Of a stretch of 64,000 nucleotides of DNA, positions 1-64,000 are shown piece by piece. Source of the stretch: a virus. Below the pieces are notes generated by a model, which had not been told where the DNA came from, did no database searches, and worked only from the letters and a program-made list of their open reading frames with translations. A program made the translations under genes and the position numbers. The stretch lies in IMG/VR virus record IMGVR_UViG_3300042564_001032, positions 1 to 64,000 of that record. One strand, given 5' to 3'. The number at the start of each line of letters is the position of its first letter. Within the stretch, counting starts at the first letter, position 1.

Positions 1-54
1 TTTTCATTGCCAATGACTGAAAAAGCAAAGGCTACAAACATAAAAATTAAATAA
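1..54 (+). CDS. C-terminal end of an upstream gene (partial)
   Basis: An open frame runs in from before the window and stops at TAA 52-54. The next gene starts one base later, which is typical of the tight packing of this arm. The visible 17 residues are lysine-rich and unrecognisable. An in-frame ATG at 13-15 exists but would give only a 13-residue peptide, so a truncated upstream gene is more likely. Confidence 0.35.
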   Translation, partial: FSLPMTEKAKATNIKIK

Positions 55-55
55 C

Positions 56-376
56 ATGCAACAACCTCCTAAAAAAGGATTGTTAAGTCCTAAAAGAGTA
101 AATGAAATAGCTGACTCTTTAAACAGAGAAAGTATAGCGAAGAAAAAACTTGCTTATCAACAAAGGTCTATTGGAGAAGCTACAGTAAAAAACAAAGTTG
201 CAGACAAGCAGGTAAGCGTAAGTAATTCTAAAGACATGTCAACTTGGGGTAAGACTCTAAGTGGCAACGATAGACTTAAAATTGCACAAAAAGCAAAGAA
301 AGAAGCAACAGCCGATTCAGCGAATGCTGCAAGATATAAAGCTTTGGCATTAAAAGCAATGAAAAAAAATAAATAA
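56..376 (+). CDS. Small basic hypothetical protein
   Basis: 106 residues, very rich in lysine and alanine, without membrane segments or cysteines. The composition and position, upstream of other small basic proteins and the terminase, suggest a DNA-associated or virion-associated protein, but this is inference from context only. The start is one base after the preceding stop, supporting translation coupling. I do not recognise the family. Confidence 0.7.
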   Translation: MQQPPKKGLLSPKRVNEIADSLNRESIAKKKLAYQQRSIGEATVKNKVADKQVSVSNSKDMSTWGKTLSGNDRLKIAQKAKKEATADSANAARYKALALKAMKKNK

Positions 377-389
377 GTTGAAAAAGGAA

Positions 390-521
390 ATGATTAAACG
401 CAAGGATGGTTCTGTCTCACAACGTGGATTGTGGGACAACATCCGCGCCAATGTCGGAAGTAAAAAGAAGCCAACTGCGGCAATGCTAAAGCAAGAAAAG
501 AAAATAAAAGGTAAAAAGTAA
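390..521 (+). CDS. Very small basic conserved phage protein
   Basis: A 43-residue protein starting MIKRKDGSVSQRGLWDNIRA, rich in lysine, with no cysteine or membrane segment. From memory, proteins of this pattern (KDGSVSQRGLWDNIR, then a lysine-rich tail) recur next to late genes in Bacteroidota phages. An in-frame TTG at 378 could extend it by four residues, but the ATG at 390 has a purine-rich AAAAAGGAA just upstream. Function unknown. Confidence 0.65.
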   Translation: MIKRKDGSVSQRGLWDNIRANVGSKKKPTAAMLKQEKKIKGKK

Positions 522-522
522 A

Positions 523-645
523 ATGGCAAAGGCAAAAGCAGATAGTAGGAAGATTAGTTTTGGCAAAAGAAAACTAGGTTCTGCTCAAAAAGCATTTAAT
601 AAACATACTCCTAGACCTAAAAAGTATAGGGGGCAAGGAAGATAG
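523..645 (+). CDS. Very small basic conserved phage protein
   Basis: 40 residues, about one third lysine and arginine, ending in KYRGQGR. It starts one base after the previous stop and ends two bases before the next ATG, so it sits in a tightly packed operon. Small proteins ending in this GQGR-type tail are familiar from Bacteroidota phage late arms. Composition suggests nucleic-acid contact, possibly as a minor virion component. No function can be assigned. Confidence 0.65.
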   Translation: MAKAKADSRKISFGKRKLGSAQKAFNKHTPRPKKYRGQGR

Positions 646-647
646 AT

Positions 648-1472
648 ATGGATAAGAAACCTAGAAAAATTAAACCATCTAAGTATAATAAAGGGTGGTC
701 AATTGTTAATACTGGATGGATGCCAGGTCAATCTGATATAAATGTTAGAGATAGAGCTGAATCACAAATAGCTCAAAAGCTAGGGTATCTTCAGTCAGAT
801 GAGTATAAAAGAAGGCTTGCTATGCAGGGAAATAAAGGTATCTTAGATTTGATAAAACAAAGAGCAGATGCTCTTAGAAATATAGAATTTCTTTCAAAAG
901 GGCCAGGATCTTCTAGTACACAATTTTTACGTCAATCACCACAAATAGAACTAGCTTCAGATGCTGACGACTCTGTGTTGGCACACGAAATTGGGCATGT
1001 AACTTCTGGTCTTGGTTTGTTATCAAAGAGTCCTACACAAGGGGGAGCTATGTTCCAATCTCCTTCAGAAGCTTGGCAGTTTGTTGTAAAAAATAAAAAC
1101 ATAACAAACGCTCAAAAAAAACAAATATCTGATAACTACATGTCAAATGTTAAGTACAATAATTTTATTACTGACCCATCTGGATTTGCTATTGGTGGTT
1201 TAAAGCCAGGTAAATTTGACGTACACGACATTGGAGCATTTGAAGCCAAAGGAGATTTAGATGCTGTTAGATATTTACTTAATAAAGCTGGATTAACTAA
1301 AAGATACGGACAGGACATAACAGAAGATATACTTAAAAAGGCATTGCAGAATAAAGATATCCAGAATAATAAATTCTTTAAAAGAATGAGGAGAAACTAT
1401 AGCGATAAAGATATTGTAGAGCTAAACAATACAATTGCTAAAACTGATTCAGGTTTTTCTAATCAAGCATAA
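648..1472 (+). CDS. Putative zinc metallopeptidase (HExxH), virion-type
   Basis: 274 residues with the gluzincin-type motif HEIGH at residues 113-117 inside an ALAHEIGHVTSG-like helix. A plausible third zinc ligand, Glu199, lies in the segment GAFEAKGD. There is no signal peptide, so it would act in the cytoplasm or be carried in the virion. The location among small virion-type genes before the terminase suggests a structural or procapsid-processing role, but this is inference. Peptidase activity rests on the motif; substrate unknown. Confidence 0.7.
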   Translation: MDKKPRKIKPSKYNKGWSIVNTGWMPGQSDINVRDRAESQIAQKLGYLQSDEYKRRLAMQGNKGILDLIKQRADALRNIEFLSKGPGSSSTQFLRQSPQIELASDADDSVLAHEIGHVTSGLGLLSKSPTQGGAMFQSPSEAWQFVVKNKNITNAQKKQISDNYMSNVKYNNFITDPSGFAIGGLKPGKFDVHDIGAFEAKGDLDAVRYLLNKAGLTKRYGQDITEDILKKALQNKDIQNNKFFKRMRRNYSDKDIVELNNTIAKTDSGFSNQA

Positions 1473-1481
1473 AATAAAGTT

Positions 1482-1787
1482 ATGATAGAGTATCGTGGTG
1501 AAAAATTCAGTGGTTACAATAAGCCAAAAGACGCATCAGATGGCGTACACAAAAAAGTAGTTCTTGCAAAAGAAGGAGATAAAGTACGCCTAGTTAGATT
1601 TGGAGCCAAAGGATATTCTTCTAATTATAGTGACGAGGCAAGAAAGCAATATAGGCAGCGTCACGCAAAATCAGCAAATGCATCTAAGTTATCTGCTGGT
1701 TGGTGGGCTTATCACCATTTATGGTCAAAGAGTTCTCAAGTGTATCGTTCAGGAAAAACTTCAGGCAAGGGAGAGAGATTCAAGTAG
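1482..1787 (+). CDS. DUF5872-like small phage protein
   Basis: 101 residues. The layout KVRLVRFGAKGY, then a basic stretch with RHAKS, then a tryptophan-rich end (GWWAYHHLW) resembles a family I know from phage late regions (RFG...R.RH...YW..W), probably DUF5872. The usual CxxW-type cysteines of that family are not present. Likely a minor virion or DNA-contacting protein. Recognition is from memory of the pattern, not a search. Confidence 0.6.
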   Translation: MIEYRGEKFSGYNKPKDASDGVHKKVVLAKEGDKVRLVRFGAKGYSSNYSDEARKQYRQRHAKSANASKLSAGWWAYHHLWSKSSQVYRSGKTSGKGERFK

Positions 1788-1793
1788 GTTACG

Positions 1794-1801
1794 TATATTT
1801 G
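1794..1801 (+). promoter_or_regulatory. Bacteroidota-type -7 box (TATATTTG)
   Basis: TATATTTG matches TAnnTTTG and ends 16 bases before the ATG at 1818, the spacing shared by most late promoters in this window. No TTTG is seen at the -33 position. Probably drives the GroES-like gene and the terminase block. Confidence 0.55.
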
Positions 1802-1817
1802 CGTATAACCGATAAGA

Positions 1818-2423
1818 ATGAAGCACTTATTTAACAAAATCAAGCCGATTGGCAAAAGGGTTATTGTTTACGTAGATACCCAAGAAAAAGATTCACACAG
1901 AATAGATTTAGAAGACGGGAAGTCAATAGAATTGCATATCGCCAATGAGTATTCATGGGATAGCCGTATTACAAACTTCACTCAAGGAGTTCTATTAACA
2001 GATTTCAAAAACTTAAAAGCAGGAGACTATGTATTGGTACACCACAATAGTATGTCTGACGAATGCGAGTTGGACTACCCAGGTATCCCACACACTGCAA
2101 AAGTGTTCGCAGTAGACGAGACTTTCGTGTATTTTGGTATAGATGGAGAAAAAATTATATGTATAGACGGGTATATGTTAGCCGAAAGAATATACGAGCC
2201 GATTCCCGAATCAAAAATTGGGTTAGTATTTACGAGCGAACCAAAGCAGATACCTAATAAGCTTAAGATAATTGGGAAGCCAGAATCTATAACTGACTAT
2301 GAAATTAATGATGTAGCTGTAGTATACAAGTATTCTGACTATGAAATGACGCATAATGTAGGCGGCAAAATAAAGAAACTTATCCGATTAAAATATACCG
2401 ATTGTCTTGCAAAAGAAATTTAA
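1818..2423 (+). CDS. GroES-like protein with two tandem halves (putative)
   Basis: 201 residues. The N-terminal half (about 7-130) has the layout of a GroES/Cpn10 subunit: IKPIGKRVIVYVD at the start, then LKAGDYVLVHHNS, then FGIDGEKIICIDGYMLAERI near the end, which parallels the GroES order VGDIV, EKID, and an acidic-then-hydrophobic exit strand. The second half (about 138-201) repeats the last part (INDVAVVYKYSDYE, then RLKYTDCLA). If correct it could be a phage co-chaperonin for capsid folding, as with T4 gp31. This is a pattern-based inference with moderate support. Confidence 0.4.
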   Translation: MKHLFNKIKPIGKRVIVYVDTQEKDSHRIDLEDGKSIELHIANEYSWDSRITNFTQGVLLTDFKNLKAGDYVLVHHNSMSDECELDYPGIPHTAKVFAVDETFVYFGIDGEKIICIDGYMLAERIYEPIPESKIGLVFTSEPKQIPNKLKIIGKPESITDYEINDVAVVYKYSDYEMTHNVGGKIKKLIRLKYTDCLAKEI

Positions 2424-2425
2424 AT

Positions 2426-2719
2426 ATGACCGATAAAGAAAAAATAAAGCTGTACGAAGAAGATGGTATATTAGGAGCATACTATGCGCTTAATAGAAAG
2501 CTTAATGAGATAACTAAATTATTGAATAACAACGACTTAACTCAAGTAGACATGTCTAATAAAGATGATGGAACGCTAGAGAGGGTGATGAAGTTCTTTA
2601 ATAGTGTAGGTGATATTAATGATGCAATGAAAAAGCTTAAGATAGACAACGCTTTAACAGGTGATGAAGATAAGGATAGGGCTAAACGCAAACCTTTAAT
2701 AGAAGAGCTTGTAAAATGA
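2426..2719 (+). CDS. Hypothetical helical protein before the terminase genes
   Basis: 97 residues when started at ATG 2426, two bases after the previous stop; an earlier in-frame start would overlap the previous gene. The protein is acidic and helical, with no cysteine or membrane segment. Its stop overlaps the next start (ATGA at 2716-2719), so the two are probably translationally coupled. The position just before the terminase genes suggests a packaging accessory role, but there is no recognisable domain. Confidence 0.65.
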   Translation: MTDKEKIKLYEEDGILGAYYALNRKLNEITKLLNNNDLTQVDMSNKDDGTLERVMKFFNSVGDINDAMKKLKIDNALTGDEDKDRAKRKPLIEELVK

Positions 2720-3339
2720 ACGTAGCATATATAACCAAAGACTCTACTAAAGAAGAGATTTACGAAGCATATATCAAAACCCAAAAGCTATTGAAGGCTC
2801 AAAGGCATTTGAATAAAAAGAATGCTGATAAGGTATCAGAGGTTCGTAAGCAAAAGAATGGTAAAATAAGAGAACTTGGATATAAGCTATTCAAAGCATA
2901 TCAATTAAACTACGGCTTAAATAAACATCTGCAAAATGTTCAAAGGTTTGCAGCTAACGCAAAATACAAATATAAAAAGCTTGGCATAGAAGAAGGAAAG
3001 GGTAAGATAAGAACCAAGGATTATGCTATAATAAAGATGTACTCATTCCTACTTCAGATAGAAAAAGTATCTGAAATACTAGAGATGCCACTTGATAAAT
3101 GCGCTTTCTTTTTATGGGCTGGCAGATATTCATTTTTTACTAGAGATGACTTTAAGAAAGACTTTGAGGGAGAGAGCTATAGTTTTACTAACTTTATTGG
3201 CTATGGCAAAAAGAATAACTTTATAATATCAGTATCTAGTGATAAGACAATTAAGAGGTACGCGTTAACTGCACTAGGGCTTGATATATTCAATAAAGTA
3301 GATAGATTTACCAAAAAGCATTTTAAAGTAGATGTATAA
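2716..3339 (+). CDS. Putative small terminase subunit
   Basis: 207 residues. Residues 1-80 look like a coiled coil rich in Lys and Gln. The C-terminal part (about 105-205) has a winged-helix-like order of helices and a beta wing (SYSFTNFIGYGKKNNFI, then IKRYALTALG), as in MarR-like DNA binders. It overlaps the large terminase start by eight bases. Position immediately upstream of the large terminase plus a DNA-binding-like fold make a small terminase the best guess. No diagnostic motif exists for this family. Confidence 0.45.
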   Translation: MNVAYITKDSTKEEIYEAYIKTQKLLKAQRHLNKKNADKVSEVRKQKNGKIRELGYKLFKAYQLNYGLNKHLQNVQRFAANAKYKYKKLGIEEGKGKIRTKDYAIIKMYSFLLQIEKVSEILEMPLDKCAFFLWAGRYSFFTRDDFKKDFEGESYSFTNFIGYGKKNNFIISVSSDKTIKRYALTALGLDIFNKVDRFTKKHFKVDV

Positions 3340-5359
3340 AGAAGAAGAGGTATACGGAATAAAATACAAGACGCCTAATATCCCAAAGCATGAAGATATA
3401 GACAATTGGGATATGGAACAGGCTGACCAAAAGTTCTATAAATTAGAACTTCCTGATATATTTGAAGACCTAGAATTTGATGAAGACGAGAACGCGCTAT
3501 ACTCAGATGAGCAAAGGGATTTTGTAGTAAAAGAATGGAATAAGATTAATAACGGATATTGGTTTTACAACAATGGGGTAGCTACATACATAACAGGATT
3601 GCACTATTTCTATTTAACATATTGGACGCTAGAAGATGGTAATAACCCAGATTATAGAGATGTGGATAGGAGGTACTATTACTTCCAGGACTATTGTGAA
3701 TCTATACCTCAATGCTTTGGTATAGTTCGTATTAAGAAGCGTCGTGAGGGTGCTACATCTCAAGCTACATGCTATCTTGTATGGAAATCTATTACAAAGA
3801 GAAAGTCTTTTTGTGGTATCATATCAAAGACAGGAAAGGATGCTAGTGACGCTTTCGTTTACATGGTAATGAACGGATACAGGAACCTTCCTATATTTTT
3901 CAAGCCTAGAGCAGAAGATGATGAAACTAAGACAGAGCTTGTTTTTAAAAAGAAGAAAGACAAAAGAAAGTCAAAAGCTAGAGAAAAGGGAAAGGTGTTT
4001 AATGATGACATAGGATTAGAATCAAAAATCAACTTTAAGAATACTGCACTTAACTCATATGACTCAGGTCGTGTTAGTGCTCTTCTTATGGATGAGGCCG
4101 GTAAGTGGCCTAAAGATGTTCCTGTAAATCAGTATTGGCCTATTGTTAAAAAGACGCTAGGTCGTGGCGCAATTAAAGTAGGGTTCTGTTTAATACCTTC
4201 TACAGCAAATGACGCCAAATCAGGTGGTGAGCCATATAAAGAATTATTCGATGGCAGCAACCAATTTGAGGAGTCAGTAACAGCGACAGGACTATATAGG
4301 TACTTCTGCCCTGCTTATGATGGGTACGAGGGATTTATAGACGAATATGGAGCTTCAATTATAGACGCCCCTACTGAGTCTCAAAAAAAATACATATACG
4401 AAAGGTATGGCCTTAAAATAGATATTGGAAGCAAAGATTATCTTTTAAATCAAAGGAGAATAATTACAGACAAGAAGGCTCTTTCTGAAGAGGTTCGTAT
4501 GAACCCTTTTACAGAAGAGGAGGCTTTTATGATTGACGCAAAGAAGTGCTACTTTAATGCAGATAAGATATATGACCAATTAGATTTTTTAAAAGAAGAA
4601 AGAATCAAGCTTAGAAAGGTTAGATTGTTTTGGAAAGACGATAAGAGTGTAGATTGGGCAGATGACCCTAATGGATCATGGTTGGTGTATAAGTTTCCTG
4701 AAAGAGAAATGCAGAATAAATGGGTAGAGGTAAATGGTATTAGGGTTCCGGCAAACAAGGAGATTTATAGCAGCGGGATTGACCCATTCAAATCTTCAGT
4801 TATTAGTGGGAAGGGTTCTATGGGTGCATGTTATGTATTTGAGAGATTAAATATAAAAGACCCTAATAATACGTGTATGCCAATAGCCGAATATGTAGAT
4901 AGACCTAGATTAAAAAGTCTATTCCATGAAGAGATGCTAAAGGCTGCTGTTTTTTGGGGATATAAGGCATGTTATGAAAATGACGTAGGAGACGACTTTG
5001 TTGACTACTTTTCAAATAAAGGATATAAGGGTTACTTAATGAAAACTCCAGAATCTGCTGTTGATAGGTTTAAAAGAAGGCAGGGTCCGTCTAAATATGG
5101 AGTAGCATCTTCGGATGCTTTTGCCTTGGCTAGGCAATTGGATACTTGTATAACCTACGTTGAAAACCACTGCGAAAAGATATACTTCCCGGATTTACTA
5201 GAAGAATTATTGAAGTACGACCACGAGCACAGAACTCCATTTGACCGAACAGTTTCTTTTATGATTAGTCTACTTTCTGGTGTATCTTTGGAAAACAACA
5301 AAACAGAAGTTAAATTGGCGACATTGCCTGTTAGAACATACAAGTTAGATGTAATCTAA
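3332..5359 (+). CDS. terL: Large terminase subunit (packaging ATPase-nuclease)
   Basis: 675 residues, in the usual size range or slightly long. The ATPase domain has a deviant Walker A, IKKRREGATS (134-143), Walker B ALLMDE (250-255, with the catalytic Glu255) and a coupling motif IPSTAN (288-293). The RNase H-like nuclease domain follows with acidic residues Asp484 (SGIDPF), Glu549 (CYEND) and Asp595 (SSDAFALA). It would cut and translocate phage DNA into procapsids through the portal encoded next. The motifs are directly visible and the flanking genes agree. Confidence 0.95.
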   Translation: MYKEEEVYGIKYKTPNIPKHEDIDNWDMEQADQKFYKLELPDIFEDLEFDEDENALYSDEQRDFVVKEWNKINNGYWFYNNGVATYITGLHYFYLTYWTLEDGNNPDYRDVDRRYYYFQDYCESIPQCFGIVRIKKRREGATSQATCYLVWKSITKRKSFCGIISKTGKDASDAFVYMVMNGYRNLPIFFKPRAEDDETKTELVFKKKKDKRKSKAREKGKVFNDDIGLESKINFKNTALNSYDSGRVSALLMDEAGKWPKDVPVNQYWPIVKKTLGRGAIKVGFCLIPSTANDAKSGGEPYKELFDGSNQFEESVTATGLYRYFCPAYDGYEGFIDEYGASIIDAPTESQKKYIYERYGLKIDIGSKDYLLNQRRIITDKKALSEEVRMNPFTEEEAFMIDAKKCYFNADKIYDQLDFLKEERIKLRKVRLFWKDDKSVDWADDPNGSWLVYKFPEREMQNKWVEVNGIRVPANKEIYSSGIDPFKSSVISGKGSMGACYVFERLNIKDPNNTCMPIAEYVDRPRLKSLFHEEMLKAAVFWGYKACYENDVGDDFVDYFSNKGYKGYLMKTPESAVDRFKRRQGPSKYGVASSDAFALARQLDTCITYVENHCEKIYFPDLLEELLKYDHEHRTPFDRTVSFMISLLSGVSLENNKTEVKLATLPVRTYKLDVI

Positions 5360-5364
5360 TTTTG

Positions 5365-5372
5365 TACTTTTG
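5365..5372 (+). promoter_or_regulatory. Bacteroidota-type -7 box (TACTTTTG)
   Basis: TACTTTTG matches TAnnTTTG but ends only eight bases before the portal ATG at 5381, giving an unusually short leader. No -33 TTTG is seen. It could let portal and scaffold be expressed independently of the terminase. Confidence 0.45.
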
Positions 5373-5380
5373 CTATAATT

Positions 5381-7834
5381 ATGAGCGAGAATAAACAAAT
5401 ACTTAATTTTCACCTTGGTAATTCCAAGCTGAAGAGAGATGAAAAAGAAGGCCTAAAGATATCTAAGTTTTTGCAACAGGCGTATAATAGTGGATACTTC
5501 ACTAGGAGAAACAAGAAGTTCGAGAAGAACAGAAAGTTTTCTAGAGGTAGACAGCCAATGGCAGAGTTCTTGGATTTATTGAATGTTGATGGTAAAGAAG
5601 CGTTTGTAAATCTAGATATGAAAGCTCCTGCTATCGCTCCAAAGTTCATGCAGGTTATTATAGGCGGCTTCATGAAAAGAGAAGAAAAGGTTAGAGCATC
5701 TGCTGTAGACCCAATATCTGTAGATAGAAAGGTTTATGATAAAGAGAATGCCGAGTTCAGAATGAACCATGGAGATACTGTAAAACAGATAGAAGAACAG
5801 GTTGGTCTTAAATTGATGCCAGATGGCGGCTTTACTCCAGAAGATTACGAAGAATTAGAATTATATTTTGGTCTAGAATATCAGTTACCTGAAGAGATTT
5901 TATTTGAAAAAGGCTGTGATTATGTATTTCATGACAATGGATGGCCTGTAATTAAAAGAAAGATTTTAGAAGATATATCCGAAACAGGCGTTGGAGCTAC
6001 AAAAGTTAGCGTAGCAAATACTGGTAAAATTAACATTAGAAGAGTAGTTCCTGAGAACCTATTTTACGGGTTTTCTCAATATGATGACTTTAGAGATGTA
6101 TCTTTTATAGGTGAAATTATATCTATGAAGATTGTGGATATTAGAAATAATTACCCAAACATCACAGAAGAAAAGATATATGAAATTGCTAAAAACTCTA
6201 AGCAACACACACAGACGGTTAAATGGGATGACAGGTTTAGATACTCTATTGACAGACCATATGATGATTGGACAGTAGATGTAATAGACTACGAAATCAA
6301 GACAATCGATACAATGATTTACCAATTTAAAACTAATAAGTATGGTAATCTAATTGTAGAGAAAAAAGAGAAAGCGCCACAAAGACTAGGAGATAATAAA
6401 GAATTATTGACTAGAGACATGTATGTTATATATCGTGGTGTATATATTTTGAACACAGATATAATGCTAGAATGGGGTGTAGCTAAGAATATGATTAAGC
6501 CTTCTGTAGCAAAAGAAATGGCAGACGCTTATTTCAGCTATAGCTTATATATGTTCGAGAACCTTGATTTAGAGAATATGGCTATTCCTGAAAGAATGGA
6601 AACATCTATCAGGCAGATGACATTGGCTCACTTAAAAATTCAGCAGTTAATAGCAAAGCTCAGGCCATCTGGCTTAATCATAGATATTGATTCATTGTCT
6701 GATATTAATATTGGTCAAGGTAAAGCATTGAATCCTTTAGAGCTTCAGAAAGTTTACGACCAAACAGGTAATATTTACTATAAGAGAAGAACAGAGGACG
6801 GGGAAGGAACAAATGGCCTTCCAATTCAAGAAGCCCCAAATAGCGGAAGTATAGGTCAGATTCAAGAATTGATTTTAGTATACAACCATTATCTAGACAG
6901 GCTTCGTGATGAAATAGGGGTTAACGAATACAGAGAAGGATCTGGTGTTAATCCTAAATTAGGACTAGGTGTTCAACAGGCTCAAATACAGGCATCTAAC
7001 AACGCAACAGACTTCTTGTATGATGCATATTTAAATATATATCAGCAAACAGCACTTAAGATTTCTTTACTATTATACGATTCAGTATTATATGGAGGAG
7101 AGCAGTATAGAAACTATTTAAACCCAAATAATGTAGAAGGAAAGTCATTTGATATTAAAATCGAAGTTCTTCCTGACGACAAAGAAAAGATGTTTATGGA
7201 GCAAATGATTCAGACCGCATTATCTGCTGGTATGATTGAATTTGAAGATGCATTTAGAATCAAGAGCATAAAGAATACCAAGTTGGCTGAAATGTACCTT
7301 GCAAAAGCTAAAAAGAAGAAGCAGAAAGAAGAAGCGCAAAAAGCTCAAATGAATTCAGAAATGAATGCCCAGTCTCAACAGCAGTCTATCCAAATGAAGG
7401 CTCAAATGGATGCTCAACTAGAGCAAATACAAAGCCAGGGAAAACTAGCTATTGTAAATACAGAAATGACATTGAAGAAGGATTTGTTAGAACAAGAGTT
7501 TGTTCAGTTAGCTCTTTTAAAGTCTTTTGAACTAGGTAGACCATTAAGCTCTCAGTTAGACCAAGTCGTTAACTCATATTTTGCCAAAAAGCAGCAGGAG
7601 ATGATGCAGGAAGCTATGGCTCAACAAATGATGGCACAGCAGCAGCAAGACCCTCAAGCTCAAGAAGAACAAGCTATGAGTGATGCTATTAGCCAAAAAG
7701 TTCAAGAAGAGTCTGGCCAAATAGCTAAACAAGAAGCTCAAGAAAGTGGCCCTTCCGTAACGGAAGAAGAAATGATGAATGAAGAAGAGATGCCACAAAC
7801 AGAAGAAGGCATGCAACAGCCTGAAGCTGAATAA
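5381..7834 (+). CDS. Portal protein
   Basis: 817 residues, long like the portals of Bacteroidota podovirus-type phages. It sits directly after the large terminase and before scaffold and capsid, the canonical portal position. The protein is mixed alpha/beta for residues 1-620. A C-terminal third is rich in Lys, Gln, Met and Glu and predicted to form coiled coil, ending in a strongly acidic tail; glutamine-rich stretches lie at about 665-690 and 735-765. As dodecameric portal it would form the packaging and ejection channel. Assignment rests on context, size and overall resemblance. Confidence 0.85.
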   Translation: MSENKQILNFHLGNSKLKRDEKEGLKISKFLQQAYNSGYFTRRNKKFEKNRKFSRGRQPMAEFLDLLNVDGKEAFVNLDMKAPAIAPKFMQVIIGGFMKREEKVRASAVDPISVDRKVYDKENAEFRMNHGDTVKQIEEQVGLKLMPDGGFTPEDYEELELYFGLEYQLPEEILFEKGCDYVFHDNGWPVIKRKILEDISETGVGATKVSVANTGKINIRRVVPENLFYGFSQYDDFRDVSFIGEIISMKIVDIRNNYPNITEEKIYEIAKNSKQHTQTVKWDDRFRYSIDRPYDDWTVDVIDYEIKTIDTMIYQFKTNKYGNLIVEKKEKAPQRLGDNKELLTRDMYVIYRGVYILNTDIMLEWGVAKNMIKPSVAKEMADAYFSYSLYMFENLDLENMAIPERMETSIRQMTLAHLKIQQLIAKLRPSGLIIDIDSLSDINIGQGKALNPLELQKVYDQTGNIYYKRRTEDGEGTNGLPIQEAPNSGSIGQIQELILVYNHYLDRLRDEIGVNEYREGSGVNPKLGLGVQQAQIQASNNATDFLYDAYLNIYQQTALKISLLLYDSVLYGGEQYRNYLNPNNVEGKSFDIKIEVLPDDKEKMFMEQMIQTALSAGMIEFEDAFRIKSIKNTKLAEMYLAKAKKKKQKEEAQKAQMNSEMNAQSQQQSIQMKAQMDAQLEQIQSQGKLAIVNTEMTLKKDLLEQEFVQLALLKSFELGRPLSSQLDQVVNSYFAKKQQEMMQEAMAQQMMAQQQQDPQAQEEQAMSDAISQKVQEESGQIAKQEAQESGPSVTEEEMMNEEEMPQTEEGMQQPEAE

Positions 7835-7854
7835 CAAATGAGTGATAATATTTA

Positions 7855-7862
7855 TATATTTG
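7855..7862 (+). promoter_or_regulatory. Bacteroidota-type -7 box (TATATTTG)
   Basis: TATATTTG ends 19 bases before the ATG at 7882. Likely promoter for the scaffold-capsid pair. No upstream TTTG at the proper spacing. Confidence 0.6.
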
Positions 7863-7881
7863 CAAAATAAAACAAACCAAC

Positions 7882-9018
7882 ATGACCGAAGAAAGCATTA
7901 ACCCGTTTGACGTTTCTAGTTATTCAACTCAGGACACGCAAGCAAATACTACCACGGTAGTAGAAGAAACACAGGGTACAGAATTGCCACAGCAAGAGCC
8001 TGCACCTGCGGAAGAAAACAATGAACCTGCACAACCAATTGTGCAAACAAATACCGAACCTGCACAACCAATTGTGCAAACGGAAGAAACAAATGCTCAA
8101 GGTCAAGAGCCTACCCAAACAGCAAGTTTTGAATGGGGAAACGATTTGGCCAAGCAGATATATGATAGCCTTGTTAACGGAGATGTTTCTCAAGTTGCAG
8201 ATATCATGTACGAGCAAAAAGTTCTTTCAGAACTTGATAAGATGGACGAGAATGAGGTTCTTATGCTTAAGCTAGCATACGATTATCCAGATTTAACTCC
8301 AGATGAAATACAAGAAGAGTTTCATTCAAAGTACTCTGTTGATTCAGACTTTGACGAATCTCTTTTAACAGATGAAGAAATTGCTTCAAAGAAAAAACAA
8401 ATCGAGAAGCAGCAAAAGGCCATTGCAAGAGAGATTAAGAAAGATGTGAGAGAGGCTAAAGAGTACTTGCAAACGCTAAAACAGGACATTAGTTTTCCAG
8501 ATATTCTGAGTCAAGTTCAACAGGCGCCACAGCAAAATGTGAATCCTGAAGAGTATGTGAATCAGTATTTGACAGCTCAACAAGAAGAGCAAGCGAAAGC
8601 GTATCAACAAGCTAGAGAGACATTTGAAAAAAGTGTTGAAGAAGGCTTGAGGAGTTTTGATGGATTTAACGTCAACTATAAGGACGAGGATGTCCAATTT
8701 GACGGAAAGTTTTCTCTAACGCAAGAAGAGAAAACCCAACTTCAAGACACTATGAAAGCTTTTGATTTAGAGTCTTTTTATGGTAATCGTTACTACAAGG
8801 AAGGTAAGTACGATACTAAGCAACTTGCAGAAGACATCTACTTCTTACAAAACAGAGACAAAGTTGTTAACTCTATGGTAACGCAAGCCGTTAGCAAAGC
8901 GAAAGCAGATTTGTTAAAGAGTATGAAGAATATTGACTATAGCAATTCTCCAAGACAATCAGCAGCTATAAGCTCTAATGATTACGATAAGATGGTGGAT
9001 GCGATGTTTAATATTTAA
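7882..9018 (+). CDS. Putative scaffolding protein
   Basis: 378 residues, acidic and glutamine-rich, predicted mostly helical or coiled coil (about 120-300), with a low-complexity N-terminal 85 residues. This composition, with its position immediately upstream of the major capsid gene, is typical of phage scaffolding proteins that shape the procapsid. The N-terminal region contains a tandem 11-residue repeat EPAQPIVQT(N/E) encoded by a perfect DNA repeat. It has its own promoter-like box. There is no sequence signature for scaffolds, so this is context-based. Confidence 0.65.
   Translation: MTEESINPFDVSSYSTQDTQANTTTVVEETQGTELPQQEPAPAEENNEPAQPIVQTNTEPAQPIVQTEETNAQGQEPTQTASFEWGNDLAKQIYDSLVNGDVSQVADIMYEQKVLSELDKMDENEVLMLKLAYDYPDLTPDEIQEEFHSKYSVDSDFDESLLTDEEIASKKKQIEKQQKAIAREIKKDVREAKEYLQTLKQDISFPDILSQVQQAPQQNVNPEEYVNQYLTAQQEEQAKAYQQARETFEKSVEEGLRSFDGFNVNYKDEDVQFDGKFSLTQEEKTQLQDTMKAFDLESFYGNRYYKEGKYDTKQLAEDIYFLQNRDKVVNSMVTQAVSKAKADLLKSMKNIDYSNSPRQSAAISSNDYDKMVDAMFNI
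8023..8081 (+). repeat. Two perfect 26-base direct repeats, each a hairpin
   Basis: Copies at 8023-8048 and 8056-8081, period 33. Each copy contains GCACAACCAATTGTGC, an inverted repeat of six bases with a four-base loop. They encode the repeated EPAQPIVQT in the scaffold gene. Confidence 0.85.
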
Positions 9019-9041
9019 AAAACAAATTAAAATAATTTAAG

Positions 9042-10382
9042 ATGCCAGTTTTACAACCAGGTAGTGTACAACCTACAGGTGGCCAAGTAGCTCGTCAGTT
9101 CGTTTCTGACTTGTCTATCTTAAAGCCCCAGTACTATGACAAATTTATTGAGAAGTATGGTTCTCAAAACTACACTCAATTGTTAGAAGCTTTAGGTATG
9201 AAGGCTACAGTTCCTTCTCGTGAATTCTTCCACTTTGAGTCAAAAGGTAAATTACATTCAGCAGTTCAGTTGGATGGTGGTGCTTTAGCTAACGTAGCTG
9301 CAGGTGCTGCAGTAGACGTTGCTATTAGTTCTGCTTTTGTTGATGGCGGTAGAAGCCCATTACGCGTAGGTGAGGTAGTTGAAAATGCTGCTACTGGCGT
9401 TCAGTACAAAATCACAGCTGTAGCTTCTGCAACTGCTTGTACTATTAAGCCTTTAGATTCTGCAATTGACGCCAATACCGATTTAGGTGCTAACTCAACT
9501 GCACACTTGTTATTCCGTGGTATTTCAGAAGCTGGTGAAGCATCTAGCAAATTCAACAGTTTAACAGGTCTTACTGAAAGAAAAACTTTCTTCACAACTG
9601 AAATCCGTGAAGACTTTTCTATCACAGATAGGGCTAAAATTGAAGAACTTTATTTTGAAGTAAACGGTCAAGCTTACTATACCTACAAAGGTCTTGATGA
9701 AGCTGTACGTCGCTTCATGAACAATAAAGAGTTCAAATTAATGTTTGGTAAGCCAACTAACAACATCAGCGGTACTGTAGGTACTACAGGTCTTGTTCCT
9801 CAAATCGAGGCTGGTGGACAAACTTATCAGTGGAATGCTTCTTCTAGCGGTTTCACTATCGATGATTTCCACGCTCTTGCTCGTCTTGCTGACTTCAATG
9901 GTGGTTCTAGCGAATACCATTTCTTAATGGATTCTTACTTAAGAACTGTTGTTGACGACGCGTTATTCAACAAGTACACTAACGGCGCTATTCAGTGGGC
10001 TGCAGTTGGTGGTTCTAGCGAAGTTGCAATCAAATATGGCTTCGATTCATTAAAGATTGATGGTACTACTTTCCACTTAAAGAAATACTTGCCATTCAAT
10101 GCTGAAGCTGTTTATGGTGTTGCTCCTTCAACAGAGTACTACAAGAATAGCGGTATCTTAATCCCTGTTAAAGAGGGTAGAGATGCTCAAACTGGCGACA
10201 AAATCCCTTCATTACGTATTGTTTACAATGAAGTTGAAGCTGGTAAAGAAATCAAAGTTTGGGAAACAGGTGCTTTAGCTAAAGTTCCTACTTCTGACAA
10301 GATGGAATTGAATGTACACCACATGGCATACTGCGGTATCCAAGTGTTTGCTGCAAATCAGTACATCAGCGTTAAGAGCTAG
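9042..10382 (+). CDS. Major capsid protein
   Basis: 446 residues, in the size range of HK97-fold capsid subunits. It follows the scaffold gene and is followed by a strong terminator, as expected for the most expressed gene. The third codon positions look more optimised than in its neighbours (many GGT, GCT, CGT, AAC codons), in line with high expression. Sequence features: an N-terminal arm, a loop region rich in Ala and Gly (about 75-100), and charged spine-like helices around 200-240. It would form the icosahedral shell. Identification is by position, size, codon use and resemblance to Bacteroidota phage capsids. Confidence 0.85.
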   Translation: MPVLQPGSVQPTGGQVARQFVSDLSILKPQYYDKFIEKYGSQNYTQLLEALGMKATVPSREFFHFESKGKLHSAVQLDGGALANVAAGAAVDVAISSAFVDGGRSPLRVGEVVENAATGVQYKITAVASATACTIKPLDSAIDANTDLGANSTAHLLFRGISEAGEASSKFNSLTGLTERKTFFTTEIREDFSITDRAKIEELYFEVNGQAYYTYKGLDEAVRRFMNNKEFKLMFGKPTNNISGTVGTTGLVPQIEAGGQTYQWNASSSGFTIDDFHALARLADFNGGSSEYHFLMDSYLRTVVDDALFNKYTNGAIQWAAVGGSSEVAIKYGFDSLKIDGTTFHLKKYLPFNAEAVYGVAPSTEYYKNSGILIPVKEGRDAQTGDKIPSLRIVYNEVEAGKEIKVWETGALAKVPTSDKMELNVHHMAYCGIQVFAANQYISVKS

Positions 10383-10403
10383 TTTTAACTTGATTATAAA
10401 GAG

Positions 10404-10438
10404 ACCCCATCGTATAGCGGTGGGGTTTTCTTTTTTTA
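10404..10438 (+). terminator. Rho-independent terminator after the capsid gene
   Basis: ACCCCATCG pairs with CGGTGGGGT (nine pairs, one G-T) around the loop TATAG and is followed by a T-rich tract. It ends the capsid transcript before the next promoter. Confidence 0.85.
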
Positions 10439-10439
10439 T

Positions 10440-10447
10440 TATATTTG
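10440..10447 (+). promoter_or_regulatory. Bacteroidota-type -7 box (TATATTTG)
   Basis: TATATTTG lies directly after the capsid terminator and ends 19 bases before the ATG at 10467. The terminator-promoter pair implies separately set expression of the following gene. Confidence 0.6.
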
Positions 10448-10466
10448 TAACATAAAACAAACCATT

Positions 10467-11387
10467 ATGTCAAAAACCACGAAAAAACAAACTATTGACG
10501 CTAACGGTGACATCGTAGATGTTGTCGATACGGCAAATCAAATTGAAGAGGTTGCCGATATTAAAGTAGAAGCACCTAAAAGACAGGTAAAGAAACCTGA
10601 ATTCTACGTTTTCCAATTAACTCAGAAATTCTATGTAACAAGCCCAGGTAAGCTACCTTATCCTGAAAATTGGCTAGTTAAGAATGCTGATATTATTTAT
10701 GACGAAGAAACAGGTACTGAAAGAAATATTAGATATTTAGAGGGCGTAAGCACTATATGGGAAGATGAGCAAGAACATCTTTCTGAGCAAAAGAAACGTT
10801 CTAGACCAGATATTAGATTTGTAAATGGATATCTTAGAGTTCCTGCAAATAAACCTTCGTTACTAGAGTTCTTGATGAAAAGCAACATGAATGAAAGTAA
10901 TAAGAATAGAATGGCCGGGACTAAGTCTTTATACAAACTTCTTGATTTTCAAGCTGAAGAAGATAAAAACTTAGAAAAAGCGGAAACAAGAATGCAGGCT
11001 ATGAAGATAGCTATGGAGGCTCCATTAGATATGATGATTCCTCATGCTAAATATCTTGGTATTAAATTCACAAACAATCAGAATGTAGAAAGGGGAGATA
11101 AAGCTATTAGATTTGACTATCTAGATGTAGCTGATAAGAAACCTGATATGTTCATTAAAACCTATAATAATCCATTAGTTAAGATTCAGTACATTGTACA
11201 GAAAGCTGCTGCTAGTGGATTGGTAGACACAAGCTCGGTTAAAGGTCAAGCGATTTGGGGTGATAGCAAGTCTTTTATTGCTCAAATCCCAGATGGTAAA
11301 GCTCCTATTGAATTCCTATCGGAGTTCTGCTTAACTGAAAAGGGTAAAGAATTTTATTCTCAGATTAAACATATGGTTAACTCCTAA
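10467..11387 (+). CDS. Conserved-looking head-region protein, function unknown
   Basis: 306 residues, basic, without signal or membrane segments. The N-terminal 40 residues are charged and low complexity; a globular region follows (about 43-300). It forms a single-gene unit: the capsid terminator and a promoter box lie before it, and another terminator and promoter follow. Being between major capsid and adaptor genes it is probably a virion or head-maturation protein. No motif identifies a function. Confidence 0.75.
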   Translation: MSKTTKKQTIDANGDIVDVVDTANQIEEVADIKVEAPKRQVKKPEFYVFQLTQKFYVTSPGKLPYPENWLVKNADIIYDEETGTERNIRYLEGVSTIWEDEQEHLSEQKKRSRPDIRFVNGYLRVPANKPSLLEFLMKSNMNESNKNRMAGTKSLYKLLDFQAEEDKNLEKAETRMQAMKIAMEAPLDMMIPHAKYLGIKFTNNQNVERGDKAIRFDYLDVADKKPDMFIKTYNNPLVKIQYIVQKAAASGLVDTSSVKGQAIWGDSKSFIAQIPDGKAPIEFLSEFCLTEKGKEFYSQIKHMVNS

Positions 11388-11398
11388 GACGCTTCGTG

Positions 11399-11418
11399 TT
11401 TTATGGTTTTATTGGTTA
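11399..11418. repeat. Copy of a 20-mer found as early-gene leader elsewhere
   Basis: TTTTATGGTTTTATTGGTTA here is identical to 50104-50123 and matches 47610-47628 over 19 bases. The other two copies are the complements of leaders just upstream of minus-strand starts; here no minus-strand gene follows. Confidence 0.8.
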
Positions 11419-11420
11419 GG

Positions 11421-11449
11421 GCCCCTTGTTTCTACAGGGGGCTTTTTTT
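11421..11449 (+). terminator. Rho-independent terminator
   Basis: GCCCCTTGT pairs with ACAGGGGGC (nine pairs, one G-T) around the loop TTCT, followed by seven T. It ends the 10467-11387 transcript. The stem-loop top is very similar to the minus-strand terminator at 50133-50164. Confidence 0.9.
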
Positions 11450-11452
11450 ATT

Positions 11453-11460
11453 TATATTTG
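11453..11460 (+). promoter_or_regulatory. Bacteroidota-type -7 box almost touching the start codon
   Basis: TATATTTG ends only four bases before the ATG at 11465, against 15-20 for most others. The transcript would be leaderless or nearly so. Confidence 0.55.
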
Positions 11461-11464
11461 CAAT

Positions 11465-12106
11465 ATGAATATTAACGACATCTATAAACTTGTATCATAT
11501 TTGGTAGATAAATACCAAGGAACATATTTATCCCCAGATGATTTCAACATGGCTATTAATATGGCCCAAAGACAATACCTAAACTTCCTTACAGAAGAAA
11601 CATTAGAAACAACAGGTAGAGGCACAGGTCAGCCTTTTGTTACTCGCGGATCATTGTCTGGATTTCTAAAGGAATCTACATTAACTATATCTAGTCAATT
11701 AGCTACTTATCCATCAGACTACTATAAGATATCTGCCATGAGGACAACTAATGACGATTTCTCTATAAGAAAAGTAGGTGCTGATAAGGTATACGCTTAT
11801 GTAAATAATCCAATAGACGCTCCAACAATAACAGAGCCTATATATACAGAAATAGGAAGTAATTTAAAATTCTTCCCAAATACACTAACGTCAGCTAAGA
11901 TTATTTATTTTAAGCAGCCAGTTGATGCTGCATGGGTCCCTACAACAGGAACCTTAACGTACAACCCGTCAGCTAGTACTCAATTAGAGTGGCCTGAAAA
12001 TGATTTGAATGATATTATCTATAGAACAATAGGTATTGTAGGAATAAATTTAAAAGATGGCGATTTAGTAAGAGCTTCTTTAACAGTTAAAAACGACGGT
12101 CAATAA
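11465..12106 (+). CDS. Putative head-tail adaptor or head completion protein
   Basis: 213 residues from ATG 11465. An upstream in-frame ATG at 11426 lies inside a terminator hairpin and is unlikely; the start MNINDIYKLVSYLVDKYQG fits the family as I remember it. Helical N-terminus, then beta-rich. It is the first of three consecutive mid-size genes between capsid and tail stabilisation protein, the usual place of connector proteins. The stop overlaps the next start (TAATG), implying coupling. Function is inferred from position. Confidence 0.6.
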   Translation: MNINDIYKLVSYLVDKYQGTYLSPDDFNMAINMAQRQYLNFLTEETLETTGRGTGQPFVTRGSLSGFLKESTLTISSQLATYPSDYYKISAMRTTNDDFSIRKVGADKVYAYVNNPIDAPTITEPIYTEIGSNLKFFPNTLTSAKIIYFKQPVDAAWVPTTGTLTYNPSASTQLEWPENDLNDIIYRTIGIVGINLKDGDLVRASLTVKNDGQ

Positions 12107-12729
12107 TGACTAGAAAAGTATTAATAGAGCAGATAAGACGTATCTTATATGGCGGTGTGCCAAATGACGATGCAAATGTTTCCGAAAAAGAAATAAATGT
12201 ATACTTGAATCAAGCCATAGCTTATATGGCTAAAATAAATTATACAGACGCTATTAAATTAGATGGCATAGAAACAGTTGCAGATTCTTTTTATGCTACG
12301 TTTAAGAATTTAACGGTATTGTTTGATACAGATACAGGGTATTACTATACAGAGTTACCTCAAGTTCCTTTAGGATTATCTAGAGGATATGGCATTTCAA
12401 CAGTTACATTCCCTACATCTACAGGACTAGCAAAAGCTCCAGTACCAATATCTGTTAGAGAATTAGACTACATGGATAATTTAAAGACACCTCCTAGTAA
12501 GATATTTTATTGGGCTGAAGGTAAAAGGCTTTGGTTCAAGAGTTATACAAATCTAGTTGGTAGGGCTCCTATTGTTAGAATGGTAAGTACAGAAAACGAT
12601 GATTTAAATGCTGAGGTTAATGTTCCTCAAGAATATATCTCAGATATGATTAACTTAGTATTAACTCAATTAAAAATTAGAAAAGGAACACCAGAGGAAG
12701 GCGTTAACGATGGTGCAGATAAAGCTTAA
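12106..12729 (+). CDS. Putative head-tail connector protein
   Basis: 207 residues, coupled to the preceding gene by a one-base overlap. N-terminal helices (about 1-55) followed by mixed alpha/beta. The genes on both sides and the gene order capsid, small proteins, tail stabilisation protein suggest a head completion or connector role. No catalytic motif or membrane segment is visible. Confidence 0.55.
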   Translation: MTRKVLIEQIRRILYGGVPNDDANVSEKEINVYLNQAIAYMAKINYTDAIKLDGIETVADSFYATFKNLTVLFDTDTGYYYTELPQVPLGLSRGYGISTVTFPTSTGLAKAPVPISVRELDYMDNLKTPPSKIFYWAEGKRLWFKSYTNLVGRAPIVRMVSTENDDLNAEVNVPQEYISDMINLVLTQLKIRKGTPEEGVNDGADKA

Positions 12730-12734
12730 ATAAT

Positions 12735-13505
12735 ATGGCAAAGAATACAGCAAAATGGGTTCCACTATCTGAGATAATCTATCAGTACATAGACCAGGCA
12801 AGAATGTCTAATGCAGACTATAGAAGGTTATGGACAATAGGTATTAGAGGTGTTGAAGAGATGGGTCTTGATGTATACTCTACTCCAAGAACGGTTAAGT
12901 TAATGGTTAATCCTAACAAGACAGTTAATCTTCCTTCTGATTACATTGGTTTTTCTAAAGTAGGTGTATTTAACGCTAAAGGAGAGGTAGCTTCTTTGAG
13001 AAGAAATATAGGATTGAGTTCATTTAAAATTACTCAATCAGATAGACTTACTAGCAATACAGATAATACTACAGGAAATACATATAGACTTCAGGACCTA
13101 GCTTATGTAAACTATTTTGACGGAGCTAGATATGTAAACATATTCGGTGTTGGATCTGTTTTAAACAATGCAGGAGAATTTGATATAGATGAAGAAGAAG
13201 GGTTAATATACCTTGGGAACGACTACGATTTTGACTATGTAGTTCTAGAGTATATGTCTTCTCCTGCTAGTGACCCTGATTATAAGATACCTATTCAGAT
13301 AAGAGAAGCTGTTTTGTCTTTTATTGCCTGGAAAGATATTGAGCATTTGCCATTAGGTAGAAAGGCTAGTCTAGGCGACAAGCAGCTAAGACGTAAGGAA
13401 TATTACAACCAAAAGAGAAACGCTAACTTAAGAGAAACTCCTATGTTCCTTTGGGATGCAAATGAGGTTATTAGAATGGGTGCTAAACTAGCAGTTAAGA
13501 TATAA
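12735..13505 (+). CDS. Putative tail tube or connector protein
   Basis: 256 residues. The pattern, an N-terminal helical part with WTIGIRGVEEMGLD, a central beta domain (about 45-175), and a basic C-terminus with KLRRKEYYNQKRN, resembles the protein that precedes the tail stabilisation gene in Bacteroidota podovirus-type phages. It may be the tail tubular/gatekeeper protein. It ends one base before the next ATG. Assignment by position and general resemblance only. Confidence 0.55.
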   Translation: MAKNTAKWVPLSEIIYQYIDQARMSNADYRRLWTIGIRGVEEMGLDVYSTPRTVKLMVNPNKTVNLPSDYIGFSKVGVFNAKGEVASLRRNIGLSSFKITQSDRLTSNTDNTTGNTYRLQDLAYVNYFDGARYVNIFGVGSVLNNAGEFDIDEEEGLIYLGNDYDFDYVVLEYMSSPASDPDYKIPIQIREAVLSFIAWKDIEHLPLGRKASLGDKQLRRKEYYNQKRNANLRETPMFLWDANEVIRMGAKLAVKI

Positions 13506-13506
13506 T

Positions 13507-14139
13507 ATGAAAATAGAAAGGAAGACTTTTTCTGGCATAATGAATTTAGATGACCCAAGAGAGGTGTTCCCTCCTAGTCATCATAGGGAGGCTAAAAACG
13601 GCGTCTTTAGAGGCAATGGTACGTACAATAGGTACGAAAGCATTAGAGGTAACCAAGAGTCTGCAAATAGGGAATTAATAACAAACAATTGCACTATAAG
13701 AGGAGTAGCTAGAAGAATAGATTGCGGATTTAGCGGTATAGCTGTAAAAGTTGTTTCAGATTGTATGTTGCTTGGTAATGCAACAAAGATTACTGTTGTT
13801 GACCCTAATATAGCCGTTTCTAGTGTTGGAGCTTTCTCTGGAGCTTGTATAGGCGGTACGATTGATGAGTACATGACAGCGTATATCGGATTGAATAATA
13901 TAGTTGTATCTGATACTACTTTTGAATTGGAAGTTAAGTACGTATATAGCGGGAATACATGCACTCTAGAAAATTTCTTTTATGCATATTTCACATTGGT
14001 AGTGCCAGCTGGAAGTAATGGTCAACAATTAGATATGTGTACTCAAGGAGCATATGTAGGATTTCCTTTCTCTATATGCTCAACTTGCGTAGTTAGTTGT
14101 AGTAATCCTGCGATAAATATATCATCATTTGATTGCTAG
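13507..14139 (+). CDS. Detached N-terminal part of the tail stabilisation protein plus Cys-rich domain
   Basis: 210 residues. Residues 1-60 (RKTFSGIMNLDDPREVFPP, then NGVFRGNGTYNRYESIRGN) match what is normally the N-terminus of the roughly 1000-residue tail stabilisation protein in related phages, as I remember the family. After LITNN the frame enters a region of about 150 residues with ten or more cysteines, then stops. The expected continuation is found in the gene at 14432. The gene therefore looks split by inserted sequence; whether the two products still assemble together is unknown. Confidence 0.6.
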   Translation: MKIERKTFSGIMNLDDPREVFPPSHHREAKNGVFRGNGTYNRYESIRGNQESANRELITNNCTIRGVARRIDCGFSGIAVKVVSDCMLLGNATKITVVDPNIAVSSVGAFSGACIGGTIDEYMTAYIGLNNIVVSDTTFELEVKYVYSGNTCTLENFFYAYFTLVVPAGSNGQQLDMCTQGAYVGFPFSICSTCVVSCSNPAINISSFDC

Positions 14140-14160
14140 CGTAATAAAATTGTATCTTTG
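14128..14160 (+). promoter_or_regulatory. Full Bacteroidota promoter, TTTG-N21-TATCTTTG
   Basis: TTTG at 14128-14131 and TATCTTTG at 14153-14160 are separated by 21 bases, matching the complete consensus. The box ends 19 bases before the ATG at 14180. It lies inside the apparent insertion that splits the tail stabilisation gene. Confidence 0.75.
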
Positions 14161-14179
14161 ACAATAAAAATTAATTAAT

Positions 14180-14428
14180 ATGGCCCAAGTAGTAGACGTA
14201 ACCTTAACAGCTATAGGAGCAGATACGGGCAATTTCACAGTTAGGGCACTTACAAATGCAGATGTGGAAATTGTTGTTTCAGGGGCATGGCCCAAAACAG
14301 CTCAAACATTCATTCAGAATGTAGCTAAAAGGTTTGCCGATGTACCAGATACTGCGTATAAACTTAAAGTTGAGTCAAATACCACATCTTGTACGAATTC
14401 ATTAACAATGATTTTTTTAACTGCGTAA
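14180..14428 (+). CDS. Small beta-rich protein within the tail-gene insertion
   Basis: 82 residues with its own full promoter. Predicted mostly beta strand with short valine and threonine-rich segments, few charged residues and two cysteines. It lies between the detached N-terminus and the body of the tail stabilisation protein. It might be a decoration or tail-surface domain acquired with the insertion. I do not recognise it. Confidence 0.6.
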   Translation: MAQVVDVTLTAIGADTGNFTVRALTNADVEIVVSGAWPKTAQTFIQNVAKRFADVPDTAYKLKVESNTTSCTNSLTMIFLTA

Positions 14429-14431
14429 TAA

Positions 14432-17400
14432 ATGGCTTCAGTAAATCAATGTATAGGTTCTTGTTATGACGAGTTAAAGCATCGTGTGTTCTATTTTAAC
14501 TGGAACTCAGATGGGTACAATGGCATTTATATGTACGATATTAAGACAAAGACTATTAAGCCTTTGCTTGTTTCATTGATTCACAGCACAACAGATATAT
14601 TAAATTTTAGCCCAGATTATCCTATTGCAAGTGTAAATATATTATACAGGACAGAGGAAGATGGTGATATACTTCATTGGACTGATAGAAATCAGAGACC
14701 AATGAAACTTAACATAAAAGATGCATTAGATACGATATATGCATCAGATTGGAGAAAGGAATACTTAACCGTTTCAAGGAAAATGCCTCTAATAGCTCCT
14801 GTTTGCGCTTACGGAGATGACCTTACAAAAACTATAAATAACCTAAAAAGTAACCTATTCCAATTCAGTTACAGATGGGTATACAAGGATAATACTAAAT
14901 CTACATGGAGCCCATGGAGCAAATCTTTTGCGCCATACAAGATAGATACACTTTCAATTGAAACTAATCCTTCTGTAAATAACTATATATCTGTTATGAT
15001 TAATACAGGACCTAGAGATGCTATACAAGTAGAGTTCTCTGCTAGGGGAGTATTAGCGGGAGCGTACAGCGACAGATTTATAGTATATACTTTAGACAAG
15101 AAAAAGCTTTCAGTGGGAAACGACTTATCCTACACATATAAGTTTTACAACGATAGCACGTACCCTTACGCTAGTAAGTCAGAGAGTATTCAACTATTTG
15201 ATTATGTGCCAAAGAAGGCTAATGCTCAAGAATTATTGAATGGTAATATTTTATCATATGGAGGAATAACTGAAGGAGTAACATTTGATACATCATTAAA
15301 TGTAGCGAAGAACTTAACATATTTCCAAAACGCATATCCATTAACTATATCTAGCTATGCTGATGCTAGAAAGTGGACGTATGTATTATTTAACTCTCCT
15401 GTTATGGGAGATATCATTGACTTAAAGGTTACTATAGATGAAGGTAACGGAACTAAATATTTTCACATATTTAGTTATACTGTACTATCTGGTGACACAT
15501 TAGCATCGGTAAATACTGCTCTTAAAGCATTAGTAGCAGCTTATCCAGGATTAACAACATCAGATGTATCTTATGCTAGTGGACAAGGCTTCACTATCGA
15601 TGGTGGTATTTCTAAAACAATTACAGGTACTTACACAATAACATACTCTCCTAATACAAACCCATTAGATGTAAATACAGCAGTATTTAAACCAAACTCT
15701 ACTTATAGATTTGGTATGGTGTATTTTGATGAGTTTGGCGTAACGAATGGAGTAGTTACTAATGATGTAATGGTAGTAAATACTAGAGAGGCTATATCTA
15801 GTGCTTTAGGAACTCAACAATTCGTTGTACCTAATATCCAGTTTTCTATCAACCATGCGCCTCCTTCATGGGCTAAATATTTCTCCTTTGTAAGAACTTC
15901 AAACCTAACATATAGTGATTTTAAATTTATTATATCTGACTTATCTTATGGAGTTTATAGAGATACAAAGTATGGATATATTAATATAAAAAATTATAAT
16001 ACGAATACTTCTGGATACCCTTCTTACGACTTTACAAAAGGCGATAGAATACGTATATACGGAACAAATAATGGGGCACTTACTTCCGTAAAAGATTATC
16101 CTATATTAGATATGCTAACAAAGCACCCTAATTCTAGTGTTACAGGTGATCCTAGTGCAGGATTCTTTTTAAAGCTAGAGTATGATAGTTCTTTCATGTC
16201 TGGATGGCCTACTAACCCTGCTTTATTATTCGGAGAGTATTATATAGAAGTATATACTCCTAGTAAGAATGCAGATGCATCTTCTCAATTATTCTATGAG
16301 TTTGGAGAAACCTATGCAATAGGTACAGATGTAAATAATAATAAGATACACTTAGGTCAGCAGCAGAATCAGATTATAGGAGCAGGTGCTCAGGCTGCAG
16401 TATATAACTTCTTTAGAGGTGATGTATACTTAAGACAAAGAGATAACATATGGATTTTTGATAGCTCTATATCTGATAAATTTGATTCTAAAGTTTCAGG
16501 TACAGGAAGAGCTTTTATTATAGATGAATTTGCGAAAGAAACATATTATCCTACTTTACATAGATACTCTCTTGATTATCAGCAAGGTACAAACGTTAAT
16601 ATGACAAATAGATTCTATGCTGAAAACATGGATGAGTACGATAGGCAAAAGGGTGATATTCAAAGGTTTAAGGTAAGAGGTCGTCAATTAAGAGTGTTTC
16701 AAAGTAGAGCATGTGGAGTTGTTCCTATCTATCAAAACATTATGCAGACCGGGTCAGGTGACAATGTGATTAGCCAAAGCACAGAAATAGTAAATAGAAT
16801 ACAGTACTATAGCGGCGAGTTTGGTATAGGAAATCAATATTGCTCATTAGCTTCTTCTGCAAGTGCAGATTACTTTTCTGACCCAATTATAGGGTGTCAA
16901 GTAAGAGTAGCTAATGATGGATTAACTTCAATAACAGAATTATACAAAGGGCATTTTTACTTTACAAACAAGATAAACAAGTATCAAAAAGAGGTAACTA
17001 ACTCATTCAATAATGGTAAGGCTAAGATACTTGGAGTGTACGATGCTTTTGAAGAAGAGTTTATCACATGTATGCAAGCATCGTCTAGTTCAGGAGATAA
17101 CATGCCTGGAATTACATTCGGATTTTCTGAAACAAGAAATGCTTATACAGCTTTCTATGACTATTATCCTGAGTGGGTTTGTTCTGCAGGTAACCTTGTA
17201 ATTAGCTGGAGAAATGGTAAACTGTGGACACATGATAATGAAACTAGCAGAGCTAACTTCTATAACACACAATACACCTGTTCTATTAAGTTAATATTTA
17301 ATGAGACAGCAATCGTTAAAAAGCATTTTAATTCTATATCTTTATTGGCTAATGATTATTGGCTATCTCAAAATCAGGGAGATATATTAACTAATATGGG

Positions 17401-17617
17401 CAACGAATCTAAGCTTGTACAGGATGACTATAGAATCAAAGACGACAAGTACCATGCAGCATTTAAAAGAGATATGTTAAGTGTAGGTGGGCTGTATAAT
17501 GGTAGAACTCTTCACGGGTCTTGGCTTGAAATAAATTTAAAAGCTTTAAGTCCACAAAACTTAGTAAATTTGTATTATATAGATTTGTCAATTTTAGAAC
17601 CTTTTAATAATAGATAA
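14432..17617 (+). CDS. Tail stabilisation protein, main body
   Basis: 1061 residues, almost entirely beta-rich. The start (CIGSCYDELKHRVFYFNWNS, then GIYMYDI) matches what is usually an internal segment about 70-80 residues into this protein in related phages. This supports a split gene with the N-terminal piece at 13507. The later region includes a conserved block with HRYSLDYQQ and FKVRGRQLRVFQ. In podovirus-type tails this protein forms the ring or nozzle joining portal and tail needle/fibres. Role inferred from family memory and position. Confidence 0.7.
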   Translation: MASVNQCIGSCYDELKHRVFYFNWNSDGYNGIYMYDIKTKTIKPLLVSLIHSTTDILNFSPDYPIASVNILYRTEEDGDILHWTDRNQRPMKLNIKDALDTIYASDWRKEYLTVSRKMPLIAPVCAYGDDLTKTINNLKSNLFQFSYRWVYKDNTKSTWSPWSKSFAPYKIDTLSIETNPSVNNYISVMINTGPRDAIQVEFSARGVLAGAYSDRFIVYTLDKKKLSVGNDLSYTYKFYNDSTYPYASKSESIQLFDYVPKKANAQELLNGNILSYGGITEGVTFDTSLNVAKNLTYFQNAYPLTISSYADARKWTYVLFNSPVMGDIIDLKVTIDEGNGTKYFHIFSYTVLSGDTLASVNTALKALVAAYPGLTTSDVSYASGQGFTIDGGISKTITGTYTITYSPNTNPLDVNTAVFKPNSTYRFGMVYFDEFGVTNGVVTNDVMVVNTREAISSALGTQQFVVPNIQFSINHAPPSWAKYFSFVRTSNLTYSDFKFIISDLSYGVYRDTKYGYINIKNYNTNTSGYPSYDFTKGDRIRIYGTNNGALTSVKDYPILDMLTKHPNSSVTGDPSAGFFLKLEYDSSFMSGWPTNPALLFGEYYIEVYTPSKNADASSQLFYEFGETYAIGTDVNNNKIHLGQQQNQIIGAGAQAAVYNFFRGDVYLRQRDNIWIFDSSISDKFDSKVSGTGRAFIIDEFAKETYYPTLHRYSLDYQQGTNVNMTNRFYAENMDEYDRQKGDIQRFKVRGRQLRVFQSRACGVVPIYQNIMQTGSGDNVISQSTEIVNRIQYYSGEFGIGNQYCSLASSASADYFSDPIIGCQVRVANDGLTSITELYKGHFYFTNKINKYQKEVTNSFNNGKAKILGVYDAFEEEFITCMQASSSSGDNMPGITFGFSETRNAYTAFYDYYPEWVCSAGNLVISWRNGKLWTHDNETSRANFYNTQYTCSIKLIFNETAIVKKHFNSISLLANDYWLSQNQGDILTNMGNESKLVQDDYRIKDDKYHAAFKRDMLSVGGLYNGRTLHGSWLEINLKALSPQNLVNLYYIDLSILEPFNNR

Positions 17618-17618
17618 T

Positions 17619-18227
17619 ATGGGTAATTTTTCTAAATTTTTAAACTTGGGTGCAAGTTTTAGTCCTGGTGGATTAGCTCTTCAGGCTTTACCTTCAGTTG
17701 CTGGACTTATGTTCGGCGAAAATAGCCTTTTTAGCGGGAAAGCTAGGCAAGCTAGTCAAAAGTTAATGAGTGATTTTCAAAAATCTCAAGCAACTCCAAT
17801 AGATTCAGGATACACTGATTGGTATAATAGAATGCAGTCAATGGGTAATATGGGTCTTAGTGGGGCTACTCGTGGATTAATGAACGAATCTTTCGCTAGA
17901 CAGCAGGGGTCTATGATGAGTGCTCTACGTTCTAAAAGGTCTTTATTAGGGGGTATAGGTCAAGTTGCAGATGCAGGTAATGAATTCCTTAAAAGACAGG
18001 CAGAAATGAATGAAAATTTATTAAGACAGAATAGGATGGCAGCTGCTGATGCTGCATATAAGATGGGCGCAATAAGAACTCAAGATAGACTTAGAAAAGA
18101 AGATGAAGCTAGACAATTCTGGGGAATGAGAAAAGCTGAATCTAATCAATCTGTATCTAGGAACTTGGCTGGTATTGGTCAAGCAGTTGGCTCTCAATCT
18201 TACTACTCAGCAATGAATAAAGTATAA
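17619..18227 (+). CDS. Putative internal virion (ejection) protein
   Basis: 202 residues. A hydrophobic, glycine-rich N-terminus (about 1-35, GGLALQALPSVAGLMFG) is followed by an alanine/methionine/glutamine-rich helical domain with many arginines. This layout resembles small internal core proteins of podoviruses, comparable in type to T7 gp14, that enter the host envelope on ejection. The gene begins one base after the tail stabilisation stop and precedes two further large helical proteins. Functional call is inference. Confidence 0.5.
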   Translation: MGNFSKFLNLGASFSPGGLALQALPSVAGLMFGENSLFSGKARQASQKLMSDFQKSQATPIDSGYTDWYNRMQSMGNMGLSGATRGLMNESFARQQGSMMSALRSKRSLLGGIGQVADAGNEFLKRQAEMNENLLRQNRMAAADAAYKMGAIRTQDRLRKEDEARQFWGMRKAESNQSVSRNLAGIGQAVGSQSYYSAMNKV

Positions 18228-18252
18228 CAATAAAACATAAATAACCTATAAA

Positions 18253-19545
18253 ATGGCGATGTATCAACCTTCTTTCGTAGACACAACTGGATTTACTTCT
18301 GGAATAACAGCTGGCATTAATAGAGCCATGGATTACAGAATGAGACAGGATAGACTATTTGCTAGTTCTATGGATGATTTAAGGAGGTCTTATGACACGA
18401 AAAAAATGAGAACAGGGGATGTTACGAAATTTTTAGGCGCATTTGATCAACATAAAAATGCTTTAATTGCATACACTAGGGTCAATAACAGCAATGCTAG
18501 TGCTGATGAAATATATCAAGCATCTCAAGATGTTGAGAATTCTAGAATGAATATGGATAATATTTTTTCTAAATCATCCGAAGTTTTTGGAAAACTAAAG
18601 CTTTTTAATTCAGCTAGTCAATCTATGTTTAAGAATGGTATAGAGCCTGTTGGTGAATTCAAAGATGCGTTTAATAAGCTAAGTAACGTCGATTTGGATT
18701 TAATAACAGATAATGATATTAATATAAATCCATTTGATTATAAGACGCTAGCTAATGCTGATGACCTTAAAGATATTGATGCTACTATTTTAAAGAACAT
18801 TACATTCTCTCAAAAAGACGAGGCTGTTGTTGATGGTAATGGAGTTCCTGTTTCATTAAAGATAGAGGCTCCTAGTGTCGGTAAAACACAAGGAAAGGTT
18901 TATAATATTCCATGGATGGCTAAAAAAGAGAAAAGAGATCCAGATGCCGTATCTATCGCTATTCAATCTAATTTTAATTTGCCTGGTGGCGAAAAAATAA
19001 AGAACTACGCTTCTAATCAGATTAATAATTTAGCTAAATCATTATCTATTGATGAAAATAATCCAAACACTACCCCTGCTCAAGTTTCAGAAAAAAGAAT
19101 GGCAGAAGCTACTTTTGGTAAAATAAAAGCGTCATTCCCTTCAATAAAAGATGTTAAGGATATCCTTCCTTCTCAAATTTACGCTGTAGAAAGAGGTTTA
19201 TTAGAAGGTAAAATTAAAGGGTTCTACTACAATGACGATGAGTTTAAATTAGTTATGCAAAGAATGGGCGCTGATTTTGGGATGGATATGAGAAGCGCTT
19301 CAGCTGCTTTGGCAGTGCAAAATGCGGCATTACAAGCTAATTCTGCAGCAAATTCTGCGACAATGAGTCTTCTAAGATTTGCATTAGGCGGAGGCACGAC
19401 TATTGCTCCTGATATTATTGATCAATTAAAGAATTATGGCATTACATTAGACCCTGCAGCTCTTAAAATTATAAATCAAAATAAATTAAGTGGAGGCAAG
19501 AAACCTAATGCAATCCTAGATGCATTAAGGGCTCTTCAAAAATAA
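18253..19545 (+). CDS. Putative internal virion protein
   Basis: 430 residues, mostly helical, Asn/Asp/Lys-rich, with an alanine-rich segment near the C-terminus (about 350-375). No membrane segment or catalytic motif. It sits between a small internal-protein candidate and the 2082-residue protein, the usual order of ejection proteins in podovirus-type genomes. I recognise no domain, so the role is contextual. Confidence 0.55.
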   Translation: MAMYQPSFVDTTGFTSGITAGINRAMDYRMRQDRLFASSMDDLRRSYDTKKMRTGDVTKFLGAFDQHKNALIAYTRVNNSNASADEIYQASQDVENSRMNMDNIFSKSSEVFGKLKLFNSASQSMFKNGIEPVGEFKDAFNKLSNVDLDLITDNDININPFDYKTLANADDLKDIDATILKNITFSQKDEAVVDGNGVPVSLKIEAPSVGKTQGKVYNIPWMAKKEKRDPDAVSIAIQSNFNLPGGEKIKNYASNQINNLAKSLSIDENNPNTTPAQVSEKRMAEATFGKIKASFPSIKDVKDILPSQIYAVERGLLEGKIKGFYYNDDEFKLVMQRMGADFGMDMRSASAALAVQNAALQANSAANSATMSLLRFALGGGTTIAPDIIDQLKNYGITLDPAALKIINQNKLSGGKKPNAILDALRALQK

Positions 19546-19573
19546 AAAGGGTATCAAATAGGGCAAAATTCGT

Positions 19574-19581
19574 TAGATTTG
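19574..19581 (+). promoter_or_regulatory. Bacteroidota-type -7 box (TAGATTTG)
   Basis: TAGATTTG ends 19 bases before the ATG of the giant gene at 19601. No -33 TTTG is visible. Confidence 0.55.
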
Positions 19582-19600
19582 CATATTATAAAGATACCAG

Positions 19601-22600
19601 ATGGCGGATATTAACAACCCTCAGACACCAGACCCAAAGAGTATTAAGCCAGCTCCTAAGAAGCTTCCCGCTAATGTTCTTTCTATTATGAAGCGGATTA
19701 AAACCGTTCAAGATGCTGCTGATGCTGAGTTTAATGCTTTAGGTGAATACGCTACTAGAAATACTAGATATAACCGTGATTTAATAAATCAGCAATTCAC
19801 TCGAACCACAGCACCTAATACTATTACAAATACTAGGGAGGCTATTGAGCAGAAGTGGAAGGATAATGCAGATAAAGCTGTTGCATTAAAAGTTGTAGAC
19901 GAGTATGACGCTATTAATAATAGCCTTGATGCATATTTAAAACAAGAGTCTAAGTTTGGCCAAAACTTTTCAACAGTATTCAATCCAACTACAAAAAAGT
20001 TTGAAAACGTTGACCCGTATAGTCATCCTTCTGTAATTGCAAAAAGAAAAGAGTTAGAGTACGGATTAAAAACAGGTCAGTTTGAAATAGATAAAGATGA
20101 ATTAACGGGACTTCCTATATTATTTTCTTTATATAACGCTCCTCTAACATCTTTTAGTAAGGCTATCGAAAAAAGCGCAAATACTACTATTGACACTAGG
20201 GGATTTCTTTCATTATCTACTGAAGAAAAGGTAAAGCGTATAAAATATGAGAACGCATATGGCCCAGCATATCTTCCTCAAAAACCAGAAGGTTTTTCTT
20301 CAGTTACAAATTTTATAGGAGGAGTTACATTGCCATTATTAAAAGCTACTGCTTTTGGCATGGGAGCTGCTACTATTGGACGACTTAACCCTGCTTTAGG
20401 AGAAGCTTATGGAGCAGAGGCTTTGGCTAATCTAAATAAGCTAGGGAATACCATATCTTGGATTGGAGACATGACTGAAGGAAATCAGTCTGCTGCCATA
20501 AAAAAATATTATAATTCTAAATTAAAGGCAAACCCAAATATAAATCCCGTAGAATTAATGAGGGAAGCTGAAGCACTTGGGGGCATTACGGGAGCTGTAA
20601 CGGGGACGCTAGAAGCTTCTTTGATGGGCGGCGCTTTTAGTAAACTAGCCCCATACCCTGGCATATCAGCAGCTGCGAGTAAAATAAATACAGCCCCATT
20701 GTTAGAGTCAATGGCTAATAGTAGTAAAAAAGGTGTATTACAAAAAGGATTAGCTCCTCTTGTTCCTGTTACAAAAGAGGCTGCTAAAATAGGAGCAATA
20801 TCGGCTACTACGCCAGTAATCACTGATGTTGTTTCTAATATTGCAGGTGCTGATATTTCAGCTGAAGATACCATGAAAGAAAGCATAGAAAGATTCAAGT
20901 CTGGTGCTGAGATGGTATTTGCTTTTGGTGGATTACCTGCTGCTGCAAAAAGTTCTAGGGTACTTGCTGAAACTATACCATTTGTAAGAGATGTTAATGC
21001 TCAAAATATTAAATACGCACTTGCTATGGTTACAGGTGCTGCAAGAGATATTCAGCCTTCTGTTATGCATCAGGCTAAAGTAATTGCTTATGAACTACCT
21101 CAAGGAGAAGTAGAAGCACTAATACAAGAAGGAGAAACACAAGGCATTTACGAGCAAGGTACATTAAAGCAGTACAAAACAGATAAAGAATTATACGACG
21201 AAACAGATGCTCAAGTTCCTACGGATATACCAAAAGAAAAAAGAGACATCATAAGAGGTATTCAAGTTAAGATAAATAAGCTTACCGAAATGGCTAAAAG
21301 CCTAGGTAAAGTAAGCCCTCTATTAGACAGGATAAATAAAATGAAAGACCAGCTTGATGAAAAAGCTGTAAAAGTTCTTGAATCAGAAAATCCTTTAGAA
21401 GTAGATGCTACTTATGAAGCAAAAGAAACTACTGCAGAAGTTCCTCCCGTTGCTGCTCCAGAGGGTAAGCCTATTGAAGCAAAGCCTATTGAAGTAAAGC
21501 CAGCAGAAACGCCTACTGAAGCAAAACCCGCAGAAACTACACCTATTACAGAACAAAAAAAACCTACAGAAAATGCCACTCCAAGCGGCCAAGAGCCAAA
21601 AAAAGAAAGCGGTGCAACAGGCGATATCGTCGAACCTACGGGAACTCAAGTCATCAAAGACCAAGAGACCACTCAAGCAGATGTTGGCGATAGCAATATC
21701 GGCGGCAAAACGAAACCAAAAGTAGAGACTACTAAGCTAGAGGTAGAGCCCGAAAAAAAGACCCCTAAAGAATTTAACAATAACGAAACAGCTACTGTGT
21801 TCGGCAAGATGAAAAAGGCTGCCGAAGAGTATCTATCCAAAAAAGTAGATGACTTCTCTGGTGCTTCTAGAAAAGCATTAGCTACATTGAAAAACTCTGC
21901 GTTCTATAAAGGATTAGATAAGAATGAAAGAGAAAAGTATGTGCTAGCTGCTACTAAATTTTTTGAAGGCAAGTTGCCTCCATCCCCTTCAGTTCAAAGA
22001 CTTCTTGGAATAGCTAATGACGCTACAAATGTTGTCAATAACATGGCTTCTTTAAACGAGAATATGAAGTTACAGGCAAAAGCAGCCAAAGACACTGAGA
22101 TGTGGATTAAGGGTACAAGAAAGGCTATTAGTAATGGGCTTAATGAATTAAAGAAGAAGGGCGTTATTAAAACAGCTCAACTATTATCAATACTTAAGAA
22201 GTATGATTCATTAAATCTTAAAAATAACGATGCTATAAATGATTTTACATCTTATGTTACAAAGATTGTAAATGATGCTAATTATAACAATAAGCTACAA
22301 ACAGCATCTAGGTTAAATGGCTTAATTAACAAGGCTTCTAAAATGAAAGGAAAGCAGGTTAATTTAATATCTGCTGCTAAAGAATTTTTAGGAATAGACC
22401 CTAGTAAAATAGAAGATATAGACGGATACATTGAAAGAGCTAGTGTTGTTTTAAATGGTATCAGGTCTTCAAAAACAAAAGGATTAGAAGCTAATTTTTC
22501 AGATGCATTTAGAAGTTCAGATATAATAGAATACGCTAAAGAGCAAAAGGCTAAAATAGAAGAATCAAAGAAGCAATCTAAATTAGAAGACTACAATGAA

Positions 22601-25600
22601 CTTGTTGAGTCTGGCGTAATATCAAAGGATATGTCTTTTGATGAGATTGACCAAATTATAGGAGCTATAGAGCAAGGAAAAGAAAGCGATATACCTGATA
22701 TTAGAGATAAGGCTAGATATGTAAGAGCTTATGTAAATAAGAGATTTGATTCTGTATCTGCTATAGTTAAGTCTATGTTAGACAGAAATGTTGACCCTTT
22801 TACTGGCATGCAATTATCAGATATATCTAGTGCTGATAGAGTTAGGCTTAACACTATTATTGGTATGGGTTTAAACGACCTGCCATTAAAAGATGCATAT
22901 ACTGTAGTAGAAGCGTTAAACAACTTTGCAGTTAATGGAAAAGTATCTAATCTTGATTCAGCAATAGCTATTGGAGAAGCGTATCAAGGAGGCAAAATAC
23001 TTGAATCTTATGGAATAAAATCTTTAACAATCAAGTCTCTTTTTGGTAGAAAAGCAGCTAGATGGTTTGCTGCCGATATGACTAGCTTACCTGTATTATT
23101 TGATAAAGCATTTGGTACTAATAAATCATTACTTGTTCAAAAGTATATGGGAATGTCTTCTTTAATGCGTAATAAGAATATGGCAGAGAAGATTTACCAA
23201 GAAGCGTCTAAAGAATATACAGATAAGTTTGTTGGAAAATATGGAGGAATTTTAAAATCTAAAACAAATCCAAATGGATTAAGATTTGATGCCAAAGAAA
23301 ATATATATGAAAGAGGCATGTTAGCCTTTATGAGAAGAAATAGGGGTGGCGATGAAGCTTCTGTGGCTAAAGAGTTTAATAGAAGAAAAACTTTATTGCA
23401 AGAAACTATCGACGCATTGAGAAGCAGAGGCGGCGATTATGGGAAGATGGCTGATTTATACCAAACTGCTTTTGATAAACTTGTAAGGGATTCTAAAAAT
23501 TCATTAGAGGTAGATTCTAAGGCAGATAGTGTAAACCTAGAGGCTGTTAATTGGTGGACTAATCAGTGGGGTAAACATTATGAAAAAATGAAAGATGTTA
23601 ACCTTAACATATACAATCAGGATTTAGGATTTCATAATAACTATACTCAAGACACTTACGGGAAATTTGATAAGAGCGAAACTCCAACATCTATGGACCC
23701 ATTGTCTGATAATCCATTCTTTTCTAGCTACGATTACATACCTGACGTAAAGAGCGGAACATTAATGAAGACAACAGACCCTGAAATGTTACCTAATGGC
23801 AAGTTTATTGATTTAGATTTTGACTATAATAGTAATAGGGCCCTTAAAACAGCACTGACTAATATACATACAGCCAAAGATTTAAGGCAAGTTAAAGCAT
23901 TTAGGGATTCTCCATTCTTTGATAAAATATTTAATCAAGAAGACGGCAATGTATTTAAAGGAAAGATTAGCAATTATGCTAAAAGAATGCAGAATAGAGA
24001 CATAGCAGAATCAAGGGAGTTTAGCAATGTAGGAAGGTCTTTATCCGTTGCTGCCACAACAGCAGTATCAACTGCCTTATCTTCATTTGCACAACCATTC
24101 AAACAGCTAGCACCATCAATGCATACGCTTATAGCTACTAATGGTAGATTAGCTATTAATGACGCACTTAACGCAGATGCGCATGATTTTTTAGATAGAA
24201 TCGGGTATGGTATATCTAATAGAGGCATGGGTTCTCAATTTAGCATGGAAAGAGTAAGCTCAATGCTCAGACAGGCTGATGATAATGCATTAATGAGAGG
24301 CGTGAGAGCGTTAGGAAAAATACAAGAAGCAAAGCTAAAAATATTTGTTGGATACTCGGATATACTTACAGCTAGAATGGCTTGGTTATCTTATTATAAA
24401 GATGCCTTAAGAAAGAAAGGAGAGGATGTTTCTAATCTAGATTGGAAAACTCATGAGATAAATAAAGATGCAGCAGATTACGCTGAACAGATGACCAATG
24501 TGAGTCAGAACGTATCCGATACAGATTTACAAGGCACATTCATTGGCTCTCAAGACCCTTATCATAAGGCATTCAAGAATACTGTAATGACCCTAGCAAA
24601 CTACACAATGAACCAAAAGGCAAAAGTTGGTGGTAATATTAGAGTTGCTTTAGGTAAAGGGGTTGCTGCGGAAGATAGAAGTTTAGCTGTAAAATCGTTA
24701 GCAGGGACAGCTGCCGAGATGTTTGTATATAATGCTATATGGCAGATGGCTAACAATATTCAATGGGGTATTGCAGATAAGATGTCAAATACTACTCCTT
24801 CCCAAGAAGAGAAAAGAAGAAGAGAATTATCTTCTAAAAGAACTACGATTACAAACTTAACAAACGACTTATTCTCTCCTCACCCTATTATGAACGATGG
24901 GTTAGATAAGCTAATTAATTTTGGCTTAGAAAAAATAGATCCTGATACTCCAAAAGCATTTGAAGTTAGATTATATGATGGAGGAGGTGCTGATGCGTGG
25001 GCTAAAAACTATGGAGTAGGAGGTATCCTTCTAAAGAATATTATGGATGCTTCTAAGTATAATGATATAGCTATAAGTGGAGAGGTAAAGACAGAAGACC
25101 CATTTGGGGAAGAGCAGGTTAAAAAATTAACAGGAGAAGATAAAAAGATTGCTATGTCTTGGATGCCATTAGTTATTGCTGGAAGAACATTAGGGTTTTC
25201 TGATATGAGCAATGTTTCTAATAAAATTATCAAGAATCTTAGCGCTAGGGGAATGTCAGAAGAAAATGCATTAATTAATAAGGCTATAGATATGGTTCCT
25301 GCTGAAGAAGGTAAGGCTACCATAGTCGATAATAAGACCATCAACCAAGCTGCAGCAGAAGCTGTTAAATTCAAGGATCCTGAATCTAGAGCTAAATACT
25401 TATTGGATTTAAAGAAGAAGTATGGAGCTGAACTTTGGTCGAAAGAAATAGATTTAATATCTGACCCTAAATTAGGTATTATTGACGGAGGTACGGTTGC
25501 TTTCATGACAGCTATGGCCAATAATGACCAAGATGCCATGAAGGTATACAGAGCTTTCTCATTAGCCAAACCAGAGGCCAAAGTAGAGTCTCTTGTTAGG

Positions 25601-25849
25601 ACTAAACAAGAAATAGGCTCTGATAGATTCTTTAAGAAGGTTCGCGGTATTCTAGACATGAAAATGCTTAGTGATGATGCGATAGTATTATTTGCAAAGA
25701 AGCTAGACAAGAAAGATCTTGACAAATTCATTAAGATATATGCAGAGTTTAGCAAACAAGAGCAAGCGGCTGCTGATGCAGAAGAAGAGGCTAAAAGACT
25801 TGAGGAGCAGAGAAAGGCAGCATCAGATGCGTTAGGCACTGAACAATAG
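19601..25849 (+). CDS. Giant internal virion / polyvalent protein (2082 residues)
   Basis: Parts visible in order: a charged helical N-terminus (1-225); a long Ala/Gly-rich hydrophobic region (about 235-460) able to contact membranes; a Pro/Glu/Thr/Lys-rich linker (about 600-730) with repeats of the type KPIE(A/V)KP and AKPAET; long helical domains (730-1900); and an acidic coiled-coil tail. No lytic transglycosylase or peptidase signature stands out. Size, composition and location suggest a DNA-ejection or capsid-core protein that threads through the host envelope, or a polyvalent protein delivering several domains. It is one of the two largest genes in the window. Confidence 0.65.
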   Translation: MADINNPQTPDPKSIKPAPKKLPANVLSIMKRIKTVQDAADAEFNALGEYATRNTRYNRDLINQQFTRTTAPNTITNTREAIEQKWKDNADKAVALKVVDEYDAINNSLDAYLKQESKFGQNFSTVFNPTTKKFENVDPYSHPSVIAKRKELEYGLKTGQFEIDKDELTGLPILFSLYNAPLTSFSKAIEKSANTTIDTRGFLSLSTEEKVKRIKYENAYGPAYLPQKPEGFSSVTNFIGGVTLPLLKATAFGMGAATIGRLNPALGEAYGAEALANLNKLGNTISWIGDMTEGNQSAAIKKYYNSKLKANPNINPVELMREAEALGGITGAVTGTLEASLMGGAFSKLAPYPGISAAASKINTAPLLESMANSSKKGVLQKGLAPLVPVTKEAAKIGAISATTPVITDVVSNIAGADISAEDTMKESIERFKSGAEMVFAFGGLPAAAKSSRVLAETIPFVRDVNAQNIKYALAMVTGAARDIQPSVMHQAKVIAYELPQGEVEALIQEGETQGIYEQGTLKQYKTDKELYDETDAQVPTDIPKEKRDIIRGIQVKINKLTEMAKSLGKVSPLLDRINKMKDQLDEKAVKVLESENPLEVDATYEAKETTAEVPPVAAPEGKPIEAKPIEVKPAETPTEAKPAETTPITEQKKPTENATPSGQEPKKESGATGDIVEPTGTQVIKDQETTQADVGDSNIGGKTKPKVETTKLEVEPEKKTPKEFNNNETATVFGKMKKAAEEYLSKKVDDFSGASRKALATLKNSAFYKGLDKNEREKYVLAATKFFEGKLPPSPSVQRLLGIANDATNVVNNMASLNENMKLQAKAAKDTEMWIKGTRKAISNGLNELKKKGVIKTAQLLSILKKYDSLNLKNNDAINDFTSYVTKIVNDANYNNKLQTASRLNGLINKASKMKGKQVNLISAAKEFLGIDPSKIEDIDGYIERASVVLNGIRSSKTKGLEANFSDAFRSSDIIEYAKEQKAKIEESKKQSKLEDYNELVESGVISKDMSFDEIDQIIGAIEQGKESDIPDIRDKARYVRAYVNKRFDSVSAIVKSMLDRNVDPFTGMQLSDISSADRVRLNTIIGMGLNDLPLKDAYTVVEALNNFAVNGKVSNLDSAIAIGEAYQGGKILESYGIKSLTIKSLFGRKAARWFAADMTSLPVLFDKAFGTNKSLLVQKYMGMSSLMRNKNMAEKIYQEASKEYTDKFVGKYGGILKSKTNPNGLRFDAKENIYERGMLAFMRRNRGGDEASVAKEFNRRKTLLQETIDALRSRGGDYGKMADLYQTAFDKLVRDSKNSLEVDSKADSVNLEAVNWWTNQWGKHYEKMKDVNLNIYNQDLGFHNNYTQDTYGKFDKSETPTSMDPLSDNPFFSSYDYIPDVKSGTLMKTTDPEMLPNGKFIDLDFDYNSNRALKTALTNIHTAKDLRQVKAFRDSPFFDKIFNQEDGNVFKGKISNYAKRMQNRDIAESREFSNVGRSLSVAATTAVSTALSSFAQPFKQLAPSMHTLIATNGRLAINDALNADAHDFLDRIGYGISNRGMGSQFSMERVSSMLRQADDNALMRGVRALGKIQEAKLKIFVGYSDILTARMAWLSYYKDALRKKGEDVSNLDWKTHEINKDAADYAEQMTNVSQNVSDTDLQGTFIGSQDPYHKAFKNTVMTLANYTMNQKAKVGGNIRVALGKGVAAEDRSLAVKSLAGTAAEMFVYNAIWQMANNIQWGIADKMSNTTPSQEEKRRRELSSKRTTITNLTNDLFSPHPIMNDGLDKLINFGLEKIDPDTPKAFEVRLYDGGGADAWAKNYGVGGILLKNIMDASKYNDIAISGEVKTEDPFGEEQVKKLTGEDKKIAMSWMPLVIAGRTLGFSDMSNVSNKIIKNLSARGMSEENALINKAIDMVPAEEGKATIVDNKTINQAAAEAVKFKDPESRAKYLLDLKKKYGAELWSKEIDLISDPKLGIIDGGTVAFMTAMANNDQDAMKVYRAFSLAKPEAKVESLVRTKQEIGSDRFFKKVRGILDMKMLSDDAIVLFAKKLDKKDLDKFIKIYAEFSKQEQAAADAEEEAKRLEEQRKAASDALGTEQ

Positions 25850-25873
25850 TACATCAAAATAAAGCTTTTTAGG

Positions 25874-25881
25874 TATATTTG
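25874..25881 (+). promoter_or_regulatory. Bacteroidota-type -7 box (TATATTTG)
   Basis: TATATTTG ends 15 bases before the ATG at 25897. It would drive the tail-tip and fibre genes. Confidence 0.6.
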
Positions 25882-25896
25882 CATAAACAAATAAAT

Positions 25897-26451
25897 ATGC
25901 CTTTTACAACCTCGGTAAGTATCACTCAAGGGGCAGACTGTAGCCAGTTCACCATTACAGATAGTTCAACATACAATGTTGAGGGAACAGGCACGTTTTC
26001 TGCTAGAAAACTTACTATACAGAAATCTGATGGGTCTTACCTTAAAATAGGTACTAGAACCTATAATCAATACGTTTGGCCTTTTACTGATGGCAATAGC
26101 ATTATTATATCAGGCGTTGATGATAAGAATGTTCCTTATATAGCTACAGACTATGCTTTTAATATTATATTAGCATTAACATCTACTAGCCCACAAGTTA
26201 ACTCTGTATATACTAAATCAGAGCTCCCTGTGTTTGTCTGCTACACAATGAGTGCATTCTTCTCTAACACATATAAAATGTCTATTGATAATGGACTAGA
26301 GAAAGACTATAAATTTGTAAAAGATGTTATGAGACTATTTATGGAACAAGAGTCAGGTAAAAAAGCAGGAGCTGATGGAGATATCGGAGCTGCTCAAGGT
26401 TGCTTAGACAGAGCTAAACAAATTTCTGATGCACTTAAAATAGGATATTAA
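25897..26451 (+). CDS. Tail-associated protein before the fibre genes
   Basis: 184 residues from ATG 25897; an in-frame TTG six codons earlier overlaps the promoter box and is rejected. Residues 1-115 are beta-rich (FTITDSSTYNVEG, ARKLTIQKSDGSY), resembling an adaptor or fibre-attachment domain. Residues 125-184 are helical, ending in a segment typical of small baseplate/fibre adaptor proteins. It is coupled to the next gene by TAATG. Probably a fibre-attachment or tail-tip component. Confidence 0.55.
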   Translation: MPFTTSVSITQGADCSQFTITDSSTYNVEGTGTFSARKLTIQKSDGSYLKIGTRTYNQYVWPFTDGNSIIISGVDDKNVPYIATDYAFNIILALTSTSPQVNSVYTKSELPVFVCYTMSAFFSNTYKMSIDNGLEKDYKFVKDVMRLFMEQESGKKAGADGDIGAAQGCLDRAKQISDALKIGY

Positions 26452-27065
26452 TGTCTTATACTCTTCCTCAAATATCAGAGATACTATTAAAAGCAGATAA
26501 GACGGTCTACAGGCTAGGAGCCATTGCCTATGATGACATGTTTGCTGAAGATAGCGAGGCGCTTGATTATGAAAGAGATATTATTTTTATATACAAGAAA
26601 TGTGTAGAATGGGCAGATGATTTCTATGTTGGGAATACTAGGTTAGACAGCGTTGTAGAGAGATTGTCCGCAAAGGTTAATATATATGACTATGGTAAAC
26701 TAACTCCTATATATTCAGATTCTGTAACACAGAATGCCATATCTACCGTTAGCCCTTATGTATTAAAAACAACAAACCTTTCGCTAGGACAAGGACTATT
26801 TGGTTCAAATAATTTTACTCAAGAAACTGTTTCTATATCAGTAGACTATGATTATGTCAAGTCTCAAGTAAGAGAGAACTATGTTCATGACCAACAAGTA
26901 GCATCTAGTTCATGGGTAGTGCCTCATCAGTTAAATAAATATGCTTCCGTTAGTATAGTGAACACAGCTAACCAAGCTATAGTAGGGGATATAACTTATA
27001 ATTCATTAAATCAATTAACAATAACATTTACATCACCAATAAGCGGTAAAGCTTATATAAATTAA
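26451..27065 (+). CDS. Tail fibre-related protein with C-terminal binding domain
   Basis: 204 residues. The helical N-terminal half is followed by a C-terminal beta domain (about 145-204) of the type WVVPHQLNKYASVSIVNT, then GDITYNSLNQLTITFTSP. I recognise this as a short module at the ends of many tail fibre proteins; the same module ends the next gene. Likely a fibre or fibre-adaptor subunit for host surface binding. Confidence 0.6.
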   Translation: MSYTLPQISEILLKADKTVYRLGAIAYDDMFAEDSEALDYERDIIFIYKKCVEWADDFYVGNTRLDSVVERLSAKVNIYDYGKLTPIYSDSVTQNAISTVSPYVLKTTNLSLGQGLFGSNNFTQETVSISVDYDYVKSQVRENYVHDQQVASSSWVVPHQLNKYASVSIVNTANQAIVGDITYNSLNQLTITFTSPISGKAYIN

Positions 27066-27072
27066 AATTAAA

Positions 27073-28161
27073 ATGCAGTTTCTTACCAACCTCGATTTAA
27101 CTAAAAATCAGATTCTAAACGTAGCGTTACAGAATCTATCTTCACCTCCAGGCTCACCTGTTGCAGGTCAAGTTTACTACAACACAGTCGATAAAGCTAT
27201 CTACTTTTGGGATTCCACTCAATGGGTGAACATCTCAGGTGATATTACCGCAGTTGTTGCAGGGTCGGGTCTTACGGGTGGAGGTACAGGTGGCTCTGTT
27301 ACACTAGATGTAAACGTAGATAACGCTACAATTGAAGTAGATAACGATATAGTTCGTGTTAAAGACCTAGGGATTACTACATCAAAATTAAACGATGGTG
27401 CTGTAACTACTATTAAAATTGGAGCAAACCAAGTAACATTGGCAAAGCTTGCTCAGGTTGCTAACAATACCGTAATTGGTAATACATCAGGTGGAACTGC
27501 AACACCTTCTGAAGTTGTTATTGTAACTGACTTAGCTAGTGCTAGTTCAACTACACTTGCTACATCTGCTGCAATTAAAACATATATCGATACTAACGTA
27601 GGTAACCTAGGTAATCTAGAGGGAGCATGGGACGCTTCAAGTGGAAGTTTTCCTGTAGGCTCTTCTCCTGTAGCTGGCACAAAAGCTGGTGATTATTGGT
27701 ATGTAAGCGTAGCTGGTACAACAGGCGGCGTAGCATTTAATGTTGGAGATGTAATTGTTGCCAAAGTTAATAATGCTTCTACATCTACTGCTTCTGATTG
27801 GATTCAATTAGAAGTTAATAGAGACCAAGCTACAGAAACTGCTTTAGGTTTAGCAGAGATTGCTACCCAAACAGAAGTAAATACAGGAACTGATGACCAA
27901 AGAATTGTCACTCCACTTAAGTTAAAAACTCTATTAGACAATAGAACAGGTGGATATGCTGCAAATATTGGTAACGGAACTGCAACTTCTTATGCGGTAT
28001 CACACGGATTGGGGACAACTGATGTAAACGTTATGTTAAAAGATAATAGTACTTTAGCACAAGTTTTTGCTGACGTAGTTATTACAGACGCAAATACGGT
28101 TACAGTTAGTTTCGCAGTAGCACCTGCATCAAATGCTTACAGAGTTATTATAAAGAAATAG
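27073..28161 (+). CDS. Tail fibre protein
   Basis: 362 residues. The N-terminal region has the fibre segment GQVYYNTVDKAIYFWDSTQW (39-58), known from trimeric tail fibres. The middle is a glycine/threonine/valine-rich repetitive beta region. The C-terminus (about 300-362) has the same binding module as the previous gene (AVSHGLGTTDVNVMLKDN, ending YRVIIKK). It would form a shaft and tip near the long fibre. High confidence for class, low for receptor. Confidence 0.75.
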   Translation: MQFLTNLDLTKNQILNVALQNLSSPPGSPVAGQVYYNTVDKAIYFWDSTQWVNISGDITAVVAGSGLTGGGTGGSVTLDVNVDNATIEVDNDIVRVKDLGITTSKLNDGAVTTIKIGANQVTLAKLAQVANNTVIGNTSGGTATPSEVVIVTDLASASSTTLATSAAIKTYIDTNVGNLGNLEGAWDASSGSFPVGSSPVAGTKAGDYWYVSVAGTTGGVAFNVGDVIVAKVNNASTSTASDWIQLEVNRDQATETALGLAEIATQTEVNTGTDDQRIVTPLKLKTLLDNRTGGYAANIGNGTATSYAVSHGLGTTDVNVMLKDNSTLAQVFADVVITDANTVTVSFAVAPASNAYRVIIKK

Positions 28162-28167
28162 AAGTAA

Positions 28168-31100
28168 ATGCAAATATTATCTAATTTATCCTTATACGGA
28201 ACATTAGGATTAAATTCAGTAGCTGACGCTAATACTGATACTGACAAGTTTCTTGTCATAGATTCTAATGGCATAGTAAAATACAGAACAGGCCAAGAGC
28301 TCTACAATGATATTGGAGCAGGTGGAGCTGCAGCTTATACGTCTACGCTTCAGCATGAAGTAAAGGCGGGCGTAGCTCTAACTAAAGGCCAGGCTGTATA
28401 TGTGACAAGTGCTGATGGCACTAATATGATAGTTAGCAAAGCTTCAAACGCATCAGAGGCTACATCAAGCAAAACACTAGGGCTAATAGCTCAAGACCTT
28501 AATATAAACGGAAAAGGGTATGTTATTACAGAAGGATTACTATCTGGATTAAATACAATGGCTGCAGGAACAGAAGGTGACCCTGTATGGCTAGGAACAG
28601 ATGGCAATTTAATATACGGGCTAGGTTCTAAGCCTTATGCTCCCGACCATCTAGTTTTCATTGGTATTGTTACTAGAAAAAATGCTAATAACGGAGAAAT
28701 ATTTGTTAAGGTACAGAACGGATTTGAGCTCCAAGAGCTTCACAACGTTCAAATAACATCTACTCCTTCTGATAATACAGTTCTAGCGTATGAGACTTCT
28801 ACATCTTTATACAAGATGAAGTCGATACCTGCATTGTTAGGATATACTCCTACAACTAATGCTAGAACATTAACTATAAATGGAACTTCTTACGATTTAA
28901 GTGCAGATAGAAGTTGGTCAGTAGGTACGCATACAGGTAATTTAACTACAGGATATGTACCTAAGGCTACAGGAACTACAACATTAACAGATAGTTTAAT
29001 ATACGATAACGGAAGTGCTATCGGAATTAATACAAACTCTCCATACGAGTCTTCAGCTTTTAAGCTAGATGTAAATGGTGGAGTGATTATTAAAAACACT
29101 AATGGCACAACTGCTCAATTAATATTAATAAATTCAAATCCTGCTACGGGAGGTAATAATGGATTCGTTCAATTAAGTGCTGGTGGAAACACCGCCACAG
29201 CATTTGGACAATGGCAAACATATTATGGAATGTCTGTTGCTTCAGGAGCATTAAGGCTTCAACCGGCAGGTGGTCAAGTTCTAATTGGAACAACAACAAC
29301 ATCGGCTTTTACTACTGATATAAATGGAACATTAAGAGTATCAGGTCAATTAACATTAGGTTCAACAATAAGTAACAATACTTATGTTTATACTATGCCA
29401 GGAGCTTCGGGAACTTTAGCTCTTGTTAGTCAAATACCTAGCTTGAGCGGATACGTTCAAACTTCTAGAACATTAACAATAAACGGAGTTTCTTATGACT
29501 TATCAGCTGATAGGTCTTGGTCCATTGCTGCAGGTATATCATCGATAGCATCAGGTACAGGTATAAGTGTATCTACTGTTAGTGGTGTCGCAACTATAAC
29601 AAACACAGGATTGTTAAGTGCAGCATCTGGAACAGGTATATCAGTAAGCACATCTAACCAACAAATAACAGTTACTAATACAGGTTTATTGAGTGCCGCT
29701 TCAGGTACAGGTATTTCTGTTTCTACGGCTAATCAGCAAATAACAGTTACTAACTTAGGATTATTAAGTGCCGCTTCTGGAAATGGTATTTCGGTAAGTA
29801 CAGCAAATCAACAAATAACAATTACCAATACAGGTATTCTTTCTTTGATTTCTGGAACAGGTATTAGCATATCTACTGTAAATGGTGCTGCTACTATTAC
29901 AAATACAATTACAAATAACAATCAGCTTACTAATGGTGCAGGATATATCACGTCTTCTGCATTAACGGGCTATGCTACACAATCTTACGTAAATACAGCT
30001 ATTTCTAATTTAGTAGATTCAGCTCCAGGGACATTAGATACACTTAATGAGCTTGCGGCAGCTCTTGGCGATGACCCTAATTTCGCTACTACTATTGCAG
30101 CTTCTATTGGCGGTAAACAGGCGCAACTCAACGGAACAGGTTTTGTTAAAGCGTCTGGCACAACAATTACATATGATAACTCTACATACTATTTAGCTAG
30201 TAATCCTAGTGGATACATAACAGGTATTACATCAGGAATGGTTACTACAGCATTAGGATATACTCCTTATAATAGTAGTAATCCTAGTGGATATGTCACA
30301 TCCTCAAATTGGGCTATACTTGGCGGTGGTGTTAGCTATAATATAGATAGAACTACAAAAGTAAGTAGCGGTCTTGCTATATATAGTGCTTATACTGGAG
30401 GAGCTAATAGTCCTACTACTTATGATATATCTTCTCAATATGTTATATCTGGTAGAGCCATGGAGATTGCTGCTTCTTGGCATTCTCCAAGTGCTGTAAT
30501 GTATTTTAGAACTTTAAGAGATTGTTGTGAAAACTGGTCTGCTTGGGTTACGATGCTTTCTTCTGCTAACTATAATGATTATGCTCCAACAAAAACAGGT
30601 GGTGGAGCAAGTGGTAGTTGGGATATATCCGTTACCGGTAATGCTGCAACAGTAAGTGTTAATAGCAGTTCAGGAGATAATTGGTATAATGTACTATGGC
30701 ATAGTGGTAATACAATATATAATACTCCAGTTAGTAGTGGTGTTACCATCTATGCTGCTGGAGCATATTTAAGAGCCAACTATTTTAATACATATGGTGG
30801 TGGTAGTGAAAGAAATGGTTCAGGACTTAGTTATGTAGCTGGTTTTAATTCTAGTGATTATTATATTAGAAGTTACAACTCAACAGCAGTAGCTTCTTTC
30901 TTAGGACTTGGTTCTATGGCTTATGCTTCTACAGGTTCTTACTTACCACTTTCTGGTGGTACTCTTACGGGTACTTTAAGTGGAACATCAGCAGGGTTTA
31001 CAGGGAATGTTACTTGGCAAGGAATAAATAATGGAAATCCACGTTCGTTAGCTATAGGATATTCAGGAGGAAATTATGGTCAAGCAGGATATGGAGTTAC

Positions 31101-34100
31101 ATATACAAGTGGTGGTGCACACAACTATGCTATAAATGATATAGTTTCTCTTTGGGAAGCATATGACGGAATAAGGGTTCTTGCTGCCGGAGCTGGTACT
31201 GTTGGGACTGCAATATCTTGGACAACTGTGCTTGATGCAAGAAGAAATACATTTTCTTGGATGGGCAATACAGTTATTCATACAGGCAACTATTCATCAT
31301 ATGCACTACCATTAGGAGGTGGAACTATGAGTGGTCAAATTTACGGACCATCTATTGATTCAGGTGCATATGGGGGGCTTATACAAATTAGAGAACGCGG
31401 TTATGTTTCTAATGGTCAAAGTGATTGGAATTATAGTCCAGCAATTACATTCCATTGGGGTAACAGATTTGCTGTAAGATTAGGTTTTGATTATCAAGGA
31501 TATTTGGCTGTTGATAATGTAAGGTTTTTAAATGCAGGCAACTACACATCTTACTCACCATCTTTGACAGGCTCTGGTGCGAGTGGTACATGGGGTATTA
31601 ATATCTCTGGTGTAGCATCTCAAGTTTCTATTAACTATAGTAATGATTCAAACTCTACTTATCAGCTTTTATGGGGAAGCGGTAATAGTGTATATGGCAC
31701 AGCAGGAGTATATGTAAATCCTTACGATGACAGGGTGTATGCTAACTATTTTAGTTCAGTATACTACATGGATGTATATACATCAGCAGGGTCAGATTAT
31801 TTAAGGATAACAGATAATCAAGTGTATAGACCAGGTGGTGGTGGATTATATTTAAACTGGTCATCAAATGCGAATGTATTTATTACAGGTTCTGGTGGAG
31901 GTTATGTTGGTGTAGGTAATAATTCGCCATCATATAAACTTCATGTTAGCGGTGATATATATGCGAATGGTGGATGGTTAAGGGTAAGTGGTAGCGCTGG
32001 TATATACTTTGAATCTTATGCAGGTGGATGGAGAATGACTGACTCATCTTACATAAGAGCTTATAATGGTAAAGCTCTTAGTATGGAAGGAGCTAGCGTA
32101 GACTACGTTGGCTCTATCTACATGAACGGTGGCGTTTACATTCAAACAAGCAACAATAGAAACCTTCAGGTAAAAAGTACAGGTGGTGCAGATAATGGTA
32201 TATTAGGGAGAGGAAGTAGTGACCAGTTTGCTTATCAACTTTATGGTGATGGCGCTGGTAGCTATGGTTTTTTAAATGGCGCATGGGCAGCTTGGGATTT
32301 ACGAAAAGCTACTAACGGAAGGCTTTATATGAATGATAATAATGGATATTATCTTCAAACTAATAGTGATAGTTATGTATATAGACTAGAATCTGCTACT
32401 GACTTACGTGCTCCAATCTTTTATGACTCTAATGATGGAAGCTATTATTTAGACCCAAACTCTACATCTAATATTGCTGCGTCATATATAGGTCGTGTAC
32501 TTATCAATTATGACGGCACCGATACGTGGTTCAGAATGCAGTCTGGCAACCGCATGAGGATTACTACTACAGGCGGTACAGACTTTATTATTCCCAACAC
32601 AGGTAATATGACCTATAATGGCAATAATGTATGGCACGCAGGAAACGATGGTTCTGGCTCAGGACTAGATGCGGACTTGCTTGACGGGTATGACCAGTCA
32701 TACTTTTTCTCTAAAGTAAACATGGATGCTGCTAGAAATATTGTCTCTGGAACTAATCTTGATACTGACTTAGAGAATGGTGGAGCGTATAGTTCTTATG
32801 GCGCAGGGGGCACTAGCTGGAACGCACCTTTTTCTTATGGTGGTGTTATAGGATTTGCATTTACATCTGGTATTAGAGCACAGTTTGGTTTTGACATTAG
32901 ACATACTCAGTCAAATTATGGTGACTTATGGTATAGAACAAAGAACAATGTTGGTTACGCAACATGGAGAAAAATATGGCATACTGGAAATCAGGGAAGT
33001 GGCTCTGGACTTGACGCTGATACAGTAGATGGATACCATGCTACTAACGCTGCTAATGGGTTAGCATACTACGCTTCAAATGGATATTTATATGCTCCTT
33101 CATGGATTAATGTAGGAATTGCCGGTATATTTTCTGGTACTAATAATGCACATATAAGACCAAATCAAAGTAATACATACGGAGCTTGGGAGATGATTGG
33201 TTCAAGAAACGGATGGTCAGGTATTTGGTTTAATGATAGTGGTAATACCCTAATGATGAACTCTTCCGAGTCAGGACATTATATGAATGGGTATGGTTGG
33301 CAGTATAGGTGGTACCAGGGTACTATGTATACAAGCAGAAGTACGTATGGAGGTGGAACGGAGTTTACTATTCTCGATAGTGGCAACTATACATCATGGG
33401 CTCAACAAAGAGTATATCAAGGTCAGAGTGCTGGTGACTGGCAGACTTTTACTAATGATGTTGGAGAGTTTAGAGTGGATGAGGTGCTTAATATAAATGC
33501 AGGTGGTCACAGTAATCAACCACCGAATGTTTATACATATGGGGGTGTATTGTCTTGGAGGTTAAATAATCATAGTTTTCAGTTATATGCATCTCATACA
33601 GGTGACATTACTTTTAAAACACAATGGGGGAATGACAACTACTCAGGATGGAGAAGAATATTGCATGAAGCTAACTATAATAGTTGGGCTCCTAGTTTAA
33701 CTGGTGGCGGAGCTTCTGGTACATGGGGGATATCAGTTACTGGCAGTTCTGCTAGCATCTCACTTACAGGAATTTCTTCTGTCAATGTAAATAACAGTCA
33801 AACTGCAGTTTATCGTACCGAATCTGGGTCAGGTGCAGCACTAGCATATGCTCCAGTATTACATGTTGGTGGTGGTGATACCATGTGGCAAGTTCAAGGT
33901 ACATATGGAACATCAGGAAATGGTACATTGTATTTTAGACAAGGTTATAGTGGTAGTTGGGGCAATTGGTTGACTATAATTTCGTCAGCTAATATAGGTT
34001 CTCAATCTGTTTCCTATGCTTCAAACTCAGGAGCTCTTAATGGATATGGTAGCTCTAATTACTTAGGTAAGAATGGTAACTCTTATTATCAACAAGATAC

Positions 34101-34836
34101 TTGGATACAATCTACAGGAAGTCATGGTCTTTACGCTCCTTCATCAGGAGCTGGTACTCACTGGTTTCCTGGTATATCAGGGTCTTATGGGTCTTGGAGA
34201 ATAGAAGGGTATAAGAATAGTTATTATGGTATTGAACTTGCAAATGGTACTGTAGTAGGAATGATTGATACCACAGGGAATGGTGGTAACTGGGACCCTA
34301 GTACAGGATGGCACTTTTATTGGTACGAGAGTCATTCTTGCTTAGGTATTGGAGGCTCTAGTACAATTAGTGGCTATAGAGCTAAAACAAATGGTAGCCA
34401 TTATGTAGACGGTCTTTTATATGCAAGTAACTATGTACAAGCGGCTAATAATGGTTATTTTGGTGGCGATGTAATAGCCTACTATTCTGACGCACGTCTT
34501 AAGGAAAATGTAAAACCACTAGAAAACGTTTTAGATAAAATAAGCAAAATTGGTGGTTATACATATACAGCGAATGACCTTGCATTACAAATTGGAGCTG
34601 CAGAAAATAAAGAACAGCGACTAGGAGTTCTTGCTCAAGAAATTAAGGAAGTGTTTCCTGAAGTTGTAACTCAAGCTCCTTTTGATAGAGACCCTTTAAC
34701 AGGCGGTTCTGTTTCTGGACAAGATTATATGACTGTTAAGTATGAGCGTCTTGTACCTGTTTTAATACAAGCCATCAAAGAACAGCAGAAACAAATTGAA
34801 GACCTTAAATCTGAATTAAATGGCCTTACCAAGTAG
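28168..34836 (+). CDS. Giant tail fibre/spike with C-terminal S74 intramolecular chaperone
   Basis: 2222 residues. Early repeats (residues 457-581) are five 25-residue units. The long middle is built of glycine/serine/tyrosine-rich fibre modules, with pieces of the form WHTGN, then GSGLDADLLDGY, seen in many tail fibres. The last 110 residues have the peptidase S74 layout: SDARLKENVKPLENVLDKI, then GVLAQEIKEVFPEVV, then a coiled coil. In this family the chaperone directs trimer folding and cuts itself off, with the serine of SDARLKEN catalytic. It would be the main receptor-binding protein. Confidence 0.88.
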   Translation: MQILSNLSLYGTLGLNSVADANTDTDKFLVIDSNGIVKYRTGQELYNDIGAGGAAAYTSTLQHEVKAGVALTKGQAVYVTSADGTNMIVSKASNASEATSSKTLGLIAQDLNINGKGYVITEGLLSGLNTMAAGTEGDPVWLGTDGNLIYGLGSKPYAPDHLVFIGIVTRKNANNGEIFVKVQNGFELQELHNVQITSTPSDNTVLAYETSTSLYKMKSIPALLGYTPTTNARTLTINGTSYDLSADRSWSVGTHTGNLTTGYVPKATGTTTLTDSLIYDNGSAIGINTNSPYESSAFKLDVNGGVIIKNTNGTTAQLILINSNPATGGNNGFVQLSAGGNTATAFGQWQTYYGMSVASGALRLQPAGGQVLIGTTTTSAFTTDINGTLRVSGQLTLGSTISNNTYVYTMPGASGTLALVSQIPSLSGYVQTSRTLTINGVSYDLSADRSWSIAAGISSIASGTGISVSTVSGVATITNTGLLSAASGTGISVSTSNQQITVTNTGLLSAASGTGISVSTANQQITVTNLGLLSAASGNGISVSTANQQITITNTGILSLISGTGISISTVNGAATITNTITNNNQLTNGAGYITSSALTGYATQSYVNTAISNLVDSAPGTLDTLNELAAALGDDPNFATTIAASIGGKQAQLNGTGFVKASGTTITYDNSTYYLASNPSGYITGITSGMVTTALGYTPYNSSNPSGYVTSSNWAILGGGVSYNIDRTTKVSSGLAIYSAYTGGANSPTTYDISSQYVISGRAMEIAASWHSPSAVMYFRTLRDCCENWSAWVTMLSSANYNDYAPTKTGGGASGSWDISVTGNAATVSVNSSSGDNWYNVLWHSGNTIYNTPVSSGVTIYAAGAYLRANYFNTYGGGSERNGSGLSYVAGFNSSDYYIRSYNSTAVASFLGLGSMAYASTGSYLPLSGGTLTGTLSGTSAGFTGNVTWQGINNGNPRSLAIGYSGGNYGQAGYGVTYTSGGAHNYAINDIVSLWEAYDGIRVLAAGAGTVGTAISWTTVLDARRNTFSWMGNTVIHTGNYSSYALPLGGGTMSGQIYGPSIDSGAYGGLIQIRERGYVSNGQSDWNYSPAITFHWGNRFAVRLGFDYQGYLAVDNVRFLNAGNYTSYSPSLTGSGASGTWGINISGVASQVSINYSNDSNSTYQLLWGSGNSVYGTAGVYVNPYDDRVYANYFSSVYYMDVYTSAGSDYLRITDNQVYRPGGGGLYLNWSSNANVFITGSGGGYVGVGNNSPSYKLHVSGDIYANGGWLRVSGSAGIYFESYAGGWRMTDSSYIRAYNGKALSMEGASVDYVGSIYMNGGVYIQTSNNRNLQVKSTGGADNGILGRGSSDQFAYQLYGDGAGSYGFLNGAWAAWDLRKATNGRLYMNDNNGYYLQTNSDSYVYRLESATDLRAPIFYDSNDGSYYLDPNSTSNIAASYIGRVLINYDGTDTWFRMQSGNRMRITTTGGTDFIIPNTGNMTYNGNNVWHAGNDGSGSGLDADLLDGYDQSYFFSKVNMDAARNIVSGTNLDTDLENGGAYSSYGAGGTSWNAPFSYGGVIGFAFTSGIRAQFGFDIRHTQSNYGDLWYRTKNNVGYATWRKIWHTGNQGSGSGLDADTVDGYHATNAANGLAYYASNGYLYAPSWINVGIAGIFSGTNNAHIRPNQSNTYGAWEMIGSRNGWSGIWFNDSGNTLMMNSSESGHYMNGYGWQYRWYQGTMYTSRSTYGGGTEFTILDSGNYTSWAQQRVYQGQSAGDWQTFTNDVGEFRVDEVLNINAGGHSNQPPNVYTYGGVLSWRLNNHSFQLYASHTGDITFKTQWGNDNYSGWRRILHEANYNSWAPSLTGGGASGTWGISVTGSSASISLTGISSVNVNNSQTAVYRTESGSGAALAYAPVLHVGGGDTMWQVQGTYGTSGNGTLYFRQGYSGSWGNWLTIISSANIGSQSVSYASNSGALNGYGSSNYLGKNGNSYYQQDTWIQSTGSHGLYAPSSGAGTHWFPGISGSYGSWRIEGYKNSYYGIELANGTVVGMIDTTGNGGNWDPSTGWHFYWYESHSCLGIGGSSTISGYRAKTNGSHYVDGLLYASNYVQAANNGYFGGDVIAYYSDARLKENVKPLENVLDKISKIGGYTYTANDLALQIGAAENKEQRLGVLAQEIKEVFPEVVTQAPFDRDPLTGGSVSGQDYMTVKYERLVPVLIQAIKEQQKQIEDLKSELNGLTK
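29536..29910 (+). repeat. Five tandem 75-base coding repeats in the fibre gene
   Basis: Units start at 29536, 29611, 29686, 29761 and 29836. Each encodes 25 residues of the form LLSAASGTGISVSTxNQQIT. The three central units are nearly identical; the outer two are more diverged. Confidence 0.85.
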
Positions 34837-35716
34837 TGGAACTATTAGTATGTCTCAGATTAATACTGAGCTAGCAAGGTCATCTACTGCCAATATTAGC
34901 TTAGATACGGCTGAAAATGGAGGATACGGAGCTATTAACCAAAACTCTTCTAGTAGGCCTTCTGCTAACAATCCTGCTGCCATGAGTGAATGGTATAGTT
35001 ATAATCATACAGCAGCAGACCCTGATTTCTTATTGCATTTAAGGTCAAATGACTACACATCTTATCCAGGAAGTGGTACAACTTGGTATGACATTAGTGG
35101 AAATAGTAACAATGGAACTCTTACTAACAAGTACGCATCAAATCCAATTTATACAGGCTCTGGTTTTGAGTTTCAAGGTTCAAATGCATATTCGAGTTAC
35201 CAATATGGTAGATATGTAAGTTTTCCTAACTACCAATTTGGTAGGGTAAATAGTCAAAACAGGGTTACTCTTGATGTATATTTTTATCCTACAGAGTCAT
35301 CTTATCCAATGATATTAGCAGGGAATAGTTTTAATGGAGAAACTCCTACATATCAGGGATATCAATTATGGACATATGGAACAACTTTGTATGGAAGGAT
35401 TTCTGGCGGAGGAACTACTTACGTAGATACTAGCTATTCTTTTTCTTTAAACACTTTTATACATGCTGTATTAACATACGATGGCTCTACTGCAAGATTA
35501 TACGTAAATGGCTCATTAGTAAGCTCTTCTTCTATATCAGTTACTATGAACTATGCAGCACCTGGATTATTCTTAATTGGGGCTCAATATAACGCTGGTT
35601 ATGGCACAAATACAGCAGAATTTTATACAGGGTATATAATGGTTGTCAGGCTTTATTCAAGGGCTCTTTCGGGGTCTGAGGTATCAACCTTATATTCCCA
35701 GGACACGGCGAGTTAA
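34820..35716 (+). CDS. LamG/concanavalin-like lectin-fold tail protein
   Basis: 298 residues overlapping the fibre end by 17 bases in another frame. The N-terminal 60 residues (ALPSSGTISMSQINTELAR) form a small adaptor-like module found at the start of phage tip proteins. Residues 70-298 match a LamG-type jelly roll: WYDISGNSNNGTL, a central beta block, FIHAVLTYDGSTARLYVNGS, and ARALSGSEVSTLY-like end. It probably binds host glycans or decorates the fibre tip. Confidence 0.75.
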   Translation: MALPSSGTISMSQINTELARSSTANISLDTAENGGYGAINQNSSSRPSANNPAAMSEWYSYNHTAADPDFLLHLRSNDYTSYPGSGTTWYDISGNSNNGTLTNKYASNPIYTGSGFEFQGSNAYSSYQYGRYVSFPNYQFGRVNSQNRVTLDVYFYPTESSYPMILAGNSFNGETPTYQGYQLWTYGTTLYGRISGGGTTYVDTSYSFSLNTFIHAVLTYDGSTARLYVNGSLVSSSSISVTMNYAAPGLFLIGAQYNAGYGTNTAEFYTGYIMVVRLYSRALSGSEVSTLYSQDTAS

Positions 35717-35725
35717 TATAATAAT

Positions 35726-35733
35726 TACCTTTG
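35726..35733 (+). promoter_or_regulatory. Bacteroidota-type -7 box (TACCTTTG)
   Basis: TACCTTTG ends 17 bases before the ATG at 35751. No -33 TTTG. Confidence 0.5.
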
Positions 35734-35750
35734 TAAAATAATAAAATAAA

Positions 35751-35936
35751 ATGGAAACAATCGCAGATACATCATACAACCTTAATAATTTTGAATTCGT
35801 AATTAAGCCTGTTCAGAACTTTTCAGGAATTGACAATAGCCTGTTAATGGTAGGATTGTTGGCTATATTACTATTCGCGTGTTTTAAAGAAAACATCTCA
35901 ATAGGATATAATAAGTATATTTGTAAACTAAAATAA
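35751..35936 (+). CDS. Small single-membrane-span protein
   Basis: 61 residues with one clear membrane helix (about 30-46, LLMVGLLAILLFACF) followed by a short basic tail. Promoter boxes lie on both sides, so it may be its own transcript. It could be a holin-like or inner-membrane accessory protein, but there is only one span and no family match. Confidence 0.6.
   Translation: METIADTSYNLNNFEFVIKPVQNFSGIDNSLLMVGLLAILLFACFKENISIGYNKYICKLK
35916..35923 (+). promoter_or_regulatory. Bacteroidota-type -7 box (TATATTTG)
   Basis: TATATTTG lies inside the 3' end of the preceding gene and ends 20 bases before the ATG at 35944. Confidence 0.5.
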
Positions 35937-35943
35937 ATAAAGA

Positions 35944-36231
35944 ATGAAAACAATTTATGTAGAACCAGCAAGCATTGAAATTAATGGTTCGTCTATCGGA
36001 ACAGTTACCAAGGTAAGCATTAGCGGAAATTGTGAATTATTTGCAACTCAAGTTAGTGTATGGGTAAACATGATGTCAACTTCAGCTAGCTTTGCTAATA
36101 AATCTCTTGTTGTTACCGCAGGTGTTACCTCAACAGGTATTAATTGGGCAGCAGTAGAAGCTGATGTTCTTGATCAATTAGGATTAACTAAGTCAGAAGA
36201 CCAAACTCCAGAGGCTCCTGTAGCTCCTTAA
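35944..36231 (+). CDS. Hypothetical protein, small beta domain
   Basis: 95 residues, beginning KTIYVEPASIEINGSSIG, rich in Ser, Thr and Val and predicted beta, with a helical acidic tail (about 72-95). No signal peptide or cysteine pair. It has its own promoter-like box. Possibly a small virion decoration protein; not recognised. Confidence 0.6.
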   Translation: MKTIYVEPASIEINGSSIGTVTKVSISGNCELFATQVSVWVNMMSTSASFANKSLVVTAGVTSTGINWAAVEADVLDQLGLTKSEDQTPEAPVAP

Positions 36232-36247
36232 TTTTCATAAAGTAACT

Positions 36248-36463
36248 ATGAATCAAATAGAAGAGATTATTAAATCTTGGGCTATTTCATTCAACCCTAC
36301 AGACGAGCAGCGCGAAATAGCTGCAAATAGACTCAGCATATGTCACTCTTGCGAGCATATTAAAAAAGAATTGCTTGCTGATAGATGTGGTATATGCGGT
36401 TGTCTTTTAAAGGGTAAGGTGTTTAGCCCTAAAGAAAAAGCTTGCCCAGATGGCAGGTTTTAA
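36248..36463 (+). CDS. Small zinc-ribbon protein
   Basis: 71 residues with two CxxC pairs (Cys32/Cys35 in CHSCEH and Cys48/Cys51 in CGICGC) and a later Cys in KACPDG, a zinc-ribbon pattern. I recognise this layout (CGxCGCxLKGK, then ACPxGxW/F) from many Bacteroidota phage late regions. Probably a structural zinc site; binding partner unknown. Confidence 0.7.
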   Translation: MNQIEEIIKSWAISFNPTDEQREIAANRLSICHSCEHIKKELLADRCGICGCLLKGKVFSPKEKACPDGRF

Positions 36464-36477
36464 TCTTTGGCAAAATA

Positions 36478-36509
36478 TTTGCTTATCAATATAAGTTAAT
36501 ATATATTTG
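36478..36509 (+). promoter_or_regulatory. Full Bacteroidota promoter, TTTG-N20-TATATTTG
   Basis: TTTG at 36478-36481 and TATATTTG at 36502-36509 with a 20-base spacer match the complete consensus. The box ends 18 bases before the ATG at 36528. It probably drives the long exported-protein operon downstream. Confidence 0.8.
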
Positions 36510-36527
36510 TAGGACAAACCTAAAAAC

Positions 36528-36980
36528 ATGGCAAAAGTTAAAAAAACACACCAAGAACTATTAAATTTAGTTCGAGCAGTAAATGTTCTTGTAAACAATA
36601 AAGAGCATGCTGACGCAAATACAAAAGGCGTTAAGAAGTTACAAAAGATAGGTGAAAAGATGAAGACTCATCTAGAAGCTTATAATGACAAACTTGATGA
36701 CATTCGTTTAGAATGCGCTCATACAGACAAAGATGGCTCTTTGTTATTAGATGAGAATGGCGGATACAAATTTAACAAAGAAGGATTAAAAGAACTTAAC
36801 AAGAAAGCTAAGACTTTATTAGCTGAAGAATTCGAGTTCTATCAGTTCACTTTCTCTACAGAAGGACTAGAAAAGTATGGTTTCCTTGAAGGATTCGTAG
36901 AAGGTCTAGAGTTTCCTGAACTAGCAGAAACTGAAGATGATGAGGATACTGCAGAAGTAGCTCAAGTTGTAGAAATTTAA
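36528..36980 (+). CDS. Hypothetical helical protein, first gene of the exported-protein operon
   Basis: 150 residues, helical (1-110) with an acidic tail (DEDTAEVAQ). The pattern NKEHADANTKGVKKLQKIGEK resembles short phage structural or assembly proteins of the DUF1617 kind, but I am not sure. No signal peptide. It follows a full-consensus promoter and ends one base before the next ATG, so it leads the transcript into the exported proteins. Confidence 0.6.
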   Translation: MAKVKKTHQELLNLVRAVNVLVNNKEHADANTKGVKKLQKIGEKMKTHLEAYNDKLDDIRLECAHTDKDGSLLLDENGGYKFNKEGLKELNKKAKTLLAEEFEFYQFTFSTEGLEKYGFLEGFVEGLEFPELAETEDDEDTAEVAQVVEI

Positions 36981-36981
36981 T

Positions 36982-37470
36982 ATGTCAAAAACGTTATTAT
37001 ATAAGAAAAGCCTCCTTACATTGGGGGCTTTCTTATTTTCTATACTTGCGTATTCACAAGATATTGTGGTTGCAGAAGTAAAGAACTCAATAAAATTGGG
37101 CCCTTTAGCCGGGAACAGAAAACTAGAGTTCGGAGTTAAGAATATATTAGAAGAGTATTTACAGGAGAGCGGATACAATTTGTCTCCTAGCTCAAAAAAT
37201 CAGATATTTGCAGAACTTATTTATATGGATGTGTTAAGCACGAAGAGCAACTTATCCATATTTCATAAGGATGATAACGCTGTTGTGATAAGAATGAAAG
37301 GATATATAATCAGAGATGGTAAAAAATCTAAAGAGTGTATCGTAGAAGAACAAGCAACAGAAGTATCAACATCAACGCTTATCATTAGTAACGATGGCAA
37401 GTTTAACCAACAGAATCTAAGCACAGCAATTAAAAAGTCGTGTAATTCATTGGTTAACAAGCTGCTATGA
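36982..37470 (+). CDS. Exported protein with Sec signal peptide, conserved-looking
   Basis: 162 residues. Residues 1-24 are a Sec signal peptide (basic LLYKKS, hydrophobic LLTLGAFLFSILA, cut near YSQ). The mature part is alpha/beta with FGVKNILEEYLQESGY and YMDVLSTKSNLSIF, ending in a helix with ALKK-like spacing. The overall layout recalls small CsgG/LpoB-like periplasmic domains. It is coupled to the next exported gene by ATGA. Oddly, a terminator hairpin lies within its signal-peptide codons. Role unknown, probably periplasmic. Confidence 0.65.
   Translation: MSKTLLYKKSLLTLGAFLFSILAYSQDIVVAEVKNSIKLGPLAGNRKLEFGVKNILEEYLQESGYNLSPSSKNQIFAELIYMDVLSTKSNLSIFHKDDNAVVIRMKGYIIRDGKKSKECIVEEQATEVSTSTLIISNDGKFNQQNLSTAIKKSCNSLVNKLL
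37007..37040 (+). terminator. Terminator-like hairpin inside a signal-peptide coding region
   Basis: AAAGCCTCC pairs with GGGGGCTTT (nine pairs, one G-T) around TTACATT and is followed by CTTATTTTC. It lies 25 bases after the start codon of 36982-37470, within the gene, so it may attenuate transcription of the exported-protein genes. Confidence 0.6.
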
Positions 37471-39542
37471 TTAAAAAATTATTATTTCTTGTCACAGTTT
37501 TTCAAATATTTGTGACATCTTCAAGTGCTCAAATTAAATTCAGAGCGCTATCTTCCGTAGGTGGAGCATCTCTAAACAGAGGTGGAGAGTTTGATTACGT
37601 TATACAAGCAAATGGGAATGGCAATAGTAATACTAGACAATTGCTATTTGATGTTATGTATGACCAAAAGAACTTTGAAATTATATCAATAAACCATACA
37701 GGCACAGGAGGTAATGGCGGAGTGTTGCCACAGGGGTCTAATATACAATTATCTTGGACTAATTATCCTAACTATACATGGAACTCAAATACACAGAATA
37801 GTACGTCTAATGGTACTACAAACTACCAAAATCAAAACTATACGTTCAATGGGGCTAATGGAGATAATGCAATCATTAGAGCCACTTTAACCTGGGCAGG
37901 AACATCAGCTATGCCGTACACAGGATACGATAGAATGATTGTGGTTAAATTTAGGCTCAAGGCTGCAAGCACAGCTTATACATTTAATCCTATTAAATTA
38001 AACTTTGTAGCAGGTTGGACTAGCCAGGGTGTAGAAACGCCTACTATTATGGAAACTCCATTATTGACTACCGTTAATATGAATCAGAACTTTGGAAAGT
38101 TTGTTACAGCTAAAGTTGACTTAAACTCTGCTCTACAAGGCCTATCTTCTATAAGAGTTTCTTTTAGGGATACAGCTACAAATCAGGGTCAATTATTTAA
38201 CGTGACATCAACAGGGGATGTTGACATTAATCAGTCGCTATTAGCTGCGAATAAAGTGTACGATGTTTCTGTTATGTACGAAATGGATAAATTATATGAT
38301 ATTTATAATAGCGCTATAACTATATCTGATTTCACAACAGCTCAAAGCGAGTTTACTAGCATGGGATTAGATGGCTCTAATGGTCAGAATTTAAAGACAG
38401 GTCAGTCTTTATACGCTGCCGACATTAATAGAAACCAAAAGATAGACGGAGGGGATTTGCCTAGATTACTTGCTCAAATTGCAGGGCTAGATACATTGGT
38501 TACATTGCCTGCTCAATACTCAAGAGGTAGTGGCGGATATATGAGTATACCTACATGGAAAGCTACTGACGCATCTAGCTACGCAGGTCAAACAGAGTGG
38601 TGTATTATTAATCCAAATAGCTATGGTCAAGGGATTAGCAGATTGTATATAGACATGAGAGAATTTGCGGGTACAGGAGTAGCTCCTAATCAAATAAAAA
38701 GCTTACAGATATTTGATATATATTCTGGTCCTGTAGAGTATGTAAGTCAAGACGCATCTTGGGCGTTCTTTAAAGTTCCTTCTAATATGAGTAAAGTTTC
38801 CGATGGAACTTCGTTGTATGCCGGTAACATTAGGAATGTAAATGGCACAAATACAGACTATGCTTTACAGGCTGAGTTTGACTTTAACATAAATCCTAAT
38901 AATTCATGGGGATCGATTACTTCGTCTAATTGGAAGACAATAACAGTTCCTAAATTATACTTAAAGACGGGAGCTATTGGGACGAATCAATTTTTGGACT
39001 TAAAATATTTGTTATGGGGAGACGTTAATAGGTCGCATTCATCTAGGGTTGTTACATCCGAAAATGGAGCTCCTGTTATACAAGTTAATTCTACAGGAGG
39101 ATTTATTAATACTCCAAACAATGTATCTGCAATAGACGTTACATTATCTAACATGACAATTACATCTAATTCAATAGAAGTACCTGTTTCAATCAACACT
39201 AATGGAGCAAACATGAGCGGCCTTCAATTTGAGTTTGTTTTTGATGAATCTAAATTAAAATTTGAAGAGCTTATTGCTAACGTTCCTAATTCTTGGTATA
39301 TATTTGCAAGTAGTAAGAATGGAAGAGTTAAGTTCGGTTCACTAGACCAAACAAAGTCTATTCCAATTAAAGGAGAAAGCGTTCCATTTAAGTTGAAGTT
39401 TTCTGCAAAAGAAAGCGGTGTTGATATGCTAACTTCTATTAGAGTATCTCAGATAATGGACGCTAGTGATGACAAAGGAAATCAGCTAGGAATTAACTTA
39501 AACTCTACTCAAATAAAACTAACAGGTTATAAAAATTTTTAA
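37467..39542 (+). CDS. Secreted cohesin/dockerin-like protein
   Basis: 691 residues with a signal peptide (1-21, cut after SSSA). Two beta domains occupy about 22-320. A dockerin-like calcium motif lies at about 313-335 (ADINRNQKIDGGDLPRLLAQ, with the D-x-N-x-D-x3-D spacing). The C-terminal domain (about 560-690) looks like a cohesin: IEVPVSINTNGANMSGLQFE, then FDESKLKFEEL, and VPFKLKFSAK. Cohesins and dockerins pair in surface complexes of bacteria. Here they sit in one phage-encoded exported protein, next to lipoproteins and a CsgG-like gene. Function unknown; probably periplasmic or cell surface. Confidence 0.65.
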   Translation: MIKKLLFLVTVFQIFVTSSSAQIKFRALSSVGGASLNRGGEFDYVIQANGNGNSNTRQLLFDVMYDQKNFEIISINHTGTGGNGGVLPQGSNIQLSWTNYPNYTWNSNTQNSTSNGTTNYQNQNYTFNGANGDNAIIRATLTWAGTSAMPYTGYDRMIVVKFRLKAASTAYTFNPIKLNFVAGWTSQGVETPTIMETPLLTTVNMNQNFGKFVTAKVDLNSALQGLSSIRVSFRDTATNQGQLFNVTSTGDVDINQSLLAANKVYDVSVMYEMDKLYDIYNSAITISDFTTAQSEFTSMGLDGSNGQNLKTGQSLYAADINRNQKIDGGDLPRLLAQIAGLDTLVTLPAQYSRGSGGYMSIPTWKATDASSYAGQTEWCIINPNSYGQGISRLYIDMREFAGTGVAPNQIKSLQIFDIYSGPVEYVSQDASWAFFKVPSNMSKVSDGTSLYAGNIRNVNGTNTDYALQAEFDFNINPNNSWGSITSSNWKTITVPKLYLKTGAIGTNQFLDLKYLLWGDVNRSHSSRVVTSENGAPVIQVNSTGGFINTPNNVSAIDVTLSNMTITSNSIEVPVSINTNGANMSGLQFEFVFDESKLKFEELIANVPNSWYIFASSKNGRVKFGSLDQTKSIPIKGESVPFKLKFSAKESGVDMLTSIRVSQIMDASDDKGNQLGINLNSTQIKLTGYKNF

Positions 39543-39543
39543 T

Positions 39544-39906
39544 ATGAAAAATAAGTTCATTTTAGTTTGTATCGTTACGCTTATCATGATGGCTTGTACT
39601 AAAATAGATTTAGTGATGCCAGAAGTGATTGATTTAGGCGTTAAATCGACTTCAACATCTATTAAGTCTATAAAGCAATCAGCCAACATAATTACGGCTG
39701 AATTTGGCACTACTGCGGGGTCAAAATACTCTATTCAGATAGTTCCATTTGGCTCAGACCAACCTGTTAAGAAAGAAGGATTTACAGCATCTAGCGATGT
39801 AACAACAAAAGTATTAGACCTATCAAATTTGGATAAGAAAGATTATGACCTTATTTTTATAGATATTGATGGGAAAGAAGTTAAATACCCTATAATTATA
39901 AAATAA
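39544..39906 (+). CDS. Putative lipoprotein
   Basis: 120 residues. A lipobox-type signal (hydrophobic segment, then LIMMACTK with the modified Cys at residue 18) marks it as a lipoprotein. The mature part is a small beta domain ending in KYPIIIK. It starts one base after the cohesin/dockerin gene and would stay at a membrane in the periplasm or on the outer membrane surface. It may anchor or accompany the preceding protein. Confidence 0.7.
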   Translation: MKNKFILVCIVTLIMMACTKIDLVMPEVIDLGVKSTSTSIKSIKQSANIITAEFGTTAGSKYSIQIVPFGSDQPVKKEGFTASSDVTTKVLDLSNLDKKDYDLIFIDIDGKEVKYPIIIK

Positions 39907-39911
39907 ATTTT

Positions 39912-40232
39912 ATGTCAGAAGAACAACAAGAAGGCACAATGTCTAGTCTAAAAAAAACCGTTGTAGGTACTTTGGCTACAGTTGTAACAGCAGGTGGTGC
40001 TTGGTTAGGATCAACATTATTTGGTGGTGGAAGCGACGATAAAGCTACTCCTGCACCAGCTCCTGTAATCAATATTACTAACTCTAACCAACAAGCTCAA
40101 CAAGCTAGTGGTGGTACTACTATTATTAAAGAAAGAGTTGTAGAAAAACCTGCAGCACAACCAGCTGCTAAACCTGAAAAGAACAAGAAAAAAGAAGGCG
40201 ACGAGTTCAAAGAAGAAGCTCCTAAATGGTAA
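39912..40232 (+). CDS. Small protein with hydrophobic N-terminal segment and Pro/Ala-rich spacer
   Basis: 106 residues. Residues 14-38 (VVGTLATVVTAGGAWLGSTLF) form a Gly/Ala-rich hydrophobic segment, followed by a flexible Asn/Gln/Pro/Ala region and a Lys/Glu tail. One possible membrane span without a classical signal peptide. It could be an inner-membrane linker or a spanin-like element. Not recognised. Confidence 0.6.
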   Translation: MSEEQQEGTMSSLKKTVVGTLATVVTAGGAWLGSTLFGGGSDDKATPAPAPVINITNSNQQAQQASGGTTIIKERVVEKPAAQPAAKPEKNKKKEGDEFKEEAPKW

Positions 40233-40235
40233 TAT

Positions 40236-40376
40236 ATGGCTAACGCACAGAAAAAGAAAAAACCAATGAGAAGCAGAAGGTCTGGCTTAAAGACTTCTGC
40301 AATTATAAAACACAATCAACAAATAATAAATAACATATGGACAGCAAACAGCAATCAGGTTTTAAAGACCTGTTAA
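40236..40376 (+). CDS. Very small basic protein
   Basis: 46 residues beginning MANAQKKKKPMRSRRSG, strongly basic, then a helix with AIIKHNQQIINNIW. It starts three bases after the previous stop and overlaps the next gene by 40 bases in another frame. Small basic proteins with this KPMRSRRSGLK pattern recur in Bacteroidota phage late arms, to my memory. Possibly a virion or DNA-binding accessory. Confidence 0.55.
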   Translation: MANAQKKKKPMRSRRSGLKTSAIIKHNQQIINNIWTANSNQVLKTC

Positions 40377-40933
40377 ACAATTTGATGCAGAAAAGATGGT
40401 ATGTAACAGCCATCGTACTAGGGATATTTGTGCTTATATTGCTAGGGTTATTTGTAGCAGTAGCGATAGGTATTGAAATCCCTGCAGGACTGAGAGAAAT
40501 ATTGTTACTATTGGTCGGAGTGTTTAGCGGTAGCTATAATAAGATTATAGACTACTATTACTCTGACGCAGATAAGGATAAGTTACTTGTTCAAAAAATG
40601 GACGAAGAAGATGGTGTATCTCTTTCTCATGCAAATGATATGAAGGAGACGAATAAGCCAGCTGGACCAGCTATTCCTGATGCCTTTGTTGCAGGTGCTC
40701 AAGCTGCTAGAGAACTAGCTGTTGTAGAAAACAAGCAGAACTATGATTTAAATAAAGATGAGCAAGAGCACAGACAGGCTATGGAGGTTGACAAGCAAGA
40801 GCATGAGCAAGAAATGGAGAAACTAGAATTCGAGTTTCATGCGCACAGACAATGTCAACATGAGTGGGGAGATGCGGATAATGACGGAGAATTAGAATGT
40901 CAAATTTGTGGACTCTTAAAAGATAAAGCATAA
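40337..40933 (+). CDS. Holin-like membrane protein with C-terminal zinc-finger-like motif
   Basis: 198 residues. Two membrane helices at about 20-45 (VTAIVLGIFVLILLGLFVAV) and 49-68 (LREILLLLVGVFSGSY) are followed by a long charged coiled coil (about 110-165). The C-terminus holds CQHEWGDADNDGELECQICG, a Cys/His cluster fit to bind zinc. Two close spans with a charged tail fit a class II holin or an inner-membrane scaffold. The zinc-like end is unusual for holins. It is coupled to the next gene by a one-base overlap. Confidence 0.6.
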   Translation: MDSKQQSGFKDLLNNLMQKRWYVTAIVLGIFVLILLGLFVAVAIGIEIPAGLREILLLLVGVFSGSYNKIIDYYYSDADKDKLLVQKMDEEDGVSLSHANDMKETNKPAGPAIPDAFVAGAQAARELAVVENKQNYDLNKDEQEHRQAMEVDKQEHEQEMEKLEFEFHAHRQCQHEWGDADNDGELECQICGLLKDKA

Positions 40934-41184
40934 TGAAAAACATCATAATATTAGCGCTCCTATTAGTAGGATGCGCTCCTGTAAAATACGTTTACATAGA
41001 CCCAAAGGATACGACAAAACTTGTAGAGTTTAGAAAAAGGATTATATATGAAGATGTTTACGTTCCTAATATTGACCCTTTTTGGGGAAGGCCAAGCTAT
41101 TGGGCGTTTCAAAATTATTGGTTTCAGCCTAGGATTATATTCACTCCTCCTAGTCGACCTGTCATAACTCAAAGAAGACGTTAA
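40933..41184 (+). CDS. Small putative lipoprotein
   Basis: 83 residues. The signal (IIILALLLVGCAP) has a clear lipobox with Cys14. The mature part is rich in aromatic residues and proline (PFWGRPSYWAFQNYWFQP) and ends in arginines. A short outer-membrane lipoprotein of this kind next to lysis genes could be an o-spanin-like or surface protein. It is coupled to both neighbours by one-base overlaps (TAATG). Confidence 0.7.
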   Translation: MKNIIILALLLVGCAPVKYVYIDPKDTTKLVEFRKRIIYEDVYVPNIDPFWGRPSYWAFQNYWFQPRIIFTPPSRPVITQRRR

Positions 41185-41897
41185 TGAAAAAGATATTATT
41201 TTTTGTAACATTTTTATATACAAATTTGTTACAAGCTCAGGTTGCTAAAACAACTACAGAGAACTACAAGGCTTCGTTTGAGACAAAGATTGATATAAGT
41301 CAGTTTATGGATTATGATGGACCTACTATACCAATACAAATACTTAAATGCGGAATATCAGATGAAATGTATGAACAATACCCTGAGCTCAAAGAGAAGA
41401 GGGTCGGCCTTGGCGTCGCTAATATCACGTTGGAATATCTTGAAAACCTTAACAGATTCACGTTTACAGAAGACAAGACAGAGATTAAGAATAGAATGGT
41501 TAAGCAATTCCAGGCAAGCCAATCAGGAATCACTCAAGATAAGTTGGACGGACGCGGAAAGATTAGACTAGCTCATTACTTTGTTGAGATAGAATGTTAT
41601 GACTATAGCGTATCTGAAGACGAAGAGATAAGAGTAAAGGACGGGATAAAGGAAACTGTAGTTACTCGTATAGGTCTACAAGTTAGATTTACTAACGCAG
41701 AAACAGGGGAAATTATTGCCGCTTCTGGTCTTGGTGAAGCAAAGACAACTAGGGAAGCAAGTTTATTAAACGACGCCAACTTATCAGAAGTTAAATTTAA
41801 TCAATCTACCATAGGAACAGCAACTAAAAAAGCGCTAGATATTGCGTGCGCTCGCATCCTAAGTAGAATGGTTAAAAAGAATGTCTTTACGAAATAA
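41184..41897 (+). CDS. CsgG-like exported protein
   Basis: 237 residues with a signal peptide (1-19, cut after LQAQ). The mature domain has the CsgG/curli-assembly layout: RVGLGVANITLEYLENLNRF (the 'LDNSGRF-like' helix), KNRMVKQFQASQSG, a strand block FVEIECYDYSV, VRFTNAETGEIIAASGLG (the conserved 'TGEVI' segment), and an alanine-rich end with ATKKALDIACARIL. In bacteria CsgG forms an outer-membrane secretion channel for curli; related LpoB-type domains regulate cell-wall enzymes. No lipobox cysteine is seen, unlike classical CsgG. It overlaps the next gene, a barrel candidate. Confidence 0.6.
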   Translation: MKKILFFVTFLYTNLLQAQVAKTTTENYKASFETKIDISQFMDYDGPTIPIQILKCGISDEMYEQYPELKEKRVGLGVANITLEYLENLNRFTFTEDKTEIKNRMVKQFQASQSGITQDKLDGRGKIRLAHYFVEIECYDYSVSEDEEIRVKDGIKETVVTRIGLQVRFTNAETGEIIAASGLGEAKTTREASLLNDANLSEVKFNQSTIGTATKKALDIACARILSRMVKKNVFTK

Positions 41898-43119
41898 GTT
41901 TATTTTACTTTACATATCAGTAGTATTACTACCAATATTCTCGTATTCTCAAATAATTACGAGCACTTTCGTAGACCCGTGCACTAAGAAGGTTACAACA
42001 TTTGTAGTCCCGATGCAAGGAACTACTATAGTGTTTATGGGTAAGTCAAAATACTTTACATCGGCAGATGTATCTAATGGCAATTTGATGGCGTGGATAA
42101 ATCGGGTATATGCTGAATATGCAGCCCCGTGCCCTGTTGCTCAAGTAACTACACAGGTAGCAACACAGACTGTAGCTAATGCGGTAGCAGCAAGTGTAGC
42201 AGCAGCAGCTCCACCGCCTCCGCCACCAACTCCGCCTCCCGCACCAGCTGCATCGTCCTCGTCGTCGCAAAGTGGGGGTAGTTCTAGCTCATCTTCGTCA
42301 CAAAGTGAGGGTAGTTCTTCCAAAAGTGAAGGAGGCTCATCAAAAAGCGAAGAGAGTTCGTCTAAAAGCGAGAGCAAAGAGGAGTCTAAATCTGAATCTA
42401 AGGAGGAAAGCAAAGAGGAGAAGAAGGAAGAGAAGAAGGAGGAAAAGAAAGAAGAGAAGAAAAAAGGGGGTAATAAGGCAGCAATGACGCCAATAGTTTT
42501 CTCTTCTGATTTAAGTTCTGTTCAAGTGATTGGTGGGGACTTTAGTTTAATGGCTAATTTAGGCCTTTCTAGGTCATCTTTAGCTGGAGATGTGTCTTAC
42601 GGCACTACGGCAATTATATGGTCAAATTTGAAGCAATTTGCCCTATCTAGCAGGTATTCCAAGATGCAGTTCAAGGATAACCAATTATGTGGCATATCTA
42701 CCTACTCTTACACAACAGCTTACAATGATGGAAGTTTCACGCATATAGGGGCGTATTCTTATGTAACGATGGTTAAATCCTACATTTTAGGGTACAATCT
42801 AGCTGTTATAGGAATGAGGATACCATCTGAAACAGCTAAACAAATATTTACTATGAGCTCTGTTACGTTGTTTGGTATGAGGGCTATAGTTATTAATCGT
42901 AGGATTACGATAATACCTGAGTTCTTTTTAATGGGAGCTCCTGTTTCGTATGCTATGGGGTCTAGGGACCTGGGGGTCAATAAGCAGATATCTTATATAT
43001 TTGGGAATACGTTTGACTTGGCTTTATCCAAGAAGTTCAGGATAAGTGCCAATCTTAAGTATATGGGAGGGCCTAGCAGGACAATTGGACTATTGGTAGG
43101 CTCTAGATTTAATTTGTAA
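41881..43119 (+). CDS. Putative outer-membrane beta-barrel protein with Pro- and Ser/Lys/Glu-rich spacer
   Basis: 412 residues, overlapping the CsgG-like gene by 17 bases. A signal peptide (1-24, FSYSQ cut) is followed by a small domain, an Ala/Pro spacer (about 105-125, poly-Pro) and a Ser/Lys/Glu spacer (about 125-200). The C-terminal half (about 205-412) is a series of amphipathic strands with aromatic ends, finishing in a last strand VGSRFNL, a hallmark of outer-membrane barrels (last-strand signal). Spacers like these may span the periplasm. A phage-encoded outer-membrane protein could change host surface or block further infection. Confidence 0.6.
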   Translation: MSLRNKFILLYISVVLLPIFSYSQIITSTFVDPCTKKVTTFVVPMQGTTIVFMGKSKYFTSADVSNGNLMAWINRVYAEYAAPCPVAQVTTQVATQTVANAVAASVAAAAPPPPPPTPPPAPAASSSSSQSGGSSSSSSSQSEGSSSKSEGGSSKSEESSSKSESKEESKSESKEESKEEKKEEKKEEKKEEKKKGGNKAAMTPIVFSSDLSSVQVIGGDFSLMANLGLSRSSLAGDVSYGTTAIIWSNLKQFALSSRYSKMQFKDNQLCGISTYSYTTAYNDGSFTHIGAYSYVTMVKSYILGYNLAVIGMRIPSETAKQIFTMSSVTLFGMRAIVINRRITIIPEFFLMGAPVSYAMGSRDLGVNKQISYIFGNTFDLALSKKFRISANLKYMGGPSRTIGLLVGSRFNL

Positions 43120-43124
43120 ATTTG
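43117..43124 (+). promoter_or_regulatory. Bacteroidota-type -7 box (TAAATTTG)
   Basis: TAAATTTG overlaps the stop codon of the barrel gene and ends 17 bases before the ATG at 43142. It would drive the lysis genes. Confidence 0.55.
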
Positions 43125-43141
43125 CGTTAAATTATAAAACA

Positions 43142-43753
43142 ATGAAGAAAACATTACAAGTAGTTGGTCTTTTTATGATAGTTGCCTTAGCGGTATACAT
43201 CAAGTTGAATGGAGTTCATAACCCATTTTCTCCTACAATTAAATATGTAAATGGTAAGCCATACGAGGTTATCAAACATGATATCGATACCACATATATC
43301 GACAAGGTGACCATCAAGAAAGTAAAAGGGGAAGATATCTACCATGATACCACCATTTATGTAGCTATTCCTGTAGATAAGCCTATTGATACGATGGCTA
43401 TCCTAATGCATTACTATGCAAAGAATGTATACAAGGATACACTATTGTTAAACGACTCACTAGGATACGTAGCCATCACAGATACAATCAGCAAGAACGC
43501 TATTGTTAGTAGACTATACAATGCTAAAGTAAAAGAACGTACTATTAAAGAGACAACTATTGTTAAGGAGTTACCTAAAATGCAGATATTCTGGGGTTTG
43601 GGTGCTTCGTTTGATAAGGTTAACTTTGTGAATAACGTACAAGCCAATTTTCTTATAAAAACGAAGTGTGATAAAATTTACGGCGTAGGGGCAGGTGTGG
43701 ACATAAACAAAGTTCCATTTGTAAATGCGTCATTATATTGGAAAATTAAATAA
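43142..43753 (+). CDS. Membrane-anchored periplasmic protein, possible unimolecular spanin
   Basis: 203 residues. One N-terminal membrane helix (about 6-24) without a cleavage-type end anchors it in the inner membrane. The periplasmic part includes an aspartate/tyrosine-rich block, a helical segment (about 120-148) and a C-terminal beta region (MQIFWGLGASFDKV, then a barrel-like end SLYWKIK) that could contact the outer membrane. That layout, next to holin and endolysin, suggests an envelope-spanning lysis protein, but no spanin motif is conserved enough to prove it. Confidence 0.5.
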   Translation: MKKTLQVVGLFMIVALAVYIKLNGVHNPFSPTIKYVNGKPYEVIKHDIDTTYIDKVTIKKVKGEDIYHDTTIYVAIPVDKPIDTMAILMHYYAKNVYKDTLLLNDSLGYVAITDTISKNAIVSRLYNAKVKERTIKETTIVKELPKMQIFWGLGASFDKVNFVNNVQANFLIKTKCDKIYGVGAGVDINKVPFVNASLYWKIK

Positions 43754-43754
43754 T

Positions 43755-44003
43755 ATGAAAGAGTTTTTACTTAGAATGTTCAGCGACAAGTCTGACGTAA
43801 ATCAAAAGGCTGTACTAGGTTTTGTATCATTTGTATTGATGGTTTTATATGCACTAGCAGACATCGTTACAGGTGTGGCCGGTGTTACATTTGTTATCGA
43901 GCCTATTGTATTTAATGGCTTGATGTATACTGCAATGACTATGTGTGGCATTACAGGAGTAGAAGCCGTATTTGGTAACAAAAACTTAAAAGAAAAGCAG
44001 TAA
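43755..44003 (+). CDS. Putative holin
   Basis: 82 residues from ATG 43755; an earlier start overlaps the previous gene. Two to three hydrophobic segments (about 16-36 and 42-68: AVLGFVSFVLMVLYALADI, FNGLMYTAMTMCGITG) and a charged C-terminal tail fit a holin. It is coupled by a one-base overlap to the GH19 endolysin, which needs a holin to reach the cell wall because it lacks a signal peptide. Class by topology and context. Confidence 0.65.
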   Translation: MKEFLLRMFSDKSDVNQKAVLGFVSFVLMVLYALADIVTGVAGVTFVIEPIVFNGLMYTAMTMCGITGVEAVFGNKNLKEKQ

Positions 44004-44599
44004 TGAAACTAGAAAAGCTAAAAGGTCATATACCAGATTCTGTAATAGCTCAGATTCCATTAGTTTCTGAAAAATTCGGTGTAAACACTCCGTTGCGTTT
44101 GGCTCATTTTTTAGCTCAAACAGGACATGAATCAGGTGGGTTCAGAGCAACTGCCGAAAACTTAAATTATAGTGCGAAAGGGTTGACTAACATATTCAAG
44201 AAATATTTTACTCCATTAAGTGCTAAAGAGTTTGAACGTAAACCTGAAAAGATTGCTAATATCGTTTATGCAAACAGAATGGGTAATGGTAATCAAGCTA
44301 GTGGAGATGGTTTTAGGTTTAGAGGCAGAGGTTATATTCAATTAACAGGAAGAGACAACTATACAGCTTTCAATAAGTCTGTTGAAGATGATATACTTGC
44401 TAATCCTGATTTAGTTTCTACAAAATATCCTCTTCTTTCTGCTGCATGGTTTTGGTCTAAGAATGGTTTAAATGCGATATCTGACCAAGGTCCATCAGAA
44501 GATGTGGTAACAAAAGTTACAAAGAGAGTTAATGGCGGTGTCATAGGACTTCCTGATAGAATTAAACACTTCAAAGAGTATCATCAATTATTATCATGA
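44003..44599 (+). CDS. GH19 endolysin (chitinase-like lysozyme)
   Basis: 198 residues, the usual size of a single-domain phage GH19 endolysin. The first catalytic glutamate is Glu43 in HFLAQTGHESGGF, and a second candidate is Glu52 (TAENLNY). The conserved block FRGRGYIQLTGRDNY (105-119) is typical of the family. The enzyme cleaves the glycan strands of peptidoglycan. No signal peptide, so export depends on the holin encoded just before it. The stop overlaps the next start (ATGA). Confidence 0.92.
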   Translation: MKLEKLKGHIPDSVIAQIPLVSEKFGVNTPLRLAHFLAQTGHESGGFRATAENLNYSAKGLTNIFKKYFTPLSAKEFERKPEKIANIVYANRMGNGNQASGDGFRFRGRGYIQLTGRDNYTAFNKSVEDDILANPDLVSTKYPLLSAAWFWSKNGLNAISDQGPSEDVVTKVTKRVNGGVIGLPDRIKHFKEYHQLLS

Positions 44600-44742
44600 T
44601 ACCTAGAGCAATATTCATAAGCATGATACTATTAATCGTTTATCTTTTTATATCTTTAGTTATATCAGATAGAAAAGTAAGTAGACAAGAAAAAGAAATT
44701 AAGGTTCTTAAAGAAGAGCTTGAATTATATAAAAAATGGTAA
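44596..44742 (+). CDS. Small membrane/coiled-coil protein, Rz-like (putative spanin)
   Basis: 48 residues: an N-terminal membrane helix (about 4-23, IFISMILLIVYLFISLVI) and a charged coiled-coil tail (EKEIKVLKEELELYKKW). It overlaps the endolysin stop by four bases (ATGA), so it is translationally coupled. The topology and position recall an i-spanin (Rz) in miniature. Too short for firm assignment, but clearly a coding gene by position and start coupling. Confidence 0.55.
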   Translation: MIPRAIFISMILLIVYLFISLVISDRKVSRQEKEIKVLKEELELYKKW

Positions 44743-44770
44743 ATAACAAACCCGAACAACCTGGTAACAT

Positions 44771-45052
44771 ATGCCTAGAAACAATAACGCTGGAAAGCAT
44801 CCGAGCTATCTGCGTCTCAACTGGAGCCCAAGCTCAATAAAGAGGAAAAGGGAGTACGATAAAAAGTATAGCTCTTCTGAAAAACAGAAGAAGTATCGAG
44901 TTGAACTAAACAGAGCAAATAGGGAGGCTGGTACTTATGGTAACGGCGATAATAAAGATATGAGCCATACTAAGTCAGGTAAACTTAAAATGGAACATCA
45001 GAGGCTAAATAGAGCTAGAAACGGGCGTAACGGTAAATCAACCAAGAAGTAA
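44771..45052 (+). CDS. Small basic virion-type protein
   Basis: 93 residues, highly basic (Lys/Arg about one third). The pattern KRKREYDKKYSSSEKQKKYR, then AGTYGNGDNKDMSHTKSGKL is familiar from late genes of Bacteroidota and marine phages and is probably a minor virion protein. It lies after the lysis genes and before the convergent boundary. Confidence 0.65.
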   Translation: MPRNNNAGKHPSYLRLNWSPSSIKRKREYDKKYSSSEKQKKYRVELNRANREAGTYGNGDNKDMSHTKSGKLKMEHQRLNRARNGRNGKSTKK

Positions 45053-45060
45053 TATATTTG
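45053..45060 (+). promoter_or_regulatory. Bacteroidota-type -7 box (TATATTTG)
   Basis: TATATTTG overlaps the preceding stop and ends 17 bases before the ATG at 45078, the last plus-strand gene of the late arm. Confidence 0.55.
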
Positions 45061-45077
45061 CAAAAATTAACAGATTA

Positions 45078-45293
45078 ATGGAGCATCCTTTAAAGATTTC
45101 GGATTCGGTAGGCATACCAAGTACGCTAGGGGCAATGACTTTAAATATTATGCAGATGCTTAATTTATCAAACATTAATATGATATTGACTTTAGTTATT
45201 TCACTATTGTCAATAACATACCTGTTAATCAACATCTCTATTAAATATAGAGAACTAAAAAAGGGTAAGAGGGGGAAATCTAACCCTTCTTAA
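45078..45293 (+). CDS. Small membrane protein at the end of the late arm
   Basis: 71 residues with one or two hydrophobic segments (about 12-26 and 34-53: MILTLVISLLSITYLLINIS) and a Lys/Arg-rich tail, a layout seen in holin-like proteins. Its stop overlaps the stop of a minus-strand gene by a few bases, so the arms meet tail to tail. Its last codons also form a terminator hairpin. Function unknown. Confidence 0.6.
   Translation: MEHPLKISDSVGIPSTLGAMTLNIMQMLNLSNINMILTLVISLLSITYLLINISIKYRELKKGKRGKSNPS
45256..45288 (-). terminator. Hairpin terminator at the convergent boundary
   Basis: AAGGGTAAGA (45261-45270) pairs with TCTAACCCTT (45279-45288) with one mismatch and an eight-base loop. On the minus strand it is followed by a run of T (45256-45260 read as A on plus), so it ends early-arm transcripts; on plus it is followed by a weaker T-rich tract. 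It lies in the coding end of the last late gene. Confidence 0.65.
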
Positions 45294-45457
45294 CCTTTCT
45301 TTGTGTAGTCAACTTTCCCAACATCGTACTTATATACAATAGCTCTAATTCTAGATTGCAACAACTGAAGATAATCTTCTATTCTCTTTTTCTCTGCCAT
45401 TAAAACTTCTAAGTCTTTTGAATCATTAACAGATTCATCCATTTTGATTATCTTCAT
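45290..45457 (-). CDS. Small charged helical protein (last early-arm gene)
   Basis: 55 residues, from ATG 45455-45457 to TAA 45290-45292. Mostly charged helix (DLEVLMAEKKRIEDYLQLLQ). Its stop codon overlaps the plus-strand stop of 45078-45293, so it closes the early arm. No recognised family. The tight placement against the terminator supports it being real. Confidence 0.5.
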   Translation of the reverse strand: MKIIKMDESVNDSKDLEVLMAEKKRIEDYLQLLQSRIRAIVYKYDVGKVDYTKKG

Positions 45458-45477
45458 AGTATCTAATTATTATTATT

Positions 45478-45669
45478 ATGATTATTTCAGTGCATCCGAT
45501 TCCAGAAACAGATCCAAATATACAATTTCAGGTGATATATTTATGCACTAAAATGGACCCCATTGATTTACTGAGCACTTCGTATATAAATGATTTTATA
45601 TCTGATGATGAAGGAGTCGACGGGGGGATTGACGACCCCTTCTTGTTATCATATATATACGCTAATTAA
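45478..45669 (+). CDS. Doubtful small acidic ORF
   Basis: 63 residues, acidic, ending in DDEGVDGGIDDPF-like sequence. It is on the plus strand between minus-strand genes and overlaps the end of the metallophosphatase gene. There is an AT repeat before the ATG and no promoter box. It may be real, since no minus-strand gene fills this 200-base gap, but support is weak. Confidence 0.3.
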   Translation: MIISVHPIPETDPNIQFQVIYLCTKMDPIDLLSTSYINDFISDDEGVDGGIDDPFLLSYIYAN

Positions 45670-46706
45670 AATATGTGGCTGAATCTTGCAATCTGCCCGT
45701 GCAGTTTGTGATGCAAGAAACCTTCAACAGCCTTTGGTGCATGCACATATCCATTTCTGTGATGCCATGAATCAGCTCCTGACGGACTTCTTAAAGCCTC
45801 GATAGTAACTCCCATGATATCTTTTGAGCGTTTGTGGTGGATGTGATGAATGTAAAAGTATTTGTGTTTACAAGAAGACCAATCAGTTCCTGACTCGTGA
45901 GCCATAAGTAATGGCAAATCATTTTCTTTTGCTCCGTCTCCGTGTGTAGTACCTATAAGGTTGTTATAGTATCTGTAATATTTTCTGTGGTTGATAGAGC
46001 AATTAAATTCAACATTCTTATCTCTACTGAACCAAGACTGAATTGTATCAGCTAAAAAGAAACCATTTGTGTAGTCGTGATTAGAGGGGTCGTACTGAAC
46101 GAATACATTAGATACTTCTCTAAGTGTTTCAATAATCTCTACATGCAATCTTTTAGCAATCAAGAAATTATCATACCACATTCCGTCTGTATCTTGCGGA
46201 GTTCCAGATGTAGTCTGTCTTTTAGGTGTATCTACATGCAGAATATCGTTTCCGATTACGTATAGTATTTGGTCTACATTGAACGCAGAAGCTTTTTCAA
46301 GTATACCATACACGCCCTGCATTACTCTGTCAACAGCAATCTTGTTGTTATACTCATCATTTGTTTCAAATGCAGAGCATAGTTTACCGATATGTATATC
46401 GGCAGGGTCAATAACCAAAAGATGTGCATCTTCAGGTCTGTTAAACGGAGTTCTTTGAATCTCTAAATACTCAGGAGCATATTCTTTCATTTCTGATATA
46501 ATAGCGTCTTTGACGTCATTATAACTTACTTGAGCTCCCTTGACATTGATTGAGAAGTGTTCTCCTTTGAACCAATAGTGCTTAACATCTTGTACAGGAA
46601 TGCCTTGTTTTTCGCATTCCTCAGAAAGCGCTTCGTGTTGAGACCTGATATCTTTTAAGATATCGAATTCGGCCTCTGTAATCCGAGGTCTGATTTCTTT
46701 TTTCAT
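45666..46706 (-). CDS. Calcineurin-like metallophosphatase
   Basis: 346 residues. The five metallophosphoesterase blocks are visible: DIH (103-105, in PADIHIGK), GND (152-154), NHD (209-211), H255 in GTTHGDG, and HIH near 288-290. An N-terminal helical extension (1-90) is extra. Such enzymes bind two metals and cut phosphoesters; phages often carry one in the replication arm, where a DNA-nuclease or nucleotide-hydrolysing role is likely. Substrate not predictable from motifs. Confidence 0.9.
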   Translation of the reverse strand: MKKEIRPRITEAEFDILKDIRSQHEALSEECEKQGIPVQDVKHYWFKGEHFSINVKGAQVSYNDVKDAIISEMKEYAPEYLEIQRTPFNRPEDAHLLVIDPADIHIGKLCSAFETNDEYNNKIAVDRVMQGVYGILEKASAFNVDQILYVIGNDILHVDTPKRQTTSGTPQDTDGMWYDNFLIAKRLHVEIIETLREVSNVFVQYDPSNHDYTNGFFLADTIQSWFSRDKNVEFNCSINHRKYYRYYNNLIGTTHGDGAKENDLPLLMAHESGTDWSSCKHKYFYIHHIHHKRSKDIMGVTIEALRSPSGADSWHHRNGYVHAPKAVEGFLHHKLHGQIARFSHIF

Positions 46707-46732
46707 GTATTTATGGGTTAGGTTTTGCTAAA

Positions 46733-47101
46733 CTACAACTTTTTAATAAACTCAACAACTTCTCTGCACTCTTTTTGATTTTTTGGTAAAAATATATGAG
46801 GCTGTTCTCCGAATTCACTATAAAGCCTGTACTTTAAGAGCTTCCACTTTAGCTTATTGTCATTCCTCTGAAACCCTTTGGTGTCAACTATTACAGACTT
46901 CCCTTTCTCTGTTAAATCAAAATCAACAGTTAGTGTCATTGCCCTAATGGACTTTCCTTGATACTTAAATGTTGGATGAAGTAAGTATGGAACTTGAAAA
47001 TCAAATTTAATTTTCTCGCTCATTAATAGTTCATAGAAGAATAACTCTAACCTAGAGTCAAACTTCAAACCATACTTCTGCACCTTTTTAATTTGCCTCA
47101 T
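46733..47101 (-). CDS. DUF1064-like PD-(D/E)XK endonuclease
   Basis: 122 residues. The pattern FDSRLELFFYELL near the start, QVPYLLHP, then TLTVDFD (Asp79 region) and VIVDTKG gives the PD...(D/E)xK core, with K in DTKG. This matches the DUF1064 family of phage nucleases, which are related to Holliday-junction or restriction-type nucleases. It is coupled to a small upstream gene by ATGA. Probably acts on DNA during replication or recombination. Confidence 0.75.
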   Translation of the reverse strand: MRQIKKVQKYGLKFDSRLELFFYELLMSEKIKFDFQVPYLLHPTFKYQGKSIRAMTLTVDFDLTEKGKSVIVDTKGFQRNDNKLKWKLLKYRLYSEFGEQPHIFLPKNQKECREVVEFIKKL

Positions 47102-47202
47102 AAATCAGATAAAGAACAGATAAGTAAAAGACCCATCATTAGTAAATATAAAAACAATAGTACTAAAACGGGATGTCCTTCATTATTATTGTCTTTTTTC
47201 AT
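47098..47202 (-). CDS. Very small single-span membrane protein
   Basis: 34 residues: short charged N-terminus, then one membrane helix (about 12-30: VLVLLFLYLLMMGLLLICS). The stop overlaps the start of the nuclease gene (ATGA). Early phage membrane miniproteins of this kind may affect host membrane proteins or block superinfection. No family recognised. Confidence 0.5.
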   Translation of the reverse strand: MKKDNNNEGHPVLVLLFLYLLMMGLLLICSLSDL

Positions 47203-47205
47203 AAA

Positions 47206-47607
47206 TTATATCAAATTTAATTCACTTTTGCTATATGACAATGCAGAACGCAATATTTCTATCTTGTAATGGCATTCTTTAATCAATAGTTCTGTGATGT
47301 TGTTATAAAAGCTACAATCACCTATCTCGTAAGCTATTAGCATCTTTTTTTCTGTTGCAGACCTATCGTCATTATTTAATGTGATAAGTTTAGAGAAAGA
47401 TAATTTCTCTGTAAGGTATTGGAACTGAGCCTTTGCCGTGATACCTAGATACATTACCGATGTAATTTCAGATAGATGTTCTACAATAGCTCTAGGGTCG
47501 CTACAATCAATCTTTTTACCTACAACAGCTCTGTATGATTCATACATTTCTATTGACTTCTCAAAAGCAGATTGCAATGATTTGTCTGTGAATACTTGCT
47601 TCGCCAT
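47206..47607 (-). CDS. Hypothetical helical early protein
   Basis: 133 residues, helical, with two cysteines and no membrane segment. It follows a leader with the early-gene motif AACCAATAAA. Located between the DUF1064-like nuclease and the primase-helicase, it may assist replication, but nothing in the sequence says how. Confidence 0.65.
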   Translation of the reverse strand: MAKQVFTDKSLQSAFEKSIEMYESYRAVVGKKIDCSDPRAIVEHLSEITSVMYLGITAKAQFQYLTEKLSFSKLITLNNDDRSATEKKMLIAYEIGDCSFYNNITELLIKECHYKIEILRSALSYSKSELNLI

Positions 47608-47611
47608 GGTT

Positions 47612-47848
47612 TTATGGTTTTATTGGTTTAATTCTAAGTGCAAATTCTTTGTCTAACTCCTTTGAGTAGACTCTCTTCTTTTGTTTTATAGCATTCTTAA
47701 TAACATTGTGGCCAATAATTAGCTTTTGTTGCGCTAATTTTAATGTCTTAAATTCAATGGCCTTTGCCTTTCGCTCTTCCAAATCTTCAATAGATAAGTC
47801 ATAGGCTAAAATTGTAACTCTTGATTCGTCTATAAACTCGTACCCCAT
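47612..47848 (-). CDS. Hypothetical small basic early protein
   Basis: 78 residues, rich in Lys and Glu and mostly helical (LEERKAKAIEFKTLKLAQQK). It starts one base after the primase-helicase stop. No motif. Probably translated from the same transcript as the primase-helicase. Confidence 0.6.
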   Translation of the reverse strand: MGYEFIDESRVTILAYDLSIEDLEERKAKAIEFKTLKLAQQKLIIGHNVIKNAIKQKKRVYSKELDKEFALRIKPIKP

Positions 47849-47849
47849 T

Positions 47850-49667
47850 TTAAAACTTACATTTATGTTTTAGTAATAAATAATCCCTATTAAAAGGCAG
47901 CATTCCATTTTCATCTACAAATTCAACTCCATTATTCATTCTTAATATACATGGATTTCCTTGTGTAGTCGGTTTGCCACCAGTCTCTTTATTTCTAACT
48001 TTATCAACAGAAATCTCTGTTATCATCCATTCGTATTGGTCTTTAATTTTCCTGTGATAAGTCACAAAGTTATCAACCCTATTGTAAAGTGCAGCACCCC
48101 CTTCGGTATCCGATGCGTGAGGCATCTTTTGGTTGCCATCTTTATCTCTTTCTCTTTGAGAATTGGTTGTACTATGTACTGATAAAAATATAGAGGTATT
48201 GTATCTCTTTGTATAGTTAAGCATTTCGCTGTATGCCTCGTAGTCGTATATGTACTTATTCTTTGCTGCTGTCAACTCCATCTTCAATGAATTGTACGGG
48301 TCAATGAACAGCCCCTTCAAAGACTTATAGTTCATAAGTACTTTAGAGTGGTCTAGTATCTCTCCGTATGTATACATATTATCGGTAGATAGTATAAAGA
48401 AGTGCTCGTCTACAAACTTTAATGAAGCTGCGTGCTCTGAGTCATTCATGCTAGTAATCTTTTTGCCAACAAAAAACTCCATAATCTTCATCTTAACTGA
48501 AGCAGATTGGTTCTCTCCTGTATACAGCATCCAATTCCAATCATAATGCACAGCAGATAAGAAAATAAGCCACAAATTGACCGTTGTTTTGCCAATATGA
48601 CTATGTGCTAGGGACGCATAAAATTCGCCTTCTTTTAGCCTCAAATGTTCATCTAAATGCTTATACCCAAAAGGCATACCCATAGGTATGAGACCAGACC
48701 TGAACTTATAGATAAAATCATCGTCTTTGGACCTAGAAGAAAGAAAGGACAAATCTTCCTCCATAACTCCAATTTCACGTATAGCTTCCCTGTACTCAGA
48801 TTCTACCTCATGTATAGGCCTGGTCATACCATGACGTAATCCGTCTTCTATGGTTCTCTTGGCTAGTTGGATGTCGTCTACATCTTTCTTAGAAATCTCG
48901 TGAGCAAGAATATCGTAAGCAATATCATATTCTATATATTTAGTTGCAACATATCCGCCTAATAGTGTAGCTGCCCTAAGTAGCGTGTGATGCTTTTGTC
49001 CATCAGGAGCTAGTCTAATCATTCTAGAGGCTACATCAATCTTTTTATAATCCGTAAATCCATCTCCCATTTTAACCGAAGATGGTTTTATCTCTTCATC
49101 CTGAACAATATCAAAAAACACACTAGAAGACGTGTTGACGTATATCTCAGGATCATAAGAAACGTACAATACCCTAGCTATGTTTTTGGCTGTTGGGTCT
49201 AATCCAGGTATCTTTTCTAGTAGAGCTTTGTAATGTTGCGTATGCTTATTCCCGTCTCCAATCTTTACTAGGCCATGAAGACCTCTGCCACTAGAAGAAA
49301 TCCATAAGGCGTATATAAATGGATTATTAATTAATTCTTGCTTTGCCTCATTAACATCTTCGATATCATCAATATCTATGGGCACAAATCCGCTATGCTT
49401 TGTCAAAGATTTGTCATCTCTGTAAGAAACGTACTCTGTTCCGTTGTCTCTTGTTTTGGTTATAGGCTTATTAAATTCTCCTGAAAATAAAACGCATGGC
49501 AGTCCTGACTTTAACTCTCTAATTTTGTTCTCTTCTTTACATTGCCTTATCTCGCTTACTTTCTCTTTGTACTTGCCTGTTTCTATCCCTTTTAATACAG
49601 AACCCAATTCGACAAAGTGGGGCTCATGTATTGTAGTAATGTTTCTAAATAAGGTTACTCTCTGCAT
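47850..49667 (-). CDS. Primase-helicase fusion (BT4734-like primase with DnaB-like RecA domain)
   Basis: 605 residues. The N-terminal part (about 55-190) has the BT4734/VirE-type primase-polymerase layout: SGFVPIDIDDI with acidic pair Asp98/Asp100, then WISSSGRGLHGLVKI. The C-terminal part is a RecA-fold helicase with Walker A AHSHIGKTT (354-362), Walker B GLFIDPYN (452-459) and FLSVHSTTNSQRERD (494-508). It should prime and unwind DNA at the replication fork, the function of T7 gp4 or DnaB-DnaG. The Walker A lacks the usual first glycine. Confidence 0.82.
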   Translation of the reverse strand: MQRVTLFRNITTIHEPHFVELGSVLKGIETGKYKEKVSEIRQCKEENKIRELKSGLPCVLFSGEFNKPITKTRDNGTEYVSYRDDKSLTKHSGFVPIDIDDIEDVNEAKQELINNPFIYALWISSSGRGLHGLVKIGDGNKHTQHYKALLEKIPGLDPTAKNIARVLYVSYDPEIYVNTSSSVFFDIVQDEEIKPSSVKMGDGFTDYKKIDVASRMIRLAPDGQKHHTLLRAATLLGGYVATKYIEYDIAYDILAHEISKKDVDDIQLAKRTIEDGLRHGMTRPIHEVESEYREAIREIGVMEEDLSFLSSRSKDDDFIYKFRSGLIPMGMPFGYKHLDEHLRLKEGEFYASLAHSHIGKTTVNLWLIFLSAVHYDWNWMLYTGENQSASVKMKIMEFFVGKKITSMNDSEHAASLKFVDEHFFILSTDNMYTYGEILDHSKVLMNYKSLKGLFIDPYNSLKMELTAAKNKYIYDYEAYSEMLNYTKRYNTSIFLSVHSTTNSQRERDKDGNQKMPHASDTEGGAALYNRVDNFVTYHRKIKDQYEWMITEISVDKVRNKETGGKPTTQGNPCILRMNNGVEFVDENGMLPFNRDYLLLKHKCKF

Positions 49668-49681
49668 ACATATTGATTTTG

Positions 49682-49746
49682 ACCTTGTGCTAGATTCGAA
49701 CTAACTCCTTCATATAGATGTGCTAACCATTAAACACCAACAAGGT
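49682..49746 (-). tRNA. tRNA-like element without an anticodon arm
   Basis: On the minus strand seven perfect acceptor pairs (ACCTTGT with ACAAGGT), a four-pair D arm with GG in the loop, and a five-pair T arm with loop TTCGAAT are present. Only 14 bases lie between D and T arms, where about 22 are expected, so no anticodon stem fits. Total length is 65. No CCA is encoded. Probably a decayed or armless tRNA-like RNA. Confidence 0.5.
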
Positions 49747-49756
49747 ACTTAAAGCG

Positions 49757-49834
49757 CAATTAGTGTTCCCATTAAATAACTCGTTGATTAATAATAATTT
49801 TTAGTTTATTTACACTAATTGAACTTCAGTTAGT
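49757..49834. repeat. Inverted repeats between the tRNA-like element and the SSB gene
   Basis: CAATTAGTG at 49757-49765 is the inverse of CACTAATTG at 49813-49821. The latter also forms an eight-pair hairpin (ACTAATTG with CAGTTAGT, loop AACTT) touching the SSB stop codon. There is no T run, so it is not a clear terminator. Confidence 0.5.
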
Positions 49835-50103
49835 TAGAATGGAAGGTCATCGGTCTTACTAAAAGACTTTGGGGCTGCAGGTTGAACTGCATCTTTGTTT
49901 GGCTTCCATGTATCCAATACAGCAAATGCATTGTATCCGTATTGGTCAGGCGTCTTTTTATCTTTGATTTCGATATTTACGTAGCCTCTGTCATTTTGAT
50001 GACTCTTAAGTTCTTCAATAAACTTTTCTACGTTGATACTAATCTTAGTACCATACTGAGTTTTCTTGCATCGTAATGCATTGATGTAAACAGTGTCTGA
50101 CAT
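49834..50103 (-). CDS. ssb: Single-stranded DNA-binding protein, minimal
   Basis: 89 residues, half the usual SSB length. The beta-rich body is followed by a flexible tail ending in DDLPF (85-89), the acidic hydrophobic tip that SSB proteins use to bind partner proteins. It sits between recombination genes and the primase-helicase. The body shows only weak OB-fold resemblance, so the call rests mainly on the tip and context. The start has the AACCAATAAA leader. Confidence 0.7.
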   Translation of the reverse strand: MSDTVYINALRCKKTQYGTKISINVEKFIEELKSHQNDRGYVNIEIKDKKTPDQYGYNAFAVLDTWKPNKDAVQPAAPKSFSKTDDLPF

Positions 50104-50123
50104 TTTTATGGTTTTATTGGTTA
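50104..50123. repeat. 20-mer early-leader repeat, exact copy of 11399-11418
   Basis: Its complement TAACCAATAAAACCATAAAA forms the leader directly before the SSB start codon. A 19/20 copy precedes the start of the gene ending at 47206. Confidence 0.75.
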
Positions 50124-50132
50124 AAAATTCGG

Positions 50133-50164
50133 TAAAAAAACCCCCGATGTAGAAACACCAGGGG
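50133..50164 (-). terminator. Rho-independent terminator upstream of the SSB gene
   Basis: On the minus strand CCCCTGGTGT pairs with ACATCGGGGG (ten pairs with two G-T) around TTCT, followed by seven T. It ends transcripts of 50194-50466 and upstream genes, so the SSB may need readthrough or its own promoter. Confidence 0.9.
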
Positions 50165-50193
50165 ATTGTCGCTTGTATGTATGAGAATCAATA

Positions 50194-50466
50194 TTAAACA
50201 TTTTCAAGCTTTCCCCATAGAAGTTTTTTCTTTGGGTTCTTGGTAGCCGTAATGGCTACATCAAAGCCATATTCAGAGAGGATGTCAATGACAGCCCCCA
50301 TGGATACGGTTCTTGGCTTCCCGTCTTTGTCCATATACTTTCCAGAGTAGTTTACGAAAAACCAATAGTTCTTTGACTTGTCTTTCGAGTAAATCTCATC
50401 TAGTATTTTGGCGATTTGAGGGTAGGTTTTGGTTAGTTTGGTTTTGGTTATGCCCTTCGCGTTCAT
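50194..50466 (-). CDS. Hypothetical small basic early protein
   Basis: 90 residues, basic, with YPQIAKILDEIYSKDKS and a central segment FVNYSGKYMDKDGK. No cysteine or membrane segment. It is followed by a strong terminator, so it closes the recombination-gene transcript. No family recognised. Confidence 0.65.
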   Translation of the reverse strand: MNAKGITKTKLTKTYPQIAKILDEIYSKDKSKNYWFFVNYSGKYMDKDGKPRTVSMGAVIDILSEYGFDVAITATKNPKKKLLWGKLENV

Positions 50467-50470
50467 GGTT

Positions 50471-50836
50471 TTATTGTTTGGAAATCAGGACGACAGATTC
50501 TAGTTCACCATCATTGAAGTACGCCATAAACGTATAGAATACTTCGTAGGGTTTTCCGTAGAATAAAACATCTCCATTATAATAGCTTTTCTTTGTTACT
50601 TGGTTAATTTTTCGCATCTCTGCCGAAAACAATCCATCTTTATTCTCTTTAGATACTAATTCATACTCGAAGTCTTCAAAGTATAAATAGCCATCCATAC
50701 CAACATGGTAATCTAGGAACTGGCAGTCAAGACTCTTAGTTTGGAACTCAAGGTCTTTAAGGTCTTCAAGCTCCTTTTCATCCTCTATTGGAAGGAACTT
50801 CAAGTCTATTCTGAAGGTGTCGTATCTGCTCGACAT
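50471..50836 (-). CDS. Hypothetical acidic early protein
   Basis: 121 residues, mixed alpha/beta, rich in Asp, Glu, Phe and Tyr. It lies between the exonuclease and a basic small protein, with four bases to the next gene. No recognised domain. Acidic proteins of this size in phage early arms are often host-protein inhibitors or DNA mimics, but there is no direct sign here. Confidence 0.6.
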   Translation of the reverse strand: MSSRYDTFRIDLKFLPIEDEKELEDLKDLEFQTKSLDCQFLDYHVGMDGYLYFEDFEYELVSKENKDGLFSAEMRKINQVTKKSYYNGDVLFYGKPYEVFYTFMAYFNDGELESVVLISKQ

Positions 50837-50891
50837 AGGCTTTTTACAAATAGTGTATTGCGAATATACAATGTTTTTTACAAAAACAAAA

Positions 50892-51650
50892 TTATTTTAC
50901 CCAATACGGCAAAGAAACTTCAAAATCACCTCCTGAATGGAATTCGTATCCCATATCCCAAAGGTTATTCTGCATACATCCATTGAATAGCATTACTAAT
51001 TCAGACACTGTCTTTTTGCCTAGGTTAATATAGTCTTGACTTGCATCTGCTACAACAATATTGTATGGAGATTTAGTTTCGATGATTAGGTATTTTACAG
51101 GCTTGTTTGTAACCATATTATATATGGCAGCTTGTATGTGGTAGCCTCGGTCATAGAAATTGTTGATGATAGTTTTAGGATGTGCGTCTGAAGCCGTCTT
51201 TACTTCTAGCACATAGTTATCAGCTTCTCCATCTATAAATCCTCTGAAAGGCAGACCATCTATATCTTGTCTGAATTCGTTTTCAAATATATTACAATCT
51301 GATACTAGCTTTTTAAAATGGTCCTGCATCATTACTTTTTCTACAAGTCTATTAGCGTCTTCTAGTTCTGACTCTTGCACAACAGACTTGCCTTCTGACT
51401 CACTAATAAACTTTGCGTAAGTGGCTTTGCCTTCTGATGTTCTTCTATCTACGTTTGGCATTACAGCAAACTGAGAATTAAATTCTTTGGGCTGTAGTAG
51501 TAAGCAGTGCAGCATACTGCCAAATATCATTTCTTTACTAGGCTCTTTATCTCCATTCAGGTACGCAATGTAATGCGCAGGGCTTTTAGCAAACTCTTTT
51601 AATGAAGAGTAGCTTAACGGCCTTTCTTGTAGTGTTTCTAGTGTTATCAT
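50892..51650 (-). CDS. RecE-like PD-(D/E)XK exonuclease (recombination)
   Basis: 252 residues. The start LSYSSLKEFAKSPAHYIAYL, the helix GSMLHCLLL with His48, the core GFIDGE...LEVKTA with Asp140, Glu149 and Lys151, and a later HIQAAIYN block match the PD-(D/E)XK exonucleases of phage recombination (exonuclease VIII/PDDEXK_12 type). It would trim duplex ends to single strands for the ERF annealase encoded two genes upstream. Confidence 0.85.
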   Translation of the reverse strand: MITLETLQERPLSYSSLKEFAKSPAHYIAYLNGDKEPSKEMIFGSMLHCLLLQPKEFNSQFAVMPNVDRRTSEGKATYAKFISESEGKSVVQESELEDANRLVEKVMMQDHFKKLVSDCNIFENEFRQDIDGLPFRGFIDGEADNYVLEVKTASDAHPKTIINNFYDRGYHIQAAIYNMVTNKPVKYLIIETKSPYNIVVADASQDYINLGKKTVSELVMLFNGCMQNNLWDMGYEFHSGGDFEVSLPYWVK

Positions 51651-51651
51651 A

Positions 51652-51924
51652 TTATTCTGTTTCGTCGTTTAATATTACCTTGTATTTATATGCAGCAACA
51701 GGATCGCTTGCGTTCAATATGTCTAGTGCATACTCGTATCTCATATTAATCATCTTCTCTACATTTAAGTCAGAGTTTAGTATGTCATACTTCACTTTAA
51801 GGGAATCTAGTGATGCATTTTTATAAAGAAGCTGGTCTTCTAATGTTGAGCATTTATTAGCCTGGTGCAATGCAGTCCATAGTAGAACAATGCACAATAC
51901 AAGAAGTAGCCTTTGCTTTTCCAT
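51652..51924 (-). CDS. Small membrane-anchored coiled-coil protein
   Basis: 90 residues with an N-terminal hydrophobic segment (about 5-18, LLLVLCIVLLWTAL) and a coiled-coil body (TLEDQLLYKNASLDSLKVKY). It lies between the ERF annealase and the exonuclease with one or two bases on each side, so it belongs to the same transcript. Role unknown; possibly it tethers the recombination proteins at the membrane. Confidence 0.6.
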   Translation of the reverse strand: MEKQRLLLVLCIVLLWTALHQANKCSTLEDQLLYKNASLDSLKVKYDILNSDLNVEKMINMRYEYALDILNASDPVAAYKYKVILNDETE

Positions 51925-51926
51925 GG

Positions 51927-52472
51927 TTATCCATTTTTAATTTTTGTTAATTCAGCTTCAACAGCCTTTGATATGTTATAGAATTGTCTAAGTTTAGCTA
52001 CATCTAAATTCTTTGATTCAGCTCTTTTAACAATAGCACTCCAATCCTTGTGCTTATCTGTTAGCCATTCTTTCTGAGGGGCCGCTGTATCTCTTGACAT
52101 AGCTTTCTCTCCATCATCATCTTCGTCTTCAATAACAAGGTTTAATAAGCCTGACAGGCTGTATCTTTTAGCGTATGTTACAGCACTACCATAGTCTTGG
52201 GCAGTCTGCTTTTGAACTACGATAGGGAAGTATGATACCATTAATTCCCCTGTCTCTACGTGGTAGAGATTAGTTTGAACATAAGGCGCTCCATCTAGTA
52301 CAATAGTTGGCTGTGATATCACTAATCCATTACGTGTTAAGTGCGGACTTATGTGATGTTGGATTGCATCTAATTGCGCATACTTTGATTTAAAGAATGG
52401 GTTGTTAGATGACTTTGTAATTGGTTCGCATTGTGATTGAAATAGTGACAATGCTTTTAGTAGATTCTGCAT
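51927..52472 (-). CDS. erf: ERF-family single-strand annealing protein
   Basis: 181 residues. The ERF layout is clear: NPFFKSKYAQLDAIQHHISP, GLVISQPT, YVQTNLYHVETGE, then QDYGSAVTYAKRYSL and the acidic EDEDDDGEKAM. ERF proteins bind single strands and anneal them; with the RecE-like exonuclease and SSB this forms a phage recombination module. A tRNA-like gene lies just upstream on the same strand. Confidence 0.88.
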   Translation of the reverse strand: MQNLLKALSLFQSQCEPITKSSNNPFFKSKYAQLDAIQHHISPHLTRNGLVISQPTIVLDGAPYVQTNLYHVETGELMVSYFPIVVQKQTAQDYGSAVTYAKRYSLSGLLNLVIEDEDDDGEKAMSRDTAAPQKEWLTDKHKDWSAIVKRAESKNLDVAKLRQFYNISKAVEAELTKIKNG

Positions 52473-52493
52473 TTTATTGTTTATTTAGTTCGT

Positions 52494-52575
52494 AGTCAGT
52501 GTAGGATTCGAACCTACATTTAGGAGACTGAGGTTTTTAATCTCAGTTTTCGTCTACCATAACGACTTCCTGACT
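52494..52575 (-). tRNA. tRNA candidate, class-II-like, anticodon uncertain
   Basis: On the minus strand six of seven acceptor pairs (AGTCAGG with ACTGACT), a D arm with GGTAGAC as in Leu tRNAs, a T arm GTAGG-TTCGAAT-CCTAC, and an anticodon arm CTGAG...CTCAG. The anticodon loop is nine bases (ATTAAAAAC), which gives TAA (Leu) or AAA depending on alignment. The variable region is about ten bases without a clear stem. Length 82. It looks like an altered Leu-type tRNA. Confidence 0.55.
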
Positions 52576-52730
52576 ATATCGGTTGTTCTGGCACAACCAT
52601 AAGCCCCTTTGTTTTCTTTATGCGTATGAACAAATGCTGCTACTATAACACACTTGGCAAGAAAACTATGTCTAACCCAACCGCAAGGCATCGGTTCTAG
52701 GGCTTTCTAAACTATAGTAGCATTTATTAC
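52576..52730 (-). ncRNA. Structured non-coding segment upstream of the tRNA candidate
   Basis: Nested inverted repeats without an open frame: TGCTACTATA (52638-52647) with TATAGTAGCA (52713-52722), ten pairs; AACCG with CGGTT inside; AAGCCC (52601-52606) with GGGCTT (52700-52705); and a hairpin GGTTGT-ACAACC (52581-52598). A -7-type box, TAGTTTTG on minus (52737-52744), lies just upstream. It would be co-transcribed with the tRNA candidate. Confidence 0.5.
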
Positions 52731-52748
52731 TTATTGCAAAACTACAAA

Positions 52749-52898
52749 CTATTTAAATAATACCCTAAATAATTTTTTGAATTCTGCTATTATATCGTAT
52801 ATCACACCTGAGTATATTAATCCCCATATCCATACTAAATATGGAATGAAGAATGTAAATATAAATATCAGTGCTCTCTCTTTTTTATCTTTTACCAT
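52749..52898 (-). CDS. Small membrane protein
   Basis: 49 residues. After a charged start (MVKDKKERA) comes a long hydrophobic stretch (about 10-36: IFIFTFFIPYLVWIWGLI) and a basic tail. A plausible early membrane miniprotein, part of a set of such genes in this region. No ribosome-binding site stands out. Confidence 0.45.
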   Translation of the reverse strand: MVKDKKERALIFIFTFFIPYLVWIWGLIYSGVIYDIIAEFKKLFRVLFK

Positions 52899-53234
52899 AA
52901 CTATATGTATATCAGGTTCTATATCCAAGTAAAAAGTTACCTGAACAGTCCTCCACTTTATTTCAACTCATGGATTCATAGCTCTACTACACACCCGCAT
53001 ATCTAACGGCACATTAGTTTTTTACTTTGTTTACTTGTCGGCAGTTGTCAACCTGTAAGACATGGCTACCACTTTGTACTAATATGTATATCTCCGCATG
53101 TGCAAAAAGTTAAGCACCATAGGTGCTACGAAAAACACACACGTTAAGTGTAAAGAACAGCAAATTTTTATTTGAACTATCGTTGTATAGAACAAGGCTA
53201 AAATGTGTTAAAACCTTACCGAATGGGGCAGGAA
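52899..53234. other. 336-base stretch without a gene
   Basis: I see no convincing coding frame. It holds a short hairpin (AGCACC-ATA-GGTGCT, 53113-53127) and a second copy of CTCTACTAC (52982-52990) that also occurs in the small-RNA hairpin loop at 53317-53325. It may be a long 5' leader or decayed RNA genes. Confidence 0.5.
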
Positions 53235-53340
53235 AGAAAAAGCCCACCAAAGTAGAGATTTGATGGGCATGATTCAAAAAGGTGTTAGCCTTCTAAAAGC
53301 ACACCCGATAACGTATCTCTACTACCTTATCGGATTTGCA
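53235..53340 (-). ncRNA. Small structured RNA with loop-loop complementarity and own terminator
   Basis: On the minus strand a 5' hairpin CCGATAA...TTATCGG (53305-53333) has a loop containing GTAGAGA. The 3' hairpin GCCCATCAAA...TTTGGTGGGC (53242-53268) is followed by a T run and is a terminator; its seven-base loop TCTCTAC is the exact complement. Including flanks, nine bases match (53251-53259 with 53315-53323). A full promoter lies just upstream. Either a kissing-loop RNA or an attenuator that can switch. Confidence 0.75.
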
Positions 53341-53343
53341 GTA

Positions 53344-53374
53344 CAAAAATACAAATGTTTTTCATACCGCCAAA
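53344..53374 (-). promoter_or_regulatory. Full Bacteroidota promoter for the small RNA, TTTG-N19-TATTTTTG
   Basis: On the minus strand TTTG (53371-53374) and TATTTTTG (53344-53351) are 19 bases apart, matching the complete consensus. The RNA would start near 53338. Confidence 0.8.
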
Positions 53375-53381
53375 TATTTTT

Positions 53382-53576
53382 TTAATTTTTATTGTATTCA
53401 GATATAGTTATTGTCAATGTTGCAAACAACAGACCTAACTGGAATGCTAATATAGGGTTACCAGATGATTCATATACACCTTCTGATAAGCTAAATCCTA
53501 GTAAAATTGACCCATCGTGTCCATCGATGAATGGGCTGTCTATTACAGCCTGTACGTCGTTTTTAAATATTTTCAT
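53382..53576 (-). CDS. Small early protein with hydrophobic C-terminus
   Basis: 64 residues. The N-terminal half is polar; about 40-58 is hydrophobic (NPILAFQLGLLFATLTITI) and may span the membrane. A pair of operator-like direct repeats lies just upstream of its start. It ends close to the small-RNA promoter. No family recognised. Confidence 0.55.
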   Translation of the reverse strand: MKIFKNDVQAVIDSPFIDGHDGSILLGFSLSEGVYESSGNPILAFQLGLLFATLTITISEYNKN

Positions 53577-53581
53577 AGTTT

Positions 53582-53636
53582 GTAAAGTTATAGGTTTACT
53601 TTTATGTGGTTAAAGTAAAGTTATAGGTTGACTTTT
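53582..53636. promoter_or_regulatory. Two operator-like direct repeats
   Basis: GTAAAGTTATAGGTT(T/G)ACTTTT occurs at 53582-53603 and 53615-53636, period 33 (about three helical turns). Each contains a GTAAA...TTTAC-type dyad. They lie directly upstream of the start at 53576 and could bind a dimeric regulator or act as iterons. Confidence 0.6.
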
Positions 53637-53763
53637 ATTCTTGCCTATTCCTTTCATCCTCTTCTAGCTTTCTCTTGCTATAATCTATCAGATATACCCA
53701 TAGGATAGATACGGGAATAGCAAATAAAAAGGATATTAAGAACCCTTCAAATTGTATATTCAT
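53635..53763 (-). CDS. Very small membrane protein
   Basis: 42 residues: one membrane helix (about 8-27, LISFLFAIPVSILWVYLI) and a charged tail rich in Glu, Lys and Arg. The start overlaps the previous stop (ATGA at 53760-53763). Part of a cluster of membrane miniproteins; role unknown. The operator-like repeats lie at its 3' end. Confidence 0.5.
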   Translation of the reverse strand: MNIQFEGFLISFLFAIPVSILWVYLIDYSKRKLEEDERNRQE

Positions 53764-53846
53764 AGTTTCTTTATTTGTTTATAGATGGATATACATCCTA
53801 GTATAGATACTATTCCTACAAGTATCATAAATAATAATGCTAACAT
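53760..53846 (-). CDS. Very small membrane peptide
   Basis: 28 residues, nearly all one membrane helix (LALLFMILVGIVSILGCISI) with a basic end. Overlaps the next gene start by four bases, which supports translation. Such short hydrophobic peptides may regulate membrane proteins or lysis. Low support from length alone. Confidence 0.4.
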   Translation of the reverse strand: MLALLFMILVGIVSILGCISIYKQIKKL

Positions 53847-53849
53847 AAT

Positions 53850-54074
53850 TTATAGTTTTTCTATTTCTTGTTTAACTTCTTTCCACCAATTCTTTTCTAT
53901 GCAGTTATCGTCTTCGTCAAATGCAATAGGGTTAGAAGCAATTATTTCTTCTACTGCTATTAAGGCGCATTGTTTAGCTTTTTTTAATATATATGAGTGC
54001 TCAAACCCCATTTTTAAAGTCACTATTGGCTTGTATTTTTTTATTAAGTCATCACATTTTTCTTTCGGTGTCAT
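53850..54074 (-). CDS. Conserved-looking small early protein
   Basis: 74 residues. The pattern KAKQCALIAVEEIIASNP, then WWKEVKQEIEKL is one I recall from many small Bacteroidota phage proteins of unknown role. Helical, without membrane segment. Packed between neighbours with three to four bases. Function unknown. Confidence 0.65.
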   Translation of the reverse strand: MTPKEKCDDLIKKYKPIVTLKMGFEHSYILKKAKQCALIAVEEIIASNPIAFDEDDNCIEKNWWKEVKQEIEKL

Positions 54075-54077
54075 ATG

Positions 54078-54305
54078 TTATGTGTTTTGGTTTAAATACT
54101 CGTTAAGCATATCCTCATCTGAATAATGGAAGTAAGCCTCCGAACTTTCATTCGCCTTCATCCATTTATGGAAGTTAATCATTTGGTATCTTTCTTTCTT
54201 CTCTGTACTATACACCTTCATAATAACTAGCCAATCTACTAAATCAAACTTCTTTGCCTTTGCATCTTCCATCATTTCAATCAATTCTTGTACTGCTGTT
54301 TTCAT
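54078..54305 (-). CDS. Small early protein, MKTAxQEL family
   Basis: 75 residues starting MKTAVQELIEMMEDAK, mostly helical and acidic. The N-terminus is shared with the next gene upstream (MKTAMQELMNELDD), so the two are likely paralogues. I recall similar starts in other Bacteroidota phages. Role unknown. Confidence 0.65.
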   Translation of the reverse strand: MKTAVQELIEMMEDAKAKKFDLVDWLVIMKVYSTEKKERYQMINFHKWMKANESSEAYFHYSDEDMLNEYLNQNT

Positions 54306-54308
54306 AGG

Positions 54309-54554
54309 TTATTTGTTTTGGTTGTACAATCCATCATCTTCATCAGCTTTCATAATGTCAATGATATGTTGCTTTTGGTTATAGGTTTGGTTGTAGTATT
54401 CTTCTCCTGCTTTTCTATATCCATATACTCCATCTATATTACCATAATAAGCATCTATTATCTGCTCTTTTTCTTTTTCAATCCATTTTTTCTTTGTGCT
54501 TTCTGTTACTATGTCATCAAGTTCATTCATTAATTCTTGCATTGCTGTTTTCAT
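54309..54554 (-). CDS. Small early protein, MKTAxQEL family (second copy)
   Basis: 81 residues, beginning MKTAMQELMNELDDIVTES, then a Lys/Glu helix (WIEKEKEQIIDAYYGN) and a polar tail. The shared N-terminal motif with the neighbour points to duplication followed by divergence. No enzymatic motif. Confidence 0.65.
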   Translation of the reverse strand: MKTAMQELMNELDDIVTESTKKKWIEKEKEQIIDAYYGNIDGVYGYRKAGEEYYNQTYNQKQHIIDIMKADEDDGLYNQNK

Positions 54555-54557
54555 ATG

Positions 54558-54677
54558 TTATCTTCTAATGTTTATAGTAATGTTTAACCAACTTATTTCT
54601 AGTAACCACCATGCATATATGTTTATAGATGGGGTTGCTGCAAAGTAGAATCTGTTCTTGAATACTGATACTTTCAT
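54558..54677 (-). CDS. Very small aromatic-rich protein
   Basis: 39 residues, with FKNRFYFAATPSINIYAWWL and a hydrophobic second half. It lies between the MKTA gene (three bases away) and a 127-base gap. Possibly membrane-associated. Not recognised; support comes from the tight spacing with the neighbour. Confidence 0.4.
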   Translation of the reverse strand: MKVSVFKNRFYFAATPSINIYAWWLLEISWLNITINIRR

Positions 54678-54804
54678 GGTTTTTATATTTATTTACATAT
54701 AATAATAATATTTGATAAGGAATTATATCGAATTGCGTATAGTTTTTTTACATAAAGTGTCATAAAATGCACATTAATTAGGATTTTGTCACTTATAAAG
54801 GACA

Positions 54805-54999
54805 TTATTCTTTTTTAATTTCTTTTGCTTTATTCCATATCAACTCTCCGTTATCTCCCCAATAGTAGTCACACTTATTGTTTTTAGTAATTGGTGGATC
54901 TAGGAAGTATGATTGCCAGTAAGATTCATGTGCTGTATACCTATAACAGCCTTCTTTATGTGGGCAGCCTTCTCCGCTGCATTTTGTGATGTCTGCCAT
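54805..54999 (-). CDS. Small cysteine-cluster protein
   Basis: 64 residues with KCSGEGCPHKEGCYRYTA (Cys7, Cys12, Cys18) and Cys43 (KCDYYWGD), a probable zinc site. The pattern CxGxxCPxKxxCYRYTA...QSYF..PP is familiar to me from many Bacteroidota phages. Likely a small zinc-binding protein of unknown role. The 127 bases after the previous gene show no gene. Confidence 0.7.
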   Translation of the reverse strand: MADITKCSGEGCPHKEGCYRYTAHESYWQSYFLDPPITKNNKCDYYWGDNGELIWNKAKEIKKE

Positions 55000-55003
55000 A
55001 GTA

Positions 55004-55243
55004 TTATATTTCGTTGTACTTATCGTCGTAATATTCAGTTGCCGTTATGTTCTTCATTCCATCATTTGCAACCTGAAAGCAATTCATTTTTCCAAATCTA
55101 TAAGCCTCTTCAATTTGATTCTTCTCTTTACTCTTGGCTACACTTACTGCTGCGGTTATTAATGTTTGTTTTAATTGGTCATTAACATCATTCATATCGT
55201 TGATAATATTTAATTCTTTTGTCAAGTAGTCTATTGCTGTCAT
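55004..55243 (-). CDS. Conserved-looking small early protein
   Basis: 79 residues, helical, with KEKNQIEEAYRFGKMN and ending in ATEYYDDKYNEI, a tail pattern I recall from small Bacteroidota phage proteins. It sits directly after the methyltransferase (five bases). No motif for function. Confidence 0.6.
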   Translation of the reverse strand: MTAIDYLTKELNIINDMNDVNDQLKQTLITAAVSVAKSKEKNQIEEAYRFGKMNCFQVANDGMKNITATEYYDDKYNEI

Positions 55244-55248
55244 TGTCT

Positions 55249-56256
55249 TTATATATTTTGTTTAGTAAATAAATCTATTGCTTTGAATATATTGTATGCT
55301 ACCTGTGGCACAATAGCATTTCCGTAAGCCTTTATTGATTCCATTCTCCACTTAGAAAAGGTAATAGAGTCCAATTCTCTGGGAAGCCCATCATCTCCTC
55401 CACAAATAGGGGGTTTAGTTGGGAAGTCTTGGAACTTGGCTCGTATATTTTCGCTATCTCGTCCGTTAAGTTGAATTTGCCTCTGTCTCTCGATGCGTTG
55501 CCTCTCGATTCTTGCGCCTTCGGTGTCGGTAACATACCTAGCTTCGCCATTTGCTTCAATGGGTTCTGCAAGTTCACTCCCTTTGCTTTGTGACGAGCCT
55601 TTGCTGCCAGGAATGTCTCCTCCTTGCGAGCCGTGTTCCAATCGTATGCCGAAGGTGTCGGGAGTAATGATACTACCTGAGTGGCTAGGTTTGGCATCGT
55701 AGTTCCGTTGGGATACTTCTCCATCCTGTCCTTGAACTTGCCTAGATCCTGTACCTCTTCTCTTGTCGTTGGAGTAAGCAACAAACCAAACTCTGTCCCT
55801 TCTGTGCGGGGCGTTGACGCTTGCAGCTGGAATAATAAACGGCTGTACTTCATATCCTTGGCTTTCCAAGTCAGAGCACACCTCATGGAAGACCAGTCCT
55901 CCATTCCAACTAACAAGCCCACGAACGTTTTCGCCCACGACGAATGTTGGCTGGACCTCTTTAATAACTCGTAGCATTTCAGGAAAGAGGTGTCTTTCAT
56001 CGGCCTTACCAAGACGCTTTCCTGCGACTGAGTATGGTTGACAGGGGAACCCTCCTGTAAGTACATCAATTGTTCCTCTGTGAATAGAGAAATCTGTTTC
56101 GGTAATGTCATTGTATGATATTGATTTTGGAAAATGATATTTTAATACTCGCTGACCAAACGGATTCCATTCGCAATGGAATATATTATCCCATCCCATC
56201 CATTGTGCAGCTACATCAAATCCACCTATGCCAGAAAACAAACTAGCGTGATTCAT
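55249..56256 (-). CDS. dcm: DNA C5-cytosine methyltransferase
   Basis: 335 residues with all main C5-methyltransferase motifs: motif I LFSGIGGFD (6-14), motif IV GGFPCQPYSVAGK with catalytic Cys72, motif VI ENV (109-111), motif VIII APHRRDRVWFV (149-159) and motif X YGNAIVPQVAYNIF near the C-terminus. A long variable region (about 165-295) should set the recognised sequence. It methylates cytosine in phage DNA, probably to escape host restriction. Most of its length is also open in a second frame encoding another conserved-looking protein. Confidence 0.92.
   Translation of the reverse strand: MNHASLFSGIGGFDVAAQWMGWDNIFHCEWNPFGQRVLKYHFPKSISYNDITETDFSIHRGTIDVLTGGFPCQPYSVAGKRLGKADERHLFPEMLRVIKEVQPTFVVGENVRGLVSWNGGLVFHEVCSDLESQGYEVQPFIIPAASVNAPHRRDRVWFVAYSNDKRRGTGSRQVQGQDGEVSQRNYDAKPSHSGSIITPDTFGIRLEHGSQGGDIPGSKGSSQSKGSELAEPIEANGEARYVTDTEGARIERQRIERQRQIQLNGRDSENIRAKFQDFPTKPPICGGDDGLPRELDSITFSKWRMESIKAYGNAIVPQVAYNIFKAIDLFTKQNI
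55332..56111 (-). CDS. Overlapping protein-like frame inside the methyltransferase gene
   Basis: 259 residues in the +1 frame of the methyltransferase gene, same strand, fully contained in it (residues 49-308 of that gene). It begins with KQISLFTEEQLMYLQEGSP, has FVGLLVGMEDWSSMRCALTW and TPTAYDW-like pieces, and ends with LNPLFVEEMMGFPENWTLL. I recall the same order of motifs in separate predicted phage proteins next to cytosine methyltransferases, so the frame is probably expressed. Function unknown. Confidence 0.55.
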   Translation of the reverse strand: MTLPKQISLFTEEQLMYLQEGSPVNHTQSQESVLVRPMKDTSFLKCYELLKRSSQHSSWAKTFVGLLVGMEDWSSMRCALTWKAKDMKYSRLLFQLQASTPRTEGTEFGLLLTPTTREEVQDLGKFKDRMEKYPNGTTMPNLATQVVSLLPTPSAYDWNTARKEETFLAAKARHKAKGVNLQNPLKQMAKLGMLPTPKAQESRGNASRDRGKFNLTDEIAKIYEPSSKTSQLNPLFVEEMMGFPENWTLLPFLSGEWNQ

Positions 56257-56257
56257 T

Positions 56258-56536
56258 TTATCCTATTAATTTTTTTAGTGAGTCTGATAATGCCTTGCCG
56301 TACCTTAAAAAGCAATACGCTTCAAACGGTAACTTATCAAGGTCTTTATTGTTATCGTATTCCTTCCTCATTTTATCTAGATTGTCGTGATTCGCAAGAA
56401 AGTCTATGTACATTGCCTCTATGATTTCAATAGAATTATTGATTGTAACTAGGGATATGAGGGCTTCGTACTTATCTTCACGTTCTAGTGTCATGATATC
56501 ACTAACTTCTACTTTTTTGTCTTTTTTCTTTGCCAT
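56258..56536 (-). CDS. Hypothetical helical early protein
   Basis: 92 residues, mostly charged helix with DKYEALISLVTINNS and a Leu/Lys end. It lies one base upstream of the methyltransferase and next to the Nmad1-like gene, with tight spacing on both sides. No recognised domain. Confidence 0.6.
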   Translation of the reverse strand: MAKKKDKKVEVSDIMTLEREDKYEALISLVTINNSIEIIEAMYIDFLANHDNLDKMRKEYDNNKDLDKLPFEAYCFLRYGKALSDSLKKLIG

Positions 56537-56537
56537 G

Positions 56538-56924
56538 TTAATCTTTTACTTTTAATATTAAATATAGTAATGCCGAGTAATTGCATAAGTCAATTACGGA
56601 GTCCTGTATAGACTCATTGTACGCTTCTTTGTTGCTGCTTAATAGTTGACCTAGCCTAGCTACTTTTGTACCTATTAGGTTTAAGCAATTAACAGCGTCA
56701 GGGTTATTTGATGATTGATTTACAATCATGCCAGCTAACCTGAAATTAGATAGTATGTCTTCCCCTGCATAGTCGTAACCCTTCTTGCTAAGGATTTCCC
56801 TTTGAGAGTCAAACAATGCTTCTAGCATAGCATCTCTCTCACTAGCTTTCAGTATCGCGTGGTCGTAACTCATCGGAGGTTTCTCTGGTTTCGATGTCTC
56901 GAATAGCTTCTTTAATAGGTTCAT
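56538..56924 (-). CDS. Nmad1/DUF1599-like protein
   Basis: 128 residues from ATG 56922-56924; a longer frame to 57017 exists but overlaps the cysteine-rich gene more. The core KKGYDYAGEDILSNFR, then LGQLLSSNKEAYNESIQDS and DLCNYSALLYLIL fits the DUF1599/nucleotide-modification-associated domain 1 pattern (KKGxDYA...NF..., ESI.D...DL..Y). Such proteins are linked to modified-nucleotide metabolism in phages. Next to a cytosine methyltransferase, it may belong to DNA modification. Confidence 0.65.
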   Translation of the reverse strand: MNLLKKLFETSKPEKPPMSYDHAILKASERDAMLEALFDSQREILSKKGYDYAGEDILSNFRLAGMIVNQSSNNPDAVNCLNLIGTKVARLGQLLSSNKEAYNESIQDSVIDLCNYSALLYLILKVKD

Positions 56925-57045
56925 TTTGTTTGTTTTTGTATGGACAATGGCGGCATCCACGATTGCAGCAATATCCTCTGTTGAGAAGGAATTGCTCCGT
57001 GAATACCACCATTCCATTTTCTAAATAATAATTTAAGGCTTCCAT
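56842..57045 (-). CDS. DUF5522-like cysteine-rich small protein
   Basis: 67 residues from ATG 57043-57045. The pattern YYLENGMVVFTEQFLLNRGY, then CCNRGCRHCPY is the DUF5522 layout (VFTE..H/L..RGYCC...CRHCPY). It overlaps the DnaA-like gene by 13 bases at its start and the Nmad1-like gene by 83 bases at its end, in other frames. Probably a small metal-binding protein; role unknown. Confidence 0.7.
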   Translation of the reverse strand: MEALNYYLENGMVVFTEQFLLNRGYCCNRGCRHCPYKNKQNEPIKEAIRDIETRETSDELRPRDTES

Positions 57046-57425
57046 TCTAATTCTTCGGTTATCCAATCAGCTTTCTCTCGGAATATATCGTTAGTCTTAT
57101 ATAAGTCATAATACGTGCTGATGTTGTGTATAATAGTCGTGTGGTCTCTTGATGACAATTTTTTACCTATGTCAACTAACGTCCACCCTAATCTAACCTT
57201 AACGTTATAACAATATATACGTCTAGCGTCTACCAATTCTTGCTTTCTTCGGGTAGCCTTCATCTCGTCAAATGTGATATTTGTAACATTGGTTATTGCA
57301 TTTACAATATCATCGTGAGTTACCTTACCATTTGATAGCCTGATTAACCTAGTGAATCCCTTTGGCAAATCTTTACCTCTTATCCCAGGGTATATGTATG
57401 GATTTATTAATTTCATGCTGCTCAT
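57033..57425 (-). CDS. Stand-alone DnaA domain-IV-like DNA-binding protein
   Basis: 130 residues. The region TRRKQELVDARRIYCY, then GWTLVDIGKKLSSRDHTTII (80-99) matches the DnaA C-terminal helix-turn-helix that binds DnaA boxes (signature RDHTTV-like). There is no AAA+ ATPase part. The N-terminus (1-25) has a conserved-looking IYPGIRGKDLP. Probably a phage regulator or initiator of replication at DnaA-box-like sites. Confidence 0.8.
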   Translation of the reverse strand: MSSMKLINPYIYPGIRGKDLPKGFTRLIRLSNGKVTHDDIVNAITNVTNITFDEMKATRRKQELVDARRIYCYNVKVRLGWTLVDIGKKLSSRDHTTIIHNISTYYDLYKTNDIFREKADWITEELEWKP

Positions 57426-57435
57426 GATGATAGTT

Positions 57436-57657
57436 TTACATAACTTGAAACAAGCCCACGCCTCTAACGTCTACTAGGTGTATGCCATCTGCATGATATA
57501 ATCCAACTCTATAATTGTGAATTACATATTCTCCTTCGTACACGTAATGTTCTGGTATGGACTTAAAAAACACTTGACCAACCATATTAGCCTTTGATAA
57601 TGATTCTACTTCAACAGCCAATGATATGGCAATTAGAAGATTGTTAATGTTCGACAT
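57436..57657 (-). CDS. Hypothetical small early protein
   Basis: 73 residues. The N-terminal helix (INNLLIAISLAVEVESL) is followed by a beta-rich half (GEYVIHNYRVGLYHADG). It overlaps the next upstream gene by 14 bases. No known domain. Confidence 0.6.
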   Translation of the reverse strand: MSNINNLLIAISLAVEVESLSKANMVGQVFFKSIPEHYVYEGEYVIHNYRVGLYHADGIHLVDVRGVGLFQVM

Positions 57658-57895
57658 CTGATAAGATATTTACTGTTGTGTCTAATGTATTTCTTTTGAT
57701 GATAATCATCTTTTCGTTATCATCTATGGAATACAGCATAGTAACTAATGAGCCACCACAATCTACAATTGTTTCAGACATAGTTACGAATATTTGCCTA
57801 TATAAATCCAATGCCTGGTCTAACGTAGCTACGGATTGGGTGTCTGATGTGTGTTCGCCATCTGTTTCGATGTCGCTAAATATCTTATATATCAT
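57644..57895 (-). CDS. Hypothetical small acidic early protein
   Basis: 83 residues, acidic, mixed alpha/beta (MIYKIFSDIETDGEHTSD, then KMIIIKRNTLD). It overlaps both neighbours by a few bases, typical of a coupled early operon. No family recognised. Confidence 0.6.
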   Translation of the reverse strand: MIYKIFSDIETDGEHTSDTQSVATLDQALDLYRQIFVTMSETIVDCGGSLVTMLYSIDDNEKMIIIKRNTLDTTVNILSDVEH

Positions 57896-58101
57896 ATAAT
57901 TGATTTGATTTTTGAGAACTCGTTGTCTAGTATAGAGCCAACGTGATTTAATCCTGATAAATACCCACTCACGAATACAAGGTAAACTCCATTCTTACCT
58001 ATCGCATCCATCATTAGCGGAACAGACGATTCGTTTTCTAGAACGAACTCTTCAAAGGCATTTAGTAGAGCCTTGTCTTCATAAATAGATTGGTTTTCCA
58101 T
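57892..58101 (-). CDS. Hypothetical small early protein with its own promoter
   Basis: 69 residues, acidic N-terminus (SIYEDKALLNAFEEFVLEN), then VYLVFVSGYLSGLN. A full-consensus promoter lies about 20 bases upstream, so it probably starts a transcript covering the DnaA-like and modification genes. No motif. Confidence 0.6.
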   Translation of the reverse strand: MENQSIYEDKALLNAFEEFVLENESSVPLMMDAIGKNGVYLVFVSGYLSGLNHVGSILDNEFSKIKSII

Positions 58102-58121
58102 ATTGATTTTATTGGTTTATA

Positions 58122-58152
58122 CAAATTTAAATATCTTTTGCTGATTTGCAAA
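58122..58152 (-). promoter_or_regulatory. Full Bacteroidota promoter, TTTG-N19-TAAATTTG
   Basis: On the minus strand TTTG (58149-58152) and TAAATTTG (58122-58129) are 19 bases apart, matching the complete consensus. It drives the gene starting at 58101. Confidence 0.8.
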
Positions 58153-58156
58153 ATAA

Positions 58157-58435
58157 TTATATAGAAACTTCTATAACTTTTACAATACCTCTACCCTTTG
58201 GAGCCTTGTCGTATAGTGTAGAGACGAATGTTGAACCCCATTTACGTATTGCTACATAGTAGTTAGAGTTTAGCTTTAAGTCATTCTTTGACTTGTAAAC
58301 GCCATTCGATAGCTTACCACGTGTGTTCCAGGTTAACGTCTTGCCGTCTACTATACCTACGTATAGGTCACCTACTTTTGTTAATTGCTTTACTTCTTTG
58401 CCATTAACTGTCTTGATTGTGTTTGTTGTACTCAT
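58157..58435 (-). CDS. Small basic hypothetical protein
   Basis: 92 residues, beta-rich, basic, with YVGIVDGKTLTWNTRGKLSN and a C-terminal KGRGIVKVIEV. No cysteine or membrane span. It ends just before the next promoter. No family recognised. Confidence 0.6.
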   Translation of the reverse strand: MSTTNTIKTVNGKEVKQLTKVGDLYVGIVDGKTLTWNTRGKLSNGVYKSKNDLKLNSNYYVAIRKWGSTFVSTLYDKAPKGRGIVKVIEVSI

Positions 58436-58482
58436 TTTGATTTGATTTTGAATTTATTATAAAATATAAATTGTTTAATATG

Positions 58483-58725
58483 TTATCGATATATTACAGG
58501 AAATACTCCGTCTGAACCATAGAACATAACGCCTCCGTCATTGCCTTCATCATCCATTGAAAGCATACACGATGTTCCATCATCTAGGAAAAAGCATAGG
58601 GGCCTAGAACTCCACCCCATCATATCCATTTCCTTGTCATTTAGATACCTGGCATCTACTATTTTTCTGCCTACTAATACTTGCTTTGCTTTGTCACTCC
58701 AATGCTTTACGTAATCTTTGCTCAT
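58483..58725 (-). CDS. Conserved-looking small early protein
   Basis: 80 residues. The pattern LVGRKIVDARYLNDKEMDMM, then FFLDDGTSCMLSMDDEGNDG matches a family I recall from many phages (LVGKKIV.VRYM..EEM, LDDGT...DDEGND). Function of the family is unknown. A small alpha/beta domain. Confidence 0.7.
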   Translation of the reverse strand: MSKDYVKHWSDKAKQVLVGRKIVDARYLNDKEMDMMGWSSRPLCFFLDDGTSCMLSMDDEGNDGGVMFYGSDGVFPVIYR

Positions 58726-58736
58726 TTTTATTTGAT

Positions 58737-58916
58737 TTAAGGGTTAAAAAATTCTGTTTGAATTAAATCGAATTCATGTGCGCTTTCTTTTACCTCTCCG
58801 CTATCTGTTCTTTCTTTATTGTGCGCGGATAGCCACTTCTTAAAGTCACTTTTAGATTTAACAACAGCCTCTACACTGTTATCTTCTTTGTAAATAATTG
58901 CATACATTGTTTTCAT
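58737..58916 (-). CDS. Small early protein
   Basis: 59 residues from ATG 58914-58916 (MKTMYAIIYKEDNSVEAVV); a longer frame upstream to 59009 would be out of place and overlaps a better gene. The YAIIYKEDN...EAVVKSKSDF start, with a beta-alpha-beta order, is typical of small phage early proteins. Function unknown. Confidence 0.6.
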   Translation of the reverse strand: MKTMYAIIYKEDNSVEAVVKSKSDFKKWLSAHNKERTDSGEVKESAHEFDLIQTEFFNP

Positions 58917-58938
58917 TTTATTAGTTTTTATTGGTTGT

Positions 58939-59097
58939 TTATTTATTACACCATGCTTTGTTGAAATCAAAATCGGAAGATTTAAGCATTTTAGCCAATT
59001 TATGTACACGAGTTAGGTATGTTTTGAAACTTTTATTATCATGCATTTTATATTGCCTCCATGCTTCGCAAAAAATATACCTTCTCATTGTTTTCAT
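58939..59097 (-). CDS. Very small basic early protein
   Basis: 52 residues, basic, with KTMRRYIFCEAWRQYKMHDN and FDFNKAWCNK at the end. A simple helical protein packed between neighbours (two bases to the upstream gene). No family recognised. Confidence 0.55.
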   Translation of the reverse strand: MKTMRRYIFCEAWRQYKMHDNKSFKTYLTRVHKLAKMLKSSDFDFNKAWCNK

Positions 59098-59099
59098 AA

Positions 59100-59366
59100 T
59101 TATTTTATTTTGTTTGTATGAACTAATTTGTTTTTGTCTTCTGAATAGATTTCACAAGTTGATTCGCCACCATTATCTTCTGGATCCATACCTTCAAGCG
59201 TTTCATATAGGTACTCCCAATCATCATCGTCATAACTTTGCCGTGGGTCTCCTTCTATTTGCTTGATTTTTTCCACTGCCTGCTCATAGCTTTCAGCCTC
59301 GATGCTGAATTTTAATCTTAGCCATATTGTGTTTTTCTCGTCTTTGTAAAAGTCAAAAGTTTTCAT
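59100..59366 (-). CDS. Conserved-looking small acidic early protein
   Basis: 88 residues. The pattern MKTFDFYKDEKNTIWLRLKF, SIEAESYEQAVEKIK, then ENGGE-like STCEIY is familiar to me from Bacteroidota phages and mobile elements. A small alpha/beta domain, acidic. Function unknown. Confidence 0.7.
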   Translation of the reverse strand: MKTFDFYKDEKNTIWLRLKFSIEAESYEQAVEKIKQIEGDPRQSYDDDDWEYLYETLEGMDPEDNGGESTCEIYSEDKNKLVHTNKIK

Positions 59367-59368
59367 GC

Positions 59369-59896
59369 TTATTGGTTTATTGATTTGATGAATGATATTA
59401 TTTTATCCTTGAATGTCTCGGTTTTAACAACCTCTTCTATTGATGAAAATTTACCTGCACTTGATAATCTGTAATAGTAAGTAGTACTTATTTCTCCTAT
59501 TGGTTCTATTTGGCTCTTAAACCATACAGTATTTGAATCGAATTCGTAATGTATATGCAGCGTATCGTAACTAGCAGATGAGCCTACTTTATGCAAATCT
59601 TTTTCAGCGATTAATCTAATGCTATATTTTTCCAATATAGCCAAGATTTTTGCGTGAGCTAGGTCGTCATTAAGCCTTTTGGCATCTTTTTCTATATTAT
59701 CAAGAATAATTTTTTGATTAATATTGTTTTGTATTTCTATTTCTTTTCTCCTAATCTTATCCATATTTATTTGCTGCAAGAATGGACTTACATCAACTAG
59801 GCTGCCTTTGGGCACTAGATTTTCCGTGTTGATTTTTAGGAATTCGCTTGTAATGTTGTTGATGATAGTTTGCTGCTTTTCCGTTAATTGATTCAT
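59369..59896 (-). CDS. Hypothetical early protein
   Basis: 175 residues. A helical N-terminus (about 1-100) is followed by a beta-rich half with YDTLHIHYEFDSNTVWFKSQ. No cysteine cluster or membrane segment. It lies between the M20-like peptidase gene and small conserved genes. Not recognised. Confidence 0.6.
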   Translation of the reverse strand: MNQLTEKQQTIINNITSEFLKINTENLVPKGSLVDVSPFLQQINMDKIRRKEIEIQNNINQKIILDNIEKDAKRLNDDLAHAKILAILEKYSIRLIAEKDLHKVGSSASYDTLHIHYEFDSNTVWFKSQIEPIGEISTTYYYRLSSAGKFSSIEEVVKTETFKDKIISFIKSINQ

Positions 59897-59914
59897 GTTT
59901 ACTTGGTTTAATGT

Positions 59915-61000
59915 TTAAAATGGTAAGTTTTTATATTGAGTATTGAAATTCTTTGCCGTATGTACCTCTTTCTCATACGCTTTAAAACATTTCTTACACA
60001 CTATGGCATTGAAGTCTGATATGTATTCTGCCTCATCTACATTTGTTACGTTGTTGCAATCTTCACAAGCAAACACGTCATTTGGGTCTGCGATATTTCC
60101 TTTGCCTGCATCACCTTCTAACCAGCTATCGTCATATGAATCCCATGTGTAGTCATACTTATCACTCTTGTACGTATCCTTGCTCAATCCATATGTTCCG
60201 TATCCGCCGTACCCTCCATAGTATCCCGTAGAATATGCATAAGTCTTTTCTGCCTTGTGTGGATACTCGTCAATCATATTTGACATGATATCGTAAACCA
60301 TGTACATACAATTCTCTACCTCGTTGAATACTACAATCTCGTCGTCTGAATGTGGATTGTGATAACCGCAGCTCATGTTTGCAACAGATACACCAACCCC
60401 GTCCATTGCTAGTTGATATACATCGGTCATACCGCCGTCGGAGAATTCGTATCCGTAACTTTTGATGATAGTTGACACGTCTGTGTTGAAGTCTTTGCTT
60501 TGTAAATCTAGTCCGAATATATTGTTTACAAAATCCTTGTTACCTTTCCTGTCGCATTGTAGCACAAACCTGGCGTCATTGAAGAAATCCATGAAAGCCT
60601 CTCCGCTACCTAAACAGCCTACCTCCTCGTCTCTGAAAAACACAACCTTAACGCTGTCTAGATACTGCAACATTGTAAGGCATATGAATATGCCGACCTT
60701 ATCGTCCCCACCACAACCGCTAGGCATGTTGAGACCTCTATCAAAACCCATTGCACAATAGTCATCATGCATGATTTTGAAATGATCTTGTGGTATAATC
60801 TTATGCACAGTATCCATATGGGAAACAATACATGGATAGCTTGAAGACTCTCCCTTCGCTGCATATATGTTGCCTTTGTCAACAACGTAGTCGATGTTCA
60901 TTTCTTCTAGCTTGTTCATGATAAAGTTCTCCATGTCAACAGAGTTGTATGTCTCTGATTGAATAGATAGTATTTCTAGTAATAGGTTTTTGTTAAACAT
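59915..61000 (-). CDS. M20/M42-type metallopeptidase with C-terminal zinc ribbon
   Basis: 361 residues. The core has the M20 order: SHMDTVH (His61, Asp63), GCGGDD (Asp99/100), RDEEVG (Glu125/126), QCDRKG (Asp150) and GYHNPHSDDE (His214, His217), matching two-metal aminopeptidase or peptidase T-like enzymes. After a Gly/Tyr-rich linker (about 256-280) a zinc ribbon follows (CEDC at about 313-316, then CKKC). It overlaps the 523-residue gene by eight bases. It could act on peptides or host proteins; unusual in phages. Confidence 0.72.
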   Translation of the reverse strand: MFNKNLLLEILSIQSETYNSVDMENFIMNKLEEMNIDYVVDKGNIYAAKGESSSYPCIVSHMDTVHKIIPQDHFKIMHDDYCAMGFDRGLNMPSGCGGDDKVGIFICLTMLQYLDSVKVVFFRDEEVGCLGSGEAFMDFFNDARFVLQCDRKGNKDFVNNIFGLDLQSKDFNTDVSTIIKSYGYEFSDGGMTDVYQLAMDGVGVSVANMSCGYHNPHSDDEIVVFNEVENCMYMVYDIMSNMIDEYPHKAEKTYAYSTGYYGGYGGYGTYGLSKDTYKSDKYDYTWDSYDDSWLEGDAGKGNIADPNDVFACEDCNNVTNVDEAEYISDFNAIVCKKCFKAYEKEVHTAKNFNTQYKNLPF

Positions 61001-62564
61001 TTTCTTCGGATTTTAATTGTTCTAAATATTCTTCTACATTATCGTCTGCAACCCACACATTCTCATTAATCTCTTTCATATCATCTATGTGATAATCCTC
61101 TCCGTCATGTTCACATGTTCTAACATTAGATACTAGGCAATAGTCATTAATTGAATCTACATATGTTACATCATCATGACCTTCTGGATAAGTATGTCCC
61201 TCTACTTCTATGGAGTGTCTTTCTAATATCCTGTATCCGTACCTAGTAACAACAGTTCTATCTATGTGAGTGTGACCGCTGAACGATACAGAATCTGTTG
61301 AATAATCTAGATACACAGAGTCATCTTCGTGTATGTTTTCGTCTGCATCATCGTCCCATATTGATCCGCTTTCATCATACGAGCCATCGGTACATCTTAA
61401 AGTCCTATCGTGAGACTCACATTCATCATTATACAACCTCTTGCCCGATGTGTCTAGGTATGCCATGGTATCCATGTATGGATAGTAATCGTATCTAGCC
61501 CTAGACAATATAACTTCGGCTGTCCAATCGTTCTGCCTCTTGCCCATGTGCATGTCAAATTGTGAATGATGACATGATTGCTGTGATTTGTACCAATACA
61601 TATTATCGATAGCCCAACTTATGAACATAGGTTGCACTGAGTCGTCAGAGTATATGGTATCCATTGCACGTCTTCCGTTATTGGTATGCCATAGCAATGC
61701 CCTACCTACAATCTTATTACTAGCATCTTTTGCGATAAGCATTTTGATGTTATCATTATGAACATATATATCGAAATAGTCTCTGCATGATTCGTATCTC
61801 ATACAAGACCCCCATAGGTTACTACCCTTGTTAGCATCTTGACTATAATTTTCTTCGTTATAGTAATCCCTAATTTGCTCTCCATTTATTACCTCTAACG
61901 TTATGTTCCTACCATTACCTTCCTCGTCACCATTAATTCCTATGTAGGATTTTACTATGTTATTGTACTCCTCGAAATGCCGTTCTAATAGTTCAAGAGA
62001 TTCAGGTAAAATCTTTTTAGCTAATTTGGCTGGTTTCATTTCCTGCCTATTTTGTCTTGACCAATTGCCTTCATCATTTAATACGTGTTCCTTGCCATTT
62101 GGTAGGTAAGATGTCATGCAACCCCGCATTGTGATGTAATTACAAAACAGATTCTTGTCGGAGTTATTTAGCATATATTTTGCTACTACACTCCTGTCTT
62201 GTATCTCATACAACATCCTACGCATTGACTCACTCATGGTTACTAGATTGTCAAGCCTTATTCGTTCCTGCTCTCGATATACTCTTAATCGTTCTTGGCG
62301 ATCTATCTCTGCCTGCCTCTCTTCCTCTTCTTGTATCCTCTTCTTTTCTGGGTAGTCCCTATCCGACCATTCGTCGTGTAGTCTCATCCAATACTCATGA
62401 CCCTGCGGTGTGTGTGACCAATGCATTGCACCTGTGATAGCATCCGACATATAGTCGAATGTTGCTCCGCTTGCAAAATCACTTTGCTCTTTAAGGTTTT
62501 CAATCGCTTGTGTTCTGTGTGGTTCTGGTAATTCAGAGTACCATTCTAACGCTGTTTTGCTCAT
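60993..62564 (-). CDS. Large early protein of unknown function
   Basis: 523 residues. A helical N-terminus with a Glu/Arg coiled coil (about 70-110), a central block GSNLWGSCMRYESCRDYFDI, KMLIAKDASNKIVGRALLW and AMDTIYSDDS, and a very acidic His/Tyr/Asp-rich C-terminal half (about 370-523). The central block is one I have seen in hypothetical phage proteins. It is coupled to the peptidase gene. No catalytic signature is evident. Confidence 0.65.
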   Translation of the reverse strand: MSKTALEWYSELPEPHRTQAIENLKEQSDFASGATFDYMSDAITGAMHWSHTPQGHEYWMRLHDEWSDRDYPEKKRIQEEEERQAEIDRQERLRVYREQERIRLDNLVTMSESMRRMLYEIQDRSVVAKYMLNNSDKNLFCNYITMRGCMTSYLPNGKEHVLNDEGNWSRQNRQEMKPAKLAKKILPESLELLERHFEEYNNIVKSYIGINGDEEGNGRNITLEVINGEQIRDYYNEENYSQDANKGSNLWGSCMRYESCRDYFDIYVHNDNIKMLIAKDASNKIVGRALLWHTNNGRRAMDTIYSDDSVQPMFISWAIDNMYWYKSQQSCHHSQFDMHMGKRQNDWTAEVILSRARYDYYPYMDTMAYLDTSGKRLYNDECESHDRTLRCTDGSYDESGSIWDDDADENIHEDDSVYLDYSTDSVSFSGHTHIDRTVVTRYGYRILERHSIEVEGHTYPEGHDDVTYVDSINDYCLVSNVRTCEHDGEDYHIDDMKEINENVWVADDNVEEYLEQLKSEENV

Positions 62565-62575
62565 GTTTATTTGAT

Positions 62576-62923
62576 TTAAGGGTTTAGGGAATTAACTGAT
62601 TCATTTATTAATAGATTGTAAGGAATTTGAGGATACACATGATGCTCCCACCACTCCGCACCGTCATACTCTGCTCTATCTAACCAAACTCCATTTGTTA
62701 GCCACACTACACCAAACAAACCCTGAATACCATATCCATTTTGATATTCAAAATCAAGCCTGGATAAGAAGAAATCAAACTCTTCTTCGATGTATCCTTT
62801 ATTTAATTCAATAACTTCGTTATCAAAATTAATGCTAGCGCACAATACTTCTGTGCTATATGCTCTTTTAATTTTGTTAATTATTTCTAATAATTCTTCT
62901 TTTGCATTTATGCAACTTGACAT
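62576..62923 (-). CDS. Hypothetical early protein
   Basis: 115 residues, acidic, with EELLEIINKIKRAYSTEVLC and a Trp/Tyr-rich end (AEWWEHHVYPQIP). Mixed alpha/beta, no membrane span. Located next to the 523-residue gene; not recognised. Confidence 0.65.
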   Translation of the reverse strand: MSSCINAKEELLEIINKIKRAYSTEVLCASINFDNEVIELNKGYIEEEFDFFLSRLDFEYQNGYGIQGLFGVVWLTNGVWLDRAEYDGAEWWEHHVYPQIPYNLLINESVNSLNP

Positions 62924-62933
62924 GGCTTTTTAT

Positions 62934-63038
62934 TTATAGGTTTAGGAATTTGTCTGCGTACCCGCTATCTTTCGAGTGGGCATCTCTGACTATTACAACT
63001 GAAACAGAAACAGAGATAATGATTAGTAGGATTAGCAT
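62934..63038 (-). CDS. Very small membrane protein
   Basis: 34 residues with one N-terminal hydrophobic helix (MLILLIIISVSVSVVIV) and a polar tail. Between two better-supported genes with short gaps. Probably an early membrane miniprotein; function unknown. Confidence 0.45.
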   Translation of the reverse strand: MLILLIIISVSVSVVIVRDAHSKDSGYADKFLNL

Positions 63039-63043
63039 GATAG

Positions 63044-63259
63044 TTATCTTGCATCACCTATTTTGATTTTCCACGCATTGTTCATGTAGGTAACTCTATC
63101 TGTCAGCATCCAATTAGCATTTGACAGATCAATGTACATGTACCTTTCTGCATACTCATCGACAGAAGACACGTCGTCCATGTCTTCCCAGCCGATTGGT
63201 AATTTGTACTGCGTTACCGTCATTTCTGTGTGGTCCATTACTACTAGATAATACTGCAT
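63044..63259 (-). CDS. Hypothetical small early protein
   Basis: 71 residues, beta then alpha, with MQYYLVVMDHTEMTVTQYKL and VDEYAERYMYIDLSNANW. The start has the AACCAATAAA leader pattern. No family recognised. Confidence 0.6.
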   Translation of the reverse strand: MQYYLVVMDHTEMTVTQYKLPIGWEDMDDVSSVDEYAERYMYIDLSNANWMLTDRVTYMNNAWKIKIGDAR

Positions 63260-63277
63260 GTTTATTGATTTATTGGT

Positions 63278-63478
63278 TTAGAAATAAAATGATTTTTGTT
63301 CCCATCTTCCATTAACTCTTGTCTCTACCGTATAATCCCCACTATATTGCCTATTTTCATAAGCACTAAGCCAAACCCTGGTATCCCCGTCATCTATCTT
63401 TAACTCGTCCCCATCCCATGATTGCTCGATAGTGTCAAGCGTGATTAGTTCTAATTTAGAATACTCTTTCATGTTCAA
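63278..63478 (-). CDS. Hypothetical small early protein
   Basis: 66 residues, mostly beta, with SWDGDELKIDDGDTRVWLSA and YTVETRVNGRWEQKSF. No cysteine or membrane segment. Part of the tight early operon; function unknown. Confidence 0.6.
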   Translation of the reverse strand: MNMKEYSKLELITLDTIEQSWDGDELKIDDGDTRVWLSAYENRQYSGDYTVETRVNGRWEQKSFYF

Positions 63479-63499
63479 TGATTTTGATTTAAAAATTGG

Positions 63500-63736
63500 T
63501 TAATTGTGTTTCATGCCTTTGCATACTCCATACCCCTGCCTAGCAGCTAACCTATTGATCCTGTTAGCTACGTCCATTGGCACAACTTGGATAGAGTTGC
63601 CTGTCTTATGGTTAGTAATTGGCACACCGCCTACCTTCTGGGTAGTGCTACAGTTTACGCAACTACGATACCCATATTTAGTAAAGCGTAGTTCGGGCAT
63701 GGGCCCGCTACACCTGACACATTGGATCGTCTCCAT
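63500..63736 (-). CDS. Small zinc-finger protein
   Basis: 78 residues. Cys6/Cys9 (CVRCSG) and Cys26/Cys29 (CVNCST) with MPELRFTKYGYRSC between them make a zinc ribbon. The later part (TNHKTGNSIQVVPMDVANRI) looks DNA- or protein-binding. I recall this arrangement in Bacteroidota phages. Role may be transcription control, but that is inference. Confidence 0.7.
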   Translation of the reverse strand: METIQCVRCSGPMPELRFTKYGYRSCVNCSTTQKVGGVPITNHKTGNSIQVVPMDVANRINRLAARQGYGVCKGMKHN

Positions 63737-63737
63737 A

Positions 63738-63968
63738 CTAAATTTTTGATTCGTAAATTATTTTTTCTAGTCGCCATAATTTATTAGCCGAATACGCTTT
63801 TTGCTCGTACATATAGTGGAACACTTCATCATTCTGCGACTCTATAATTTTGCCGTCAGGATATTTGATTAGATGTGTTGCGTATATGTTATAGCATTCG
63901 TATTGTGGCTCATCTTCTAATTCTACGTAGACTGGCGGACCCACGTACCTACTATAAAACTCTGTCAT
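63738..63968 (-). CDS. Hypothetical small early protein
   Basis: 76 residues, starting MTEFYSRYVGPPVYVELEDE, beta then helical (EQKAYSANKLWRLEK). It starts with a purine-rich leader (AAAAAGAAG) upstream. No family recognised. Confidence 0.6.
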   Translation of the reverse strand: MTEFYSRYVGPPVYVELEDEPQYECYNIYATHLIKYPDGKIIESQNDEVFHYMYEQKAYSANKLWRLEKIIYESKI

Positions 63969-63985
63969 CTCTTCTTTTTAAGTCC

Positions 63986-64000
63986 CTATAATTTCTGTAA
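63986..64000 (-). CDS. C-terminal end of a gene running past the window (partial)
   Basis: On the minus strand the frame entering the window stops at TAG 63986-63988, 18 bases before the next start, which fits the end of an upstream gene. Only four residues are visible, so support is low. Confidence 0.25.
   Translation of the reverse strand, partial: LQKL

Follow-up and report, generated by a model that had tools for sequence, protein, structure and literature searches.

A predicted phage RNA family with covarying and rapidly changing complementary hairpin loops

Results

The locus and its surroundings

The window, by which we mean the whole 64,000-nt stretch of DNA analysed, belongs to a 67,787-base IMG/VR virus record, and the RNA locus described here (the predicted kissing RNA) occupies positions 53235–53374 on its minus strand. 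Its neighbours on that strand are genes for an Erf annealing protein, an exonuclease and a primase/helicase, and the plus strand carries genes for a terminase, a portal and a virion structural protein. By terminase, the nearest isolated phages (Cellulophaga phi18:3, the Flavobacterium elemo phages and a Caudoviricetes record) are only ~28–32% identical, which places the phage in an uncultured group; the promoter type together with these phage relatives points to a member of the Bacteroidetes as the host.

A preliminary description of this DNA had claimed the promoter, giving no strand, as well as the 5’ hairpin and the terminator hairpin with their respective loops. Each of these was recovered on the minus strand (Table 1), and so was the claimed perfect complementarity of the loops reaching nine bases: GUAGAGA and UCUCUAC are exact 7-nt complements, and the match extends to AGUAGAGAU/AUCUCUACU (9 nt). 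All 200 dinucleotide shuffles tried fold less well than the window RNA (z = −3.67). Bacteroidetes promoters have a −33/−7 consensus of TTTG/TANNTTTG, with start sites 4–5 nt downstream (PMC6847099), and applying this spacing gives an RNA of ~103 nt; scanning the plus strand of this locus for TTTG-TANNTTTG gave no match.

Table 1. Positions in the window of the features at and next to the predicted kissing RNA
Feature	Position	Strand	Basis
Promoter TTTG-N19-TATTTTTG	53344–53374	minus	Sequence; Bacteroidetes primary sigma type
Predicted kissing-loop RNA, ~103 nt	53235–53339	minus	Start inferred from promoter spacing; end at T tract
Hairpin 1, apical loop GUAGAGA at 53322–53316	53303–53335	minus	Fold; two-sided changes in stem pairs
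Linker hairpin AGAAGGCUAACACCUUUU, weak	53277–53294	minus	Fold
Terminator hairpin, 10 bp, apical loop UCUCUAC at 53258–53252	53242–53268	minus	Sequence and fold
Intrinsic terminator T tract TTTTTCT	53235–53241	minus	Sequence
Type I conserved noncoding region, a probable second structured RNA	52900–53234	minus	Alignment and comparison of downstream regions

A family of related RNAs in freshwater phages

Four close loci were first obtained as homologues near relatives of Erf; a covariance model, R1, was built from five loci, and further members came from pattern scans and a second model, R2. R1 matched 24 of 50 related phage records strongly, and the collection from IMG/VR phage contigs, covering many freshwater phages of Bacteroidetes-type bacteria, comprises 40 distinct hairpin pairs, among which 28 different complementary loop words occur. 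By comparison of these members, both stems are conserved and a family exists. The loops of one close relative, L004, differ from those of the window at four facing positions and are still exact 7-nt complements, the rest of the hairpins being nearly unchanged, and L006, whose Erf is only 51% identical, has a third loop pair, AGGAGAG/CUCUCCU. The unit adjoins Erf in some phages and precedes a structural gene in others.

A strict promoter match was found at 38 of 42 unique loci and a looser one at three more (41/42 in total), with a spacer of 19 nt in 27 of the 38 strict cases. The second hairpin is followed by a T tract (at least five Ts in seven) at all 42, and the combination of a GC-rich hairpin and a T tract, as in an intrinsic terminator or an attenuator leader, is likewise found at 42/42. 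The linker varies between 27 and 67 nt, is never shorter than 27 nt and does not vary in multiples of three; only one member has a sense ORF of at least 12 codons from an ATG, and there is no conserved coding frame in the RNA, by which we rule out a coding explanation of the locus, in agreement with the preliminary description.

We also screened both strands of 3.72 Mb of fetched phage DNA, blind to sequence, and required two stems of 8 bp or more whose loops complement each other, together with a T tract. The screen returned only the kissing-RNA family and two promoterless matches; such a near-exclusive outcome, together with complementarity kept by compensatory change, indicates that the arrangement in the window exceeds chance.

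When searched against Rfam 15 (4227 families), neither the RNA of the window nor any other member reached a gathering threshold, and matches to trpB, BTnc005, tRNA-Sec and Hrs10 were rejected because all were below it. The trpB motif (RF04312) resembles our family in having two hairpins of which the second is a terminator, and L166 scores 35.2 bits against it; however, the gathering score is 59, the alignment falls on generic stem and T-tract positions, and there is no trpB gene. Among cultured phages, blastn with four member RNAs gave only short chance matches, a weak model match in Cellulophaga phage phi18:3 turned out to be an unrelated terminator without paired loops, and the structural screen of phi18:3, Flavobacterium phage elemoE 6-9C and MW202828 found nothing. 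A single pattern scan of bacterial genomes had no match, which is weak evidence of absence as the pattern covers just part of the family. Four weak model matches (L188–L191) were dropped because they are without hairpin 1. With no Rfam match and no description among the papers searched, the kissing RNA is an undescribed phage RNA family.

The two loops change together

At least six contiguous loop bases are complementary in 39 of the 40 distinct members, and at least seven form Watson-Crick pairs in 38. The preliminary description had named homologues with lost loop complementarity as what would speak against it; we looked for them, and 39 of 40 distinct members keep the complementarity. Pairing the loops across members with different words gave a median of only four contiguous pairs. 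Among 25 equal-length distinct members, on which the column statistics are based, all seven column pairs of the loop-loop helix have two-sided changes and 97.7% of cells are paired, with a covariation score of 1.004 compared with 0.31 in shuffles and 0.12–0.28 with the partners slid. The covariation in relatives to which the preliminary description had looked is present in every loop-loop column. All ten positions of the terminator stem pair in 100% of cases among 25 distinct members, and five of these pairs have two-sided changes.

Shuffle tests of this kind are inflated by relatedness, which gives weight to the tree: the terminase tree of 24 phages requires no fewer than 16 changes of loop word, where 16 is the parsimony minimum on that tree only, found by a quick tree search and with some words arising twice. 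We are highly confident that the loops do pair and that selection maintains this pairing; the covariation fits a contact within one molecule or between molecules alike. The sole member with mismatched loops, L172 (1501–1610), has GUGAAGU/AUUCCGC, which pair at 6 of 7 positions counting G-U. Its hairpin 1 is that of L170 and its terminator resembles that of L168, which could reflect recombination, an intermediate state or a chimeric assembly.

In one clade the complementary stretch coincides exactly with the 7-nt loop, in the other it is 9 nt and takes in the closing pair, and among members it was never found to reach more than one pair into either stem, which leaves no strand to displace the terminator stem. 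The preliminary description had considered that the loops might pair as an antiterminator and open the terminator, and this part of it is not supported: unlike attenuator leaders, the family has no alternative antiterminator helix, and its sequences point to a 7-bp kissing contact of the ColE1 type more than to an antiterminator switch. The idea of a new phage RNA with kissing loops is well supported as anatomy, by the promoter, the terminator and the compensatory changes seen at each of the seven loop pairs.

The loop words are replaced rapidly

For pairs of members with at most 3 differences in 46 stem positions (mean 3.8%), the difference is 44% in the hairpin 1 loop and 41% in the terminator loop, and it is only ~59% for the most distant member pairs. 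L004 and L005 are ~98% identical over 9 kb, and their words are different yet still complementary; L123 and L157, at a terminase distance of 0.023 changes per site, have GGTCAAG and GTGAGAT. By these sequence comparisons the loops are replaced faster than the stems that carry them, nearly always both together, and recombination of whole cassettes may contribute to the turnover.

A conserved noncoding region downstream

In every member inspected, among them the window, L166–L187, L206, L302, L308 and others, a conserved noncoding region of ~300 nt lies 3’ of the kissing RNA, in at least five sequence types. The hairpin AGCACC-UAU-GGUGCU of type I (53127–53113, minus strand) becomes AGCGUC-UAU-GACGCU in L004 and L005. 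All 15 inspected contigs with the type II pattern carry a kissing RNA just upstream, nine of them being already known members, and downstream stems of types II and III change on both sides. No promoter was found within 120 nt past the terminator at any of the 42 unique loci. An Rfam search of the region gave no match, and identity with a group I or II intron was rejected, there being no such match at E up to 0.3–1. The stretch may belong to the same RNA as the kissing module, form an RNA of its own or act as a DNA element.

In types II and III (L181, L212, L305, L314, L340, L342, L262) we also observed two short direct repeats, 80–100 nt apart, whose sequences change together between phages, for example ATTAGTATG twice, TTGGGTAGG twice, or GGAATAG twice.

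Discussion

We propose that the promoter drives synthesis of an RNA, or 5’ leader, of ~100 nt in which the loop of hairpin 1 and the loop of the terminator would form a full 7-bp kissing helix. The contact would form inside one molecule during RNA synthesis, giving a closed 5’ module, and this module would set how often the polymerase stops at the terminator and how often it reads into the downstream structured noncoding region. To the statement as a whole, with the contact mainly within one molecule and governing termination into the downstream region, we give a probability of roughly 0.45. Since the linker is never shorter than 27 nt, closure within a molecule is geometrically possible, and readthrough is suggested by the lack of a promoter match after the terminator. 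On the other hand, termination at the T tract could be efficient, in which case the downstream region would be transcribed otherwise or not at all, and the imperfect loop pair of L172 stands against the model. A purely within-molecule contact also has no obvious need of a fast-changing word, so the turnover argues for some contact in trans.

Such a contact could take the form of loops pairing between molecules, giving head-to-tail dimers or larger assemblies in which the variable word prevents mixing with co-infecting relatives. Rapid change of the word with complementarity kept would be expected if cross-pairing of relatives were harmful, and two mutually complementary loops on the two arms of one RNA are also the arrangement of phi29 prohead RNA, a phage RNA on the ~100-nt scale (PMC7357161). 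The phi29 loops, however, form 4 bp between molecules and serve a packaging motor, while here there are 7 bp and one loop lies in an intrinsic terminator; unlike the phages with a phi29 packaging ATPase, the window encodes an ordinary, conventional large terminase (phrog_6681) and portal (phrog_6547). ROOL and GOLLD, phage noncoding RNAs of unknown function that are often near tRNAs, are homo-oligomers with covarying kissing contacts (PMC12286853), and tRNA or tRNA-like sequences lie near some kissing-RNA members too. At the same time, ROOL and GOLLD are much larger, there is no sequence or Rfam match, and their contacts do not consist of hypervariable words within the loop of a terminator. 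Since the kissing RNA looks like a leader or a terminated transcript, and since pairing within the molecule should compete strongly when both hairpins are on one short chain, we regard assembly between molecules as possible and on the unlikely side.

Seven-nucleotide apical loops paired along their full length are also the geometry of ColE1 RNA I and RNA II, whose words differ among related replicons with the pairing kept, and most kissing-RNA members share it. A role in replication or copy-number control like that of ColE1-type antisense RNAs, with the following region as an origin and the words marking compatibility groups, would suit the position of the window unit among Erf, exonuclease and primase/helicase genes, and the direct-repeat pairs of types II and III that change together between phages. 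In ColE1 both partners are transcribed from one piece of DNA, one in the sense and one in the antisense direction, which makes complementarity automatic, whereas here two separate hairpins of one predicted transcript must change together. Against such a role, the unit precedes a structural gene in other phages, the downstream region has RNA-like stems with compensatory changes, and there is no adjacent initiator gene, so that we find this role improbable. Small RNAs commonly start pairing from a loop, and one loop might instead recognise another RNA, in the phage or the host, the second serving as a built-in decoy or lock. A loop reading another phage RNA would require the target site to change alongside it; across 24 phage genomes, the phages’ own loop 7-mers occur 286 times as against 271.9 ± 26 for other phages’ words (p = 0.30). 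A trans target within the phage genome was rejected because own words are not enriched, which argues against a shared co-varying phage target, and recognition of any such RNA seems to us decidedly improbable. Finally, a mutation process at the DNA level, such as template switching, could keep the inverted words alike without selection on an RNA contact, and several adjacent bases do sometimes change at once in both loops (the window and L005 versus L004). We give this very little credence: the words sit in unrelated flanking stems 50–80 nt apart, the stems undergo ordinary compensatory changes, and the promoter and T tract are conserved throughout.

The within-molecule contact that we prefer is by itself an insufficient explanation for a 7-bp word that is strictly kept and constantly rewritten. 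From the fast turnover it would seem that each phage also needs a pairing of its own, one that does not cross-pair with relatives. We raise, as a speculation that we doubt more than we believe, that diversifying selection acts on the paired loops as a private identity word of the RNA, by which self is recognised and close relatives are not. If this were true, the word would be a kin-recognition or compatibility code in seven base pairs. The family opens a direct way to ask why a self-contact should need a sequence private to each phage, and its loop-loop contact is proved by compensatory change though its sequence outpaces the stems in replacement. Nature rarely offers more than two dozen orthogonal 7-bp kissing pairs on a single scaffold, and the series of matched and mismatched loop pairs is on hand for biophysics and RNA design.

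Other features near the kissing RNA

A C-5 cytosine methylase gene (PF00145) lies at 55249–56256 of the window on the minus strand, and a 259-aa ORF (55332–56111, minus strand) overlaps it in another frame of the same strand and matches phrog_1008 (E = 2.5e-23); one stretch may thus encode two proteins. A tRNA-like sequence with a GGTTCGAATCC arm is found at 52484–52574 (minus strand), where ARAGORN makes no call; the L004 counterpart (6155–6237) is called by ARAGORN as tRNA-Phe(aaa), and a good tRNA is present near the kissing RNA in L177 (437–510). The segment at 52727–52630 (minus strand) is near-invariant in five relatives and has GCTACTATA and TATAGTAGC at its two ends; these could close another structured RNA.
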